Below, piece after piece: positions 1 to 64,000 of a DNA stretch of 64,000 bases; position 1 is the stretch's first letter, and the number at the start of each line of letters is the position of its first letter. The notes under the pieces are model-generated. The model saw only the letters and a list, made by a program, of their open reading frames with translations. It was not told the DNA's origin and ran no database searches. This DNA is from Daejeonella sp. (GTDB lineage: Bacteria > Bacteroidota > Bacteroidia > Sphingobacteriales > Sphingobacteriaceae): NCBI RefSeq assembly GCF_030684675.1, contig NZ_JAUXXZ010000043.1, forward strand, positions 1 to 64,000, written 5' to 3'. A program made the position numbers and the translations under genes.

Positions 1-38
1 GTAGCTTTTGCCATGAGAATTTGATAATAAAACAAATT
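1..38. repeat. Direct repeat copy A (GTAGCTTTTGCCATGAGAATTTGATAATAAAACAAATT)
   Basis: Identical 38-mer recurs at 568-605; copy A is cut by the window edge. Confidence 0.9.
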
Positions 39-63
39 AGAAGGGGGATATTGTTCTATCCAT

Positions 64-406
64 CGGGCTGAAGTCCAATCTATTTGTCCTTACCTATTGC
101 TGAATGTTGGGCTGAAGCCCCAAAATTAACAATCTCACTGACCCCAGCTAAAGCTGGGGCCTAATTGAGCGACTGTCAAGGAGTCAAGATTGAATAATAA
201 ATTCCAGTTCCTATGATAGCCGTGTCGCTGAATAGCCTGGTGCTTTAGCTCCGGGTAAAGATCCGGTTTTCATTCCGGGCTTCAGCCCAAAACTTCAGCC
301 ACCAGAACGGAACAAATACCGGTGCTTTAGCGCCGAAAAGCCGACCATTTTCTAACCCGGATTTATAATAATTCATAAGTTTCAAAGATTGTATGGCCTG
401 AAGTCC
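64..406. repeat. Cluster of short REP-like palindromes (GGGCTGAAGCCC / GGGCTTCAGCCC / CCCCAGCTAAAGCTGGGG / CGGTGCTTTAGCGCCG)
   Basis: Palindromes at 64-76, 109-120, 142-159, 277-288, 320-335 and 395-406. Confidence 0.8.
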
Positions 407-567
407 GAAACTGAACAAGCTAATTGAAATTATGAATCTGTTATTGGAGAATTCAGAGTATGAGATTAATAAAATTGTATACTAATCTTTTGGAAATCAG
501 AGCCATTTATGATGAGTATCTGCAGCCGGGCTCTGCCCGTCCGAATGGCTTCAGCCGGGCGGGCGCT

Positions 568-605
568 GTAGCTTTTGCCATGAGAATTTGATAATAAAAC
601 AAATT
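568..605. repeat. Direct repeat copy B of the 38-mer
   Basis: Exact match to 1-38. Confidence 0.9.
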
Positions 606-958
606 TGATTTCTGGCAAAAGGCTGCCGCTTCGATCCCGTTTAGATTGCCCGGATGCTGCTGCTATTCATGTTTGCGGTATTCCCGTACCTGCAGACCAT
701 CTTCTTTTACGCTGTGCCGCTGCCGTTTACAAAGTAATTCTGTCCTGAGTAAAATAAACGGGGGCGCAGCATAAGCTTTTGGCAGAATGAATATGATCTT
801 ATTCAAAAGCTTATTGCCAAAACTATTGCGAAGCACGCGACTGAAACAGCCCAAGAGCAACAGGCCCTGCTTTTCAAATCATTAAAATCCCCTAAACAAA
901 ACAATAAAAAAAGCCCGGTGTAATTTTATCAACAAGCGGTATTTAATAAACCCTCTAC

Positions 959-1492
959 CTACAACAATTTCTCCGCGACTTCCTTCCAATTATTAACCCT
1001 TTCATAATCGGTTAACAACAAATTATGCGGAGAGGAGAACAACAGTTTTCGGCCATCAAAATCTTTAAAATTCTTGATGCGGTCGTCAATGAGGATGTCC
1101 ACATTAACGATCTTGTGTCCGCAGAAGATAATATTTTGCCATCCGATAAAGGGAAAATGCTCTGCTAGCCACTCATATTTATCCTGCAGGGAATTAGGGA
1201 ATTCCATGGCAGCCGAAACAATGAAAATATCATATTTTTCCTGAAGCTGTTTCAGTACCTCAACACTATCTGGCAGCACGGCAAGATCACGAAAAAAGCC
1301 CTTTTCATTGATGTATTCGTACAATTTCATTTTGGCATGTTCAGGAACATGATGATAAACTTCGTTTCCGGGGAGTATTTGAAGATCGAGGGGGACACCG
1401 TAATCACGGTTATAAAGACTTATAAATTTGGATAGGGGATCGGCAATAACTTCGTCCATATCCACTGCAATTCGGGGTTTTCTTTCAAACAT
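959..1492 (-). CDS. 5'(3')-deoxyribonucleotidase-like HAD protein
   Basis: N-terminal IAVDMDEVIADP (DxDxV HAD motif I) and LIDDRIKNF motif. Confidence 0.8.
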   Translation of the reverse strand: MFERKPRIAVDMDEVIADPLSKFISLYNRDYGVPLDLQILPGNEVYHHVPEHAKMKLYEYINEKGFFRDLAVLPDSVEVLKQLQEKYDIFIVSAAMEFPNSLQDKYEWLAEHFPFIGWQNIIFCGHKIVNVDILIDDRIKNFKDFDGRKLLFSSPHNLLLTDYERVNNWKEVAEKLL

Positions 1493-1597
1493 GCTTCAAA
1501 AATAGGGATTTCCATTTTTTAAATGTTATTTTTTTAATATCTTTGCAACCCCGCAGAATAGACTCCGGGAATATGTTGAATACATAAATATTGAAAA

Positions 1598-2293
1598 ATG
1601 GCAACTAAAATCAGATTGCAAAGATTCGGTAAAAAGGGAAAACCTTTTTATCACGTAGTGGTAGCAGACGCCCGTGCTCCAAGAGATGGTAAATTCATCG
1701 AAAGATTAGGTTCCTACAATCCAAACACAAACCCTGCTACTATCGAAATCAATTTCGATAAGGCATTGGATTGGGTAAACAAAGGAGCTCAGCCTACAGA
1801 TACTTGTCGTGCTATCCTTTCCTACAAAGGAGTAATGTACAAGAAACATCTTGAAGGTGGTGTTAAAAAAGGCGCATTAACTGCAGAACAGGCAGAAACA
1901 AAGTTTGCTGAGTGGTTACAAGGTAAAGAAGGCAAGATCGAGGGTAAGAAAGAAAGTCTGACTAAATCGAAAGATGAAGTTAAGAAAGCAGCATTAGCAG
2001 CTGAGGCTAAGAAGAAGGAAGAAATGGCCGCTGCAATTACTGCAAAAAATACACCTGCACCTGAAGTAGTTGAAGAAGAAGTTTCGGAAGAAACTGCGGA
2101 AGCTCCGGAAGTGGAAGCAGCAGCAGAAGAAGCTGCAGAAGCACCGGTTGCAGAAGTAGCAGAAGAGGCACCGGTTGAAGAAGTAGTTGAAGAGGCTCCA
2201 GTTGCTGAAGAAGCACCTGCTGCAGAAGAAGTTGCTGAAACTCCTGCTCCTGAAGCAGCAGAAGAAGCTCCTGAATCTGAAGAAAAAGCATAA
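1598..2293 (+). CDS. rpsP: 30S ribosomal protein S16 with long A/E/P/V-rich C-terminal extension
   Basis: [42 protein letters not shown] is the S16 signature. Confidence 0.97.
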
Positions 2294-2322
2294 TCAGCTT
2301 TTTAGGCTTTAAAATTTAATTT

Positions 2323-2394
2323 AACGTCATTGCAAATGTTTAATCGGCATGAACTCATTTATGAGCTTACCGAAGACATATTTGCAATGACGTT
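2323..2394 (+). terminator. 15-bp perfect stem between rpsP and rimM followed by a T tract; terminator or attenuator
   Basis: AACGTCATTGCAAAT (2323-2337) pairs with ATTTGCAATGACGTT (2380-2394), followed by TTTGTTTT. Confidence 0.7.
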
Positions 2395-2409
2395 TTTGTT
2401 TTCACAGCA

Positions 2410-2937
2410 ATGAAGATCGAAGATTGTTTTTATATAGGCTATATTACCAAAACCAAAGGATTGAAGGGTGAAGTGCAGATCTATTTTGAGTACGATGATC
2501 CTGCAGAACTACCTCTTGACTCAGTTTTTGCTGAGATTAATGGTAAATTAGTTCCCTTTTTCATTTCTTCCTTCAAGCTTCAAAACAATCAAACTGGAAA
2601 TTTTTATTTCGATGATATTGATACGATCGAAAAGGCAGAAACTCTGATTCGAAAAAAACTATATCTGCCAAATAAATTAAAACCGGTGCGGGAAGATGAT
2701 GAATTTCTTATTACCGATCTTAAGGGGTTTATTGTGCATGATGAAACCGCCGGAGAATTGGGTGAGATCATCGAAATTCATGAGTATCCCCAGCAATTCG
2801 TTGCCGTTGTTCCCTATAAATTTAAAGAGATCATGTTTCCTCTGAATGATGACCTGATTGTGGAGATCGATGAGGAGAATGGTATTCTTAAAGTAGACCT
2901 TCCTGAGGGGCTGATTGAGCTGTATTTGAACGCATAA
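2410..2937 (+). CDS. rimM: Ribosome maturation factor RimM
   Basis: FYIGYITKTKGLKGEVQI N-terminus and PRC-barrel-like C-terminus. Confidence 0.93.
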   Translation: MKIEDCFYIGYITKTKGLKGEVQIYFEYDDPAELPLDSVFAEINGKLVPFFISSFKLQNNQTGNFYFDDIDTIEKAETLIRKKLYLPNKLKPVREDDEFLITDLKGFIVHDETAGELGEIIEIHEYPQQFVAVVPYKFKEIMFPLNDDLIVEIDEENGILKVDLPEGLIELYLNA

Positions 2938-2940
2938 ATA

Positions 2941-5766
2941 TCACTTCCTTACTTCTATCTTTTTTCTCCCCATTCCTATTCCCCCATTCATATCCGTTCC
3001 TTCCAGAACAATTGAATAATATCCGGGTAAATCCGCGGCGTAAAAGGAAATCGTTGCTTTACCTTCAGCATCTGTGATGATATTTGGTTCCCAGTGAATG
3101 GCTGAGCGAAGGTCGGCAATGCTTTCAATTTTTTTCAGCGGATATTTGGGCCGGTAAAACTCCGCAGGAAAACTGTAAGGAATAGGTTTGTATAAATAAA
3201 CCCCGGGTGTTTTTTTCAAAAACGCTCCATTACCTGAACGGGTTGTGATTTCAAGAAATATTGGTGGCGGGGGACATCTCATACAGCCTCTCATTTTGCT
3301 TGCGATACTGGGATCATAAACCGATGCATATTTTGGTGTTTTTAGGATTTCTATTCCTGTTATATCTTCTGCAGTAAGATAATCCATATAAATCTCCTCA
3401 GTCGCTCCGATCGAGCTGATATTTACCCCGTCAATAACAAGGTTTACATAAGATTGCATCAGGACGTATCTCATCGTGTCTGTTGAGTTAAAATCTTTAA
3501 CAGACAAACCCTTGCCACTTCTGAACCCAGGGAAACGTTCTTCAAGCATTTCATACAAGGTTTTCTTCTTCGCTTTCAGCATATCCTGCTCATCCAGAAT
3601 GTAGTCGGCATTACCCGGGCCATTTCTGTTTCGTGAATCTTTGATGAACTTCTTTGCGGTAACCACTACCTCTTCGAGCACATTTACTCCGGCCGGAGCA
3701 TCCCAGCGGTGTTGTTCATGAACGGTATTCCGGGTACTTTTAATAAAAAGCGTATCAGTGTTGATATACCATGGTATATATGGTTCGCTTGAAGCTGCGA
3801 AGACAGGGGGTATAAACTCGTCGACTTCAATACCTACATTGAAACTTTTGCCTCTTTTGTTTCTCGATTGGATCATGTAAACCGCAGTATCCGCCAGCGG
3901 GAAATCCCTGAATGTAAACCTCCCTTCTTTATTGCTGAGGGTGTCCATAAACAGAAAAGGCTTTTTTGAAAGCAGCAGGACTTCGCTGTTTGCAACAGGT
4001 TTGTTAAAAATATTTGTTACTGTACCACTGATACTGAATTCACTTTCAGCACGAAACAGCAATGGTTTTTGCTGGTTAAGTGTCTCGGGCCAGCTAAAGC
4101 CTGTCCAACCCTGGGTTAGAAGGAGATTATCCAGGTCAGCCCATGCTTTATCCTTCTGATCTGAAAGAAAATAATATCCGGGGGCTTCAATATTCCCTTT
4201 GAGGTCCGCATCAAGGAGAAAAGCACTCAATATATTATTTTCTCTTAAGCTATCATGTTTTACTTGGTTATCATCCGTCACCGAAAGTGAAAAGCTTCCC
4301 TGAACGGGCCTGCCTTGTTTATCCTGAACGAGTAATGCCAATGAAATACTGTCTCTTGATTTATAAAAAGTTTTATCGCTGATTAGTTTTATTCTGAGTT
4401 CCTCCTGATGATTAATAAAAACCGGGCGTTCGTTTAATGGATTGCGTTTGCCATTTAACAGAGAAATCCGGCAAATACCAGAAGGGAAATGGTTTTTATC
4501 AATCATGATTCGGTTCAAACCATTTTTCAGTATCACAGCAGCACCATAATATGGCATTCCGTTTGTCTGTGCTGTAATATAGGAATGGCCTTCGCTAAAT
4601 TGCGGATCTGAGCTGTATAAGATCTGAACTTCAAGCGAATCACTCTCTCTGCGATTGATAACTTTTAATGTAGTGCCGAAATCTTTTATAAGAGGTAAAA
4701 GATAGTCTTTGGTAGTACCATCGGGAAGTTTGATTCTTGCCGTGTAGGATTCACCTTTTCGGGGCATCAGCCTGAACTTTCCCATTCCTTTGTATGAGGA
4801 ACTAAAGGAAGTTAGTTGGTTTTGATTTTGGTCGAGGATCAGCCCTGAAATATCAGCTCCTTTTCCATCCTCAGATATCGCTTTGAATGCAATATTTGTC
4901 AAATGACCTGATACAAGATGTCCACCTTCGGGCATGAATTGAAGATCTGTATTTTCGGGACGCCTGATTGGAAGTGGAATAAGAAGTTTTGTACTAATTT
5001 CATTTTTATGCTGATTTTCAGCAATAAGGCGTATGCTCTCTGCGCCAGTCTTTTCAGGAAGTTCAAAACTCAGCTCCACTTCCCCATAAAGGGAACTTTC
5101 CTTTTCCTCTTTTAACATGGTTCTTTTTCCATTAGTTAATCTGAATTGCATGTTGCGCAAGCCCATTGCAGTACCTTTCAGATCCCGGAATTGCATAAAT
5201 AAATTTATGTTGTCTTTTCCGTTCACTTTAGAAATTTTCATGTTCGAATTAACCAGCCAGCTTTGGTTTGTGGCTGAACTTATCCTGAAGTGCTGGATGA
5301 ATACATGTTCTTCTCCAAAATTTCTCATCCAGTTTGTATAAGCTCTCAGGGTATAGGATCCTTCCGGAAATTCCTTACTTCCCAATGCAATATTGCCCCA
5401 GCTAATACCATTCAAAAGTGGAACCATGATGCGGCTGACTACTTTATTGCTGTCGGAAGCAATCTCAATGTACATTAAACCACTTTTTTGAGTATTTTTA
5501 TGTAGTATGGCATCAAGAAGATAAGCTTTGAACCAGATCGTATCACCACTAAGATATTCGGGTTTGTTAAGTTGCAGGTAGAGTTTTTCAATGGCATGGC
5601 TTTCGTAAAAGGTTTTTACTGAATCAACCAGCTGGCTTAATTCAGTATGAGAGGGATTTTGAGCCTGACTTAGTCCGCTAAAAAAAAGCAGGCTTAGTAT
5701 GATCAATAGTCCGACTTTTTTGCTCCGGCTTGAGTATTGATCTTTATATCGATTGATTCTTTGCAT
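2941..5766 (-). CDS. Large secreted protein with MG2-like region and TonB-receptor plug-like domain
   Basis: Signal peptide; LYLQLNKPEYLSGDTIWFKAYLLD; C-terminal plug-like VLEEVVVTAKK. Confidence 0.75.
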   Translation of the reverse strand: MQRINRYKDQYSSRSKKVGLLIILSLLFFSGLSQAQNPSHTELSQLVDSVKTFYESHAIEKLYLQLNKPEYLSGDTIWFKAYLLDAILHKNTQKSGLMYIEIASDSNKVVSRIMVPLLNGISWGNIALGSKEFPEGSYTLRAYTNWMRNFGEEHVFIQHFRISSATNQSWLVNSNMKISKVNGKDNINLFMQFRDLKGTAMGLRNMQFRLTNGKRTMLKEEKESSLYGEVELSFELPEKTGAESIRLIAENQHKNEISTKLLIPLPIRRPENTDLQFMPEGGHLVSGHLTNIAFKAISEDGKGADISGLILDQNQNQLTSFSSSYKGMGKFRLMPRKGESYTARIKLPDGTTKDYLLPLIKDFGTTLKVINRRESDSLEVQILYSSDPQFSEGHSYITAQTNGMPYYGAAVILKNGLNRIMIDKNHFPSGICRISLLNGKRNPLNERPVFINHQEELRIKLISDKTFYKSRDSISLALLVQDKQGRPVQGSFSLSVTDDNQVKHDSLRENNILSAFLLDADLKGNIEAPGYYFLSDQKDKAWADLDNLLLTQGWTGFSWPETLNQQKPLLFRAESEFSISGTVTNIFNKPVANSEVLLLSKKPFLFMDTLSNKEGRFTFRDFPLADTAVYMIQSRNKRGKSFNVGIEVDEFIPPVFAASSEPYIPWYINTDTLFIKSTRNTVHEQHRWDAPAGVNVLEEVVVTAKKFIKDSRNRNGPGNADYILDEQDMLKAKKKTLYEMLEERFPGFRSGKGLSVKDFNSTDTMRYVLMQSYVNLVIDGVNISSIGATEEIYMDYLTAEDITGIEILKTPKYASVYDPSIASKMRGCMRCPPPPIFLEITTRSGNGAFLKKTPGVYLYKPIPYSFPAEFYRPKYPLKKIESIADLRSAIHWEPNIITDAEGKATISFYAADLPGYYSIVLEGTDMNGGIGMGRKKIEVRK

Positions 5767-5772
5767 GAATGC

Positions 5773-6552
5773 TTACATCATGAAGGATTTTAAAGAGTGC
5801 TGGGCGTAAGTTCCCCAATTTTTCATAACCTTCATCAGAGTGTCCAGCAAACCTTTGTTGTCTGTGGCTTTTCCTTTTTTGGGTGCGATCAACGAGCCGG
5901 ATGGCAAGGACTTATCTGTTACCAGCTTCGCAAACCAGCTCATGTTCTCATGAGGCAGGGCAACGCCAAGGATCATTCCCGGTAAGCCTGTAAAAGATTC
6001 AGGACCTCCTGATACAGGAATTTCATCGGTATAAAATGCGACTACATAGATCGAGTCCATGATGATGGCGTTCGCCCTCCGGCATGAGTAACCGGCAATA
6101 TCGCGTGTTTCTGAAGTAATCTTCCAGTTGATCTTGCGGGTACTGTCTCTGACAAGGAAAGTTTCTTCAAAGACAGTCTTCTGGACTATACTGGTATTTG
6201 TTGAAAGATCTGTATAAATAATATTGTTCTGGGTTGTTGCAGGAATATCACTGAACCAGCCGCGGTCTGATTCATCGGCAGGAGCCGGGCTGAATAAGGT
6301 TTTATCTTTGCTGAATGTCAATGTACTTTTTAACACCCTGAATTGGGGTTTTGTCTTTTTGTATTGCTCAAATGCAGGTATATAGTAGGCCTCATTATCC
6401 TTATTGATATACTTTTTGATCTGGGCATGCATATTCACACTTTTTTCAAACTCAATGATTCCTTCTGTCGCAAAGCGGGCATGCTGGGCAAAAATGGGGT
6501 TAAATAATAAAATGAGCTGTAAAAGGGTGAAAAACAAGATTGTACGTTTCAT
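5773..6552 (-). CDS. GLPGLI family protein
   Basis: Contains ...SFTGLPGMILGV...; likely start MKRTILFF rather than the longer ORF start. Confidence 0.85.
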   Translation of the reverse strand: MKRTILFFTLLQLILLFNPIFAQHARFATEGIIEFEKSVNMHAQIKKYINKDNEAYYIPAFEQYKKTKPQFRVLKSTLTFSKDKTLFSPAPADESDRGWFSDIPATTQNNIIYTDLSTNTSIVQKTVFEETFLVRDSTRKINWKITSETRDIAGYSCRRANAIIMDSIYVVAFYTDEIPVSGGPESFTGLPGMILGVALPHENMSWFAKLVTDKSLPSGSLIAPKKGKATDNKGLLDTLMKVMKNWGTYAQHSLKSFMM

Positions 6553-6556
6553 AAGC

Positions 6557-9349
6557 TTATTTTTTTGGCTGTGCTCCACCCATATGATTCAGGTCGTATG
6601 AAAGAGAAAGCATAAAATATCTTTTAATGGTTGTAAAGCTATTCTGGCTAATCATATTACTTGTTGCCATCCTGTTAAAACCGGTATTTTGATTCAAAAG
6701 ATCATTGGCTGTAAGCGATAGTTTGAGGCTCTCTTCTTTCATGAAGCTTCTGGTTAGCGTTGTATTCCAGATCAGGCGGTTAAAGTCTTCAGCAAAGGTC
6801 TGAGTCTTTTCCTGATACTTGTAATTTGCATGGGATTGAATTTTAAACTTATTAGGCAGATAAAGCGATAATTCGAACCAGGAATTTGCCCCCCAGCCGT
6901 TATTGTTGATCTGCTTTTGCAAGGAAGATTCATTGGTTATATATTCAGGACCAAAAGACCAGTAAAGCTCAATTTTCTTCTGTTTATATCTTGAAACTGA
7001 TATTCGGGTGCTGTAGCTGTTTGATCGTGTTTCATTTAGCACACTATTAATCATGTTGAAATAGGTATTGAAATAGGTATTGAAATTAAGTCCAATTCTA
7101 AGCTCTGTCCCCGGGATTTTCTGACCATAATCACCATAAAAGGAGAAATTAGCCGGATTTTTATCTGTCAGGTTAATTGATTGGAAGGTGCTCTTTCCGG
7201 CAGCATCAGTAAGGGTATTGTTGACAATGGCATTATGTGTGGTAGAGTAATATCCTCTGAAATAGATTGATTTATCAGTGAGGACTTTGTAAGAATAATA
7301 CGATAGGTTCAAACTGCTTCTGAAAGAGGGCTTCAGTTCAGGGTTGCCTAAAATGATATTTAATGGGTCATTATTGACTTTGATTGGTTGAATCTGGTTT
7401 AAATTTGGCTGGGTTGTGTTTCCATCATACCTGATCTCAAAAGACTTCTGTTTTGAAAAATTATGCCTGAAAGATGCCTGAGGCAACCAGTTAAGAAAAT
7501 CTCTTTTATAAATTTTACCGGTATATCTGTCGGTTTGTTTAAAATCAACCGCATTTAAACGTGTTCCGAAATTGATCACGTTCTTATCTTTCCTGTAGTT
7601 GAAAATTGCACCCGTCTGATTAGAGGTCTGATCGAGCTCGAAGTCATTACTGAATTCATTATCTAAAACATCATATTTTCCGGTTACTGATTTATTAAAG
7701 GATTCCCGTTCTGCGATACTGTTACCCAGATTTAAACCATAATTGAGAATGACTGAAAAGGTCTTGGAGAGAGGCTCAGTATAAGCCAGATTCGAATTAA
7801 AGCCTGAGTTTCTGGTCTTGTTGGTCTTATACTGGTCAATAAAGCGGATGCTGTCAATTAATCCAAGTGTATTATAGAAACTGTTTTCAGAATTCAGAAA
7901 GCCATTTGCATTATCTTCATCAAATTTTTGGCCAAGAGTCAGGGAGATAGTCCGTCCCTTCTTCTTTAGTTTTTTGGTCCATAAAGCACTTGCATTAAAA
8001 ATCCTCTGATCCCCATTATTGCTAAGACTTCGTTTGCTACCATTAAGTGAAACACCATTGCCTCTTAAACTCGAAGTAAAATAATTGCTATTGCTTTCAC
8101 TGTTTTTCAATGTGCCGTCTACTATAATTTTCAGATCTGAGGTGGTGTCCAGCTTAACCAGGAATGTTCCATCGAGTTTTTGCCTGAACATAAAATTATC
8201 AATGGTCTGATCAGTATTGGTGTTGATAATGCCTGTAGGTAAGTTGTTCTGATTTAATGAGTTTTTATCTCCAGTTACGCCTATTGAACCTGCTTTATAG
8301 TTCATGTTTATAGAATATTTATCCTCTTTCCATTTGGCGTCATAGTGCATACCTCCGTTTCGTGTAAGCGGAATTCCTTCTCCATTATATTGTCCATTAA
8401 ATGATTCAAGCCCCGAATCATCCCCACTGGTAAACATAATTCCGCCATCAGTTACCTGAACATTCGATGAAGCGCTGTATTTAGAATTATCCTCCCAGCC
8501 TAAACCAGTTTTAGCCGTATTCGAGAGGGTGCCATAGGCAGAAAACTTCTTCTTGCTTTTAAAGTAGTTGAACATCCCCTGACCCTGGTAAAATTCATCA
8601 TTGCCTGCTCCGGCATCTATTTTTCCAAAATAACCTTGCTTTTTATCTTCCTTTAATTTGATATTGATTGTTTTAGTGCGTTCTCCATCATCAATACCGG
8701 TAAAAGTAGCCTGATCACTTTTTTTGTCGTAGAGCTGCACTTTATCCACCATATCACCCCGTATATTCTTGGTAACCAGGGTTGGGTCATCCCCAAAGAA
8801 TTCCTCACCATCTACCAGAACTTTGTTTACCGCCTGTCCATGAGCGGTTATTTTCCCGTCTTTATCTACCTGTATGCCGGGCAGTTGTTTGAGCAGATCT
8901 TCAACTTTTGAATTAGCTTCTATATTAAAGGCAGCGGCATTAAATTCAGTTGTATCGCCTTTTATTGTCATTTGCGCTGCTGTGCCTTTTACGATTACCT
9001 CTTCCAGCAGCCTTGCTTTCAGTATCATTTTTAATTTCCCAAAATCTTTTAAGGGCTTGTCTGAACTCAGCGAAAAGGTTTCCACATAATCGGCAAAATC
9101 AGGATAGGTCAGCAGCAAAATGAAGTTTCCTTCCCTCAGATTATTCATTGAAAAACCCCCGTTTGCATCGGCCCTGGTAAATCTGACCAGGGTAGAATCT
9201 TTAGAATTTAACACTATGATGCTTGCATTTTGAAGGCCAGTACCTGATGCGGTATCCAGGGCGCTACCTTTTATTGAATAATTATTTTGAGCAAACAAGG
9301 TGATTGAACTAAGGAGTAGTATGAGTGAGGCAAGAACCACTAGCTTCAT
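6557..9349 (-). CDS. Outer membrane beta-barrel / TonB-dependent receptor-like protein with N-terminal carboxypeptidase-regulatory-like domain
   Basis: Signal peptide, plug motif LLEEVIVKG, NKVLVDGEEFFGDDPTLVTKNIRGDMVDKVQLYDKKSDQATFTGIDDG. Confidence 0.85.
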   Translation of the reverse strand: MKLVVLASLILLLSSITLFAQNNYSIKGSALDTASGTGLQNASIIVLNSKDSTLVRFTRADANGGFSMNNLREGNFILLLTYPDFADYVETFSLSSDKPLKDFGKLKMILKARLLEEVIVKGTAAQMTIKGDTTEFNAAAFNIEANSKVEDLLKQLPGIQVDKDGKITAHGQAVNKVLVDGEEFFGDDPTLVTKNIRGDMVDKVQLYDKKSDQATFTGIDDGERTKTINIKLKEDKKQGYFGKIDAGAGNDEFYQGQGMFNYFKSKKKFSAYGTLSNTAKTGLGWEDNSKYSASSNVQVTDGGIMFTSGDDSGLESFNGQYNGEGIPLTRNGGMHYDAKWKEDKYSINMNYKAGSIGVTGDKNSLNQNNLPTGIINTNTDQTIDNFMFRQKLDGTFLVKLDTTSDLKIIVDGTLKNSESNSNYFTSSLRGNGVSLNGSKRSLSNNGDQRIFNASALWTKKLKKKGRTISLTLGQKFDEDNANGFLNSENSFYNTLGLIDSIRFIDQYKTNKTRNSGFNSNLAYTEPLSKTFSVILNYGLNLGNSIAERESFNKSVTGKYDVLDNEFSNDFELDQTSNQTGAIFNYRKDKNVINFGTRLNAVDFKQTDRYTGKIYKRDFLNWLPQASFRHNFSKQKSFEIRYDGNTTQPNLNQIQPIKVNNDPLNIILGNPELKPSFRSSLNLSYYSYKVLTDKSIYFRGYYSTTHNAIVNNTLTDAAGKSTFQSINLTDKNPANFSFYGDYGQKIPGTELRIGLNFNTYFNTYFNMINSVLNETRSNSYSTRISVSRYKQKKIELYWSFGPEYITNESSLQKQINNNGWGANSWFELSLYLPNKFKIQSHANYKYQEKTQTFAEDFNRLIWNTTLTRSFMKEESLKLSLTANDLLNQNTGFNRMATSNMISQNSFTTIKRYFMLSLSYDLNHMGGAQPKK

Positions 9350-9757
9350 ATTGGATCTGGATTAATTTTAAAAGTTTACAATTAAGGACCCATGAAAGCC
9401 TTCGGGAGCACTTATTTGCTTCTTATCCCATAATATTAGTACCGCAAGTTAATTGCTTGATAAGCAAATAACTATACCCGAAAATGGATATTTTTTATTA
9501 TAAATGTTCAGGGTAAAATGTTAAATGATGTTAATATTATACCAACAGCGTTATTAAATAGATAAACGGGGTTTTGGCCAAAGTAAATTTTTTTCTCATT
9601 CGTTTCGCAGAACAAATTCCTAATACAGTATTTTTTAAAAAATGCAGATATAGTTATTTTTTGTTTATTAAATTTAAGTGAGTTACTTTTGAACTCATAT
9701 TGACAGGGTTTGTATTGTCATTTTCTATTTTAGATAGGTAAAAGACAGTTTTTTGAC

Positions 9758-10951
9758 ATGAACGATAATATTGAGGCACTATATAAGATCGCCAATAAAC
9801 CTGTAAGGAATATTATTGGATTAATGTCGGGGACCTCCTTTGATGGATTGGATATCGCTTGGTGTGAATTCCACGGAAGCGGCCTGAATACCCTTGTAAG
9901 GGTTAGGAAATTTACTACTAAAGAATATACGCCCGACTTCAAAGAAGACCTCAAAGCTGTATTCGCTAAGAAAATAGCAAACCTCGAACAGATAACCCTA
10001 CTAAATGATTTTATTGGCAGCTATTATGCTGAACTGGTTCTGGAATGCTTAAAGGATTGGGGTATTTCCGCTTCAGAGATCGACCTTATTGCCAGCCACG
10101 GACAAACCATTTATCATGCTCCCAGGCATCAGCATGGGATCGCCAGATATTCAAATGCTACCCTTCAGATCGGAGACGGCGATCACCTTGCTGTGAAAAC
10201 CGGAATAATTACAATTAGTGATTTCAGGCAGAAGCATGTGGCAGTTGGTGCTGAAGGTGCTCCATTGGCAGTGTATGGTGATTATCTTTTATTCTCCAGC
10301 CCTGATGAAAACAGGATTATGTTAAACATTGGTGGCATAGCAAATTTTACTTTTCTACCCTCAGGACATTCAACCGGCTTTTTTTCTTCTGATGTTGGTC
10401 CGGGGAATACCCTGATGGATCAGTTTATTCAGTTGAAATACACCGGTAAATATTACGATAAAAACGCGGAAATAGCTTCTGCAGGAAAGGTAAATGAAAG
10501 CCTGTTGAAAGCCCTTCTTGATCATCCCTTTTATAAAGCGGGATACCCTAAAACCACTGGACCGGAGCTTTTTAGTTTAAGCTACCTGAACAAGGCACTT
10601 TTGAAATGCGGCCTGGAAAACAGTTCAAACGAAGATATTATGGCCACACTGGCGGCTTTTTCTGCCAGGGGGATCATTCTGGCAATTTCTGAATGTGTTT
10701 CAGGAAATGGCTCCTTTGAGATCTATTTAAGTGGAGGTGGGATGTATAATCCTCTTCTCGTTAAGTACGTGGAAGAATATTTTGGCCGAAAGCTGAAACT
10801 GACCTCAGATTTGGGTATTGATCCTGACGCAAAAGAAGCGGTGCTGTTCGCCGTCCTGGCTAATGAAGCTGTGGCCGGAGGAAAAACCTCCTATGGTGAT
10901 CATCCTGGAGTGCCATCCATATCGATGGGCAAGATCAGTTTCCCTGAATAA
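9758..10951 (+). CDS. anmK: Anhydro-N-acetylmuramic acid kinase
   Basis: IGLMSGTSFDGLDIAWCEF, HGQTIYH, NIGGIANFT, DVGPGNTLMD motifs. Confidence 0.95.
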   Translation: MNDNIEALYKIANKPVRNIIGLMSGTSFDGLDIAWCEFHGSGLNTLVRVRKFTTKEYTPDFKEDLKAVFAKKIANLEQITLLNDFIGSYYAELVLECLKDWGISASEIDLIASHGQTIYHAPRHQHGIARYSNATLQIGDGDHLAVKTGIITISDFRQKHVAVGAEGAPLAVYGDYLLFSSPDENRIMLNIGGIANFTFLPSGHSTGFFSSDVGPGNTLMDQFIQLKYTGKYYDKNAEIASAGKVNESLLKALLDHPFYKAGYPKTTGPELFSLSYLNKALLKCGLENSSNEDIMATLAAFSARGIILAISECVSGNGSFEIYLSGGGMYNPLLVKYVEEYFGRKLKLTSDLGIDPDAKEAVLFAVLANEAVAGGKTSYGDHPGVPSISMGKISFPE

Positions 10952-10990
10952 TGAAAGAGAATTTTACTAACCAATTAAATAATAATCAAT

Positions 10991-13900
10991 ATGAAAAAAG
11001 TGTTACAAACGTTTGTAGACCGCCGGTATCTTTTTGCTGTGCTGGCAATGATGTGTTATGGCCAGATAGCCGTGGCACAAAATTCGAGGTATACCCTCAA
11101 GGGTGTAATCACCGATGCCCGAAATAAGGAACCCCTTCCGGGAGCTGTAGTAAAATTAACAGGAACTAATCAGGGAACGTCAACCGATATTAACGGGGCC
11201 TACAACCTGGTCCTGGATGTGAACGAAGGCAGTTACCCTATTCTTATCAGTTATACGGGTTATAAATCCATTACAAGAACCGTCCTATTAAATCAGAGCA
11301 GCACCACATTAAATGTTGAGCTTTCTGAAGACGCGCTTAGCCTGGATGAAGTAGTTGTTACAGGTACTTCGGTTGCAACGAGCAAAAAGCAATTGGGAAA
11401 TGCCATTTCGACAGTATCTGCAAAGGAACTTGAAGGTGGAGCTGCTACCTCGATCGACCAGGCTTTAGCCGGAAAAGTATCGGGTGCTCAGATCTCCCAG
11501 AATTCAGGTAACCCTGCGGGCGGTATCAGTGTGCGCCTCCGTGGTAACAGTACGATATCCGGATCGAGTGATCCGCTGTATATTGTGGATGGTGTTATTG
11601 TGAATAATAGTTCATCAGAGCTTCTTGACCTTGGAGGGTACACTCAAAACCGGCTTGTAGATATTAATCCTGCAGATATCGATCGTATTGAGATCATCAA
11701 GGGAGCAGCAGGAGCTGCAATTTACGGATCCCGGGCAAGTAATGGGGTTGTACAGATCTTTACCAAAAAAGGCAAATCCGGAAAACCTGTGGTTAGTTTC
11801 TCTACTCAGTTTCGTGTTAATGAGTTGAGGAAAAAACTTGAAACGAATGAATATCCATTCCGTTTTACAAACACAACCGCTTCAGATTTAAGCCAGGTGC
11901 CTGTAACCCGTTATGACCTTCAGGATCTTGTTTTCAAGACAGCCTATGGTTCTGAGAGCAATATATCTGTTTCGGGCGGTACCGATAAAACGCAATACTA
12001 TGTTAGTGGCGGTTTTTTAGGTAATCAGGGAATTATTAAGAATACTGATTTCAAAAGGGCTACAACCCGCTTAAGACTGGATCAGAGGTTTAATGATAAG
12101 ATCAAGTTGAGCATGGGTGCCAGTTATTCCTTCAGTGGAAGCGCCGAAATACCGAATGGGGGTATCAGCTCAGCTTACGGTGCTTTAACCGGATTTATTT
12201 TCGGTAATAACTTCATAAACCCGTACCCTAATGCGGCAAGCGGTGTTTACCCTTCTCTTGCCCCAACCGGTTTGTTAAGGACCAATCCGCTGGAAGCAGT
12301 TAACCGTTTTGATTTCAATCAGCAAACAAGTCGTTTTATTGGTGATATTCAATTAAATATTGAACCAATCAGCAACCTGTCAATCAATTATACATTAGGA
12401 TTTGATAATTCTACCCAGCTTGCAACAGCGTATATTCCAATAGGTAACACCACACCTACGAATAATTCCGGTTTCGCCAGAAAGGGTGACAGGCTAAACC
12501 TGCTGCTTAATAATGATGTAAATGTGGCTTATCGTGCTAAACTTGGATCTCAAATTGAATCAACTACATCAGTTGGAGCAACAGCACAGACAGAGCGTGT
12601 TAACTTAAACACAATCACGGGCACCCAGCTTAGTCCTGTTAGTCAGGCGGCATCCAGCGGTGCATCAATCACAACGAGTGATATAAAATCCACAATCAAT
12701 ATTTTAGGATTTTATGCTCAGCAAACTTTTGGGTTCAGAAGTAAGATCTACTTAACAGGAGCGATCAGGAATGACGTTTCTTCTTCATTTGGTGAAGCTA
12801 ACAGATGGCAACTTTATCCTAAAGTAAGTGGTACCTATATTTTATCTGAAGAAGGCTTCTGGAAAAATTCTTCCTTAGCTTCCGCGATCCCAAGCTTAAA
12901 ATTAAGGGCTTCCTATGGCCAGTCTGGTAACTTAACGGCTATTGGCGCTTACGATCGTTTCAGTAATTACGGATCAGTATCTTTGGGTGGCCTTCCCGGT
13001 GTTGTTTCACCAACCCAATATGGAAACCCCGACATTAAGCCGGAACGTCAGACTGAGAAAGAGATCGGCCTGGATGCAAGTTTCCTTAAAAACCGCTTAG
13101 GACTTGAAATTTCCTTTTATGATAAAGCAGTAGAAGACTTGCTTCTGCCTGTAACTTTAAGGCCGTCTTCAGGTTATTCAACCCAGTTTCAGAACATCGG
13201 AAACATGACAAATAAAGGATTTGAGATTTTGCTGAGGGGTGTTCCTGTTCAAAGCAGCAATTTCAAATGGAACTCAACGCTCATATTCTCCAAGGTAAAG
13301 AACAGAGTTACTGATATTCCGGGTGGTGTAGTAACCTTTCCGGGTGGATTTGGACAGGTTGCCGCTGTAAACGGGTATGCATTAGGTGCATTTTATGCTA
13401 CTGCTTTTGCCCGTGACGCTTCAGGGAATCTCATTCTTACTGCCACAGGTTTCCCGCAGACAGAAAAAGTAGGCCGTACTACTGCCGGACAACCTACCGG
13501 ATCAAATAAGCCGCAGGTTATCGGAGATCCAAATCCGGAATGGACCGGATCATTCACGAATGAGTTCTCGATTGGCAAGAACTTTTCATTAAGGATGCAA
13601 TGGGATGCTTCCTATGGTAATGATGTGTTCAACTTCACAAGACGTGTGGGTGACAGGGATATTTATGGGGGCCTTAAGGGCTATGAAAAAGAGCTGAGAG
13701 GAGAAGTTCCAAAAGGAACATCCGCAGCTGTATTTAGTATTATGGAAAACTGGATTGAAGACGGATCTTATCTTAAATTCCGTGAGCTGGCAGCTACCTA
13801 TAATCTAAAATTGAAATTTCTTAATAACAATCCTTTACGTGTAACTGTTTCAGGCAGAAACCTGGCATCGATTGATAAATATAAAGGCTGGGATCCGGAA

Positions 13901-13999
13901 ACCAACGCAGCCGGGCAGAGTACTGCAGTGCGTGGCTTCGACTTTGTTGAGGTGCCAATCCCCAGAACTATTGCTTTGGGTTTAAATTACACTTTTTAA
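10991..13999 (+). CDS. SusC/RagA family TonB-linked outer membrane protein
   Basis: Carboxypeptidase-D-like N-domain, LDEVVVTG, YGSRASNGVVQIFTKKGK. Confidence 0.95.
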   Translation: MKKVLQTFVDRRYLFAVLAMMCYGQIAVAQNSRYTLKGVITDARNKEPLPGAVVKLTGTNQGTSTDINGAYNLVLDVNEGSYPILISYTGYKSITRTVLLNQSSTTLNVELSEDALSLDEVVVTGTSVATSKKQLGNAISTVSAKELEGGAATSIDQALAGKVSGAQISQNSGNPAGGISVRLRGNSTISGSSDPLYIVDGVIVNNSSSELLDLGGYTQNRLVDINPADIDRIEIIKGAAGAAIYGSRASNGVVQIFTKKGKSGKPVVSFSTQFRVNELRKKLETNEYPFRFTNTTASDLSQVPVTRYDLQDLVFKTAYGSESNISVSGGTDKTQYYVSGGFLGNQGIIKNTDFKRATTRLRLDQRFNDKIKLSMGASYSFSGSAEIPNGGISSAYGALTGFIFGNNFINPYPNAASGVYPSLAPTGLLRTNPLEAVNRFDFNQQTSRFIGDIQLNIEPISNLSINYTLGFDNSTQLATAYIPIGNTTPTNNSGFARKGDRLNLLLNNDVNVAYRAKLGSQIESTTSVGATAQTERVNLNTITGTQLSPVSQAASSGASITTSDIKSTINILGFYAQQTFGFRSKIYLTGAIRNDVSSSFGEANRWQLYPKVSGTYILSEEGFWKNSSLASAIPSLKLRASYGQSGNLTAIGAYDRFSNYGSVSLGGLPGVVSPTQYGNPDIKPERQTEKEIGLDASFLKNRLGLEISFYDKAVEDLLLPVTLRPSSGYSTQFQNIGNMTNKGFEILLRGVPVQSSNFKWNSTLIFSKVKNRVTDIPGGVVTFPGGFGQVAAVNGYALGAFYATAFARDASGNLILTATGFPQTEKVGRTTAGQPTGSNKPQVIGDPNPEWTGSFTNEFSIGKNFSLRMQWDASYGNDVFNFTRRVGDRDIYGGLKGYEKELRGEVPKGTSAAVFSIMENWIEDGSYLKFRELAATYNLKLKFLNNNPLRVTVSGRNLASIDKYKGWDPETNAAGQSTAVRGFDFVEVPIPRTIALGLNYTF

Positions 14000-14017
14000 T
14001 TATTCAAAATTAGCATT

Positions 14018-15328
14018 ATGAAAACAAATATCATATATAAATGTCTCCTGCCTGTCTTTCTGTTGCTCGTTTCATCCTGTGAACTGGATCAGACAAACCC
14101 CAACTCAGCGACTGATGAACAGGTATTGAATACCAGAGAAGGGATCATTGCTTTAAGTATCGGGTTAAGGCAAAATTACTCCACAAATGGCTTAAGCAGC
14201 GTTATGCTTGCGCCCACAGTTACAGCCCGTGAAATGAAAGGCATTGCTACTTTCACAAATACACTGGAGCTGGAAGCAGGCGGTACTACTTTACCAACGG
14301 CAAATGGTATCATATTAGGTTACTGGTCTGCCATGCAGCGCCAGATGAGTATGTGTGAAAGTATTATCAGTAAGGCCCCCAATGTTGGTGGAATTGAACC
14401 TGGTTTGCTTAGCGGTATCATGGCTCAGGCTTACCTGTTCAAAGCAATGGCTTTAACGTCTCTTGCTACAACTTTTGAACACGCTAATCTCAATAGCAGT
14501 ACAACAGAACCTGTTCAGTTTGTTCCGAGAGCTCAGGTATTTGCGGAAGCTTTAAGACTTCTTGACCTTGGTGTGGCAGGCATTAATACTACTGCGCCGT
14601 CTGCATCATTCACAAGTTTAGTCAGCGGTACAGATTTCGACCTGAGAAATACGCTTTATGCTTATCAGGCCCGTATAAATCTGATGGCGGGGAATAATGC
14701 AAAAGCGCTTGCAAGCGCTAATCTTGTAGACCTGAGCAAGAAATCAAGCTATACCTACACGACTTTGAGCCCTAATCCATTGTACACAATTTATAATGTG
14801 ACCAAATCTTATCGTCCAAGAGAGAACTTCGGACTTCCGGCTGGTTTATTTGAAGCTGCTGACAAACGTTTGGCCTTTTATTTTACAACACCAAGAGATG
14901 TTATTAATACAGATCCGGTGGTAACCCTGACAGGTTTTGCTGCAGCACAAACCACTTCGATCCCTGTTTATCTTACAGATGAGATCAAACTGATCAAAGC
15001 GGAGGCAACTTTAAGAACCGATGGCCCACTTGCTACGGCATTAGCCTTGATTAACGAGGTAAGGACTCAGGTTTCTGGTGACCCATTTGGGGTAAATGCA
15101 GGCCTTCCTGCTTATTCGGGAGCAGTAACAAAGGATGCACTTCTGCTGGAAGTTTACAAACAACGTTGCGCGGAACTTTATCTGAGCGGTTTGAAATGGG
15201 ATGATACCAGGCGCTTCGTACGCCCGGTGCCGCCTGCTGATAATTCAGAGCGGAACAGAATCTTTTATCCCTACCCTGATCAGGAAAGGATCAATAACAA
15301 GAATACGCCAGCCGATCCGGCAATATAA
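14018..15328 (+). CDS. SusD/RagB family nutrient-binding lipoprotein
   Basis: Lipobox LLVSSCELDQ; immediately downstream of susC; C-terminal LSGLKWDDTRRF. Confidence 0.88.
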   Translation: MKTNIIYKCLLPVFLLLVSSCELDQTNPNSATDEQVLNTREGIIALSIGLRQNYSTNGLSSVMLAPTVTAREMKGIATFTNTLELEAGGTTLPTANGIILGYWSAMQRQMSMCESIISKAPNVGGIEPGLLSGIMAQAYLFKAMALTSLATTFEHANLNSSTTEPVQFVPRAQVFAEALRLLDLGVAGINTTAPSASFTSLVSGTDFDLRNTLYAYQARINLMAGNNAKALASANLVDLSKKSSYTYTTLSPNPLYTIYNVTKSYRPRENFGLPAGLFEAADKRLAFYFTTPRDVINTDPVVTLTGFAAAQTTSIPVYLTDEIKLIKAEATLRTDGPLATALALINEVRTQVSGDPFGVNAGLPAYSGAVTKDALLLEVYKQRCAELYLSGLKWDDTRRFVRPVPPADNSERNRIFYPYPDQERINNKNTPADPAI

Positions 15329-15376
15329 TTTGAAGGAAATAGGGGAGCAATTGTTCCCCTATTTTAATTTTAAACG

Positions 15377-17194
15377 ATGAGAAAAATAGTAGGCCTGCTT
15401 TTCATATTTATTCAGTGCGCTGCTTTTTCGCAGAATATTAAGGAACTAAACCGCTTTGCTGAGAACAGGGAGGCGGAACAGCATGCTGTTGTTCTGCGGA
15501 ATAGCTCAGGAATAATTCCATTGAAGAGTCTGGAAGGTCTTAAAATCGCATTCCTGCATTTTGGCAATCAACATGCGGCAGTTTCTGACAGTATTGCCAA
15601 TAAGTACTGGACCGTTGAGGGGATTTATGCGGATAGTATCCACACAGACGAAGGTTTTAACCGCTTACATGACCGGTTAAAACTTCATAATCTCATAATT
15701 TTTGACCTTTCGGCAGAAACTAACTTTAGTAAGGAGCTTCTGTCATTTATTACAGATGTGGAGAGCCAGACAAAAAGTATCATCATTTTGAGCGGAAACG
15801 GGAAGAACCTGGATCGCCTGGCTAAGTTCAGATCAGCCATTATATGGAACAGGCTTGAAAGTGCCACTGCGGCTTCACTATCAGCCCAGTTGTTGTTCGG
15901 AGGAGTGTCTGCAAAAAAGAAGCTTGATAAGGGCTATGGTCATCATTTTAAGAAAGACTTTGGGTACACCACGCACAAGATCCGCCTGGGATATTCAGTA
16001 CCTGAAGCAGTTTCATTGAACAGCAATTTTGCAAGGGGGATTGATTCGATTGTATATGCCGGTATCTTGGCCCATTCAGCCCCCGCAGTAGTCATACTGG
16101 TAGCGAAAGACGGGAAAGTGATCTTTAATAAAGCCTATGGCTCGCATACTTACAATGGAACTTCTTCAACCAAAGCAGATGATATTTTTGATATGGCATC
16201 GGTTACCAAGGTGAGTGCCACAACACCCGCTATTATGCGTCTGTACGATAAAAAGATGATCAGCCTGGAAGATCCGATCAGCAGATATGTTGCTTTGACA
16301 CGTACGATTCCGGATAAGAGCGATATCAAAATTAAGGAAGCTCTTCTTCACGAAGCAGGATACACACCCTATATTAAGTTCTTCGAGTTATTAAAGCCGG
16401 GTGAGATGAGCAGGGATTCATCATTCGCCCATCCTATCAAAGTAGCCGATAATTATTTCCTGAGAGCCAATTATTTCAATGAAGTAATGTGGCCGGTTAC
16501 CTTAAGATCATCGGGCGCAACGAGGGGTAAATTTGTTTACAGTGATGTGAGCATGTATATGCTGAAAGAAGTTGCTGAGCAGGTCACTCATACCAGGCTC
16601 AACGATTATGTATCGAAGGAGTTCTACACTCCACTGGGTATGCGATCAACAGGCTATCTTCCGAGGAACCGTTTCGACAGGTCGAGGATTGTGCCAACCA
16701 CAGAAAATGATAACTGGTTCAGGAATATGCTGGTACAGGGATATGTCAATGATCCCGGTGCGGCTATGGCAGGCGGAGTGGAAGGCCATGCCGGATTATT
16801 TTCAAACGCCAATGACCTTGCCATCTACTTTCAGATGCTGCTGAATAAAGGAACGTATGGGGGAAAGAAATACTTTGAGACCAATACGGTCGATCTGTTT
16901 ACCTCCCGGCAGTCAAAGGTCAGCGAGCGGGGATATGGCTTTGCGCGGGTAACAGAAAAGGAGCTGAATGCCAATAAAGGCTATCCTTCTGAGAAGGCAT
17001 TTGGGCACAGCGGTTATACGGGGACTTATGTATGGGTCGATCCGGTTTATAAGCTGGTGTATATCTGCCTAACAAACCGGGTATATCCGGATGACGGAAA
17101 GACTTACGGGGTTTCGAAAGTGAATATCAGGGCGCAGGTGCTGGACAGGGTGTATCAGGAGATTCTGAAGAGCGGAATGCAGGCAGCTAAGTAA
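15377..17194 (+). CDS. Serine hydrolase (beta-lactamase/class C fold) with N-terminal GH3-C-terminal-domain-like region; no GH3 catalytic domain
   Basis: MASVTKVSA (SxxK), VYSDVSMYM (YxN-like), FGHSGYTGTYVW; N-term EQHAVVLRNSSGIIPLKSL resembles a GH3 C-domain. Confidence 0.82.
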   Translation: MRKIVGLLFIFIQCAAFSQNIKELNRFAENREAEQHAVVLRNSSGIIPLKSLEGLKIAFLHFGNQHAAVSDSIANKYWTVEGIYADSIHTDEGFNRLHDRLKLHNLIIFDLSAETNFSKELLSFITDVESQTKSIIILSGNGKNLDRLAKFRSAIIWNRLESATAASLSAQLLFGGVSAKKKLDKGYGHHFKKDFGYTTHKIRLGYSVPEAVSLNSNFARGIDSIVYAGILAHSAPAVVILVAKDGKVIFNKAYGSHTYNGTSSTKADDIFDMASVTKVSATTPAIMRLYDKKMISLEDPISRYVALTRTIPDKSDIKIKEALLHEAGYTPYIKFFELLKPGEMSRDSSFAHPIKVADNYFLRANYFNEVMWPVTLRSSGATRGKFVYSDVSMYMLKEVAEQVTHTRLNDYVSKEFYTPLGMRSTGYLPRNRFDRSRIVPTTENDNWFRNMLVQGYVNDPGAAMAGGVEGHAGLFSNANDLAIYFQMLLNKGTYGGKKYFETNTVDLFTSRQSKVSERGYGFARVTEKELNANKGYPSEKAFGHSGYTGTYVWVDPVYKLVYICLTNRVYPDDGKTYGVSKVNIRAQVLDRVYQEILKSGMQAAK

Positions 17195-17440
17195 ATTTTC
17201 GGTCTAGTCTTTACTTCGCCCCGAATTCAATGTCAACTCGTTTTTTATTGTATTTTATTGTTTTTTCTTTATCCTTCAGACTGCAAATAGGCCCAATCTT
17301 CCAGCCAGGTGGCATATTCATTAACAAGCTCTTAAAAATATTTGTTAATAAATCTGATCAAGAGGATTTCTTACAGTTCCTGACTAATTCATAAAGGGTT
17401 TTGCAGCATTATATAATTCTATTTGGTCTTCTGCATTGAC

Positions 17441-17463
17441 TTAATTAGAATTGTTCTAAATAA
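17441..17463. promoter_or_regulatory. Palindromic Fur-like operator candidate TTAGAA-TTG-TTCTAA
   Basis: Perfect 6-bp arms at 17445-17450 and 17454-17459, ~30 nt upstream of the PepSY gene. Confidence 0.45.
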
Positions 17464-17489
17464 ATTTTGAAATCCACTTTCTTATCTAC

Positions 17490-18662
17490 GTGTTTAACAC
17501 AGAAATCAGAGAGTTATCCAGTCCCGAACTTTATAAGGTCAGCCATGCTGCAGATGCCGAAAGGCTATCAGCAGAAGAACTGATCGCGGCTGTAGGTCGT
17601 GAAACCGGTGTTAAGGTAATTAGTATTAAGATTCCGGCTGATCCTGAAAGAAGTTATGTGCTGACTGTCAGAAAAGAGGAAGAATCTAAGGCGGGAGAGA
17701 AAAAGGGTGAAAAGGGAGATGAAGCAGTTAAGGGCTCAGTCCCCGAAAGAGCTAAGGGAAAAGCCGGAGCTGGAGCTGCTGAAAAACCAGGACCTCCTTC
17801 CCGGGGAGTTCAGTATATGGTAGACCCCCATTCAGGAAAGATACTGGGGAGTAGCGCTGATAAAAACGCTGTTTCTGAATTTATGCAAGTAATGTTCAGT
17901 TTATATCGCTGGTTATTACTTGACAGGATAGAAGAACCGCTTTTAGGAGAATTGCCGAACCGGAAGTTGGGCAGCTATATCAGTGGAACCGCAACACTAT
18001 TATTTACCCTGGGAGTTATAACAGGTTTCATAATCTGGTTTCCTCAAAAAATCAGAAACTGGAAACAGGGTCTGAAAATAAAATGGAATGCAAACTGGAA
18101 ACGGGTGAATCATGATATTCATAACAGCCTTGGTTTTTACAGCTGCATATTTTTGTTCCTGATGGGTATCTCAGGCCCTCAATGGTCTTTTGAATGGTAT
18201 AGAACCGGCCTGAGGAAGTCGCTGGGAACCTACCAGTCTGAAGATGCTCCGAAACCTGAAAGCCCGAAATCAAATATTACAGCCAAGAATGGAGCAAAAT
18301 CTGTGTTGCTTACAGATTATATCAAATCAGCTAATAATGTTCTTGATTATCAGGGTGATCTGACTATCAGCATTCCAGCCGACCCGGCAGATGCTGTGCT
18401 GGTAAATAAAACAAAAACAGGATTTTTTGCTCCTGTAGCAGCAGATAAGGTCTATCTTGACCAATATTCTTCAGCACTGATTAAATCAGAGATATTTTCA
18501 GAAAAACCATTTAATGAGCGGGTTTCAAGTTCCATAAAGGCCTTACATGTGGGTGATGTTTATGGGAAGTTCTCGAAGATTATTTATTTTCTGGCATGTT
18601 TAATTGCTACAAGTCTGCCGGTAACGGGCACGCTGATCTGGATAAATAAGATGAAGAAATGA
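17490..18662 (+). CDS. PepSY-associated TM helix protein, apparently 5'-truncated
   Basis: Begins VFNTEIRELSSP, normally preceded by a first TM helix; three further TM segments; GTG start; in-frame stop TAA at 17457-17459. Confidence 0.7.
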   Translation: MFNTEIRELSSPELYKVSHAADAERLSAEELIAAVGRETGVKVISIKIPADPERSYVLTVRKEEESKAGEKKGEKGDEAVKGSVPERAKGKAGAGAAEKPGPPSRGVQYMVDPHSGKILGSSADKNAVSEFMQVMFSLYRWLLLDRIEEPLLGELPNRKLGSYISGTATLLFTLGVITGFIIWFPQKIRNWKQGLKIKWNANWKRVNHDIHNSLGFYSCIFLFLMGISGPQWSFEWYRTGLRKSLGTYQSEDAPKPESPKSNITAKNGAKSVLLTDYIKSANNVLDYQGDLTISIPADPADAVLVNKTKTGFFAPVAADKVYLDQYSSALIKSEIFSEKPFNERVSSSIKALHVGDVYGKFSKIIYFLACLIATSLPVTGTLIWINKMKK

Positions 18663-18809
18663 ACTTAGAGCCAAAGATTTTTGATCAAAAGCTCTATGTA
18701 ATTCATTTCGGAGAAAGCTCACCAACTGGGCAGACAGGCTTGCCGGAATGACATCCGGAATCAAAATACCATTTAATTACTATTGTCCGGGTAGTCCGTA
18801 CAGCGTTTT

Positions 18810-18892
18810 GTCATTGCGAAGGTAGTGAAGCAATCTCCTTACTAATACTCTAAATTTGGTAGGATTGCTTCGTCGTGCCTCCTCGCAATGAC
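18810..18892. repeat. REP-like palindromic element GTCATTGCGA...TCGCAATGAC
   Basis: Complementary ends; inner GAAGCAATC/GATTGCTTC; second copy at 29491-29577. Confidence 0.88.
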
Positions 18893-19007
18893 AGCTGTCG
18901 TGCCATTGCAGCAATGACACAGGCTCAATTTGATACGGTTTAATATTTGTATCCAACCCCATCCAGTCCACATCTCATATCTCAGATCTCCTTCCTATCT
19001 TTGCATC

Positions 19008-19682
19008 ATGCGTTTCGATATCATTACCGTATTGCCCAACCTGCTTGAAAGTCCTTTTGCCCATTCTATTTTACAGAGGGCTCAAAAAAAGGGACTTGCC
19101 GAGATTCATGTACATAATCTTCGTGATTATTCAAACAACAAGCAAAAGTCGGTTGACGATTACCAGTATGGTGGTGGCAGCGGAATGGTGATGAGTATTG
19201 AGCCCTTTGCAAACTGCATTGAGAAGCTGAGATCAGAACGTGATTATGATGAGATCATTTTTATGACACCTGATGGTGAGACGCTCAATCAAAGTATGGC
19301 CAATGAACTTTCAGATAAAAAAAATGTGATTATTCTGGCAGGTCATTATAAGGGCATCGACCAGAGGATCAGGGATATTTTTGTGACCAGGGAAATCTCG
19401 ATCGGAGATTATGTTCTTTCGGGAGGTGAATTGCCTGCTGCGGTTTTAGTGGACAGCATTGTAAGGTTATTGCCAGGTGTATTGAACGACGAAACATCGG
19501 CTTTATCCGATTCTTTTCAGGGAGAGTTGCTTGACGCACCGGTCTATACCCGTCCGTCCGACTGGCAGGGGTATAAGGTGCCCGATATTCTGTTAAGCGG
19601 ACATGAGGCAGCTATAAATGAGTGGAGGCATGAGCAGGCTCTGGAGCGCACTAAAAAGCGCCGGCCTGATTTGCTGGATTGA
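19008..19682 (+). CDS. trmD: tRNA (guanine37-N1)-methyltransferase
   Basis: [38 protein letters not shown]. Confidence 0.96.
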
Positions 19683-19735
19683 ATTTAGTATTATACATTT
19701 TCCGGGGAGAGAAAATTTCAGAAACGTCACTGGTC

Positions 19736-20098
19736 TCAGATCTGTTTAGCCTTGCCCAGCAATTCAATAATCTTCTCCTTGTCTTTCAGCTGACTTTTAA
19801 GAGTGTTTATCAACTCTTTACAGGAGTTCAGCTCATTTTTCATACTTATATAGTGAGCATCTTCCTCCCCAAGCGTATTCTTTGGGATCCATCCTTCATT
19901 ATCTGAACTTTCTTCAAAAAATTCGGAAACGGGAATATCTAATATATTAGCCATCCGTTTCAAATCTGTGTATTTTATTGAGCCCCTGGTAAGGCCTAGT
20001 TTCAATCCGTCGAATGTTTTTCCCATTTCCATTGCCAGCCAGCTTAACGAACGATTGCGCTCCTTAAGCATTTTATTGACAATTTCTTTTAAATACAT
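19736..20098 (-). CDS. XRE/HTH-type regulator with C-terminal coiled coil
   Basis: HTH-like N-terminus with LKRMANILDIPVSEFFE; C-terminal coiled-coil. Confidence 0.7.
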   Translation of the reverse strand: MYLKEIVNKMLKERNRSLSWLAMEMGKTFDGLKLGLTRGSIKYTDLKRMANILDIPVSEFFEESSDNEGWIPKNTLGEEDAHYISMKNELNSCKELINTLKSQLKDKEKIIELLGKAKQI

Positions 20099-20131
20099 AA
20101 TAATATCAGGAATAAAACACTACTTTTATTT

Positions 20132-20180
20132 GTAATAATTACTAAAAAATTTCGTAAATTAGTTTACAATATTTTAGTAA
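20132..20180. promoter_or_regulatory. Nested palindromes in the divergent promoter of two HTH genes
   Basis: GTAATAATTAC (20132-20142); TTACTAAAA (20139-20147)/TTTTAGTAA (20172-20180); GTAAA-TTAG-TTTAC between. Confidence 0.55.
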
Positions 20181-20222
20181 AAATATACAAAATATTGGAT
20201 TCTAATACAGAATTAGTGGCTT

Positions 20223-20489
20223 ATGTTTAAATACCGAATCAATGAAATATTGGCCAATATGCCAATGAAAGACTATCGGAAAACGTTGAAAGTTATACCA
20301 GAGGCCATTGGTGTTTCAGCCAATACTTTTTCCAATTATCGTAATATCAAATGCAATGAAGATAAAGACATACCTCATCAAAAAGTTGTGCTGCTTGAAA
20401 AAATATTTGGGTTAAGTTCAGGCGAACTTGATAATTTCCATCTTGCTTATAAACCAATAAGACAATTACTTGATGAATATCAGATTTGA
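20223..20489 (+). CDS. Small HTH-like protein
   Basis: KVIPEAIGVSANTFSNYRNIK resembles a helix-turn-helix. Confidence 0.5.
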   Translation: MFKYRINEILANMPMKDYRKTLKVIPEAIGVSANTFSNYRNIKCNEDKDIPHQKVVLLEKIFGLSSGELDNFHLAYKPIRQLLDEYQI

Positions 20490-20492
20490 ATA

Positions 20493-21212
20493 ATGAGTGA
20501 AATATCAGAACCGGAAAATTATAATCGCCTGCATCTCCGCTTGCTAGAGATGATTGCACATGATGTCAAAACGCCCATGGATAGTTTGGCCATGCTACTT
20601 TCTGTCTTAAAGGGTAAAAGACTTGATGATGAAGAATACACGGTTTTTTTTGATTCGGTACAGACACATATACAATCTTCGCGAAATTTAATGCAGGATT
20701 TACTGAGTTGGGCTAAAATACGGCTGAATGGACTGGATGACCAGTATGATTTCGTTCTGATGAAAAGGATAAACTCAGACATAATCCAGTCAGTGGAATA
20801 TTTTACCAGTGAAAAAGACATATCAATATTGGATCAAACGGAAGAGGATCTTAAATCATTAATACACGTGAATTTATACCGGTTTATTGTGCGAAACCTG
20901 TTGATCAATGGCATAAAGTACAGCCACAAAAGGCAAAATATACACATTAAAGCGTATCATAATAATGGTAATCTGGAGGTAGCGGTTACTGACAAGGGGA
21001 TAGGGGTTTCCAGTGATAAGCTGGAAGAAATCTTCCGGTTCACCGGCAAGACGGATCCGGGTACTATGAATGAAAAGGGAACAGGCATTGGCCTGATGCT
21101 CTGCTATGAAATCCTGAAACAGTACGGAGGGAAGCTTTGGGCAAGAAGTGCTCTTGGGGCAGGGACGACGTTTTATTTTTCCGTCCCTGATTCAAATGGC
21201 AATAGCTTTTGA
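20493..21212 (+). CDS. Soluble sensor histidine kinase lacking an obvious input domain
   Basis: H-box MIAHDVKTPMDSLAMLL, N-box RNLLINGIKYS, G1 DKGIGV, G2 GTGIGLML. Confidence 0.88.
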   Translation: MSEISEPENYNRLHLRLLEMIAHDVKTPMDSLAMLLSVLKGKRLDDEEYTVFFDSVQTHIQSSRNLMQDLLSWAKIRLNGLDDQYDFVLMKRINSDIIQSVEYFTSEKDISILDQTEEDLKSLIHVNLYRFIVRNLLINGIKYSHKRQNIHIKAYHNNGNLEVAVTDKGIGVSSDKLEEIFRFTGKTDPGTMNEKGTGIGLMLCYEILKQYGGKLWARSALGAGTTFYFSVPDSNGNSF

Positions 21213-21320
21213 TCCAATTCTTAAAACAAAATTTCTAATCGACTTGTGATATTCAATTTATTTTCCTAATATTGCACTCCGATTTTTACGGGCTAAAAAT
21301 CGAATTAAGAGCTTAAAATC

Positions 21321-21668
21321 ATGGATTTAGTAAAATTTGTTGAAGAGCAGGTAGCAGTTAAAAAGCAAGTTCCTGCATTCAAAGCTGGTGATACAGTTAG
21401 TGTTCACTATAAAATTCGCGAAGGAAATAAAGAACGTATCCAGATCTATCAGGGTGTTGTTATCCAGCGTAATAGTGTGGGTGTGAATGAGACTTTTACC
21501 GTGCGTAAAATGTCAAACGGAGTGGGTGTAGAGCGTATCTTCCCTGTTAATTCCCCTAACATTGATAAAATTGACGTAAACAGTCATGGAAAAGTTCGCA
21601 GAGCGAAATTGTTCTACCTACGTGAACTTACCGGTAAGGCTGCTCGTATCAAGTCTAAAAGAGTGTAA
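21321..21668 (+). CDS. rplS: 50S ribosomal protein L19
   Basis: [29 protein letters not shown] and [24 protein letters not shown]. Confidence 0.97.
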
Positions 21669-21686
21669 TTTTTTTATAGGTTTATT

Positions 21687-21717
21687 GCCTCCCGGATTAT
21701 CTCCGGGAGGCTTTTTT
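21687..21717 (+). terminator. Intrinsic terminator of rplS
   Basis: GCCTCCCGGA-TTATC-TCCGGGAGGC followed by TTTTTT. Confidence 0.95.
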
Positions 21718-21841
21718 GTTTGTAAGCCTTTTTAAATGCTATAAAAAAGGAGAATATTAATTATATCCCGCTTTATTCTATTATTTTTAAATGGAACGAG
21801 ATATCAATTTGCTCATTCTCTCATTTGTTAATTTATACACT

Positions 21842-23002
21842 ATGAATACCGAGTTTCTTGAACAAATATTTTTTGGAAACAGCCTCAGAAACTATCTGTA
21901 TTTTTCTGCTATCCTGCTTTTGGGATTATTATTTAAACGGGTTTTCTCAAGATTATTGAACAGAATGATGTTCATGTTATTCAAGAGGATTGAGCCTGAT
22001 ACAGAGCCTAAGGTATTTATTGAAATGCTCTTAAAGCCTGTCGAGTTTCTCATTATTCTTGTTTTTATATATCTGTCTGTCAATCAGTTAGATTATCCAT
22101 TAAATCAGGTAATATTCAGGCGGACAAATCTCATTAATAATGTCCCTACTCTTTATGAGTTAAAAGTGGTACAGGTGGTTGATAAGCTGTTTTTACTACT
22201 TTTTATTATTTCAGCCTTCTGGATCCTGTTAAGAATTATTGATTTTGTTGCTCACGTATTTAAGTATAAGGCCTCATTAACCTTATCCAAATCGGATGAT
22301 CAGATGGTTCCTTTTGTTAAGGAACTTTCGAAGATTGTAACCGTCATCTTTGCTTTTTTTGTGGTACTGGGTTCTGTATTCAACCTCAATGTAGCAACAA
22401 TCATAGCCGGTCTCGGTATTGGAGGTATTGCAGTAGCTCTGGCTGCTCAGGATAGCCTTCAGAATCTTCTTGGATCATTTACCATCTTTGCCGACAAGCC
22501 TTTTCTGGTTGGCGATCTGGTTAGGATCGATAAGTTTGAGGGCACAGTTGAGAAAGTTGGATTCAGAAGTACGGTGATTCGTACTCTGGACAAGACTCTG
22601 GTCATTATTCCCAATAAGAAAATGGTCGACAGTCCATTGGAAAACTTAAGTCTTCGGAATCTCCGGCGAATGAAATTCAATATCGGACTCAGATACGATA
22701 CCTCTGCTGAAGTAATGAGAAAGATTTCGGAAGAGGTGCAAAAAGTTGTAAATGATCATCCGGCAACCAGTGATGATACCTTGGTCACTTTTGATTCGTT
22801 TGGCGATTCCTCTTTGAATATACAGGTACTTTATTTCATTGAAATCGTTGATTACAATGAATATATGCGTATTCGTCAGGATCTAAACTATAAGATCATG
22901 GCAATTGTAGGAGAGAATGGAGCTGATTTTGCATTCCCATCACAGACCGTTTTCCACGAATATGTCGGTGAAAAACCTACTGGTGGAGTGGATATAGTTT
23001 AA
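21842..23002 (+). CDS. Mechanosensitive ion channel family protein (MscS-like); ORF opens at 21791
   Basis: NVATIIAGLGIGGIAVALAAQDSLQNLLGSFTIFADKPFLVGD is the MscS TM3/beta-domain signature. Confidence 0.93.
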   Translation: MNTEFLEQIFFGNSLRNYLYFSAILLLGLLFKRVFSRLLNRMMFMLFKRIEPDTEPKVFIEMLLKPVEFLIILVFIYLSVNQLDYPLNQVIFRRTNLINNVPTLYELKVVQVVDKLFLLLFIISAFWILLRIIDFVAHVFKYKASLTLSKSDDQMVPFVKELSKIVTVIFAFFVVLGSVFNLNVATIIAGLGIGGIAVALAAQDSLQNLLGSFTIFADKPFLVGDLVRIDKFEGTVEKVGFRSTVIRTLDKTLVIIPNKKMVDSPLENLSLRNLRRMKFNIGLRYDTSAEVMRKISEEVQKVVNDHPATSDDTLVTFDSFGDSSLNIQVLYFIEIVDYNEYMRIRQDLNYKIMAIVGENGADFAFPSQTVFHEYVGEKPTGGVDIV

Positions 23003-23003
23003 T

Positions 23004-23454
23004 TTAACCTGAGTTCGATAGAAGGTAGGTAAAATCAATGCGCTTATTATTTCTTTGAGAATGCTCTGGAGCCCAGATAATTTGATTTTGGAAAGCAATG
23101 CCTGTGTAATATAGGATATTTCAGCCCTTTCCTACGGTTAGTTCCGGCATAAAATTACGTTATATCCTTAAAATTACCAATTAGCCGGAAGCTACCTCCT
23201 CCGGCAAGGTTTATTTTACCTGGAGCTGTATTTCATAGGAAAATGTAGCCCGGCAAAAGGACCATATTCCATTTTTAATAAACCTGGGTGGTAGCTGTAG
23301 CATTTTGCAGCTTGATTTTCATGATATCTTTTAAATCTTCTGCAAAAAAAGGCAGAACACTTGACAGGCAAGACCGAAGAAGAACGGAACTTGCTTTTTA
23401 AAACAAGAGAAAATTATTCATTACCCAGCAAGATTTTATATCGAACCCGGGTTA
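23004..23454 (+). mobile_element. ~451-bp non-coding element with inverted terminal repeats, copy 1 (MITE-like candidate)
   Basis: Left end TTAACCTGAGTTCGATA, right end TATCGAACCCGGGTTA; inverted diverged copy at 52580-53041. Confidence 0.75.
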
Positions 23455-23478
23455 TTTTATAAAATTAAGGGAAAAAAA

Positions 23479-23501
23479 AACCGGTCTGAATAAGACCGGT
23501 T
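23479..23501 (-). terminator. Intrinsic terminator of the small Cys-rich gene
   Basis: AACCGGTCT-GAATA-AGACCGGTT with an adjacent A9 tract (U tract on the minus strand). Confidence 0.9.
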
Positions 23502-23518
23502 ATCTATTTTTATTGAAA

Positions 23519-23715
23519 TTAATTCTTTTTTGCAGGTGCTTTGGTATCTTTTTCTTCTGTTTTAGATTTGCAACAGCTCATTTTACAATCCTTACCACAC
23601 ATTTTACTTTCTTTTTTATCTGCCGGTTTTGTGTTTTGTTTTGGCTGGTCCTGAGCGCTTAGAGATAATGTTCCTGCAAGGAATGCGATCGCTAAAAATC
23701 CTGATAAATTTTCAT
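23519..23715 (-). pseudogene. Small secreted Cys-rich protein (65 aa if frame restored), apparent 1-nt frameshift next to the start codon
   Basis: Minus frame reads ...LSGFLAIAFLAGTLSLSAQDQPKQNTKPADKKESKMCGKDCKMSCCKSKTEEKDTKAPAKKN*; the ATG at 23715 is out of frame by one base within ATGAAAATTTATCAGG. Confidence 0.65.
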
Positions 23716-23731
23716 GTTTATATTGGTTAAT

Positions 23732-24409
23732 TTATTTCTTTAAATGAGCCAGAACAGTGATTCCACCTTTTACAACTTCTCCTAATCCCACTTTTATTTC
23801 TGTTCCCAAAGGTAAGAAAACGTCAACCCTTGAGCCAAATTTTATAAAGCCGAATTCCTCTCCCTGTTCTGCCGATTGTCCTTCTTTAGAATAGCAAACA
23901 ATTCTTCTTGCCAGTGCTCCAGCTATTTGACGAAACAAAACGGATACTCCCTGATTGTTTTCAATAACTACCGTTGTACGTTCATTCTCTGTAGATGATT
24001 TAGGATGCCATGCTACCAGAAATTTACCAGGATGGTATTTGAAGTATTTTACGATTCCCGAAATTGGATTTCTGTTAACATGAACATTTATTGGCGACAT
24101 AAATACAGATACCTGGATTCTTCTGTCTTTTAAATATTCGGATTCTTCCGTTTCCTCAATAACCACCACCTTGCCATCTGCTGGGCAAATTACATGACTA
24201 TCATTCTTTAAAACCTCAATATATGGGTTTCTGAAGAACTGAATAATAATAATAAACAAGGCAAAAGAAAGGATGTAAATGATCCAGCGGAACCATACGG
24301 TTTCGGGAAGAAGAAAATTAACAATAGCATTTAAGACGAATATAAATAGAATACAAAGTGCTATTGATGTATAGCCTTCTTTGTGTATGGTCATTTTTTT
24401 ATAGCTCAT
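23732..24409 (-). CDS. psd: Phosphatidylserine decarboxylase family protein
   Basis: VICPADGKVVVIEE, MSPINVHVNRNPISGIV, EFGFIKFGSRVDVFLP. Confidence 0.92.
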   Translation of the reverse strand: MSYKKMTIHKEGYTSIALCILFIFVLNAIVNFLLPETVWFRWIIYILSFALFIIIIQFFRNPYIEVLKNDSHVICPADGKVVVIEETEESEYLKDRRIQVSVFMSPINVHVNRNPISGIVKYFKYHPGKFLVAWHPKSSTENERTTVVIENNQGVSVLFRQIAGALARRIVCYSKEGQSAEQGEEFGFIKFGSRVDVFLPLGTEIKVGLGEVVKGGITVLAHLKK

Positions 24410-24453
24410 TTCGCAGCGAAATTACGATTTTAGATTTAACGAAGATCAGGCAC

Positions 24454-25005
24454 TTATTTAATTTCTGTGCTTGATACTGCTCTGTAAATATCATTGAGGT
24501 TTCTTCCCAATCCATTGTAGTCAAGCCCGAATCCAACCACAAAGTCATCGGGTATTTCAAAACCTACATAACTAATCTCATCAAATTTTGTTTTTAATGA
24601 TTTAGGCTTCATCAGCAGGGTGCAGACATTGATGGAAGCCGGTTTCTCTTTGTAGATCATATCCAGCAGATAACGAAGGGTTTTTCCGCTATCAACAATA
24701 TCTTCAACCAGTATCACATCTCTGTCTTTTACTGACATTTGCAAGCCCATCTCTTCTTTAACTTTTCCTTTGCTTTTATCACCTTTATAAGATGATACTT
24801 TCACGAAAGTAACCTCAGAAGCAATGTTGATCTCTTTCATCAGATCAGCGAGGAAGATGAAGCTCCCATTTAATACGCCAATAAATACCGGTATCCGGTT
24901 TTCAAAATCCACATTTAACTGGATACCCAATAAACGGATTCGCTTTTCGATCTGATCCAATTCCAGCATCAGTTCAAAATTCTTCTCATCAATTTCTATC
25001 CTCAT
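24454..25005 (-). CDS. hpt: Hypoxanthine phosphoribosyltransferase
   Basis: GVLNGSFIFLADL and VILVEDIVDSGKTL (PRPP motif). Confidence 0.93.
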   Translation of the reverse strand: MRIEIDEKNFELMLELDQIEKRIRLLGIQLNVDFENRIPVFIGVLNGSFIFLADLMKEINIASEVTFVKVSSYKGDKSKGKVKEEMGLQMSVKDRDVILVEDIVDSGKTLRYLLDMIYKEKPASINVCTLLMKPKSLKTKFDEISYVGFEIPDDFVVGFGLDYNGLGRNLNDIYRAVSSTEIK

Positions 25006-25032
25006 GGTATAAATTTAGATATAAGGGTTTTA

Positions 25033-27165
25033 TTATTGATTTTTATTTTTTGAATCCCGCTCATTTTTTCGATGCTCCCTTCTTTCTTTCCGGCTTGGAG
25101 TATTTATTACACTTGTGTCTTTGGGTGATATTTTTAACTTATTAAGTTCTCTTACATGGACAGTATCCAGGCGTTTCCTGCCAAAGATCTCCTGCAGAAA
25201 TGTTTCCTTATCCTCTATTTCATCATCAATCAACAGACTATCAACAATAAGCGAGTCTGCGAGTGGTATTCCCGCTCTCAGACTTTCCTTTAATCTGACA
25301 TTCCAGAATCCATAGCCGGTACTATCCGCCGCTGTCATGCCCCGCCTGGCCATTATTCCCCCGATAAAGTTGAAATAAGATGAAAGGCCCGATCTTAAGC
25401 TACCATCTCCTTCAAACCTGTAAAGTCCTGATTTTGGCCTTGGAACAATACTTGCCAGAAAAATACCCTCACCAATGCTGAGTTCTGAAGGGTGCTTATT
25501 AAAATAGTACCTGGATGCTTCCCCAATCCCATAGACATTTCTTCCCCATTCAATCAGGTTGAGATAGGTTTCAAACATCCGCTGCTTAGTTGAAAGCTTG
25601 CCGCTTTCCATAATCCAGACAATAAGGATTTCTTCAATCTTTCTGGCCAGGGTTTTTTGCCGGTTCAGGTAGACATTCTTTGCAAGCTGCATTGAAATCG
25701 TACTTCCCCCTCTTTTGAAAGCCTTTGCTTTAAAATTGGTTATAATGGAACTTCGGATGGAGGCCTCAACAAAACCATTATGACTAAAAAATGAGGGATC
25801 TTCTGCTGTGAGTAAGGCATTCTTTAAATTGGGACTGATCTGATCGATCGGCACAAAATTGGGGTTCTCAGGACCTATAATTATATCACGCATTGGTTTC
25901 CCATACTCATAGGGGGTATAGACGAAAGTACTGTTGATCTTTTGAAGATTTGTTTTACCCCATTTGATAACCTTGAATCCCTCATTTCTTAATCTCGAAT
26001 TAAAAATTACACTGTCCGGATTTTGAGAATCAAGATGAAAATCGAGGTCGTATTGCAGTTTTCCGCTGACCTGAATTCCTTCCAGTGATTCGAAGAGACC
26101 TTTAGGAAAGGAATTCATTAACTCCTGTGCATCAAGCTCTTCTGTATGAAGTTTCAGCTCATAAATTTTTGATGGGCTGAGTGTATATTTTATGAAGGGA
26201 TGTATCTGAATATTTTTGAGATGGATAGTAGAAGTACTGTCAATTGCAACAAAGTTCTTCCCAAACACCATGTCTGCATCAAGAGAGGCATCCGGAACAA
26301 TAATATCATTCCCTGCAATCCTTGAATGGTTGACCAGGAGGTTTTTAACCCTCCAGGAACCGTTAACTTCCAGTTGACTTCCGCTTCGGTTTACTCCTCT
26401 CATCTCGGTCATTGCCGTATCGAAGTTCAGTTTGAGACCGAATTTCTTCTCAAGATAAGGTAGTTCTACTTTTTTATTATCAGCGAAAAGCCTCAAATCC
26501 AGCTGTTTGTCTCCCGGGTCTACGGTTCCTTCCACATGCCAGACTGACTCATTTCCATTGACTAATATGGTTGAATTCACATCTCCGCCATCAATAGTTG
26601 CACTGCGGGTGAATAAACTGACCGAACCAGAATCATCCCTGAATTTGATCTCAAAATCCCTGATATCCATATCATCAGGTATTTTGTATAATAATTGGTT
26701 GATGAGGCTATTGGCTAGTCGGGCCAGATCCAGTTCCGTTTTTTCTTCTGATTCATCCGTTTTTTTCTTCCGGAAAAGGAAATCATAATTACTTAGCGAA
26801 TCTTTTTTTACCAGATTGACTATCCCCCGATCGAGCTTGATTTCCGAAAGCTTAATATCTCCAAAAATTAAAGGAAATAGCTTTACACCTAACCGGAAGT
26901 TTAGAATCCGGGCAAGGCTATCCCGGCCGCGGGGAACTACCGTAATATTCTTAAAACTGACGCTGCTTAAGCCGACGAAACCTGCACTTTCTATTTTAAG
27001 TTCGAGATCGTACTCTTTATCGGCCTTGCTTATCGCCTTTTTGATTGCAGTGCTAAGTAATGCCTCTCGTTTTGTGTATGCAATGGCGCCTCCTATCAAT
27101 ATCAGTCCCAGAAGGCTGATTGATACAATACGGATAATTTTATACTGTTTTTTGGATATCTGCAT
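25033..27165 (-). CDS. Transglycosylase (GT51) protein with long N-terminal AsmA-like region
   Basis: LLTAEDPSFFSHNGF, RGGSTISMQLAKNVYL, KIEEILIVWIMES. Confidence 0.85.
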   Translation of the reverse strand: MQISKKQYKIIRIVSISLLGLILIGGAIAYTKREALLSTAIKKAISKADKEYDLELKIESAGFVGLSSVSFKNITVVPRGRDSLARILNFRLGVKLFPLIFGDIKLSEIKLDRGIVNLVKKDSLSNYDFLFRKKKTDESEEKTELDLARLANSLINQLLYKIPDDMDIRDFEIKFRDDSGSVSLFTRSATIDGGDVNSTILVNGNESVWHVEGTVDPGDKQLDLRLFADNKKVELPYLEKKFGLKLNFDTAMTEMRGVNRSGSQLEVNGSWRVKNLLVNHSRIAGNDIIVPDASLDADMVFGKNFVAIDSTSTIHLKNIQIHPFIKYTLSPSKIYELKLHTEELDAQELMNSFPKGLFESLEGIQVSGKLQYDLDFHLDSQNPDSVIFNSRLRNEGFKVIKWGKTNLQKINSTFVYTPYEYGKPMRDIIIGPENPNFVPIDQISPNLKNALLTAEDPSFFSHNGFVEASIRSSIITNFKAKAFKRGGSTISMQLAKNVYLNRQKTLARKIEEILIVWIMESGKLSTKQRMFETYLNLIEWGRNVYGIGEASRYYFNKHPSELSIGEGIFLASIVPRPKSGLYRFEGDGSLRSGLSSYFNFIGGIMARRGMTAADSTGYGFWNVRLKESLRAGIPLADSLIVDSLLIDDEIEDKETFLQEIFGRKRLDTVHVRELNKLKISPKDTSVINTPSRKERREHRKNERDSKNKNQ

Positions 27166-27328
27166 GGGCTGAATTCTCCACTAAATTGAAAGATAAGCTA
27201 TTTAAGTTTGAATCACAGGCCTGACAGGTCAGTTCAAGTAAAATCCTCAAACCTATAGCAATAAGCCTTCCGCTTTTAGTAGATTTGCGATAAACTTAGT
27301 AAAAATATTTTCTCCTTTACATTCAAAA

Positions 27329-28390
27329 ATGATCACACAGGAACAGGTATATAATGCATTGCGTCATGTTGAGGATCCGGATCTTAAAAAAGATCTGGTT
27401 AGTCTGAATATGATCGAAGATTTAAAGATCGACGGAAATAAGCTTAGCTTCTCTGTAGTTCTGACCACGCCGGCCTGCCCAATGAAAGCCATGCTTGAAA
27501 ATGCCTGTAAGAATGCAATCCGGCATTTTGTGAGTAAAGATGTTGAATTGGCTATTAATATGACTTCCAGGGTAACCAGCCGGCCAGACAGAACCCTGGC
27601 CGGTATTAAAAATATCATTGTCGTTGCTTCGGGTAAGGGGGGTGTAGGAAAATCAACAGTAGCAGTCAATCTGGCCCTTGGTCTTGCAAAAAAAGGTGCT
27701 AGTGTAGGACTTATTGATGCAGATATTTATGGGCCCTCTGTTCCGATCATGTTTGGTGTAGAAGACGCCCGTCCGAAGGCATCTCAAAATGCAGCAGGGC
27801 AAACAAGAATTGAACCTATTGAAAAATATGGCATCAAATTATTGTCAATAGGATTCTTTACTGATCCTAACCAGCCTGTGCCCTGGCGCGGACCGATGGT
27901 ATCAACGGCTGTAAAGCAGTTGTTTAATGATGCCGACTGGGGTGAGCTGGATTATCTGGTTGTTGATCTTCCACCGGGTACCGGTGATATTCATATTACC
28001 GTTTCTCAGGGATTCCCGATTACGGGAGCGGTTATTGTTACTACTCCCCAGAATGTGGCACTTGCTGATGCACGCAAGGGCGTTGGAATGTTCCTGATGG
28101 ATTCTATTAAGATTCCTTTGATCGGTGTGGTTGAAAACATGTCCTATTTCACGCCTGCTGAACTACCGGAGAACAAGTACTATATATTTGGAAAGAATGG
28201 TGGAAAGGCACTTGCGGAGCAGTTTGATGCACCATTTTTGGGAGAAATACCTTTGGTAAAGAGTATCAGTGACGCAGGCGATGTTGGAAAACCGGTCATT
28301 CTGGAAGAAGATAATATTCTGGGTCCGGTATTTATGCAGATCGCAGAACGGGTAGCTCAGCAAGTAGCTATTCTGAATGCTGCGAAATAG
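27329..28390 (+). CDS. Mrp/NBP35 family Fe-S carrier ATPase
   Basis: VASGKGGVGKSTVAVNLALGL, DIYGPSVPIMFG, N-terminal DUF59-like domain. Confidence 0.95.
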   Translation: MITQEQVYNALRHVEDPDLKKDLVSLNMIEDLKIDGNKLSFSVVLTTPACPMKAMLENACKNAIRHFVSKDVELAINMTSRVTSRPDRTLAGIKNIIVVASGKGGVGKSTVAVNLALGLAKKGASVGLIDADIYGPSVPIMFGVEDARPKASQNAAGQTRIEPIEKYGIKLLSIGFFTDPNQPVPWRGPMVSTAVKQLFNDADWGELDYLVVDLPPGTGDIHITVSQGFPITGAVIVTTPQNVALADARKGVGMFLMDSIKIPLIGVVENMSYFTPAELPENKYYIFGKNGGKALAEQFDAPFLGEIPLVKSISDAGDVGKPVILEEDNILGPVFMQIAERVAQQVAILNAAK

Positions 28391-28431
28391 CATTTTTTAT
28401 TTTTTTTGTATCTTTATATAAATACTAGATC

Positions 28432-28710
28432 ATGGATTTGTTGAAAAGAGTTGAAATTGCATTGGACACTATCCGACCTTATTTGGAAACAGATGGCGGG
28501 AACGTATCAATTGAGGAAATAACTTCTGAAAATATTGTGCGATTACGTCTTTTAGGTTCATGTGGCTCTTGCCCGATGAGTATTATGACACTTAAGGCAG
28601 GTATTGAGCAGGCAATTAAACGGGCTGTTCCTGAAATTGCAGGTGTTGAAGCAGTGAACCTGACAGACATTGATGATCCTGCTGCTGTTTTACCAGAAAG
28701 ACTACAATGA
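28432..28710 (+). CDS. NifU C-terminal domain protein (Nfu)
   Basis: IRPYLETDGGNVSIEEI and LGSCGSCPMSIMTLKAGIE (CxxC). Confidence 0.94.
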   Translation: MDLLKRVEIALDTIRPYLETDGGNVSIEEITSENIVRLRLLGSCGSCPMSIMTLKAGIEQAIKRAVPEIAGVEAVNLTDIDDPAAVLPERLQ

Positions 28711-28790
28711 TAACAGGTTCCTTTCTGTAAAGATTATATGATTTAACATAATTTAACACCACTGAGGTACGATTTTATTAACTTTGAACG

Positions 28791-29426
28791 ATGCGTTACT
28801 GCTTATTCCTCATTTGCTTACTCTGCAGTCTCTCCGGCTTTTCTCAGGTTAGGGAGAGGAAAATTGTACAGTTTTCCGGGATAATTGTAAACCGTGATAG
28901 TAATACTGTGGTACCATATGTAACCATTACCAATGTTACCGGAAAGGATCAGTACTATTCGGCAAACTATAAAGGATATTTTTCTTTTGTTGCTCACGAA
29001 GGTGATACACTTGCGTTTACCGCTGTTGGTTACAGACGTGAAGCTCTGATTATACCAAATGGTCTGGCGGATAGTAAGTATACCGTACTGATGAAAATGC
29101 AACAGGAATCAATTAATCTTCCTGGTGTAAGGGTTTATCCCTGGGCAAGTACAGATGAATTCAAAAAGGAATTCATGACCATGAAGTTTGCCGATGATGA
29201 TCTCGAAATAGCTAAAAAGAATCTTTCCAAAGAGAGTTTGGCTTCTATGATGGCTACACTTCCCCGTGATGGAGCAGAAATGCAGAGTTTCAATTTTCAG
29301 AATAACCATAACCGACTCGTCAATAAAAATATCAACCAGCGCTTAGCCAATCCATTGCTTAACCCATTTGCCTGGGGTGCTCTTATTCAGCAGATCATGC
29401 AGGGGGATAGGAGTAGGGAGCAGTAA
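28791..29426 (+). CDS. Carboxypeptidase-regulatory-like domain secreted protein
   Basis: Signal peptide; GIIVNRDSNTVVPYVTITNV...GYFSFVAHEGDTLAFTAVGYRRE. Confidence 0.8.
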   Translation: MRYCLFLICLLCSLSGFSQVRERKIVQFSGIIVNRDSNTVVPYVTITNVTGKDQYYSANYKGYFSFVAHEGDTLAFTAVGYRREALIIPNGLADSKYTVLMKMQQESINLPGVRVYPWASTDEFKKEFMTMKFADDDLEIAKKNLSKESLASMMATLPRDGAEMQSFNFQNNHNRLVNKNINQRLANPLLNPFAWGALIQQIMQGDRSREQ

Positions 29427-29666
29427 GTTGTAAGTAATAAGTTATAGGTTGTAAGTTCTAATTGTGCTGGAGATGAGGATTTTGCCTTTTGTCATTGCGA
29501 GGAGGTACGACGAAGCAATCTAATGACTGTAGTACTAATAAATAGTGAGGAGATTGCTTCGTTGCACTCGCAATGACAATGAGGGAGTTACATTCAGGAA
29601 ATGAGGTTTTGAATGAAAAAACGCCTTTAGTCTCAATACTCAATACTCTGTACTCAATACTAAAAC
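29423..29666. repeat. Composite intergenic repeat zone: TAAGTT-type repeats, REP element, CTCAATACT repeats
   Basis: TAAGTTGTAAGTAATAAGTTATAGGTTGTAAGTT (~29423-29458), REP 29491-29577, CTCAATACTCAATACTCTGTACTCAATACT (~29632-29661). Confidence 0.8.
29491..29577. repeat. REP-like palindromic element, second copy
   Basis: GTCATTGCGAGGAGGTACGACGAAGCAATC...GATTGCTTCGTTGCACTCGCAATGAC. Confidence 0.9.
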
Positions 29667-30238
29667 TATCTTCTCCCCTTCTTTAGCGCAGGAAACTTCA
29701 TTTTATATTCCACCTTTACAATTCCCTTTGATATTGAATTGAGTTTGTTGTTAAGCATGGCTTTGCGAAGTGGGCTTAATTTATCGACAAAGAGTTTGCC
29801 TTCAATGTGATCGTATTCATGCTGGATGATACGGGCAGCCAATCCTTTGTATGTTTCCTCGTAATGTTTCCAGTTTTCATCATAATAGGAAATGGTCAGG
29901 CTTTCATGTCTGTCAATATCTTCACGGATATCCGGGATACTAAGGCAACCTTCATTAAATGACCATTTATTACCACTTTCTTCGATGATTTTAGCATTGA
30001 TAAAAGTTTTCTTAAAATCTTTTAAAGCCGGTTCATCTTCAGCAAAAGAGGTGGCATCAACCACAAAAAGACGAATTGACAAGCCAATCTGCGGGGCTGC
30101 AAGTCCTACCCCATGAGCGCCGTACATGGTCTCGAACATATTCTCAATAAGATTATTCAATTCAGGATAATCTTTTGTGATTTCTGTTCCTTTCTTACGT
30201 AAAACGGAATCTCCGTAGGCGATGATGGGCAATTTCAT
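29666..30238 (-). CDS. def: Peptide deformylase
   Basis: GVGLAAPQIG, EGCLSIP, QHEYDHIEG. Confidence 0.97.
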   Translation of the reverse strand: MKLPIIAYGDSVLRKKGTEITKDYPELNNLIENMFETMYGAHGVGLAAPQIGLSIRLFVVDATSFAEDEPALKDFKKTFINAKIIEESGNKWSFNEGCLSIPDIREDIDRHESLTISYYDENWKHYEETYKGLAARIIQHEYDHIEGKLFVDKLSPLRKAMLNNKLNSISKGIVKVEYKMKFPALKKGRR

Positions 30239-30325
30239 GTTGCAAAAGTAGCCTTCTTTCCCCTATATAGCAAATTTCTGTGCTTAGGGCAGGTTTAACA
30301 AGGGTTTTATGATTGAAAGGATTTC

Positions 30326-30643
30326 TTAATCCAGGTGGAACACCATCTCCAAAGGAGTACTTACCGGTGACTTATCCTCATTTGTATCCATGATATCGGC
30401 CATATAGGCCCACCATCTCTTAACGATTTCATTTTTTTTGAGATCCTGTGAGTTATTATTACCGGATAGGGTTTGAACGGCAAACAGTATATTGGTTTCT
30501 TCATCCAGGAAGATGGAGTAATTGCTGATTCCTGAATTTGTTAAAAGAGCGCTGAGTTCAGGCCAGATCAGGTCATGACGGCGTTTATACTCCTCTTTAA
30601 AACCTGGTTTTAGTTTCATTTTAAAGGAAACAATATTGTTCAT
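30326..30643 (-). CDS. rhaM: L-rhamnose mutarotase
   Basis: MKLKPGFKEEYKRRHDLIWPEL; in the rha operon. Confidence 0.9.
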   Translation of the reverse strand: MNNIVSFKMKLKPGFKEEYKRRHDLIWPELSALLTNSGISNYSIFLDEETNILFAVQTLSGNNNSQDLKKNEIVKRWWAYMADIMDTNEDKSPVSTPLEMVFHLD

Positions 30644-30649
30644 GGTGAT

Positions 30650-32002
30650 TTATTTTGCTGAATAAAATTTCAATTCGATCAGGTCAGCGGGAACGGTCTT
30701 ATTTCCAAAACTATGATGAATTGCCAATGCGGCACCCATTGCGGTCGACTGTGCCATTGAAGCTGCAAAGACTTCCATCCCGGGAAAAACAATGGACAAA
30801 AGATTCATGTAGATCGAGTTTTTACTGAATCCCCCATCCACAAAAATTCGTTTGACGTCCGAACCTTTTATGACCAGTGCACTTGATATTTTTTGCTGTT
30901 TGATGATATATATCATCAGCCGATGATAAGCTTCTGTATCAGATGCATAGGATGCGAGATCATTTCCTGAGTAAACCTCTTCCTGATCTAAATAGCTCAG
31001 GAAAGCAGAGTCAAAGTTCATTTGTTCATATCTTAATCTGGACTCTGAAAAATAGTGTGAAATTCTGTTCAGTTCCTGTTCATGCTCATTTCCAGCAAAA
31101 AGACGGGAAGCCTTGACAGGTTTACCCTGATAATGCAGGTAACAAAGACAATCTGATTCAAGTTCAAAAGTATTTAAAGGGCTCGCATTAAAAGGGTTTA
31201 AACTGATGCACCAGGTACCGGTTGAGATCAGCAGGAAAGGTTCTTTAAAATTGACCAGATATGGAATTAGTGCCGCTGAGCTGTCGTGCAATCCGATACC
31301 CATATCAAAACTATGCCCTTCAAAATTTGTTCTTATTACCGAATCTGAAGGTAAAATTGGTGCGAGCTTATCAATCAAGCCCTCATTCTCAAGCCAGTGA
31401 TGGTAATTGTTTTTGCGGAAATCCCAGAGATTGGTATGGCAACCGATACTGGTAATGTCTGAACAGCGCTTTCCGCTAATCAGGAAACTCAGATACTGAG
31501 GTAAATGCAAGGCGTACCAGATCCTATTCAGCAAGTCCGGACGCTCCTGTTTGATGCGATACAGCTGCATTCCCGAATTCAGGCTTCCAAGTACCGGTGA
31601 TGCGGTTTCTTTTGCGAATTCAGTCTTACCTCCATAAGAAGAATAAAATTGCTCCAGTAAAGTTTCGGGGTAAGGCTTCAGGTAATTGTATAATGGGCTA
31701 AGTGGTTTTCCGGATTCATCAATATAGACGAAACTAGCTCCATAAGCAGTGAAATTGAGTCCTTTGAGCTCAAATTCCGATTTAGAAAGAACCGTACGGA
31801 GTGATTCGAACACAAAATTGTTCAGTTTCTCCAGATCATCACAGGGAAATCCATCTTCATCTTTGCTTTCAGCAAATTGATCAGTATGTTCAAAAACGAT
31901 CCTAAGCTGCTCATCAAAGAGGAGCAGTTTTTTGTTCGTTTTCCCGATATCAAATACGGCTATTACCGGTAGCTGCATGTGCTCATTTTTTTCCTGATTC
32001 AA
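30650..32002 (-). CDS. FGGY-family carbohydrate kinase (rhamnulokinase-like)
   Basis: VIAVFDIGKTNKKLLLFD, GTWCISLNPF, FVDGGFSKN. Confidence 0.9.
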   Translation of the reverse strand: MNQEKNEHMQLPVIAVFDIGKTNKKLLLFDEQLRIVFEHTDQFAESKDEDGFPCDDLEKLNNFVFESLRTVLSKSEFELKGLNFTAYGASFVYIDESGKPLSPLYNYLKPYPETLLEQFYSSYGGKTEFAKETASPVLGSLNSGMQLYRIKQERPDLLNRIWYALHLPQYLSFLISGKRCSDITSIGCHTNLWDFRKNNYHHWLENEGLIDKLAPILPSDSVIRTNFEGHSFDMGIGLHDSSAALIPYLVNFKEPFLLISTGTWCISLNPFNASPLNTFELESDCLCYLHYQGKPVKASRLFAGNEHEQELNRISHYFSESRLRYEQMNFDSAFLSYLDQEEVYSGNDLASYASDTEAYHRLMIYIIKQQKISSALVIKGSDVKRIFVDGGFSKNSIYMNLLSIVFPGMEVFAASMAQSTAMGAALAIHHSFGNKTVPADLIELKFYSAK

Positions 32003-32008
32003 TTTAGA

Positions 32009-33283
32009 TTATAGGCCTGTCGCAGCAGTCTCCAGCCCTCTTTCCCTGATCAGTTCTGCACGAACATTCAATTGACGGAATAATCCGATCGGGTTTAATG
32101 CTCCTCCAGACCGCAGGCGTGCTTCAGCAACCAATGGCCTCACATCAGTACGGAAACTATCCTGTAAAATTTCCTGGGCACGGGCCACATCGTTTTTCAG
32201 CTGTGCTTCTTTAAGGGCTGTACTATCTACGAGCAATGCCTGAGTATAGGCGATCATGATCGCTTCAACGGATTGCAAAAGATCTTCAAGCGGATCTTTG
32301 ACATTATGCGAAGCATCAATCATCCATCCAAGATCTGTGGCATGATTCATTTTACGATCATCCATACCCTCGATTAGTTCATTGAAGATCAGAAATAGCT
32401 GATAAGGCTTGATACTGCCGGCAGTGAGGTCATCATCCCCATATTTGGAATCGTTAAAATGAAAACCGCCCAGTTTTCCTTCCATTAAGAGCAGGGAAAC
32501 GATCTGTTCAATGTTTGCATTTGGTAAGTGATGACCCAAATCGACAAGTGTATAAGCTTTTGGCCCTAATTTACTGGCATATAAAAGCGATTGCCCCCAG
32601 TCGCCAACAGTAGTGGAATAGAAATTAGGCTCATAAGCCTTGTATTCGACAAACATTTTCCAGTCTGATGGCAGTGCAGCATAAATTTCTTTTAGACTCT
32701 CCAGCGTATTTTGAAACGCAGTTCTGAAATTTAGCTGTCCCGGGAAACAGGAACCATCAGCCAGCCATACGGTTAATGATTTTGAGCCCAGTTCGATACC
32801 ATGTTTAATCACCTCAATATTATGATCAATAGCCTGCTTACGCACAGCCGGATCTACATGCTGCAGAGAACCATATTTATAACTTTTATCTTGCCCCTTT
32901 TGATCCTGAAAAGTATTGGAATTCATCGCATCAAAGCGCAATTCATGTTCCTTTGCGAGATCCCGGATTGCCTGATAATCTTTAGGAATATCCCATGGAA
33001 TATGCAGTGAAATAGCATTTCCCGATCGGTTCAGTTTATGCATCAAACCTACATCTTCAATCTTTTCTTCCAGATTTCTGGGTTCGCCACCTCCGGCAAA
33101 TCTTCCGAAACGGGTACCTCCATTTCCCAAAGCCCAGCTTGGAATGGCGATCTGAAAATCAATTAATTTTGATATAATTGATTCACTATCAATAATTTGT
33201 GTTTTTAAAAATTCAAATTTTGATGTGTGAATTTCTGCTGATTGTTGATTGTGTTGGGCAATTATACGGTCGTCAAGCTTCAT
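32009..33283 (-). CDS. rhaI: L-rhamnose isomerase (sugar isomerase, TIM barrel)
   Basis: GGFHFNDSKYGDDDLTAGSI; operon context. Confidence 0.9.
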   Translation of the reverse strand: MKLDDRIIAQHNQQSAEIHTSKFEFLKTQIIDSESIISKLIDFQIAIPSWALGNGGTRFGRFAGGGEPRNLEEKIEDVGLMHKLNRSGNAISLHIPWDIPKDYQAIRDLAKEHELRFDAMNSNTFQDQKGQDKSYKYGSLQHVDPAVRKQAIDHNIEVIKHGIELGSKSLTVWLADGSCFPGQLNFRTAFQNTLESLKEIYAALPSDWKMFVEYKAYEPNFYSTTVGDWGQSLLYASKLGPKAYTLVDLGHHLPNANIEQIVSLLLMEGKLGGFHFNDSKYGDDDLTAGSIKPYQLFLIFNELIEGMDDRKMNHATDLGWMIDASHNVKDPLEDLLQSVEAIMIAYTQALLVDSTALKEAQLKNDVARAQEILQDSFRTDVRPLVAEARLRSGGALNPIGLFRQLNVRAELIRERGLETAATGL

Positions 33284-33302
33284 GATTTCTAATTATTAAT
33301 GC

Positions 33303-35417
33303 TTATCTCACAAAAGCCATTGCGACACCACCATCCACATTCAGGACATTTCCTGTTGATTTGCTTAGCAAACCTCCCACAAAAGCGTAGCAGGCATTAG
33401 CAATATCTTCGGGTAAAATGGTTTCATTCAACAGGGTACGTTTTGCATAAAATGAAGGGAGTTCAGCAACTGTGATTCCGTATGCTTTAGCCCTTCCTTC
33501 AGCCCATGCTCCCTCCCAGATCTTGCTGTCGGCAATCACCGCATCGGGATTAACCACATTAACCCGAATCTTATCCGGACCAAGTTCTGCAGCATTCAAA
33601 CGACTCAGGTGTAATTGAGCTGCTTTTGCAGAGCCATAGCCGGCATTATTAGGACCGGAGACCAAAGCATTTTTACTCACGATATTGAGGATATCACCGC
33701 CCATATCCTGCTTTCTCATTGTATTTACTGCTTCCTGAGTGATCTTAAACTGACCTTTCACCAGCACATCATAAAGCAGATCCCAGTCCTTGTCGGTATG
33801 TTCTTCAATTGGTTTAGAAATGGATAGACCGGCACAATTTACGACGATATCTATTCCGCCGAAATTCAGAGCAGCCTGTGCAAAAGCATTTTTTATATCG
33901 CTATCTTCAGTAACATTGAGTTGTGTGGTAGCATAGCTGTCGCGGCCAAATTCTTTCAGGAACTGAGCTCCCGCACTTTCCAGACGATTCTGATCCAGGT
34001 CGTTCAATATGACCACTGCCCCTTCTTCTACAAATTTTCTTGAGATTGCTTTCCCAATCCCTCCTGCACTGCCTGTTACCAATGCAATTTTGCCACTCAA
34101 TGATTTTGGCTTTGGCATCCGTTGAAGTTTTGCTTCTTCAAGTAGCCAGTATTCGATATTAAATGCTTCCTGTCTGGGAAGTGAGGTGTATTCAGAGATC
34201 GCCTCTGCTCCGCGCATTACGTTGATCGCATTGGTATAAAATTCTGCAGCTACACGGGCGGTTTGTTTGTCCTTCGAGAAAGAGAATAGTCCGACTCCCG
34301 GGTATAGAATAATTACCGGATTCGAATCCCGGATGGCCGGCGAATTTGGATGTTTACAGGTATTGTAGTATTCCGCATAGATTTTTCGGTAGGCTTCAAA
34401 AAGCGGCTGAAGCCCCTTAATGAGTTCTTTAGGATTACTAAGGTCTGCATCAGGCTTAAGATCGAGTATCAGGGGACTTATCTTCGTTCTTAAAAAGTGA
34501 TCAGGGCAGCTGGTTCCCATTGGGGCAAGGCGATCCAGATCATTGGAATTGATAAACTCTAAAACCCTTGGATCATCTGTAAAGTGTCCAATCATGGAGC
34601 GTTCTGATGAACAAAGTCCGCGTAAAACAGGAGCAATTTTCGCTGCCTGTTCCTTTCTTTGCTGCCCTGCAAGACCATCAATTTTCTTCCCGCCAAATAC
34701 ACTTTCATTTTTTCTCACGCTTTCCTCAATAAACGCAGCACATTTTTCAACTACCTCAAGGGTGTTTACATAAGATTCGTATGCAGTATCTCCCCAGGTG
34801 AACAAGCCATGAGAACCTAACATAATTCCCTTAATTCCAGGGTTATTATCCAGGCAGGCTTTAAGTTCTAAACCAAGTTCAAATCCGGGCTTTCTCCAGT
34901 CAACCCAGCCAATTTTATTGTCAAAAAGTTCTGCGGTGATCTTCTTTCCATCTTTGGCAGCCGCAATAGCGATAGCCGCATCCGGATGCAGGTGATCAAT
35001 ATGTTTGAAAGGAAGAAAGCCATGCAGGGGTGTATCGATGGATGGAGCCTTTGAATTCAAATCATAAATGCAATGGTTAAACAATTCGACCATCTCATCT
35101 TCATGTTCTAGTCCACGGTAGATATTCTTCAGATTACGCAGACGATCATTATAAAGTGCAGCAAGACCGCTTTTCTTTAAAGTTCCGATATCCCCACCAG
35201 ATCCCTTGATCCACATGATCTCAGTCTCTATTCCTGTCAGCGGATCTTTAGCCATCACTTTGCAGGATGTATTTCCTCCGCCATAATTGGTTAACCGCAG
35301 GTCTGCACCCAAAATATTGGATCTGTAAATGAGTAATCCTACTTCATCTCCAGCAAGTTTAGCAGCTTCAGCATCATCCCAGAGGTAACTGACGTGTTTA
35401 AAATTTGATTGTGCCAT
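33303..35417 (-). CDS. rhaD: Bifunctional class II aldolase / short-chain dehydrogenase (rhamnulose-1-P aldolase/lactaldehyde dehydrogenase-like)
   Basis: N-terminal aldolase_II motifs plus C-terminal Rossmann ALVTGSAGGIGKAIS and YGSAKAA. Confidence 0.93.
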   Translation of the reverse strand: MAQSNFKHVSYLWDDAEAAKLAGDEVGLLIYRSNILGADLRLTNYGGGNTSCKVMAKDPLTGIETEIMWIKGSGGDIGTLKKSGLAALYNDRLRNLKNIYRGLEHEDEMVELFNHCIYDLNSKAPSIDTPLHGFLPFKHIDHLHPDAAIAIAAAKDGKKITAELFDNKIGWVDWRKPGFELGLELKACLDNNPGIKGIMLGSHGLFTWGDTAYESYVNTLEVVEKCAAFIEESVRKNESVFGGKKIDGLAGQQRKEQAAKIAPVLRGLCSSERSMIGHFTDDPRVLEFINSNDLDRLAPMGTSCPDHFLRTKISPLILDLKPDADLSNPKELIKGLQPLFEAYRKIYAEYYNTCKHPNSPAIRDSNPVIILYPGVGLFSFSKDKQTARVAAEFYTNAINVMRGAEAISEYTSLPRQEAFNIEYWLLEEAKLQRMPKPKSLSGKIALVTGSAGGIGKAISRKFVEEGAVVILNDLDQNRLESAGAQFLKEFGRDSYATTQLNVTEDSDIKNAFAQAALNFGGIDIVVNCAGLSISKPIEEHTDKDWDLLYDVLVKGQFKITQEAVNTMRKQDMGGDILNIVSKNALVSGPNNAGYGSAKAAQLHLSRLNAAELGPDKIRVNVVNPDAVIADSKIWEGAWAEGRAKAYGITVAELPSFYAKRTLLNETILPEDIANACYAFVGGLLSKSTGNVLNVDGGVAMAFVR

Positions 35418-35433
35418 GTTCTATAATTTTTGT

Positions 35434-36510
35434 TTATATGGAATTGCCATATCCCACCAGTAATACTGAAAGAATTATGGTTAAAATCCCCATAATAAAG
35501 GTTGAAAATGTTTTTTTGCTAACTGCGGTCCATTCTTTTAGCAATAGCCCCCACATATTTGCAATCAGAATGATGAAGGCCATGTGCAGGATCCAGGAAC
35601 TTGCTCCGTTCCCCAGTTTGCTTTCGCCCATACCGTAGAAAAAGAATTGTAAAAACCAGGTGGTACCGGCAATTGCCGAAAAAATATAATTTTTAAGCAG
35701 CGGGGTCTTTTTATTAGCATAGTCCCCAAATGTTTTATTTCGGGTATTCAGGATCATACACCAGATGAGGTTAGTTGCTAAACCACCCCATAAAAGTACC
35801 ACATAGGTAACATTATTCTGAAAGAGGAACTCTGTAGTTTCGGTTGGATTGGCGCTCTTCCATAGGGCATTGGCGGCATCAGCCATTGGTTTTCCGGCTT
35901 CAATCCCGAAATTGAAGCAGGCACTTAAAACTCCCGAAATGATCGCTACAATCAAACCCTTTACCAAATTAAATTCCTGAATACTTTCCTTTTTGGTCTC
36001 TTCACTTAACTCACGTTCTTTCAGCATTCCGGCACGACCGCAGAGGAAAATTCCAAAAAGGCAGACTAATACACCAAGAAGTACGATTTGTCCACCTTCA
36101 TCATTAAGCATTTGGGTAAAACTGACTTTTCCGGCTTGCGGATATAAATCGTAAAATACCGGTGGAAGTAATGAACCCAGTGCAGAACAGAATCCCAGAA
36201 CAACAGAGTTTCCGAGGGACATACCAAGGTAGCGAACGCCAAGTCCGTAGGTTAGACCACCAATTCCCCATAACAAACCCATGATGAAAGTCACCTTTAA
36301 AATGGACTTATCAGTATTGCTGATAATCTCAGCAAATGCCGGGATAGTAAGGTAAGCTGCCAGTGGAGGTACAATAAGCCATGAAAAAAGGCCGCCGATT
36401 ATCCAGTAACTTTCCCAGGACCAGCCTTTGACTTTCTTAAATGGAAGGTAAAAACTGCCGGATGCGGCTCCGCCAATTAAATGAAAAATGACACCTAAAA
36501 TTGCTTGCAT
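35434..36510 (-). CDS. rhaT: L-rhamnose/proton symporter
   Basis: Multi-TM; IGGAASGSFYLPFKKVKGWSWESYWIIGGLFSWLIVP. Confidence 0.92.
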   Translation of the reverse strand: MQAILGVIFHLIGGAASGSFYLPFKKVKGWSWESYWIIGGLFSWLIVPPLAAYLTIPAFAEIISNTDKSILKVTFIMGLLWGIGGLTYGLGVRYLGMSLGNSVVLGFCSALGSLLPPVFYDLYPQAGKVSFTQMLNDEGGQIVLLGVLVCLFGIFLCGRAGMLKERELSEETKKESIQEFNLVKGLIVAIISGVLSACFNFGIEAGKPMADAANALWKSANPTETTEFLFQNNVTYVVLLWGGLATNLIWCMILNTRNKTFGDYANKKTPLLKNYIFSAIAGTTWFLQFFFYGMGESKLGNGASSWILHMAFIILIANMWGLLLKEWTAVSKKTFSTFIMGILTIILSVLLVGYGNSI

Positions 36511-36554
36511 GAATCGGGTTTAAAGGATAAAATTATTGAACATTTAGTACCCAG

Positions 36555-36574
36555 CTGTCATGCACTGTCATGCA
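36555..36574. promoter_or_regulatory. Tandem 10-bp repeat CTGTCATGCA x2, candidate operator of the rha operon
   Basis: Exact adjacent repeats at 36555-36564 and 36565-36574, 45 nt upstream of rhaT. Confidence 0.5.
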
Positions 36575-36626
36575 AACCGAATAGCGATATTAAGATAAGA
36601 CAATTATTCTATAAGGCTAAAATATT

Positions 36627-37658
36627 CTAAAGCGAGGGTCTGAGGGTGAGGTGAAACGGAACCTCGGCATGAGCATGAGAATTGTTCAGAATTAATTGGG
36701 CTGCAAGTTCGCCCATTTTTGAAAAATCGGTTGAAATAGTAGTAATTCCGTTTAGAATGACCTTTTTAAGGGGGGTTTCATTATAGGATATTACCCCGAC
36801 CTGCTTTCCAACCTTAAGCTTTAATGAGATGATCCGTTCAATTAGCGTAACCAGATCTGCTTCCATCAGATTAATGAACACTTCGCCTTCCTGAATTGGT
36901 TCGGTGCTGATATCGTTCACAATTTTATGGGAAAAAGCATATTGCTGACAGAAGCGATTGAAGCCTTTGATTATCTCATTTGGGAAATAGCTTTTATCCG
37001 GGAAAATGATCTTTAGTGTATGGTATTTGCTTAGCTGATCCCGGGCTTGTTCCAGAGCCTGGTAAATATCCTTTTCGAAATTTTCATAAACTGCTGCATA
37101 TTCACCCTCAACACCGGGTAACAATTTATCCAGGAGGACCAGTTTATCTTTAGGGATTTCATTGATCAAACGGTATGATTCTTCCCCCCCTTCGATAAAA
37201 TGCGGAATGATTACGTAATGCGAATAATCTTCCTTTTTATTGTCAAGCAGCTTTTTGAACAGGGCAAAGTCATTGTTATAGATATAGAAGTCGATGGCAA
37301 CATGCTCTCCAATTGCAGCTACAAATGCATCGTAAACAATTTTCTTGTGAGAACTTAACTTATTGAATAATAGAAAGATACGAAGCCTTTGCCTGAAATC
37401 AACATTGCTGATATAATATCCTTTTCCCGGAACAGAATTAACTATACCCAGACTTTTGAGGTGCTTATACCCTTTTTCTGCAGTATCTCTTGAAATTTCG
37501 AGAATGCAGCTTAATTCATTTATTGAAGGGAGGAGATCATCTTTTTTAATTTTACCAGCGATGATTGCATCTTTAATCGAATTTGTTAACTGAAGATATT
37601 TCGGTGTCGCAGAATACCCATCAATGTGAATGTGATTAAATAATCTGGTCCGTTTCAT
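36627..37658 (-). CDS. GntR-family regulator with LacI-like sensor domain
   Basis: YLQLTNSIKDAIIAGKIKKDDLLPSINELSCILEISRDTAEKGYKHL (wHTH_GntR). Confidence 0.9.
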   Translation of the reverse strand: MKRTRLFNHIHIDGYSATPKYLQLTNSIKDAIIAGKIKKDDLLPSINELSCILEISRDTAEKGYKHLKSLGIVNSVPGKGYYISNVDFRQRLRIFLLFNKLSSHKKIVYDAFVAAIGEHVAIDFYIYNNDFALFKKLLDNKKEDYSHYVIIPHFIEGGEESYRLINEIPKDKLVLLDKLLPGVEGEYAAVYENFEKDIYQALEQARDQLSKYHTLKIIFPDKSYFPNEIIKGFNRFCQQYAFSHKIVNDISTEPIQEGEVFINLMEADLVTLIERIISLKLKVGKQVGVISYNETPLKKVILNGITTISTDFSKMGELAAQLILNNSHAHAEVPFHLTLRPSL

Positions 37659-37742
37659 TGCTTAAAAATTGATTTCTCTCCGTTTATGGAATTTTTCGGA
37701 GGAAAATTAGCAATTTTTATTGGAGGGCTGATTGAATAGAAA

Positions 37743-38972
37743 TTATTCTTTCGGATTGAAGATCATAGAGCTCATTTCTTTCGGATCGAACATCTCATTG
37801 GCAATTTCAAGCACCTGGGAATCGGTGACAGTGTTTATTTTCGCAAATATTTCTTCCAGTGAATCTACCCTGCCATAATCCAGCAGACTTTTGCTCATCG
37901 AAATTAGCAGTCCCATTCTGTTTTCTTCACCGAGTGCGATCTGTCCGATAAATTTATCTTTTGCTTGTCTCAATTGTACAGGACCCAGTTTTTGCTCTCT
38001 GAGCTTTCTCAGTTCTTTTTCTACGAGCTTAAGGGCCTTTCCTGTTTTTTCGGTATCAGTACCAAAATAGATTGAAAAGATCCCGGTGTCACTCATCGGG
38101 GTGTAGTTTGATTCGATGGTGTATGCTATGCCATATTTTTCGCGGATTTCGAGGTTCAACCTTGAACTCATACCGGTGCCCCCCAGCAGGTTATTGAGCA
38201 GGAGAAATGCTGTCTTATGCTTGTGCTGCATGGAATAGGACCGGTTACCAATTACGCAATGCGTCTGGTTAATGGGTTTACTGAAAACCAGGTTTTTTGC
38301 CGAATATGCATTTGTTTTTTCGCGCTTTCTTTCAGGCAGATTGGCTGGGATTCCAGCGAAAAATTTTTCACTTAGGCGGATGATTGTTTTAAAATCATAA
38401 TCCCCGTAGATTCCGATGACGATTTCATCTGTGCGATAGTTTGCCTTGTGGAAATCGACAATATCCTTTTTTGTAAAACTTTGTACGGTTAATGGGGTCC
38501 CCAGAATATTACGGCCCAGCGGATGTCCTTCAAATAGCAGATCTTCAAAATCATCATTAATAGCCTCATCAGGCTGATCCTGGTAAGAAGATATTTCATC
38601 CAGAATGACCTCCTTTTCCTTCTTCATTTCCTCTTCGGGAAATATGGAATGAAATACGATATCCTCAAAAAGGTCGAGCGATCGTTCCAGGTGAGGTTTC
38701 AGAAAAGAAGCATGGATACAGGTATATTCTTTGGTGGTATAAGCATTCAGATCGCCTCCAACTAATTCGAGGCGGTTAAGGATCTGATTGGTATTTCTTT
38801 TTTCAGTCTGTTTAAAAAGCAGATGTTCGATGAAATGTGCGAGGCCATCTTTGGAAGGATCTTCATCGCGAGAACCTGCATTGATAATAATACAGGCATG
38901 TGAAATATTGGAAGGGCTTGGCTTATGCAGAACGCGTATTCCATTTTGCAACTGGTGTACCTGGTAATCCAT
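37743..38972 (-). CDS. M16 family zinc metallopeptidase
   Basis: GLAHFIEHLLFKQTEKR (HxxEH). Confidence 0.93.
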   Translation of the reverse strand: MDYQVHQLQNGIRVLHKPSPSNISHACIIINAGSRDEDPSKDGLAHFIEHLLFKQTEKRNTNQILNRLELVGGDLNAYTTKEYTCIHASFLKPHLERSLDLFEDIVFHSIFPEEEMKKEKEVILDEISSYQDQPDEAINDDFEDLLFEGHPLGRNILGTPLTVQSFTKKDIVDFHKANYRTDEIVIGIYGDYDFKTIIRLSEKFFAGIPANLPERKREKTNAYSAKNLVFSKPINQTHCVIGNRSYSMQHKHKTAFLLLNNLLGGTGMSSRLNLEIREKYGIAYTIESNYTPMSDTGIFSIYFGTDTEKTGKALKLVEKELRKLREQKLGPVQLRQAKDKFIGQIALGEENRMGLLISMSKSLLDYGRVDSLEEIFAKINTVTDSQVLEIANEMFDPKEMSSMIFNPKE

Positions 38973-39125
38973 TCAGCAAAGGTAGAGAATCGATTTGTCA
39001 ATCCTACGATTTGTCAATTTGTCAATTGAATTAGCAAATGGGTTTGTCGATGAAGAACAAATTTTCTTAGCTTTTAGCTTTCTGCTTTCGCCTTTCAGCC
39101 CCAAGAGAATTTCTTCTTAAACTAC

Positions 39126-39773
39126 TTATTTCAGCTTTCCCTTATACGTCTTCTTAAACAATTCAAACCGTGGAATAGAAACCGCCCGCACATATCCCTG
39201 ATTCGGATTGTGTTCGATATAATCCTGATGGTAGCCCTCTGCGCGGTAGAATTCGGTAAGTGGTTTTAGCTCAGTTACAATTGATTTTTTGAATCTGCCT
39301 GAGTTGGTGGCATCTTTTACAGCCTGCTGTGCGGCAGCCTTTTCTTTGGTACCGGTATAAAACAAAATTGAACGGTAGGATGAACCTCTGTCGGGTCCCT
39401 GCTGATTTGGAGTGGTTGGGTCGTGTGAAGCAAAGAATACCTTGCAAAGTTCTGCAAACGAAATTACATTAGGGTTATAATACACCAGAACAGTTTCTGC
39501 ATGGCCTGTGGTTTCAGTATTGACCAGATCGTAGGTTGGGTTAGGTACATTCCCTCCCGCATAACCGGAAATAGCTGAATCTACTCCCACCACAGCCTCA
39601 AAAATATGCTCAGAACACCAGAAGCAGCCTTCTGCAAACGCAGCGATGGCTTTACCCTGGGGCTCTGTGAGTTTCACTTTTCTGACATCTGTCTTTTTCT
39701 GGGAGATTGCATCACAGGAAAATAAAACCAATATGAGCGACAGTGCAGGTATGATGTTCAGATAGCGTTTCAT
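39126..39773 (-). CDS. msrA: Peptide-methionine (S)-S-oxide reductase MsrA
   Basis: AEGCFWCSEHIFEAVVGVDSAISGYAGG and GYHQDYIEHNPNQGY. Confidence 0.95.
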   Translation of the reverse strand: MKRYLNIIPALSLILVLFSCDAISQKKTDVRKVKLTEPQGKAIAAFAEGCFWCSEHIFEAVVGVDSAISGYAGGNVPNPTYDLVNTETTGHAETVLVYYNPNVISFAELCKVFFASHDPTTPNQQGPDRGSSYRSILFYTGTKEKAAAQQAVKDATNSGRFKKSIVTELKPLTEFYRAEGYHQDYIEHNPNQGYVRAVSIPRFELFKKTYKGKLK

Positions 39774-40053
39774 TTTTTTCCTTTTGGTAAAGATACGTAA
39801 CAATAGCTCTTATAGATTTGCAGTTCTGGAACAAAATGAATGTTGGCACTCACCCTAAAAGACCGACACAACCGACTACAAATTAACTGAAAAAAACGAA
39901 ATGCGAACCCTTCGCAAATTAAAAGAACTGCAAGCCGACACACAAGCCAACACTTTTGCAGCATATTTAATTTTACCCAACCGTATCCACAGCCCAGCCA
40001 CCACCCAAACAAAGACTTGTTGACAATTTTTTGCTAATATTTTGGTTACACTC

Positions 40054-40085
40054 TGACAAATCATTATTTTTGACAAATTTGTCAA
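40054..40085. promoter_or_regulatory. C-box-like operator: TGACAAATCA plus perfect 16-bp palindrome TTGACAAATTTGTCAA
   Basis: Palindrome at 40070-40085, half-site at 40054-40063, 18 nt upstream of the XRE start codon. Confidence 0.6.
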
Positions 40086-40103
40086 GGCAAAAATTTCAAG
40101 ATA

Positions 40104-40430
40104 ATGAAAGAAACATTTGGAGAATACATTCACAATTTGCGAGTTGAGAACGGTTTAACTCTTACAAAACTTGCGGCTTCCCTTGATTTAGACCAATCAA
40201 CACTTTCTAAAATTGAAAATCAAAAACGTAATGTTCCAGAAGAAATACTTCCAAAACTTGCTAAGATTTTCAAATTGGACATCAAGAAGCTTGAAAATGA
40301 ATTTTACTCCGAAAAAATCGCTGAAATGATTTATCGAGTTCCCAACTCAGCCGAACTTTTGACACTAGCTGAAGAAAAAGCAAAATATTTTAGAACTAAA
40401 AAGGTTGAACAAGGAAAAATAAAGTTTTAA
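40104..40430 (+). CDS. XRE-family regulator, likely R-M controller (C) protein
   Basis: LRVENGLTLTKLAASLDLDQSTLSKIENQKRNVP; 2-nt gap to the MTase gene. Confidence 0.85.
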   Translation: MKETFGEYIHNLRVENGLTLTKLAASLDLDQSTLSKIENQKRNVPEEILPKLAKIFKLDIKKLENEFYSEKIAEMIYRVPNSAELLTLAEEKAKYFRTKKVEQGKIKF

Positions 40431-40432
40431 CT

Positions 40433-41485
40433 ATGGTAGGAGCATCATTGTTTTCAAGTGCCGGTATAGCAGAAACTTACTTAGAAGAAGTAGGAATAGA
40501 TATTGTGGCAGCTAATGAACTAGTTCTAGAGAGAGCAAATTTACACCAAGCATTGTATCCAAAATCTAAAATGATTGCAGGAAATATTTTAGATGAAAAT
40601 ATTTTTAAAACACTTGTCAGAAGCACACCAGAGAAGTTGGATTTTTTGATTGCTTCACCGCCTTGCCAAGGAATGAGTGTTGCAGGAAAAAACAGAAATA
40701 CAGAGCAGATGCTCAATGACGAGAGAAATTACCTTGTTTTTAAAATAATTGATTTCATTAAACTAAAATCCCCCGATTTTATTTTAATTGAAAATGTACC
40801 TACGTTTTTCAAACTTCTTTTGCCATACAATGGTGAGTATTTAAAGGTCGTAGAAATTTTAAATCATTTGTTTGGTGAAGAATATAACATTGAATCCAAT
40901 GTTTATGATGCTGCTCACTTTGGAGTTGCCCAAAGAAGAACAAGAGCTATAATAAAACTATATAGAAAAGGGAAAAAGTGGGGACAGCCTTTAAAATCTG
41001 ACCAAGTCGTAACAGTGGAAGATAAAATAGGTTTTTTGCCAAGCATAGAAGCAGGGCAAAAATCAAAAATCAAATGGCATTATGCTAGAAAGCATGCAGA
41101 CAACCACATTGAATGGATGAAACACACTCCAACAGGTCAAACAGCTTTTGATAATCCAAAATTTTTCCCTGTAAAGCCGAATGGAGAAAGAATTAAAAGC
41201 TATAACACCACATACAGAAGAATTAAATGGCACGAACCTGCACCAACAATTACAATGAGAAATGATGCAATCAGTTCACAATTAAATGTTCACCCAGGCA
41301 GAAAGCTCAAAAATGGTATCTATTCTGATGCAAGGGTTTTGACACCTTTAGAATTAATGATTTTATCATCATTACCTCAAGAATGGAACATTCCAGAAAA
41401 TACGCCTGAATTATTAATTAGAAAATGTATTGGAGAATGTATTCCTCCTTTACTTATCAAAAATATTGTTGCTCAAATAAGTTAA
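40433..41485 (+). CDS. DNA (cytosine-5) methyltransferase
   Basis: LIASPPCQGMSVAGKNR (motif IV PCQ), ILIENVPTFF (ENV), QRRTRAI. Confidence 0.93.
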   Translation: MVGASLFSSAGIAETYLEEVGIDIVAANELVLERANLHQALYPKSKMIAGNILDENIFKTLVRSTPEKLDFLIASPPCQGMSVAGKNRNTEQMLNDERNYLVFKIIDFIKLKSPDFILIENVPTFFKLLLPYNGEYLKVVEILNHLFGEEYNIESNVYDAAHFGVAQRRTRAIIKLYRKGKKWGQPLKSDQVVTVEDKIGFLPSIEAGQKSKIKWHYARKHADNHIEWMKHTPTGQTAFDNPKFFPVKPNGERIKSYNTTYRRIKWHEPAPTITMRNDAISSQLNVHPGRKLKNGIYSDARVLTPLELMILSSLPQEWNIPENTPELLIRKCIGECIPPLLIKNIVAQIS

Positions 41486-41489
41486 TAAA

Positions 41490-42938
41490 ATGACTTTAAG
41501 AATTGATAATAAGAAATGGATTTTATACCGCCACACAAGGGACTTTGAAAAACTTTGTGTTGTTGCAGATTTTTTGAAGTCTTACACAAAAACAGGAATT
41601 TCAAAAGATGAAAAAACACAACTTAATGTGAAGTTGCGGGAATTGGGATTATACAATGAAAGAAATCCTGAATTACCACTTGATGCGATCAATCATAAAA
41701 TCAATCAACTTTCATATTATATGTTTGGCTATCAAGCCAAAATTGATGGACAAGACAGGTTTTTGTTCAGTCCACTTGGTAACTTGTTTTTGAAGCACGT
41801 AGAAGACAAAACAAAAACAGCAAAAATATTTCTTGCAATGCTTTGGGCTGTTCAATATCAACACCCTCATAGCGGAACTGACGATGATTTTCAGCTTTAT
41901 CCATTTCGTTTAATTTACAAACTTCTTTCAGAACCTAAACTTTCCAAAAAACTCTATGCTTTTGAAGTTGCTTATTCTGTTGTTTTTTTGAAAGAAGTAA
42001 ACAAAGCGACTTATAAAGAATTGGTTAATGAATTATTGGAATTGCGAAAACTTTCAGATACAGAACTTGAAAACAAATTTCTAGAAGACCCCCACGCTTT
42101 TGTAAACTCAGCCTACGAATGGGATTACTATGTTTCGAGTTTATTTGAAAGTGCAGGGGTGTTGAATAAAATAGAAGGTAGAGTAATTACCAAGCTACAG
42201 CACGGAAACACAAATACATTCAGAAAAATAACTCGTAACGAAGTTTCAATTCCCGAAAATCTACAAATATTAGTTGAGCAATTGGAAAACGAATATTCTT
42301 TTTTCGATAAACCATTAATGCTTAATGACCCTGAACGTATGAAAATTGACGTTATCAAGGAAATTTACAGTTTTTATCCAAAAACTCTTTTAGTTGAAAT
42401 CGGTGAAGCTGTTGACGATATAAAATATGAATTGCTAAATCTTCCAAAACTCATTGAACAATACGCAAATAATACTGATGGTGCAGAAGCATATCTTTTT
42501 GAAGATGCATTAACAGACGGCTTCAATATGTTTCACAATGTAGAAGCACAAAAAATTGGTGGTGCAGGGAATACCGATATTGAATGTCTGTATATTACAA
42601 AAAAGAAAAAATTCTCAGTTGATGCAAAATCAACAAAAAACAAACTTTCCGGTATAAATGCAGGAAGATTAGAAGGACACAGAGAAAAAATAGGCGGTGC
42701 TTATACAATAGTAGTTACACCAAGATATGTTCCTGCTGTCCTTCAAGATATTCGCACAAGTCCCATTGTAATTATTCGTGCAAACACTTTTTCAGAATAT
42801 CTATACAACTGCATTGATAACAATGTAAGAGAAATAGACTATGCCGATTTTGACAACATTATTTTGAATAATCTAGGGAAAGACATCAGTAAAAACATAT
42901 CAGACTTAACTATTTCAAGGTTCGCATCTAAAAACTAA
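41490..42938 (+). CDS. Putative type II (AlwI-like) restriction endonuclease
   Basis: Lies between two MTases; TDIECLYITKKKKFSVDAKST fits a PD-(D/E)XK-type D...DAK core. Confidence 0.7.
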   Translation: MTLRIDNKKWILYRHTRDFEKLCVVADFLKSYTKTGISKDEKTQLNVKLRELGLYNERNPELPLDAINHKINQLSYYMFGYQAKIDGQDRFLFSPLGNLFLKHVEDKTKTAKIFLAMLWAVQYQHPHSGTDDDFQLYPFRLIYKLLSEPKLSKKLYAFEVAYSVVFLKEVNKATYKELVNELLELRKLSDTELENKFLEDPHAFVNSAYEWDYYVSSLFESAGVLNKIEGRVITKLQHGNTNTFRKITRNEVSIPENLQILVEQLENEYSFFDKPLMLNDPERMKIDVIKEIYSFYPKTLLVEIGEAVDDIKYELLNLPKLIEQYANNTDGAEAYLFEDALTDGFNMFHNVEAQKIGGAGNTDIECLYITKKKKFSVDAKSTKNKLSGINAGRLEGHREKIGGAYTIVVTPRYVPAVLQDIRTSPIVIIRANTFSEYLYNCIDNNVREIDYADFDNIILNNLGKDISKNISDLTISRFASKN

Positions 42939-42945
42939 ACTTGCT

Positions 42946-43710
42946 ATGATTACAATTACAAAAGAAAACAATATGGAATTAATGGCACGGTATCCAGACA
43001 ATTATTTTGACCTTGCAATAGTTGACCCTCCTTACGGTATTTTAAATAAAACCAAACGTGGCGGAGACCACAAATTCAATATGGATGAATACAGTCAGTG
43101 GGATGTAAAACCCAATAACGAGTATTTTAATGAGTTATTTCGTGTTTCACAAAATCAAATTATTTGGGGCGGAAACTACTTCGGACAACTTTGGCCAAGA
43201 AGCGAATACAATAAAGGATTTATTATTTGGGATAAAAATCAACCAGAATCACTTAACAACTTTTCAATGGCTGAAATGGCTTGGTCATCATTGGATAGAC
43301 CTTCCAAAATATTTAGATACAGTGTCAGAAAAAACAGAAATAAAATCCACCCTACACAAAAGCCAGTTGAACTATATGAATGGCTTCTCAAAATGTATGC
43401 TAATCAAGATGATAGAATATTAGACACCCACTTAGGAAGTGGAACTATTGCAATTGCTTGTTACAAAGCAGGATTGGGTTTAACGGCTTGTGAAATTAGT
43501 GAAACATACTATCTAAACGCCTTAGAAAAGATTAAAGAATTAGTTCCAGAGAGTGCAATTCATTCGAATGATAGTGATGCCTTTTCATTGACTTTCCCCG
43601 AACAGAAAACTTCAAAAAATGGGATGCAAATACTATACAAAGAGCACGTTGAGCAACTAAGGTTATTTAAAGAAAGTAGAGCAAAATTCAAAACCACAAG
43701 CCAACGCTAA
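42946..43710 (+). CDS. DNA amino-methyltransferase (N6-adenine or N4-cytosine type)
   Basis: AIVDPPYGI (motif IV DPPY), HPTQKPVELYEWLL, DTHLGSGTIAIAC. Confidence 0.93.
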   Translation: MITITKENNMELMARYPDNYFDLAIVDPPYGILNKTKRGGDHKFNMDEYSQWDVKPNNEYFNELFRVSQNQIIWGGNYFGQLWPRSEYNKGFIIWDKNQPESLNNFSMAEMAWSSLDRPSKIFRYSVRKNRNKIHPTQKPVELYEWLLKMYANQDDRILDTHLGSGTIAIACYKAGLGLTACEISETYYLNALEKIKELVPESAIHSNDSDAFSLTFPEQKTSKNGMQILYKEHVEQLRLFKESRAKFKTTSQR

Positions 43711-43797
43711 AGCCAAGTTTTGCAAAAGACCCACCAAATTACCGCACCAAGTCAGACTAAAATGGATAGACAACAATACGACAGAAAAGAGGGTGAA

Positions 43798-43929
43798 GTG
43801 CTAACATAGGTTTGGCTAAAGTGGCGGTTTAGTGCTCCGAAGACATATTTGTGGTCAATAAAATTTCGTTCTCCGTATTCAATTGTGGTGAAAATCGCCA
43901 CCTTCGCCAAGCCCGAAAACGTTAAACAC
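43798..43929. repeat. attC-like imperfect palindrome downstream of the R-M islet
   Basis: GTGCTAACATAGGTTTGGCTAAAGTGGCGGTTT...AAAATCGCCACCTTCGCCAAGCCCGAAAACGTTAAACAC; right end GTTAAAC fits GTTRRRY. Confidence 0.5.
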
Positions 43930-43935
43930 ATGCTT

Positions 43936-44592
43936 TTAATCTTCTTCCTGAGTAAATCGTATGTTCTGCTGCAGTGATTTTTTATGATGCAGGTTTATCT
44001 CTTGTTTAAACCGATCAAAATCAAAATCCTTTGCGGTACCGCAATCGAGCATATTAAAATACATGGATGGCTTTATGCTTTCAAAATAATCGCCAATGTT
44101 GCTGCTCCATAAGAGTTGACAATTGCCTTTTATCTGTGGTACTATTTCTGAGATGCCGTCTTGAAACTGTATAGTTCTGATATGGCAGCTTTCGAGGTTC
44201 CCCTGTGGGAAATACAACAATAAATTCCCTGGCTCATTCAATATTTCAGCAGCATAGGCCAAACTTTCTCTCACAGAAAATTTACCGGGCTCGATAGAAA
44301 AGGAACCAAGGTGTCTTAGCCACCATTTCATTTCCATTTGCTTTTTTAAGGACATAATGTAGAGTCGTTTCATTTTGCCCTGTTTAATTAGTACCTGATA
44401 GGCCAGATAGAAACCTAAAAAGCCATCGCCGAAACTGAAGTGATTGATTGATAAAATATAAGAATGGCCTGATTTAATTTCAACAGGCTTGATGATCAGT
44501 TTGTTAAAGTAAAATATCCTGAAAAATTTCGAAAGGCAATACCCGCCGACTTTTAACCAGAATAGCGACAAGGGCTTTGATTTAATGATCAT
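43936..44592 (-). CDS. Lysophospholipid acyltransferase-like (PlsC family) protein
   Basis: SINHFSFGD (HxxxxD) and LYFPQGNLES. Confidence 0.75.
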   Translation of the reverse strand: MIIKSKPLSLFWLKVGGYCLSKFFRIFYFNKLIIKPVEIKSGHSYILSINHFSFGDGFLGFYLAYQVLIKQGKMKRLYIMSLKKQMEMKWWLRHLGSFSIEPGKFSVRESLAYAAEILNEPGNLLLYFPQGNLESCHIRTIQFQDGISEIVPQIKGNCQLLWSSNIGDYFESIKPSMYFNMLDCGTAKDFDFDRFKQEINLHHKKSLQQNIRFTQEED

Positions 44593-45410
44593 GATAGCAA
44601 ATCTCCTAAAACTTTGGCAAAACCTTTATTGATCATTTCATGCCCTTCATCCAAATTCAATATTTCGGCTTTTTTTATCTGTGGCAAAAAAGCTTTGCCA
44701 ATACTTAGGGGATATGATTTATCACGCCTCCCAAAAATAAAAATACTCCGGATAGAGTGATTATTTAATGCATAAATGAGTTTTGCTTTATCAGTTGTTA
44801 AAAACCGTAAATAAGTTAAGCTGGCATACAGATTAAACCGCAACTCATGCGTTTCAATTTCTTTTAAAAGAATTCCATGGCCTTCTGAATCTATAAAACG
44901 AGCTCTTTTGCACATATTTAACAGCTTAACCATCGCATCTTTACTCAAAGATACTTTCTCAATAATCTTATTCCCGAATTTACTCTTGCTAAAAAACCGG
45001 ATAATGTTTCCCGGCTTAATGGATGATGGCGCTGCCACGATATATTCATTAATCATTTCGGGAAGCTCTTCAGCGATTGTCGTTGCATAATGGGTACCCA
45101 TAGAATAACCAATTACCGAAAAACGATTGATGTTATGTGCATTACAAAAGTCGAGAATAAGGCAGGCCAATTCTCTTTTTGTTAATCCCGTTTTTACAGT
45201 TTCCAGACTTTGATCTTTCAGTTTGGTGGCTTTATGAAAAAACAGGTCGAAGCCCCAAAAAGTATATTTATTTCCTAGTTCCGGTTCTAATTCCCGAAAC
45301 TGTTTACCATGCATACCAAATCCATGAAAACACAGCATGTGCTCTTCACCTGTTCCATATTTATAATAATGGAGATCAACAAAATCGGATTTATAAAAAT
45401 GTGAGGTCAA
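44589..45410 (-). CDS. Alpha/beta hydrolase
   Basis: MLCFHGFGMHGKQF, VIGYSMGTHYA nucleophile elbow, LDEGHEMI. Confidence 0.85.
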   Translation of the reverse strand: MTSHFYKSDFVDLHYYKYGTGEEHMLCFHGFGMHGKQFRELEPELGNKYTFWGFDLFFHKATKLKDQSLETVKTGLTKRELACLILDFCNAHNINRFSVIGYSMGTHYATTIAEELPEMINEYIVAAPSSIKPGNIIRFFSKSKFGNKIIEKVSLSKDAMVKLLNMCKRARFIDSEGHGILLKEIETHELRFNLYASLTYLRFLTTDKAKLIYALNNHSIRSIFIFGRRDKSYPLSIGKAFLPQIKKAEILNLDEGHEMINKGFAKVLGDLLS

Positions 45411-45414
45411 TGGA

Positions 45415-45816
45415 TTAAACTATTGCATTAATTAATGCCAAAGCCCAGGCATACTCTGCATCATGTGATATGGTAAGGCTCAGCTCGAATTTTTTAAGAT
45501 TTTCCGGTAATACCACCGTCGGCATTCCTGCTTTTTTGGCCCTACTAATTTCGATTTTCTTCCATCCCAGAGGTGATGAATCCAATTGTTTAATGGCTTT
45601 ATAAACAGCCTCCTTAGCCGCCCAGGTTGATGCATAACGCTGCAAAGAATCAGAAAAACTCTCGCAGTAAGCTATTTCGGCTGGAGTATAGACCTTGTTT
45701 TTGAAGAGATTACTGAGAGAAAGTTTAAAATTTTCTATATGTACCAAATCATTTCCGACAGCAAATGTGCGCTGTGCAGTTATTTGATTTACAGACATTT
45801 CCAACTCATTCTTCAT
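45415..45816 (-). CDS. AcpS-type 4'-phosphopantetheinyl transferase
   Basis: VGNDLVHIENF, STWAAKEAVYKAI, LTISHDAEYAWALAL. Confidence 0.88.
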   Translation of the reverse strand: MKNELEMSVNQITAQRTFAVGNDLVHIENFKLSLSNLFKNKVYTPAEIAYCESFSDSLQRYASTWAAKEAVYKAIKQLDSSPLGWKKIEISRAKKAGMPTVVLPENLKKFELSLTISHDAEYAWALALINAIV

Positions 45817-46621
45817 CTATAACAGGTACTGCCATAATGTTAAATCCACCATCGACAAAATGAATATTGCCACTTACTTTTTTTGAAAGATCAGAGAAAT
45901 AGTAAAGGGCGGCATCGCCTACATCACCGGCATCAATATTTCCTAATGGGGCAAGGTATTTTCCTAATTTACGCATTTTGCGCACACCATTGATCCCACC
46001 TGAAGAAGTAGTCATAACCAGACCGGCAGAAATGGCATTTACCCTTACCTGCTTATTGCGAAAGTAGCTTGCCAGGTAGAGCATTATATTTTCAAGAGCT
46101 GCCTTATTGATAGCCATTCCTCCATATTGTGGAATAACTCTGTTGGCCGCATTATAGGTAAGGGTTAAAATGGATGCATTTTTCTGTAACAAACGTTCAG
46201 CTACCCGTGCGATTCTTAACAGAGAATACGCGCTAATATTAAAAGAATCCATCAGGTCTTCGAAAGGGATATCTATGTAAGCAGGGATAGGTTCTTTACT
46301 GCCAAGAAAGTTCGAACACAATACTTTGGTGTTAGCAAAGGCAACACCATGTAAAATGTAATCGATCGGGCCATGAGTATTGTATACCGAATTCAGAAAG
46401 TTGCTGATCTGAGCTTCATCCCTTACATCAACCTGCATTGCAAGTTTGGTATCAAGGCCTAATTTTTCAAGCAGGTAAAGCACCTCATCACGCGTATCTT
46501 CAACATAGCTTAAGGCAATTTTGCAGCCCGATTGATGCAGTTTTACAGCAATATTATAAGCAATGGATTCTTCATTCCTGACCCCAAAAATGGCTGCAAC
46601 CTTACCTGTATTATTTATCAT
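45806..46621 (-). CDS. FabI-like enoyl-ACP reductase (SDR)
   Basis: KVAAIFGVRNEESIAYNIA, LTLTYNAANRVIPQYGGMAINKAALE, VRVNAISAG. Confidence 0.88.
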   Translation of the reverse strand: MINNTGKVAAIFGVRNEESIAYNIAVKLHQSGCKIALSYVEDTRDEVLYLLEKLGLDTKLAMQVDVRDEAQISNFLNSVYNTHGPIDYILHGVAFANTKVLCSNFLGSKEPIPAYIDIPFEDLMDSFNISAYSLLRIARVAERLLQKNASILTLTYNAANRVIPQYGGMAINKAALENIMLYLASYFRNKQVRVNAISAGLVMTTSSGGINGVRKMRKLGKYLAPLGNIDAGDVGDAALYYFSDLSKKVSGNIHFVDGGFNIMAVPVIDEE

Positions 46622-47966
46622 ATTTTGACAATTTTAAGGCGCTGTTGGTACCCCCAAACCCGTAATTAAGGCAAACAATGCTATCAATGGGTTTTGAAAA
46701 ACTTTCTTGCGGAAGTAAGTGCCTGTAAGCTGCTAAAGGCTTCATCGGGCCTGTCCATTCCGGATCTTTCTGAAACGTTTCCAATTCAGGGTTGAGGTTT
46801 GGAGAATTTAAGCAGGGCAATACCTTCTGCTCTTTAAGCATCAGTAAGGCAGTTATGAATTCCACCGAACCGGCACCTCCCAGCATGTGTCCAAATTGGG
46901 ATTTTGGAGCAGATATATGATAGCCTTCTTCACCCAATGCATCAACCACACTTAACAATTCAATAGCATCACCTGATGGGGTAGATGTGCCATGCACTTT
47001 TACTACATCGGGTTTTTCATCAGAACCGGCAAGTACTCCTTTCCATAACCTTTGCTGTCCGGCAAATGATGGATAGAACATATCTCCGTCGCCGTCTGAA
47101 TTGTTAAAATATTCGTCAATCACCCCTAAGATATCAGCACCACGGGATACCGCCTGCTCATATTCTTCAAGGGCTACTATACCTGCACCAAATGAGCATA
47201 CAAACCCGTTTCTGGCCATATCAAATGGGCGCGAGCTTTCTTCAGGACTAAAACCCCGGCTTAAGACCATCATTCCATCAAAACCAATAAAGGTTTCAAG
47301 CGATGTGCTTTCTACCCCGCCGGTGATTGCACGGTCTTGAATCCCGTATTTGATTAGTCGATAAGCGTAGCCAATATTACCGAGACCGGTTGCGCAGGCA
47401 GAACTAATGGTTTCGCAGACACCTTTGTTTTTTATCAGAACCGAGACATTGGCTGCTTCGCGGTAGGTCATGGTTCGGTCGACAGTATGACCACCTGAAT
47501 GCCGTGTTTTTCTGCCACTGACGTAAAAATTATGCCAACCGGTTCTTAGAATCAAATTAGCCGAACCGCCAGAGCCGATCACCACACCAGTTCGCTCTGA
47601 CTGGACCAGATCCTTTGACCAGCCAGCCATTTTTATGGCATCCTGTGTTGCAATCATTGTCCAGATGCTGCCTACGTCTGAAGTAGCCAGGTTCGCATCC
47701 GGGATCCGGTTCAATTTATCCACATAGGTTTCCGGATAGATACCTTCAAAAGGATCCCAAATTACCTCCAGATCCATCTCTGGCTCGGTGATAAAACCAG
47801 CTACGGTAGACCTGACCTGCTTCTCATAAGCCATGGTATCATCGAATGTGCGGATCAGGCTCTTGTTAGCAAATAACTTACTGCTAAATTCAGAAAGGTT
47901 CTTGCAGGTGGGGAAAGCTCCCCCCATACCCACTACTGCCACCTTTCTGCCAGGTATATTAACCAC
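46611..47966 (-). CDS. Beta-ketoacyl-ACP synthase (FabF-like) with intact Cys-His-His
   Basis: ISSACATGLGNIGYA, VKVHGTSTPSGDAIEL, KSQFGHMLGGAGSVEF. Confidence 0.93.
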   Translation of the reverse strand: MVNIPGRKVAVVGMGGAFPTCKNLSEFSSKLFANKSLIRTFDDTMAYEKQVRSTVAGFITEPEMDLEVIWDPFEGIYPETYVDKLNRIPDANLATSDVGSIWTMIATQDAIKMAGWSKDLVQSERTGVVIGSGGSANLILRTGWHNFYVSGRKTRHSGGHTVDRTMTYREAANVSVLIKNKGVCETISSACATGLGNIGYAYRLIKYGIQDRAITGGVESTSLETFIGFDGMMVLSRGFSPEESSRPFDMARNGFVCSFGAGIVALEEYEQAVSRGADILGVIDEYFNNSDGDGDMFYPSFAGQQRLWKGVLAGSDEKPDVVKVHGTSTPSGDAIELLSVVDALGEEGYHISAPKSQFGHMLGGAGSVEFITALLMLKEQKVLPCLNSPNLNPELETFQKDPEWTGPMKPLAAYRHLLPQESFSKPIDSIVCLNYGFGGTNSALKLSKYDK

Positions 47967-48219
47967 GTGCTTTTACTTTTAAAATCAGATCAACAACATC
48001 CTTGACAGTTGAGCCTAAATCATCAATATCATCGTCTTCAAATTCAATATCAAACTTTTGCTCGACTTTTGCGACGATAGCGATCATTTGAGATGATGGT
48101 ACATTCATATCAGCTAAAAAATCTGTTTCTTCTGTTACACCTACTAATTTTTCGGGCTCTATCATTCTCACAGTTTTAAGTACCTCTATCAAACCGTCAA
48201 TAATTTCTTGTCTTTCCAT
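47959..48219 (-). CDS. Acyl carrier protein with atypical P-S-S attachment motif
   Basis: NVPSSQMIAIVAKVEQKFDIEFEDDDI aligns with the ACP [23 protein letters not shown] region. Confidence 0.85.
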   Translation of the reverse strand: MERQEIIDGLIEVLKTVRMIEPEKLVGVTEETDFLADMNVPSSQMIAIVAKVEQKFDIEFEDDDIDDLGSTVKDVVDLILKVKARG

Positions 48220-48225
48220 TAAAAT

Positions 48226-48819
48226 TTACTTTTTGTTTATTGCTCTAAAATATTCTATGTCAATTTCCCGTCCTGTTATATCATAGTAATCAGAAATAAG
48301 TTTAAAATCGGGTGAAAGATCGTATTTGAGTAAACACTCTTCGTTAAAATCTTTAAAATACTCGTCAAGGTCTAATCCCTGGGGGCATCTGTAAATCCTC
48401 CCATCGCAAACCATTTGCTTAAATTTATAAAATGTTATTTTCCCCAGAATAACATAAGTATCGCCCTTTTCAAGTGCGGCCATAAAGTTCACATTACCAA
48501 CGCTGATAAAGCTTGGGACAGATTTTTCTTTCAAATCCTCGGGGGCACAATTATGGTTCTGACAAATCAAAAACATAGATAAAGAAGCAGCGGTAGCCTG
48601 AACAAAGGACTCTATCTGGTCAACTCCTCTGAAAATGTCAAAATGGTCTTCTACATCATAATCAGTAGGGGTATAGCTTGCTACAACACCTATTTTAGGC
48701 GAGTGCCAGTGATATTTATCTACAAGCAGCTTTTTAGGACCGTAGGCAACAAGTATTTCTTTCGGATGTATTGAACACAGGCTTTCTACAAGTACGCCTT
48801 TATCATAATATCCCACCAT
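48226..48819 (-). CDS. Hotdog-fold (FabA/FabZ-like) dehydratase candidate
   Basis: FRGVDQIESFVQATAASLSMFL and position between FabG and ACP. Confidence 0.6.
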   Translation of the reverse strand: MVGYYDKGVLVESLCSIHPKEILVAYGPKKLLVDKYHWHSPKIGVVASYTPTDYDVEDHFDIFRGVDQIESFVQATAASLSMFLICQNHNCAPEDLKEKSVPSFISVGNVNFMAALEKGDTYVILGKITFYKFKQMVCDGRIYRCPQGLDLDEYFKDFNEECLLKYDLSPDFKLISDYYDITGREIDIEYFRAINKK

Positions 48820-49525
48820 TTATATTTATGTTAGTTCCGTTAATGTATGATGCCTTATCTGACATCAGAAAAGCAACCACTTCTGCAACCTCATTCACAT
48901 TACCGAAACGGTTTGCAGGAATGGCTTTTAAATATTCTTCTCTGAATTTTTCAGGTACTGAATCTGTCATCTCTGTTTCAATAAAACCCGGGGCTATGCT
49001 TAATATCCTGATGGAGTGTTCTTCGCTTAAAGCCGAAACTTCGCGGGCCAGTGATTTTGACAGTGCTGCCAAACCTGCTTTGGTTGCCGAATAAACTGCC
49101 TGAAAAGCATTTCCGGTTTCACCAACGCATGAACTTACATTGATAATTACCCCGCGTTTATTTAAAAGGAATTGTTTTATCACAGCTTTACAGATCATAA
49201 TTGGGGCTTTCAGATTTACCTGGAGCAGCTTATCTATTTCATTTTCTGGCTGATAAATCAGGGATTTATCAAATGTAATGCCCGCATTATTGATTACCCC
49301 ATACAGGGTATCTCCATGCTCTTTTTTTAGACGTTTACAAAATTCAGTGAGTTCGCCTGGATCGCTGAGATCAGCACAAAGCAGATGATGTTTAGGATCA
49401 AAATTGGTAAAACTCTCCTTACGCGTGGCGTGTAAGATCAATGTATACTCTTTCGATAAGGCGTTTGATATTGCCAGGCCCAAACCCCTGCTTGCTCCGG
49501 TTATCAATATCTTTTGTTCCGGCAT
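48803..49525 (-). CDS. FabG-like 3-oxoacyl-ACP reductase (SDR)
   Basis: ILITGASRGLGLAISNAL, YSATKAGLAALSKSLARE, INGTNININGG. Confidence 0.92.
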   Translation of the reverse strand: MPEQKILITGASRGLGLAISNALSKEYTLILHATRKESFTNFDPKHHLLCADLSDPGELTEFCKRLKKEHGDTLYGVINNAGITFDKSLIYQPENEIDKLLQVNLKAPIMICKAVIKQFLLNKRGVIINVSSCVGETGNAFQAVYSATKAGLAALSKSLAREVSALSEEHSIRILSIAPGFIETEMTDSVPEKFREEYLKAIPANRFGNVNEVAEVVAFLMSDKASYINGTNININGGIL

Positions 49526-49657
49526 TTTAAGCTAAAGTTTTAATAATAATCTCTTCTTTATGAATGGAAATAGATCCTGATACCTGTAAAAGTATAAAAT
49601 CAAATATAATTTTTAAATTAAAGATACACTGCCGGATATAAAAATTAAATTATACTC

Positions 49658-51208
49658 TTATTCACTAAGCCTTCTTAAGCCTTCCTTTGCATGAGTGTCA
49701 ATACCAATTTGATATTCATGATTTTTCATCCCTAGGGCCATATTATAATACTCAGCTGCTTTTTTATTGTCTTTTATGTATTCGTAAATATTACCCGATT
49801 TTAATGCTGAATATGCTGCAAAATAATAGCTTTGATTTTTTCCCAAATTAATTGTACGTTGATAATATAGCAAGGCATCATCAAAATCGTTCATCATATC
49901 ATAGGTTCGCCCAAAACGGTAGTAGAGTTCTAGTTTATCCCTCTGGCTTTTTAAATCATTAACCTGAATTGATTTTAATTGAGCCAGTGCATTATTATAA
50001 CTGCCGCCATCAAAATAGAGTCTTGCTTTCAATAAAATTAGATTAGGCTTAACGTCATTTGCTTCTTTCAAGGCCTGCTTATCCTTTTCATTAATTACCG
50101 AACCTTTGGTTCTCACCAATGTTAAATAATAATTGTATTGCGAAATATTATTTCTTATCAGATAATAAAATGCAAGTCTTAGATACGTATCCTTTATATA
50201 ATTCGTACTCAGGGTCTCATTTGCAAATTTGCTGAGGTATAGGTTCGCATCCGAATCCATGCTGCAAAGTTTAGCATTGCCCATCAGATAGTTCATAAGT
50301 GGCAGGTCGGCGTACTGGCTGCCCTTTGGTGCGGCTTCAATAAATTTAATTGCGGCTTCGGCATGCCCGGTTCTAAAGGCAGTGTACCCTTGTAAATAAG
50401 CTTTAAGGAGGCTTTTATCATTCATGCTATTCAAGAGTGGTGTCACGTAGCTGTAACTGTTCCTGCCCTGAATCACATCTACATGGGTAAAACAGAGCAA
50501 AAACACAACTTCATCATTGTAATAGCTAAACTTACTATTCGCAATCTGCAGTCTGAATCTTTCCAATTGCTTATTCCCTTTTGTAATATTTCCCTCAATA
50601 CCCAAAACACTGGCTATTCCTTTCATATTGGTTGGGATGGCTCCAAAGATCACTTCTATCAACCCCAGACTTTTTTGATTGGGCAAAAAGTCCTTAAACT
50701 TTTCATTATTCTCAGTTAACAGGTCTTTCGCCTTTTTAAAATCATAGGTGGAAGACATGTATTCCCCGAATTTAGCTTTAATCATTCCAGATTGAAGGTA
50801 AATCTCAGCCTGGGCAAACAGATAATAGGGTGAATTTTTATCATTTTTTTTGATTGCATCTATCCTGCCTGATTTCCTGTTCTTAAACTTTTCAAATTCA
50901 ATTTTGTTTTCCGAAGTAAGCAGGAATAAATAATCAATGTAGTTTTCAAGCAAGACCGGAATGCCATTTTGAGGATTATTAATTTTCTCTTCCCGGATGT
51001 ATTTCCGTGCATCATTAAACCGCAAATCAAATATGGCCTGATATGCTGCTGTTGAATTGGAATTGAATACAAAGTTTGCTTTTGCAGCTTGATGGATACC
51101 AAAGAAAAAAAGTAGGGTTATAAAATATTTATAATGCATTCCGGGATGATTCGCTTTAAGAATATAAGTATTGATTAATCTTGATTTTGGCTTTTGAAGA
51201 CCCTGCAA
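49658..51208 (-). CDS. Tetratricopeptide-repeat protein
   Basis: Repeated TPR-like helices, e.g. KLELYYRFGRTYDMMNDFDDALLYYQRTINLG. Confidence 0.8.
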   Translation of the reverse strand: MQGLQKPKSRLINTYILKANHPGMHYKYFITLLFFFGIHQAAKANFVFNSNSTAAYQAIFDLRFNDARKYIREEKINNPQNGIPVLLENYIDYLFLLTSENKIEFEKFKNRKSGRIDAIKKNDKNSPYYLFAQAEIYLQSGMIKAKFGEYMSSTYDFKKAKDLLTENNEKFKDFLPNQKSLGLIEVIFGAIPTNMKGIASVLGIEGNITKGNKQLERFRLQIANSKFSYYNDEVVFLLCFTHVDVIQGRNSYSYVTPLLNSMNDKSLLKAYLQGYTAFRTGHAEAAIKFIEAAPKGSQYADLPLMNYLMGNAKLCSMDSDANLYLSKFANETLSTNYIKDTYLRLAFYYLIRNNISQYNYYLTLVRTKGSVINEKDKQALKEANDVKPNLILLKARLYFDGGSYNNALAQLKSIQVNDLKSQRDKLELYYRFGRTYDMMNDFDDALLYYQRTINLGKNQSYYFAAYSALKSGNIYEYIKDNKKAAEYYNMALGMKNHEYQIGIDTHAKEGLRRLSE

Positions 51209-51415
51209 ATTTAGATTTATTTTCCCAATTGGGTTTATTGTTAAATGATAGGTATTCTCTAGCCTGATGTTAGGAGATTATCTCTTATGTTTTTACTAAT
51301 TGGTATTCAGAATTTTTATTGCAAATCTCGGTCCATAAAATTTCAAACGCAATTGCCTTAGCTCCAGTAGGGTCACTCAGGCTGGTGCGAGCTTGTGGCT
51401 CATACTCAATCAGGA

Positions 51416-52180
51416 TTAGCCGGAATAGGTATCCATAGCCAAAATCTCTTTTTTATAAGCTGAGGGCAGGATCACATTTTTTAACAGTGATTTTAATCGA
51501 ATTATCTGGCTGAGCTTGTACAAATTAAGCATGGGAGTAGAAAGAGGGTTCTTCCCAAGGCCAAGCAGTTCATTTACTTTATCGGGAACAAGCAGTGTTT
51601 GAGCCTGTTTTAAGATCAGGTAACTGAACCGTCCCAGGTGCTTTTTATATTGTTTGTATAGATCTTTGGTGAAAGTCCTATTATGCAGGTTTTCTTTGAT
51701 GGATGAATTTCGCATTTGCAGCCATTGCTGATAGTTGAGGGGCAGATCTTTAACACCCATATGCGATCCCATCCTGTAAAAAACATTAAAAACTTCATCT
51801 TTTTCACTGGCACTTAATTTCTGCTCCAATAACTCAAAAGACCGTATTGAATAATCAATCAGCATGAACAAGACATCCCGATAGGCCCAATCCGGGATGT
51901 TTTTGCCACGGGACTGTTCTACACCCTTGTGGATAGCTGAAATTTTGTCAATGGCCTGCATAGCTTCATCGTATTCAGAAAAAACGATCTGTCGGGCATA
52001 GGCGACGGTGGAGAATAACCTTTTAAGCGGATCGGAAGGAAGCCGACCGGTGAAATAAAGCCAGTCGACCGCTTTATTCAAAGCAAACTCTGCAGAGGCA
52101 CCTGCAAAGATCAGGAGGATGGTATCACCATTCCCCCAAATCCTGCGGACTATCGAATCTTTGCTCACAAAATACTTCAT
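51416..52180 (-). CDS. MpaB/rubber-oxygenase family (DUF2236-like) protein
   Basis: Pattern LLIFAGASAEFALNKAV...LFSTVAYARQIVFSEYDEAMQAIDKISAIHKGV resembles the family. Confidence 0.65.
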   Translation of the reverse strand: MKYFVSKDSIVRRIWGNGDTILLIFAGASAEFALNKAVDWLYFTGRLPSDPLKRLFSTVAYARQIVFSEYDEAMQAIDKISAIHKGVEQSRGKNIPDWAYRDVLFMLIDYSIRSFELLEQKLSASEKDEVFNVFYRMGSHMGVKDLPLNYQQWLQMRNSSIKENLHNRTFTKDLYKQYKKHLGRFSYLILKQAQTLLVPDKVNELLGLGKNPLSTPMLNLYKLSQIIRLKSLLKNVILPSAYKKEILAMDTYSG

Positions 52181-52575
52181 ACTCTTTGATCTTTAAAAGT
52201 CCATTTCACTTGTTTCATCCTTTCAAACCAGAGAATCGCCAGACTACCCGCTGAATAGGCCACGATGTCTATCCATTCAAATGATGTACCTATCAGCGTA
52301 CGCGCTAGTTCAGAATTTCCAAGTCCGATGATCTCAACGAAATTGAGATATTGTAAAATCTCTATCAGGTAAGAAAACAGCAGGACTGCTACGACAGTTA
52401 GTTTCACATCCAGGTTGGCAAAAGTCCTGAGGAAACAATACATTAAAATAACAACCAAAAAATCTCCAAAATAGGGTCTGATAAAGTTATCGCGGACGAA
52501 CAGAGCAATTAGCACTTCAATCAAAAACAGGCCTGATGTCAATCCAAAATATCCTTTGTGAAACCTGTACATCAT
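52177..52575 (-). CDS. Small multi-TM protein (DUF2809/VanZ-like)
   Basis: Four TM segments, FIRPYFGDFLVVILMYCFLRT; likely start MMYRFHKGYFG, since the longer ORF start lies in the repeat terminus. Confidence 0.6.
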   Translation of the reverse strand: MMYRFHKGYFGLTSGLFLIEVLIALFVRDNFIRPYFGDFLVVILMYCFLRTFANLDVKLTVVAVLLFSYLIEILQYLNFVEIIGLGNSELARTLIGTSFEWIDIVAYSAGSLAILWFERMKQVKWTFKDQRV

Positions 52576-52579
52576 TAAC

Positions 52580-53041
52580 TTAACGTGAGTTCGATATAAA
52601 ATCATGCTGGGGTAAATTTAGATTGACTGATTTTATCTTGTTTTAGAAAGCAGGGTCTGTTTCCCTTCGTTCCTGCTAGTCCCGTGTTCTGCCCTAGTTT
52701 TTTGCAACAGATTTAATAGACATCATGAAATTCAGTATTGCAAAAAAGCTAGAGCTGCCACCCGGGTTTATTTCAAATGGCAAATGGTCCTTTTGCCGGG
52801 CTGCCCGTCCCGATGAAAAACAGCTCCGGGTAAAATAAACCTTGCCGGCGGAGGTATCTTCCGGCTATTCGTAATTTGAAATAGAACGCGATTTCTTGCC
52901 GGAAATACTCCGGAGGAAAGGGCTGAACTAACCTATAACACACAGGTATTGCTTTCCAAAATCAAATTATTTGGCTCCAAAGCCTTATCTGGATAATTAT
53001 AACCCTATATTTTAACCTTCCTTATATCGAACTCAGGTTAA
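52580..53041 (-). mobile_element. ~462-bp non-coding element with inverted terminal repeats, copy 2, opposite orientation to copy 1
   Basis: Ends TTAACGTGAGTTCGATATAA (52580) and TTATATCGAACTCAGGTTAA (to 53041); 52948-52970 and 52784-52802 are reverse complements of 23077-23099 and 23247-23265. Confidence 0.78.
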
Positions 53042-54447
53042 ATTATGGTATTTAATTCTTCCTCTTTGTTACTCTCCCAGCTAATTTTTTGCGACAAATA
53101 CATTAATGCGGCAATAATGACAAATAAAGCAACACTACCAACGAGTAAGGCCATATCCTGAAGCTGAAGAATTACAAAAATAAAACCATAGAACATACTC
53201 AATATGCCGGCAAAGAGAAGGGCTGCCTTACTATTTTTAAGCAATGACCAGATGAATGTTCCGATCAGGCCTATTGTGGCTACCGAGGCTAGGATATAAG
53301 CCATATTGAAACCCATCTGTTCGCTAAGGGCCAGCAATAAGGTATAATAAATGGTCATCGCGGCTCCGATCAGCACATATTGGAGGAAGTGAACATTTCT
53401 TTTGTTCAACAACTCTGTAAAGAACAGGGATAAAAAGGATAGTAAAATAACCAGTATGGCATATTTTGCGGCACGGGTGGTCTTTTGATACTGATCTACA
53501 GGTAAGAGGAAATCAACCCCAAAAGTGGCCCGGGTTTCAGGGTTATTCTTTCCTTTTACGAGCGTATCCGTCTTATTTAAAATAGTATTCTCTTCGATCC
53601 ATTGCTGAGGATATGGCCTGTTATAATATGGCATCTTCCAGGTTGCCGAAAAGGCCTTGCCCGAAACCGAGCGTTCATCAGGCAGATACCTCCCGGTAAA
53701 ACTTGGATTATTCCATTCTCCTTCAATTTTTACCGTGGTGTTCTTACCCAAGTGCAGAAAGCTGAGCTTCTCGCTTCCCCGCAGGTCGAGATCAAAACTA
53801 AAGTTAAGTGCAGTGTTCTTCCCTGTACTCAGGTTGGGAAGGATGACCAGGTTATTGCTGAATAATTTGAGCGAAGCAAGGTCGGGTTCAACTTCATAAG
53901 TCTCATTCCCAAGCCTGATGAGCGGATTGTTTTTAAGTCCCTTTAAATCACTCAGTCCGATAGCTACTTTTGCTTTATCCCATTGGATCATTGCAGGGTC
54001 AATGTTTGATTTTCTCAGTTCCAGGGCACTGAACTTTCCATTAACCTTAATCTTGCTGTTATAGACCACTGCATCAAAGATGCCCCTGTGAAGCATTTCA
54101 GGATTCGCTTTTGATGAGATATTCAGGGTTTCGGGAAGGATATAAATATTGGTCAGAATTTCCCGTGAACTGCTTTTGTTGGTATTGGGATCTTCTGCGA
54201 TGACCGTAGTTTTATAGGGCAGCACCAAAACCGGTCCCTGTACAAGCTGGCTACCTGACCACTTGTCGGAAATTTCCCTGATGACTTCCTCCTGTCTGTT
54301 CTGTCGTTCAGCGATCAGATCCTGTATCAGTGATGAAGGGATCAATAGTAGAATAGTTAGAAAGCCGATCAGGCCTAATTTGATTAATACTGATCCCCCG
54401 AACCAGTTGTTAAATCCCTTGTTTTCTGTTGTTAGTTCTATCTTCAT
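53038..54447 (-). CDS. creD: CreD-family inner membrane protein
   Basis: EVIREISDKWSGSQLVQGPVLVLPYK; FGVDFLLPVDQYQKTTRAAKYAILVILLSFLSLFFTELL. Confidence 0.93.
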   Translation of the reverse strand: MKIELTTENKGFNNWFGGSVLIKLGLIGFLTILLLIPSSLIQDLIAERQNRQEEVIREISDKWSGSQLVQGPVLVLPYKTTVIAEDPNTNKSSSREILTNIYILPETLNISSKANPEMLHRGIFDAVVYNSKIKVNGKFSALELRKSNIDPAMIQWDKAKVAIGLSDLKGLKNNPLIRLGNETYEVEPDLASLKLFSNNLVILPNLSTGKNTALNFSFDLDLRGSEKLSFLHLGKNTTVKIEGEWNNPSFTGRYLPDERSVSGKAFSATWKMPYYNRPYPQQWIEENTILNKTDTLVKGKNNPETRATFGVDFLLPVDQYQKTTRAAKYAILVILLSFLSLFFTELLNKRNVHFLQYVLIGAAMTIYYTLLLALSEQMGFNMAYILASVATIGLIGTFIWSLLKNSKAALLFAGILSMFYGFIFVILQLQDMALLVGSVALFVIIAALMYLSQKISWESNKEEELNTII

Positions 54448-54456
54448 TTTTAATTA

Positions 54457-54485
54457 TTTAAAAGTACTTTTAAATTCAAAGTAAG
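54457..54485. promoter_or_regulatory. Palindromic operator TTTAAAAGTACTTTTAAA plus TTCAAAGTAAG upstream of creD
   Basis: Same arrangement at 55420-55448. Confidence 0.65.
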
Positions 54486-54499
54486 TGAATAAAAAAATA

Positions 54500-54802
54500 T
54501 TACATTTTCTGTTGTTTGATTAAATTTTCAAGGGCTTCCAGATGTTTAGTAAAGGCTTTGCGGCCTTTTTCAGAAACTGAATATTGTGTATTTGGTTTCT
54601 TTCCGATAAAGGTTTTATTCACAATGATATATTCTTCTTTTTCAAGTGCCTTTATGTGTGATGCAAGATTCCCGTCAGTAACATCTAATAAGTCTTTGAG
54701 TGATTTGAAATCATAATGCTCATTGGCAAGCAATACGCTCATGATCTGCAGGCGTATCCGGTTTTCAAAAGCTTTATCAAATTGTTCCAGGGATGTTTTC
54801 AC
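54500..54802 (-). CDS. Winged-helix transcriptional regulator
   Basis: RIRLQIMSVLLANEHYDFKSLKDLLDVTDGNLASHIKALEKEEYI. Confidence 0.9.
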   Translation of the reverse strand: MKTSLEQFDKAFENRIRLQIMSVLLANEHYDFKSLKDLLDVTDGNLASHIKALEKEEYIIVNKTFIGKKPNTQYSVSEKGRKAFTKHLEALENLIKQQKM

Positions 54803-55419
54803 CGGTTATATTTAAAATGCATGACAGTACCATAAATAATGTGCAGCAGGCCAAATCCAATTACCCAGAACAAAAGTCCGGATGCGGGAATTAAAGCTGC
54901 CAGTAAACCAAGAATAATCTGACAAAAGCCCAGCCATTTCACATCCGAGAACGTGTACTGGCTTGCTGATATTAATGACAATCCATAAAATATCAGGCAG
55001 GCAGATGCAATCAGGTCATATTCCAGCCGTAAAAATAGAATAATTATAAAGAGTCCGCCGGTAAATAATGGAATGACCATGCTGCTGATCAAACGCCTGC
55101 TTACCGGATTCCAGTAGTTTTCACCTTTTTTCTTTGCCTGCCTGATAGAAAGCAAGAGACCACTTAATATTGAGAGCAATAATATTAATCCTGCAATCAA
55201 AATCAGCTGATGATACACCATTGAATCATCTGTATATGAGTCACTTATCACTAAACTGCCATACCTTTCATTTACGATTCGGTATCCGATAAATGCACCA
55301 ATCAGGGCATATATACCTGCCATAACTCCCGATAATCCGCTGAGGGAAAGGAATTTGGATGAGCGCTCCATCAGGGACCTGATAGAAGTCAGCTCAGAAT
55401 GAATATCTTTTTCTTCCAT
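54799..55419 (-). CDS. Multi-TM membrane protein co-transcribed with the winged-helix regulator
   Basis: Five to six TM helices; 4-nt overlap with the regulator gene. Confidence 0.75.
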   Translation of the reverse strand: MEEKDIHSELTSIRSLMERSSKFLSLSGLSGVMAGIYALIGAFIGYRIVNERYGSLVISDSYTDDSMVYHQLILIAGLILLLSILSGLLLSIRQAKKKGENYWNPVSRRLISSMVIPLFTGGLFIIILFLRLEYDLIASACLIFYGLSLISASQYTFSDVKWLGFCQIILGLLAALIPASGLLFWVIGFGLLHIIYGTVMHFKYNR

Positions 55420-55448
55420 TTAAAAGTACTTTTATTTTCAAAGTAAAT
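55420..55448. promoter_or_regulatory. Second palindromic operator TTTAAAAGTACTTTTATTTTCAAAGTAAA
   Basis: Matches 54457-54485. Confidence 0.65.
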
Positions 55449-55518
55449 AATAATATTTGGTAAATGCAACAGCATAAATTATTTTTCTTTGGGCTAATGC
55501 TGAGCGCGAAACCGGGAT

Positions 55519-56049
55519 TTATAATTTCTGCTTAAATCCAATTGGTATACGAGGACTCTCCTCTTTTTGAATAAATTGATTGAGGTAAGAAAACAGTAAT
55601 TCAATTTTTTGATCTTGCTTGCCCAGTTTATTTTCAATTTGTTCGATAAGAATGACAACATCCTTATATATATTCAACATTTCCCTTAGACGGACAAAAA
55701 TTTCTATTATGCGAATGCTCATTTGAATAGCTCTTTCATTTTTTAACACATTTGATAACATTAATATCCCATGTTCGGTAAATGCATAAGGTAAGGTTCC
55801 ACCTAGTGCTTGCTTCGAAGGTATCGCATTTTGCGATACCATATTTTCAACCTCCTGCTCGGATAATTGAAACATGAAATTTGCTGGGAATCGTGTTTTA
55901 TTGCGTTTTACTTGTTCTCTTAATCGGATTGCTTTAACGCCATAAAGTTCTGCCAGATCTTTGTCAATCATTACCTTTTGTTCACGAATCATATAGATTT
56001 TGCTGATCAATATTTCATCATGAATCGTTTGCGTGTTTGATGCGTTCAT
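55519..56049 (-). CDS. ORF6N-domain protein
   Basis: KIYMIREQKVMIDKDLAELYGVKAIRLREQVKRNKTRFPANFMFQLSEQE. Confidence 0.92.
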   Translation of the reverse strand: MNASNTQTIHDEILISKIYMIREQKVMIDKDLAELYGVKAIRLREQVKRNKTRFPANFMFQLSEQEVENMVSQNAIPSKQALGGTLPYAFTEHGILMLSNVLKNERAIQMSIRIIEIFVRLREMLNIYKDVVILIEQIENKLGKQDQKIELLFSYLNQFIQKEESPRIPIGFKQKL

Positions 56050-56157
56050 CTTTGGCTAAATTTGATTAAGCTATCAATTCAATGCTTCTAAAAATTAAAT
56101 AAATATTGATTATTATAGTAAAAATTTGCTCAAAGTCTCACTGTGTGCAGTCCCCAA

Positions 56158-57696
56158 TCACCCCGCCCATCCCTCCCGGTCCAAACTCCTGTAGTGTATC
56201 GCTTCAGCCAGATGCTCTAATTGGATCTCTTCAGTTCCAGCCAGATCAGCAATCGTTCTTGAAACTTTCAGTATGCGGTCGTAAGCTCTGGCAGACAGAC
56301 CAAGTTTTTCCATTGCCTGTTTCAATAATACCTGTCCGCTTTCATTGATCCTGCAAATATTCCTGACCATATTCGGGCTCATTTGAGCATTACAGAACAC
56401 ATCTGCTTTTTCTTCAAACCGTTTGAGCTGAATATTTCTGGCCTCAGTAACTCGTTCGCGGATTGCTTCGCTTTTTTCACTAAGCCGCTCAGAGGAGAGC
56501 TCATTAAAATTTACCGGGGTAACCTCCACATGCAGGTCGATGCGGTCAAGCAGCGGACCAGAGATCTTGCTTAAATATTTCTGAACTACTCCCGGTGCAC
56601 AAATGCAATCCTTTTCAGGATGATTGTAGAAACCACAGGGGCAGGGATTCATCGAAGCCACAAGCATAAAACTTGCCGGGTAATTAACGCTTAACTTAGC
56701 TCTTGAGATGGTTACCCTCCGTTCTTCCAGGGGTTGTCTCATTACTTCCAGTACAGTCCTTTTGAACTCGGGTAACTCATCCAGAAAAAGTACGCCGTTA
56801 TGGGCGAGTGAAATTTCTCCGGGTTGTGGGTTGGTACCCCCTCCAACCAGGGCTACATCACTGATCGTATGATGGGGGGAACGAAAGGGCCTGACAGTCA
56901 TCAGGGAATCAGATGCGGAGAGCTTTCCGGCAACCGAATGGATCTTGGTGGTATCAAGCGCCTCGTACAGATCAAGAGGAGGCAGGATGGTGGGCAGACG
57001 TTTGGCGAGCATGGTCTTGCCGGCTCCCGGCGGACCGATCAGAATCACATTATGTCCCCCTGATGCAGCAATTTCCAGTGCCCGTTTGATGTTTTCCTGT
57101 CCCCTGACATCCGAGAAATCGCTATCATAATTGTTGATATTATATTTAAACTCTTCCCGGGTATTAACTATGGTTCTTTTCAGCTCAAGGCTGTTATCAA
57201 AAAATCCGATCACTTCCGACAGCTGGCTCACTCCATAAACCTCAAAATCGTCTACAATGGCAGCTTCCCGGGCATTTTCTTTTGGCAATAGCAGGCCTTT
57301 AAATCCATCCCGTTTACCCTGAATAGCAATCGGAAGAGCTCCCTTAATTGCCTGGATGCCTCCATCAAGAGAAAGCTCACCAAGAATAAGGTATTTGTCA
57401 AGTTTTGTGCTAAAAATCTGTCCGGAGGCATCCAGAATACCAATGGCAATAGGCAGATCATAGGCAGAACCTTCTTTCCGGATATCAGCAGGTGCCAGAT
57501 TGACGATGATTCGTTGCCTGGGCATGTGAAAGACCGAATTATTCAGTGCGCTTTCTATCCGCAGCATACTCTCTTTCACCGCATTATCGGGAAGACCGAC
57601 AACGAAATAATTGAGTCCGCCGCTAATATTAACCTCAATAGTTATTGTGATCGCTTCAATTCCAAAAACGGCACTTCCAAAGGTTTTTGCTGGCAT
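56158..57696 (-). CDS. YifB/ComM family Mg-chelatase-like AAA ATPase
   Basis: [53 protein letters not shown]. Confidence 0.96.
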
Positions 57697-57884
57697 GGTT
57701 ACCTAAGTTATGGAAGCATTTTATAGCCTGGACTTAAGTATTTAGTAAAAGGTGGGAAGGAATGAGGGAACGGTATTATATCTGGTATGGTGACAGCACC
57801 AACCAGAGGGAAAGGTTGTATGGTTAGGTATGAGAAAGCTAGGAAAAAGAATGTAATTCTCCCAATATTTATTGCCCTAATCAA

Positions 57885-58400
57885 TTGTTATTGAGTATTT
57901 TATATTTAAGGCTGTTGTATTTCGGTGAGTTCCCTAGTTATCCATATGACGGACAGGTTCATGTTTACACCTATCCCAACGGTAATCAAGCAACCTTTAC
58001 TTATAATTCAGAATTCAATGGCTGGATGTTGGATGGCGTACAAACACTCTTCGATAGAGGCATGACTATACAGGCTACGACTCCTCCAAACTTTGATGGC
58101 AGAGCAGTTTCAACAGTCTTACTTGCAGCTTTAGCTGAACCTACTCCATTTGGAGAGATGGTTTTTACAGGATACCTAACCATTCAATTAGCTATTTTTA
58201 CGTACGAATATATCCAATATATTAATCATACATTGTTAAAAAATGTCCCGGAAATTGAGCTTTGTATTGATAAATGGATAAGATGTTTAAATGGTTCTGC
58301 TGGTTCTTCTAACTGCCGAGACTGTCTCAGCTACTGCACAAGTTCTATACAGCTTGGCGGCGGCGGTGTATGGCAAGACGATAAATGTCCGCTACCTTAA
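57885..58400 (+). pseudogene. Cys-rich C-terminal secreted protein of unknown function, apparently 5'-degraded
   Basis: TTG start only; a signal-peptide-like KKNVILPIFIALINCY lies upstream in another frame. Confidence 0.4.
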
Positions 58401-58410
58401 TCTTTAAACT

Positions 58411-58761
58411 ATGGAAATTATAGAAGTACTATTGAACGGTCAGAAAGTATGCAGAGCAGGGATTTCGTCAAAACAAAGCTCATATGGCGCTATTATTAAT
58501 TTGGCTGCGAGCGAAGGAAGGCCAAGCCTTATTAATCTGGATGTTTCGGGACTGAATATCGAAAAGTCAGAACACTTACACTGGTTTAATTCCAATTTGG
58601 AGTTTAATGACGAGGTTACCATAAGAATAATTGACTCAACATTAGTCGACGAACCCACGAAGAGATATTCCGTAGATGAGGGAAAACAGCACGATTTGGA
58701 GAATAAATTACAAAGGTTTTATAAGCTTCGTGAAGAATTAAAAGACCACATTAAAGACTGA
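58411..58761 (+). CDS. Hypothetical protein
   Basis: Complete 116-aa ORF, 10 nt downstream of the preceding ORF. Confidence 0.55.
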   Translation: MEIIEVLLNGQKVCRAGISSKQSSYGAIINLAASEGRPSLINLDVSGLNIEKSEHLHWFNSNLEFNDEVTIRIIDSTLVDEPTKRYSVDEGKQHDLENKLQRFYKLREELKDHIKD

Positions 58762-58782
58762 TTAATTCAGATTGGTTCTCTT

Positions 58783-59502
58783 CTATTTCAATAAATTACC
58801 AAGGATATTTTTATAATTATTTAAAAATTCCTTGGTAATTAAATATTGTTCAGTTTCTTCATATTGCACTTGTGTAATCCCGTTTTCATCGAGCCTGAAA
58901 ATTACAGCACTCGGATAAGAAAGAAGGATGGGAGAATGGGTAGCAATGATGAATTGCGAATGCTTATTTTGTGCAAGTTCATTGATCATTGCCAGCGCTG
59001 CAAGTTGTCGACTAGGCGATAGTGCAGCTTCTGGCTCATCGAATATATAAAGTCCCTTACTCCCAAGTTTGTCCAATGTTTTCATGAACGCCTCCCCATG
59101 AGAAAATTCATGAAGATAATCTCCATATTCTCTGTCGGGATCTATCTCTGCCAAATAGGAGGCGACTTTGTAGAATGTTTCAGCACGAAGAAAATAATAG
59201 TTATCTGGCTTGCTGAAGCTTTTTATAGATTTTAAGTGCAGATGTAAGTCTGTAATCGTTTCTCGCGGATCATATTGAACTCCTTTCGTACCTCCATCAA
59301 AGCCAAACCCTTGGCTAAGTGCTATGGCTTCAATCAATGTGGATTTGCCCGAACCATTCTCTCCGACAATAAAAGTTACATCTGGATGAAAGCGAAGCGA
59401 CTTGAAATTCTTCAGGGTAGGGATGGAATATGGGTATACGTTTCTATTAGATATTTTTTCAGGGTTTAATAAGATTTCTTTTAAGTATGGCTTTGCTTTC
59501 AT
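58783..59502 (-). CDS. AAA family ATPase (RecF/ABC-like)
   Basis: Walker A VGENGSGKSTLIEAI, Walker B LYIFDEPEAALSP. Confidence 0.92.
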   Translation of the reverse strand: MKAKPYLKEILLNPEKISNRNVYPYSIPTLKNFKSLRFHPDVTFIVGENGSGKSTLIEAIALSQGFGFDGGTKGVQYDPRETITDLHLHLKSIKSFSKPDNYYFLRAETFYKVASYLAEIDPDREYGDYLHEFSHGEAFMKTLDKLGSKGLYIFDEPEAALSPSRQLAALAMINELAQNKHSQFIIATHSPILLSYPSAVIFRLDENGITQVQYEETEQYLITKEFLNNYKNILGNLLK

Positions 59503-59818
59503 TTACCATACGAAGATACGCTCATTTTTGAATATCAGCATAGCAATAACTACTCCTTATGCTTGTCGATATAGGAAACCATATACCAGTTTGCTTTTCG
59601 TTGATGTTTTTACGAATTGGACAGCACGTATAATCTTATTTAAAAGTTGATTTAGGGGTCCAAATTACAATAACCCATCATTAAAGTATCCCTCACTGCT
59701 AAGAATAATAAGCTCTATGACCGCATGAAGGGTAACCGGTGTGGTGATAACACCAACCGGAGGGAAATACCTTGCTAACGGGTCATGAGCCCAAATTTCT
59801 ATTTGAAGTTTGTTCAGA

Positions 59819-59938
59819 AAAAGGGCAAAGGATTAAATCACCGTTTGGGCTTTAATTCCCAGAAAACACCTAAATTTGCCTTTGCCCTTTTAACTACTTG
59901 TAAAACTTAAGTTCTGCACTCTGTTTTACTTTTACAAG
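59819..59938. repeat. Two adjacent long hairpins in an ORF-free region
   Basis: AAAAGGGCAAAGG (59819-59831)/CCTTTGCCCTTTT (59879-59891); CTTGTAAAA (59897-59905)/TTTTACAAG (59930-59938). Confidence 0.7.
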
Positions 59939-60158
59939 TCTAAAGGATAACACCACCAGAGGGAATTGTGAACACCATTCGGAGGTAAATACTAACCTCA
60001 TTTTATAATTCCTTTCAAAGTTCCGAGTAAAAGGATCGCATCAGCGAATCTAGTGATGAGCTTTTATAATACTTTAGACAATCAACTATGATTGGGCGCT
60101 TATTATTGTAATCAGCTACCTCTGACCCTTTTATATTGCCAGCATATGTCTTGGATTT

Positions 60159-60425
60159 CTATTTGATTAGATCTGTATCGAAACTCGAATATAACATCTG
60201 GTTTAAGAGGATTGGTGTGCTAATATCGTTGTATACCTCTGTATCCTTATATCCGAATCGTAAGCAGGCGCACAATGCATAATCCCTTAACAATTCACGT
60301 TGCAAACTAAGTTTCTTTCCTATTATTGATTCAGAATCATTCGATTTTATATTCACGCGCGGTGAACATGAACAAATAAACAAAGTTACTATGACGAATT
60401 GCCAATATCTCATTGTAGTATCCAT
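60159..60425 (-). CDS. Small putative lipoprotein, possibly a fragment
   Basis: Lipobox FICSCSPRV; ELLRDYALCACLRFGYKD weakly resembles Tai4-type immunity proteins. Confidence 0.45.
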   Translation of the reverse strand: MDTTMRYWQFVIVTLFICSCSPRVNIKSNDSESIIGKKLSLQRELLRDYALCACLRFGYKDTEVYNDISTPILLNQMLYSSFDTDLIK

Positions 60426-60553
60426 AATTTGATTGCTTTAACCTATCCTATTCATTGAAGTACTCTGCTCTTTTACCATTTCCTGTGGTAGTTGTAATCA
60501 CCAACCATTGTTAATATTTCCGGGCTTCCGGCTTTATAGGGTACTAACTGGTA

Positions 60554-61741
60554 CTATTTCTTAAAACTATACCCAAAAGAAACACCAGCAAAGTATGGGT
60601 CAAGAGTGCCTCCTCCGCCGATTACTGGAGTCCAGCCTACACGCATGATAAAACCTTTTTTAACAGGTTGAAGGCGGTAAAGAACATTCAGGTTTCCCCA
60701 GGCGTTCATTCTCTGATCATCCTGGGGTTTATTGACAGCATATTCCGGAGTAATTCCAATGCCGGTTTCCAGCCCGCTACGCCCTCTGCCAAAGATGTAG
60801 TTGACCATTAAGGGTACTGAAACGCGGCTTTTAAATTCATCTTGATTGCTTTCATAAGCTGTGCCAATTCCGAGTCCTACCCGTACACCAAGTCCGTCAT
60901 TCCCGGATTTTAATCTCCGATCATAATTAAGGGAAAACAGGCCACCGCTCCCAAGAGCTTCCAAAAAAATGGCATGACGAATCAGGCCGTCTGAAGATTC
61001 AATGGGTTTTTCATTCTTCCGGACATTGTAGCCATATTGAATACGGATGCCGGTAAAGTCCGTAACAGGCTTGAAATTGGTCTGGAATGTATTCCCATTA
61101 TCTGCGGTAGCAGTAAACTGGCCACCCCCGGGTTTAGATAGACCGAAATTGGTAATCAGACTGATACCAATGCGACTTTTTGTGTTAATTGACTTTATGT
61201 AGCTTATTCCGCCGTAGAAATTTGACTGGTATTTAGTTTGGTAGGGTGCAACACTGATTTCAAAAGTTGAAAATTCCGATGGGATGGTCGATTGATAATG
61301 ATAACCATAGCTGGAATATCCGTTGCTATGAAAATAACGCAGATCAGCACCTCCAAAGAACTCAAACTCTGATCTGAGCCACTTGAATCTGTAAACGGGT
61401 TCTATACTTAAACTGTTATACATCACAACAGAACCAAGTAATTGGTCACTTAAACCATTCCCCGGATTACGATTAACAATTAACTTTGGTCTGAAATAAC
61501 CGAGGTTAAACCCTGCCCTTAAGCCAAGCCCTGAGCTTGTAAAGTGAGCGTAGCTTAACCCACCAAGACCGGCGAACTGATCTTTTCCCTGGGCTATTTG
61601 ACTTGTTTCATCTAATTTAAGCGATGAAAGCCAATGAGGTGTGAGTTGAAAGCTTAATTCATTGTGCTGAGCTAGTACTGAGGAACCTGACAAAATCGCA
61701 TAGTCGATTAAAGCCAGGAACATTAGCTTTTTCAAATTCAT
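60554..61741 (-). CDS. Outer-membrane beta-barrel-like protein of unknown function
   Basis: Signal peptide; repeated amphipathic strands; C-terminal GVSFGYSFKK. Confidence 0.65.
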   Translation of the reverse strand: MNLKKLMFLALIDYAILSGSSVLAQHNELSFQLTPHWLSSLKLDETSQIAQGKDQFAGLGGLSYAHFTSSGLGLRAGFNLGYFRPKLIVNRNPGNGLSDQLLGSVVMYNSLSIEPVYRFKWLRSEFEFFGGADLRYFHSNGYSSYGYHYQSTIPSEFSTFEISVAPYQTKYQSNFYGGISYIKSINTKSRIGISLITNFGLSKPGGGQFTATADNGNTFQTNFKPVTDFTGIRIQYGYNVRKNEKPIESSDGLIRHAIFLEALGSGGLFSLNYDRRLKSGNDGLGVRVGLGIGTAYESNQDEFKSRVSVPLMVNYIFGRGRSGLETGIGITPEYAVNKPQDDQRMNAWGNLNVLYRLQPVKKGFIMRVGWTPVIGGGGTLDPYFAGVSFGYSFKK

Positions 61742-61898
61742 AAATTCATAGGTTAGGTTATCTAACTTACAAATAATAACAATCCAAAAATGTTAAGCTT
61801 TATTAAAATAGGTGATTGATCCTAAGCTTTGCTTTAAAAAACCCTTTTGCGCAGATCCTCTGTGGTTGGTATTATCAATACATGGGATATCGAAACCT

Positions 61899-61991
61899 GT
61901 CATCCTGAACGCAGTGAAGGAACTTAGCAGATTGAAGAAAAATTTGTCTAACTCAGCGATTTCCCTCCCGCGAAGGGCGGATCGGGATGAC
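61899..61991. repeat. REP-like element GTCATCCTGAACGCAGTGAAGGA...GGATCGGGATGAC
   Basis: Complementary ends GTCATCC/GGATGAC. Confidence 0.75.
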
Positions 61992-62018
61992 AGTACTTTA
62001 GGCGTCAGTAGCTTCCCT

Positions 62019-62042
62019 AAGGTTGGTGTTATCACCAACCTT
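62019..62042 (-). terminator. Hairpin AAGGTTGGTG-TTAT-CACCAACCTT just 3' of ffh
   Basis: Perfect 10-bp arms, 16 nt after the ffh stop; no strong U tract. Confidence 0.55.
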
Positions 62043-62057
62043 TAATATCACCAAACT

Positions 62058-63398
62058 CTATTTCCCAAACGGCATTTTAGGCATGCCTTTCATCATCTTG
62101 GCCGCCGCTGCAGGGTTAGAGAATTGCTTCATAACCTTACGCATATCCTCAAACTGCTTGATCAGCTTGTTAACTTCTGTAATATTGGTACCCGAACCTT
62201 TGGCAATCCTGGTACGACGATTTTGATTGATTGAATCTGGATTTTCGCGCTCATAAGGAGTCATTGAGCGGATGATGGCTTCAATCGGTGTAAAGGCATT
62301 ATCATCAATTTCCACATCCTTAATCGCTTTTCCAACACCCGGAATCATACCCATCAGATCCTTCATATTACCCATTTTCTTGATCTGCTGAATCTGGCTC
62401 AGGAAGTCATTGAAATCGAATTTATTCTTGCGGATCTTTTTCTGAAGTTCGGCAGCTTCTTTCTCATCAAACTGCATCTGGGCCCGTTCAACAAGGGAAA
62501 CCACATCACCCATCCCGAGAATCCGGCTAGCCATCCTTTCGGGATAAAACACATCCAGAGCTTCCATCTTTTCACCCGTACCAATGAATTTGATGGGCTT
62601 GTTTACGACTGATTTGATCGAAAGCGCGGCACCACCACGGGTATCACCATCTAATTTGGTCAGCACTACCCCGGTAAAGTCAAGACGGTCGTTGAAAGCT
62701 TTCGCGGTGTTTACAGCATCCTGACCGGTCATGGAATCCACTACAAACAGGATTTCATGCGGATTGGTTTGTGCCTTTACTTCGGCAATCTCTTTCATCA
62801 AACCCTCATCAATTGCCAAACGACCGGCGGTATCGATGATCACCACATTTTGCCCGTTCTTTTTTGCTTCGGCAATTGCAGCTTTAGCTATGCCGACCGG
62901 ATCTTTGGATTCACGATCTGTAAATACCGGAACCCCGATCTGCCCGCCAAGCACCTCCAGCTGATCGATCGCCGCCGGACGGTAAACGTCACCAGCTACC
63001 AATAGCGGTTTTTTATTCTTTTTTGTGACCAGATAATTAGCAAGCTTACCTGAGAAAGTGGTTTTTCCAGCACCATTCAATCCGGCGATGAGAATAATTG
63101 TAGGATTTGCAGAAATATTCAATTCCTCAGCCGTGCCACCCATCAGGGCAGCCAGCTCATCATTCATAAGTTTGGTTAAAAGCTGTCCCGGAGAAATTGA
63201 AGTAAGCACATTCAGTCCGAGTGCTTTTTCTTTTACATCATCAGTAAAAGCTTTTGCAGTTTTATAGTTAACATCGGCATCCAGAAGAGCTTTACGTATC
63301 TCTTTCATGGTTTCAGCCACGTTTATTTCTGTTATACTTCCCTGACCCTTAAGAACCTTAAATGCTCTGTCGAGTTTATCCTGTAAATTTTCAAACAT
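62058..63398 (-). CDS. ffh: Signal recognition particle protein Ffh
   Basis: GLNGAGKTTFSGKLA, DTAGRLAIDE, TKLDGDTRGGAALS, M-domain. Confidence 0.97.
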   Translation of the reverse strand: MFENLQDKLDRAFKVLKGQGSITEINVAETMKEIRKALLDADVNYKTAKAFTDDVKEKALGLNVLTSISPGQLLTKLMNDELAALMGGTAEELNISANPTIILIAGLNGAGKTTFSGKLANYLVTKKNKKPLLVAGDVYRPAAIDQLEVLGGQIGVPVFTDRESKDPVGIAKAAIAEAKKNGQNVVIIDTAGRLAIDEGLMKEIAEVKAQTNPHEILFVVDSMTGQDAVNTAKAFNDRLDFTGVVLTKLDGDTRGGAALSIKSVVNKPIKFIGTGEKMEALDVFYPERMASRILGMGDVVSLVERAQMQFDEKEAAELQKKIRKNKFDFNDFLSQIQQIKKMGNMKDLMGMIPGVGKAIKDVEIDDNAFTPIEAIIRSMTPYERENPDSINQNRRTRIAKGSGTNITEVNKLIKQFEDMRKVMKQFSNPAAAAKMMKGMPKMPFGK

Positions 63399-63580
63399 CT
63401 TATTTATCAGCTTTTAGCAGGTGCAAAGGTATGATTTCTAGCTTACAGGACTAAAATAATTGTTTATTCCGATGAGAAAGAGATCAAAATCAAAAAATTC
63501 TCATAATAAGAGTAACATTCCCATTGCTTAGTCTTAAAGTATCTAACATTTTAATTTCTTTGCAGCGTTGAAATTTACGA

Positions 63581-64000
63581 ATGAAGTTTAGAATTATAAT
63601 TGTTGGCTTTTTCTGGGTGTTTGGAAGTATTTGTGAGGCTCAGGAGCTCAGAAAATTCAATGCGGTACGGACGGATCATTCCCCCAAAATAGATGGCGAA
63701 TTAGATGACAGGGTTTGGAAGGAGACTAAGCCCGCCAGTGATTTCATTGAGTTTAAGCCTCTTCCCGGACGTCTTGAGCCCGAAGAAAGAAGAACCGAAG
63801 TAAAAATTGTTTATGATAATACAGCAATTTACATTGGAGCCAGAATGTATGATGTTCCCGATAGTATTTTCCGCGAGCTTACGTCCCGGGATAATCTGGC
63901 CAATTCTGATTTTTTAGGAATTGTTTTTGATACCTATCTCGACAGAATTAATGCTTTTGGCTTTTATGTAAGTTCAACAGGTACTCAGTTTGATGCTAAA
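63581..64000 (+). CDS. DUF5916/CBM9-like secreted protein, truncated by the window end
   Basis: MKFRIIIVGFFWVFGSICEAQELRKFNAVRTDHSPKIDGELDDRVWKETKPASDFIEFKP. Confidence 0.75.
   Translation, partial: MKFRIIIVGFFWVFGSICEAQELRKFNAVRTDHSPKIDGELDDRVWKETKPASDFIEFKPLPGRLEPEERRTEVKIVYDNTAIYIGARMYDVPDSIFRELTSRDNLANSDFLGIVFDTYLDRINAFGFYVSSTGTQFDAK

Follow-up and report, generated by a model that had tools for sequence, protein, structure and literature searches.

The stretch of DNA analyzed here, which we call the window, comprises 64,000 nucleotides of contig NZ_JAUXXZ010000043.1 from Daejeonella sp. and contains eight open reading frames on the minus strand, running from 49525 down to 43936 (Table 1). 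Read in the sense of transcription, their order is KR-HD-ACP-KS-ENR-PPT-ABH-PlsC, and the gaps between successive genes are −17, +6, −8, −11, −11, +4, and −4 bp. Because these gaps span only −17 to +6 bp, the eight genes are one tightly packed unit, and the reading frames bear out the close or overlapping minus-strand genes described in a first-pass annotation of this DNA. The gene identities given there also stand: Pfam and NCBIfam recognize a FabG-type SDR, an ACP, a ketosynthase, a FabI-type SDR, an ACPS protein, an alpha/beta hydrolase, and, weakly, a PlsC protein, and the product that had been called hotdog-like has a FabZ fold by AlphaFold2 (AF2) and Foldseek. As had also been stated, neither FabD nor FabH is encoded within the cluster. 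The GC content of the cluster is the same as that of the window, 39.9%, so composition gives no sign of lateral movement. A scan for σ70 promoters returned matches not usefully over expectation, and the region upstream of the operon shows no full Bacteroidota-type promoter (TTG-N17-23-TAnnTTTG).

Table 1. Genes of the fatty-acid cluster and the linked upstream gene, with positions in the window
Gene	Product	Position	Strand	Evidence
KR	FabG-type 3-oxoacyl-ACP reductase, 240 aa	48803..49525	-	TIGR01830 E 1.7e-62
HD	FabZ-fold 3-hydroxyacyl-ACP dehydratase, predicted, 197 aa	48226..48819	-	AF2 + Foldseek, conserved His59/Glu70
ACP	Private acyl carrier protein, 86 aa	47959..48219	-	PF00550, NF002147
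KS	Ketosynthase, 451 aa	46611..47966	-	Cys/His/His/Lys, profile match to FabB
ENR	FabI-type enoyl-ACP reductase, 271 aa	45806..46621	-	NCBIfam FabI models E 1e-56
PPT	AcpS-type phosphopantetheinyl transferase, 133 aa	45415..45816	-	PF01648 E 9e-14
ABH	Alpha/beta hydrolase, 273 aa, TTG start	44589..45410	-	PF00561
PlsC	PlsC-like acyltransferase, 218 aa	43936..44592	-	PF01553 at cut-off
c8	Ninth linked gene, TPR-like protein, predicted exported	49658..51208	-	Linkage, AF2 model

The active site of the KS is intact, as first reported, with the Cys, both His residues, and the Lys present in 33/33 family members. At the pocket site corresponding to Ile108 of FabF, these 33 proteins carry Gly (25), Ser (7), or Ala (1); the residue is Ile in E. 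coli FabF and in the cell's own FabF and Gly (Gly107) in E. coli FabB. The best PDB profile match of the KS is FabB (1e-60 vs 1e-48 for FabF). The KS has an N-terminal insertion of ~20 aa relative to FabB and FabF, is 27% identical to the FabF of its own genome, and forms a deep, separate clade on a long branch, with a weakly supported grouping with FabB (46/88). HD matches no Pfam or NCBIfam family, and a sequence search against the PDB gave no significant match. Its AF2 model (pLDDT 90.8) is most similar in Foldseek to FabZ structures (3b7j, E 1e-8), and residues His59 and Glu70, which are unchanged across 23 sequences, line up by eye with the FabZ catalytic pair, next to an active-site loop that is ~3 residues shorter. 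HD is thus modeled as a hotdog fold with a catalytic His and Glu and is a putative FabZ-type dehydratase.

In the ACP, the motif Ser lies within NVPSS, where DSL is usual, and Ser42-Ser43 are conserved. Tyr156, Tyr166, and Lys173 of the ENR are invariant in 23 sequences, and the protein is 34% identical to a housekeeping FabI candidate elsewhere in the genome (C5:6186). ABH, with Ser103/Asp230/His257 invariant in 19 sequences, is likely a thioesterase or acyl hydrolase. The PlsC-like protein has no PDB relative by sequence; its putative assignment rests on a borderline PF01553 score (23.4 bits vs a cut-off of 23) together with a His51-x4-Asp56 motif that is invariant in 20 sequences.

The cluster is a secondary fatty-acid synthase that stands beside the normal one, as the first-pass annotation held. 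The same genome carries acpP-fabF-rnc on contig C61, the housekeeping FabI candidate on C5, and LpxC-FabZ, in a fusion-sized frame, on C12. LpxC-FabZ is its sole PF07977 protein, and the PF07977 search found no FabA in this genome. These separate genes, and the absence of the cluster from most genomes of the family, rule out that it is the primary (housekeeping) FAS II.

The earlier proposal of a dedicated PPTase is well founded. The window's genome contains four ACPS-family proteins, the 133-aa PPT of the cluster and three in frames of ~224–252 aa. Exactly one ACPS-family PPTase (216–228 aa) is present in each of five cluster-free Daejeonella genomes, and two (220 and 226 aa) in a sixth; an AcpS-sized frame (open frames of 131–181 aa) sits at the cluster in 14/14 cluster-bearing Daejeonella genomes. 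In Daejeonella, AcpS-sized PPTases occur only in this cluster, which means that housekeeping activation in the genus needs none and that the cluster brings its own. PPT has the size and domain expected of an AcpS-type enzyme (~120–135 aa, ACPS domain). It scores above the cut-off of TIGR00556 and below that of TIGR00516 (40.5 of 59.8 bits), and because of the latter score it appears to be a divergent member of the AcpS type. This PPT may prefer the ACP of the cluster.

Directly upstream of the cluster in the window is a gene for a TPR-like protein, the true start of which is probably the ATG at 51136. The cluster had been called self-contained; it does have its own ACP, PPTase, and enoyl reductase, but the term is too strong, as this ninth linked gene had been missed. 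The TPR gene adjoins the cluster in 44/71 loci in two arrangements, lying upstream in Daejeonella and Mucilaginibacter OK283 and convergent downstream elsewhere, and its distances show a correlation of r 0.86–0.89 with those of the cluster genes. The AF2 model of the protein (pLDDT 90.6) is all helical, with an N-terminal hydrophobic helix followed by a TPR-like solenoid, and the protein is predicted to be exported. In cluster-free genomes, a relative is found elsewhere, preceded by two conserved genes that by eye look Nif3-like and zinc-ribbon-like, and a tree sets the form in cluster-bearing lineages apart from that in cluster-free genomes. The TPR gene therefore travels with the cluster yet is not exclusive to it, and its role is uncertain.

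A homology scan of 84,980 genomes yielded 71 loci, of which 69 are in Sphingobacteriaceae (Daejeonella, Mucilaginibacter, Pedobacter, and others). The first-pass annotation had proposed a gene-neighborhood search in this family; all eight genes are kept in one strict order in 56/71 loci, which indicates that the clustering is more than chance. Most of the remaining loci are explained by contig ends or loss of ABH, and KR is the first gene of the unit in every complete locus. The distribution is patchy: the HD gene is present in 43/201 genomes and 7/25 genera of the family, and in a phylum-wide sample of 395 genomes it was found inside Sphingobacteriaceae alone. No ABH was detected adjoining the cluster in five loci (L132, L147, L161, L162, and L164). 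In the last of these, from Pedobacter planticolens, ENR is also cleanly absent, the KS ending at 12162 and PPT starting at 12165. Thus, neither ABH, which is missing from several copies, nor ENR, which is missing from one, is universal.

Two loci lie outside the family, in the Flavobacteriia Zobellia barbeyronii (L169) and a Flavobacteriales MAG (L170). Both have the gene set KR-FabA-HD-ACP-KS-ENR-PPT, with FabA between KR and HD; PPT is not followed by ABH, and PlsC is absent, from which it follows that lipid attachment is not ancestral. The presence of FabA in these clusters ties the module to fabA-fabB-fabI chemistry. A Paracoccus plasmid (CP038202) carries fabA, fabB, an ENR gene, and an alpha/beta hydrolase gene in a row. 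A fabA-fabB-fabI set to which a private ACP and PPTase were added may be the ancestor of the module or a parallel to it; in the Sphingobacteriaceae branch, FabA would then have been lost, and ABH and PlsC gained. A plasmid origin of the cluster was considered and rejected, the best match to the KS in a plasmid collection being only 34% identical. The first-pass annotation makes no mention of these FabA-containing outgroup clusters, of the linked TPR gene, or of lateral transfer.

The history of the unit differs from that of the primary pathway. The housekeeping FabF of the window's genome shares 94% identity with its counterpart in Daejeonella lutea vs 78% with the one in Mucilaginibacter sp. 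OK283, whereas the KS is 69% identical to that of D. lutea vs 78% to that of OK283. The corresponding values for D. lutea and OK283 are 70 and 78% for ENR, 51 and 73% for ABH, 49 and 65% for PPT, and 53 and 67% for the TPR gene, so that every measured gene of the unit (the ACP was left out of the comparison) is closer to Mucilaginibacter OK283, the reverse of FabF. Gene-to-gene distances within the unit are strongly correlated. Because the cluster genes are congruent among themselves and incongruent with the primary FabF, these sequence comparisons indicate that the cluster has, most likely, crossed genus boundaries as a block.

The cluster belongs to a known kind, the secondary FAS II branch with a private ACP, as its own variant. 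Its nearest functional parallel is the rhizobial acpXL-fabZXL-fabF2XL-fabF1XL-adhXL-lpxXL cluster, which provides the very-long-chain fatty acid of lipid A (PMC11901934). In both systems, primary FAS is accompanied by a dedicated ACP, a FabZ-type dehydratase, a KS for elongation, a reductase, and an acyltransferase. The rhizobial set, however, has two FabF-type KSs, an alcohol-dehydrogenase-type reductase, and an LpxXL/MsbB-type transferase, where the Daejeonella unit has one KS, a FabI-type SDR, and a PF01553 PlsC-type protein, and the six rhizobial genes do not include the ketoreductase, PPTase, and hydrolase genes that the Daejeonella unit has. On our best explanation, the cluster would work like the rhizobial AcpXL-LpxXL system without being a member of it.

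Aryl polyene and flexirubin clusters share with the Daejeonella unit a KR, a dehydratase, an ACP, a KS, a thioesterase, and a lysophospholipid acyltransferase. Aryl polyene clusters are built around a KS-CLF pair with outer-membrane transport genes and no ENR, and that of E. coli has two ACPs and no PPTase of its own (PMC8253772, PMC8041823). The Daejeonella unit has one KS and one ACP, plus an ENR and a PPTase. An aryl polyene or flexirubin assignment is ruled out by the ENR with its invariant Tyr and Lys, by the single intact KS without a CLF-type partner, and by the published gene lists, in agreement with the contrast drawn in the first-pass annotation. The alphaproteobacterial fabA-fabB-fabI operon of Paracoccus resembles the unit in that a FabB-like KS is followed by a FabI-type ENR, with a hydrolase next in Paracoccus, and in that FabA is present in the outgroup clusters; it differs in that the Daejeonella unit lacks FabA and adds a private ACP, PPTase, KR, FabZ-fold protein, and PlsC, and the KSs are only ~34% identical. 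Mycobacterial FAS-II, composed of KasA, AcpM, MabA, HadABC, and InhA, has heterodimeric dehydratases and yields mycolate. It too is a secondary module that elongates chains on an ACP of its own and reduces them completely, but its locus is not homologous, its dehydratases and product set it apart, and NCBIfam matches of the unit to mycobacterial FAS-II models are below cut-off. The first-pass annotation recognized no described pathway here, and we found no description of the cluster in the open-access literature, although one in a subscription journal is possible. A comparative paper on ladderanes is silent on Bacteroidetes and on the Bacteroidota genera for which it was checked, and a paper on the triclosan resistome mentions neither a gene cluster nor Bacteroidetes.

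We propose with moderate confidence that the cluster is a secondary type II fatty-acid module that moves laterally and serves a single specialized acyl product. Its product is probably a special lipid and not the ordinary fat of membranes. The account below of how substrates flow, of the saturation and length of the chain, of its acceptor, and of a role in the envelope is inferred. The AcpS-type PPTase would convert the private ACP to its holo form, which the housekeeping malonyl transferase (FabD) would load with malonate; since the unit lacks FabD and FabH, malonyl-ACP is expected to come from primary metabolism. The FabB-like KS could then extend an acyl group from the primary pathway or a primer made by decarboxylation of malonyl-ACP. 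The full reductive cycle suggested earlier is present as KR, HD, and a FabI-type ENR, which together would fully reduce each extension to leave a saturated chain on the private ACP. Gene content points to a saturated product that is placed on a lipid: saturation is suggested by the retention of ENR, and transfer of the finished chain to a lipid acceptor by the presence of the PlsC-type enzyme in the unit. ABH may serve as an editing or releasing thioesterase, and the TPR protein, if exported as predicted, has a probable role in the envelope, acting on the lipid so formed. More tentatively, all nine genes could constitute a laterally moving envelope-lipid system of Sphingobacteriaceae in which a private ACP and AcpS and a FabB-like FAS branch make an undescribed saturated acyl lipid, which a PlsC-type transferase and an exported TPR protein dedicated to the system help to position.

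Several other readings of the module have to be weighed. It is possible, if doubtful, that the module takes acyl chains from primary FAS and lengthens them to very long ones, destined for lipid A or some other lipid of the outer membrane, in the manner of rhizobial acpXL-lpxXL. The logic of a dedicated ACP, FabZ, KS, reductase, and acyltransferase is common to both (PMC11901934), the absence of FabH and FabD from the cluster suggests uptake of primed chains, and the linked TPR gene encodes a predicted exported protein; the two systems nevertheless differ in KS number, reductase type, and transferase type, and sequence cannot give chain length. We consider it unlikely that the chains are unsaturated or polyunsaturated, made through chemistry of the FabA/FabB kind by a module whose ancestor would have been a fabA-fabB-fabI set with a private ACP. 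With LpxC-FabZ as its sole PF07977 protein, the window's genome has no FabA isomerase to offer, and outside P. planticolens the ENR is kept with invariant catalytic residues, even though the FabA-bearing gene set of the two outgroups, the FabB-like profile of the KS with mostly Gly at the Ile108/Gly107 site, the gene order of the Paracoccus plasmid, and the missing ENR in P. planticolens would all suit such chemistry.

A back-up FAS that bypasses inhibitors of FabF or FabI is very improbable. The KS and ENR, which are divergent from the housekeeping proteins and laterally transferred, speak for it, but a resistant KS or ENR alone would do, leaving the private ACP, PPTase, hydrolase, and acyltransferase superfluous, and the unit has neither FabH nor FabD. 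We give least credence of all to a supply of acyl starter to an NRPS-PKS for a lipopeptide. Such a gene lies directly beyond the TPR gene in three Mucilaginibacter loci (L039, L042, and L046) and has an orthologue on contig C33 of the window's genome, but the linkage suggested by these neighborhoods is largely refuted by co-occurrence, the gene being present in 6/43 cluster-bearing vs 36/158 cluster-free genomes of the family with no association, in counts that are confounded by phylogeny and include several MAGs.

A few special lipids are known to be served by secondary FAS II branches that have carrier proteins of their own, namely the very-long-chain acyl groups of rhizobial lipid A, mycolates, and aryl polyenes. 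In Daejeonella, the ACP-PPTase pair is easily told from the housekeeping one, so that its orthogonality is directly testable, and the ENR-less copy of Pedobacter planticolens and the FabA-bearing copies of Flavobacteriia are natural variants that predict different products. If our preferred reading of a module dedicated to one specialized acyl product is true, a conserved, transferable, and fully reducing branch would point to an undiscovered lipid in the Sphingobacteriaceae, which are common environmental bacteria.

The FAS cluster ends with a PlsC-like acyltransferase gene, which in this genome is separated from an msrA-like gene by a three-gene stretch with a GC content of 33.4%, compared with 39.9% for the window. 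Because the msrA-like gene directly follows PlsC in five close relatives (L054–L056, L075, and L076), this stretch has the look of a restriction-modification island that was inserted recently. Its 482-aa protein has no Pfam match and is perhaps the restriction partner.

In Pedobacter segetis (L043), Pedobacter psychrophilus (L049), and Pedobacter arcticus (L051), two small genes are inserted between the phosphopantetheinyl transferase and alpha/beta hydrolase genes; judged by eye, one may encode a RES-type toxin and the other an Xre/MbcA-like antitoxin. The clusters of Pedobacter insulae (L161) and Pedobacter planticolens (L164) are flanked by rpsJ-like and rplC-like genes and, with these read as rpsJ and rplC, would be located inside the S10 ribosomal protein region. 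A Sphingobacteriales MAG (L133) retains only the dehydratase, ACP, and ketosynthase genes, followed by an unrelated 819-aa gene, an apparent decay of the FAS unit.

Megasynthase loci are also present. The contig that contains the window also carries a large NRPS/PKS locus, outside the window itself. An A-PCP-KS-AT-ACP-aminotransferase megasynthase with NRPS partners, followed by polysaccharide-export-like genes in Mucilaginibacter, is conserved in 42 of the 201 Sphingobacteriaceae genomes.

Features in the window, its genome, and relatives
Feature	Location	Strand	Details
C5-cytosine methyltransferase, 482-aa protein, N6/N4 methyltransferase	window, 40433-43710	+	
NRPS/PKS locus frames	contig C57, about 91990-129306		2850, 2101, 2583, and 2675 aa, plus PPTase
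A-PCP-KS-AT-ACP-aminotransferase megasynthase with NRPS partners	contig C33 of this genome, 2818-18809		also Mucilaginibacter L183, L185
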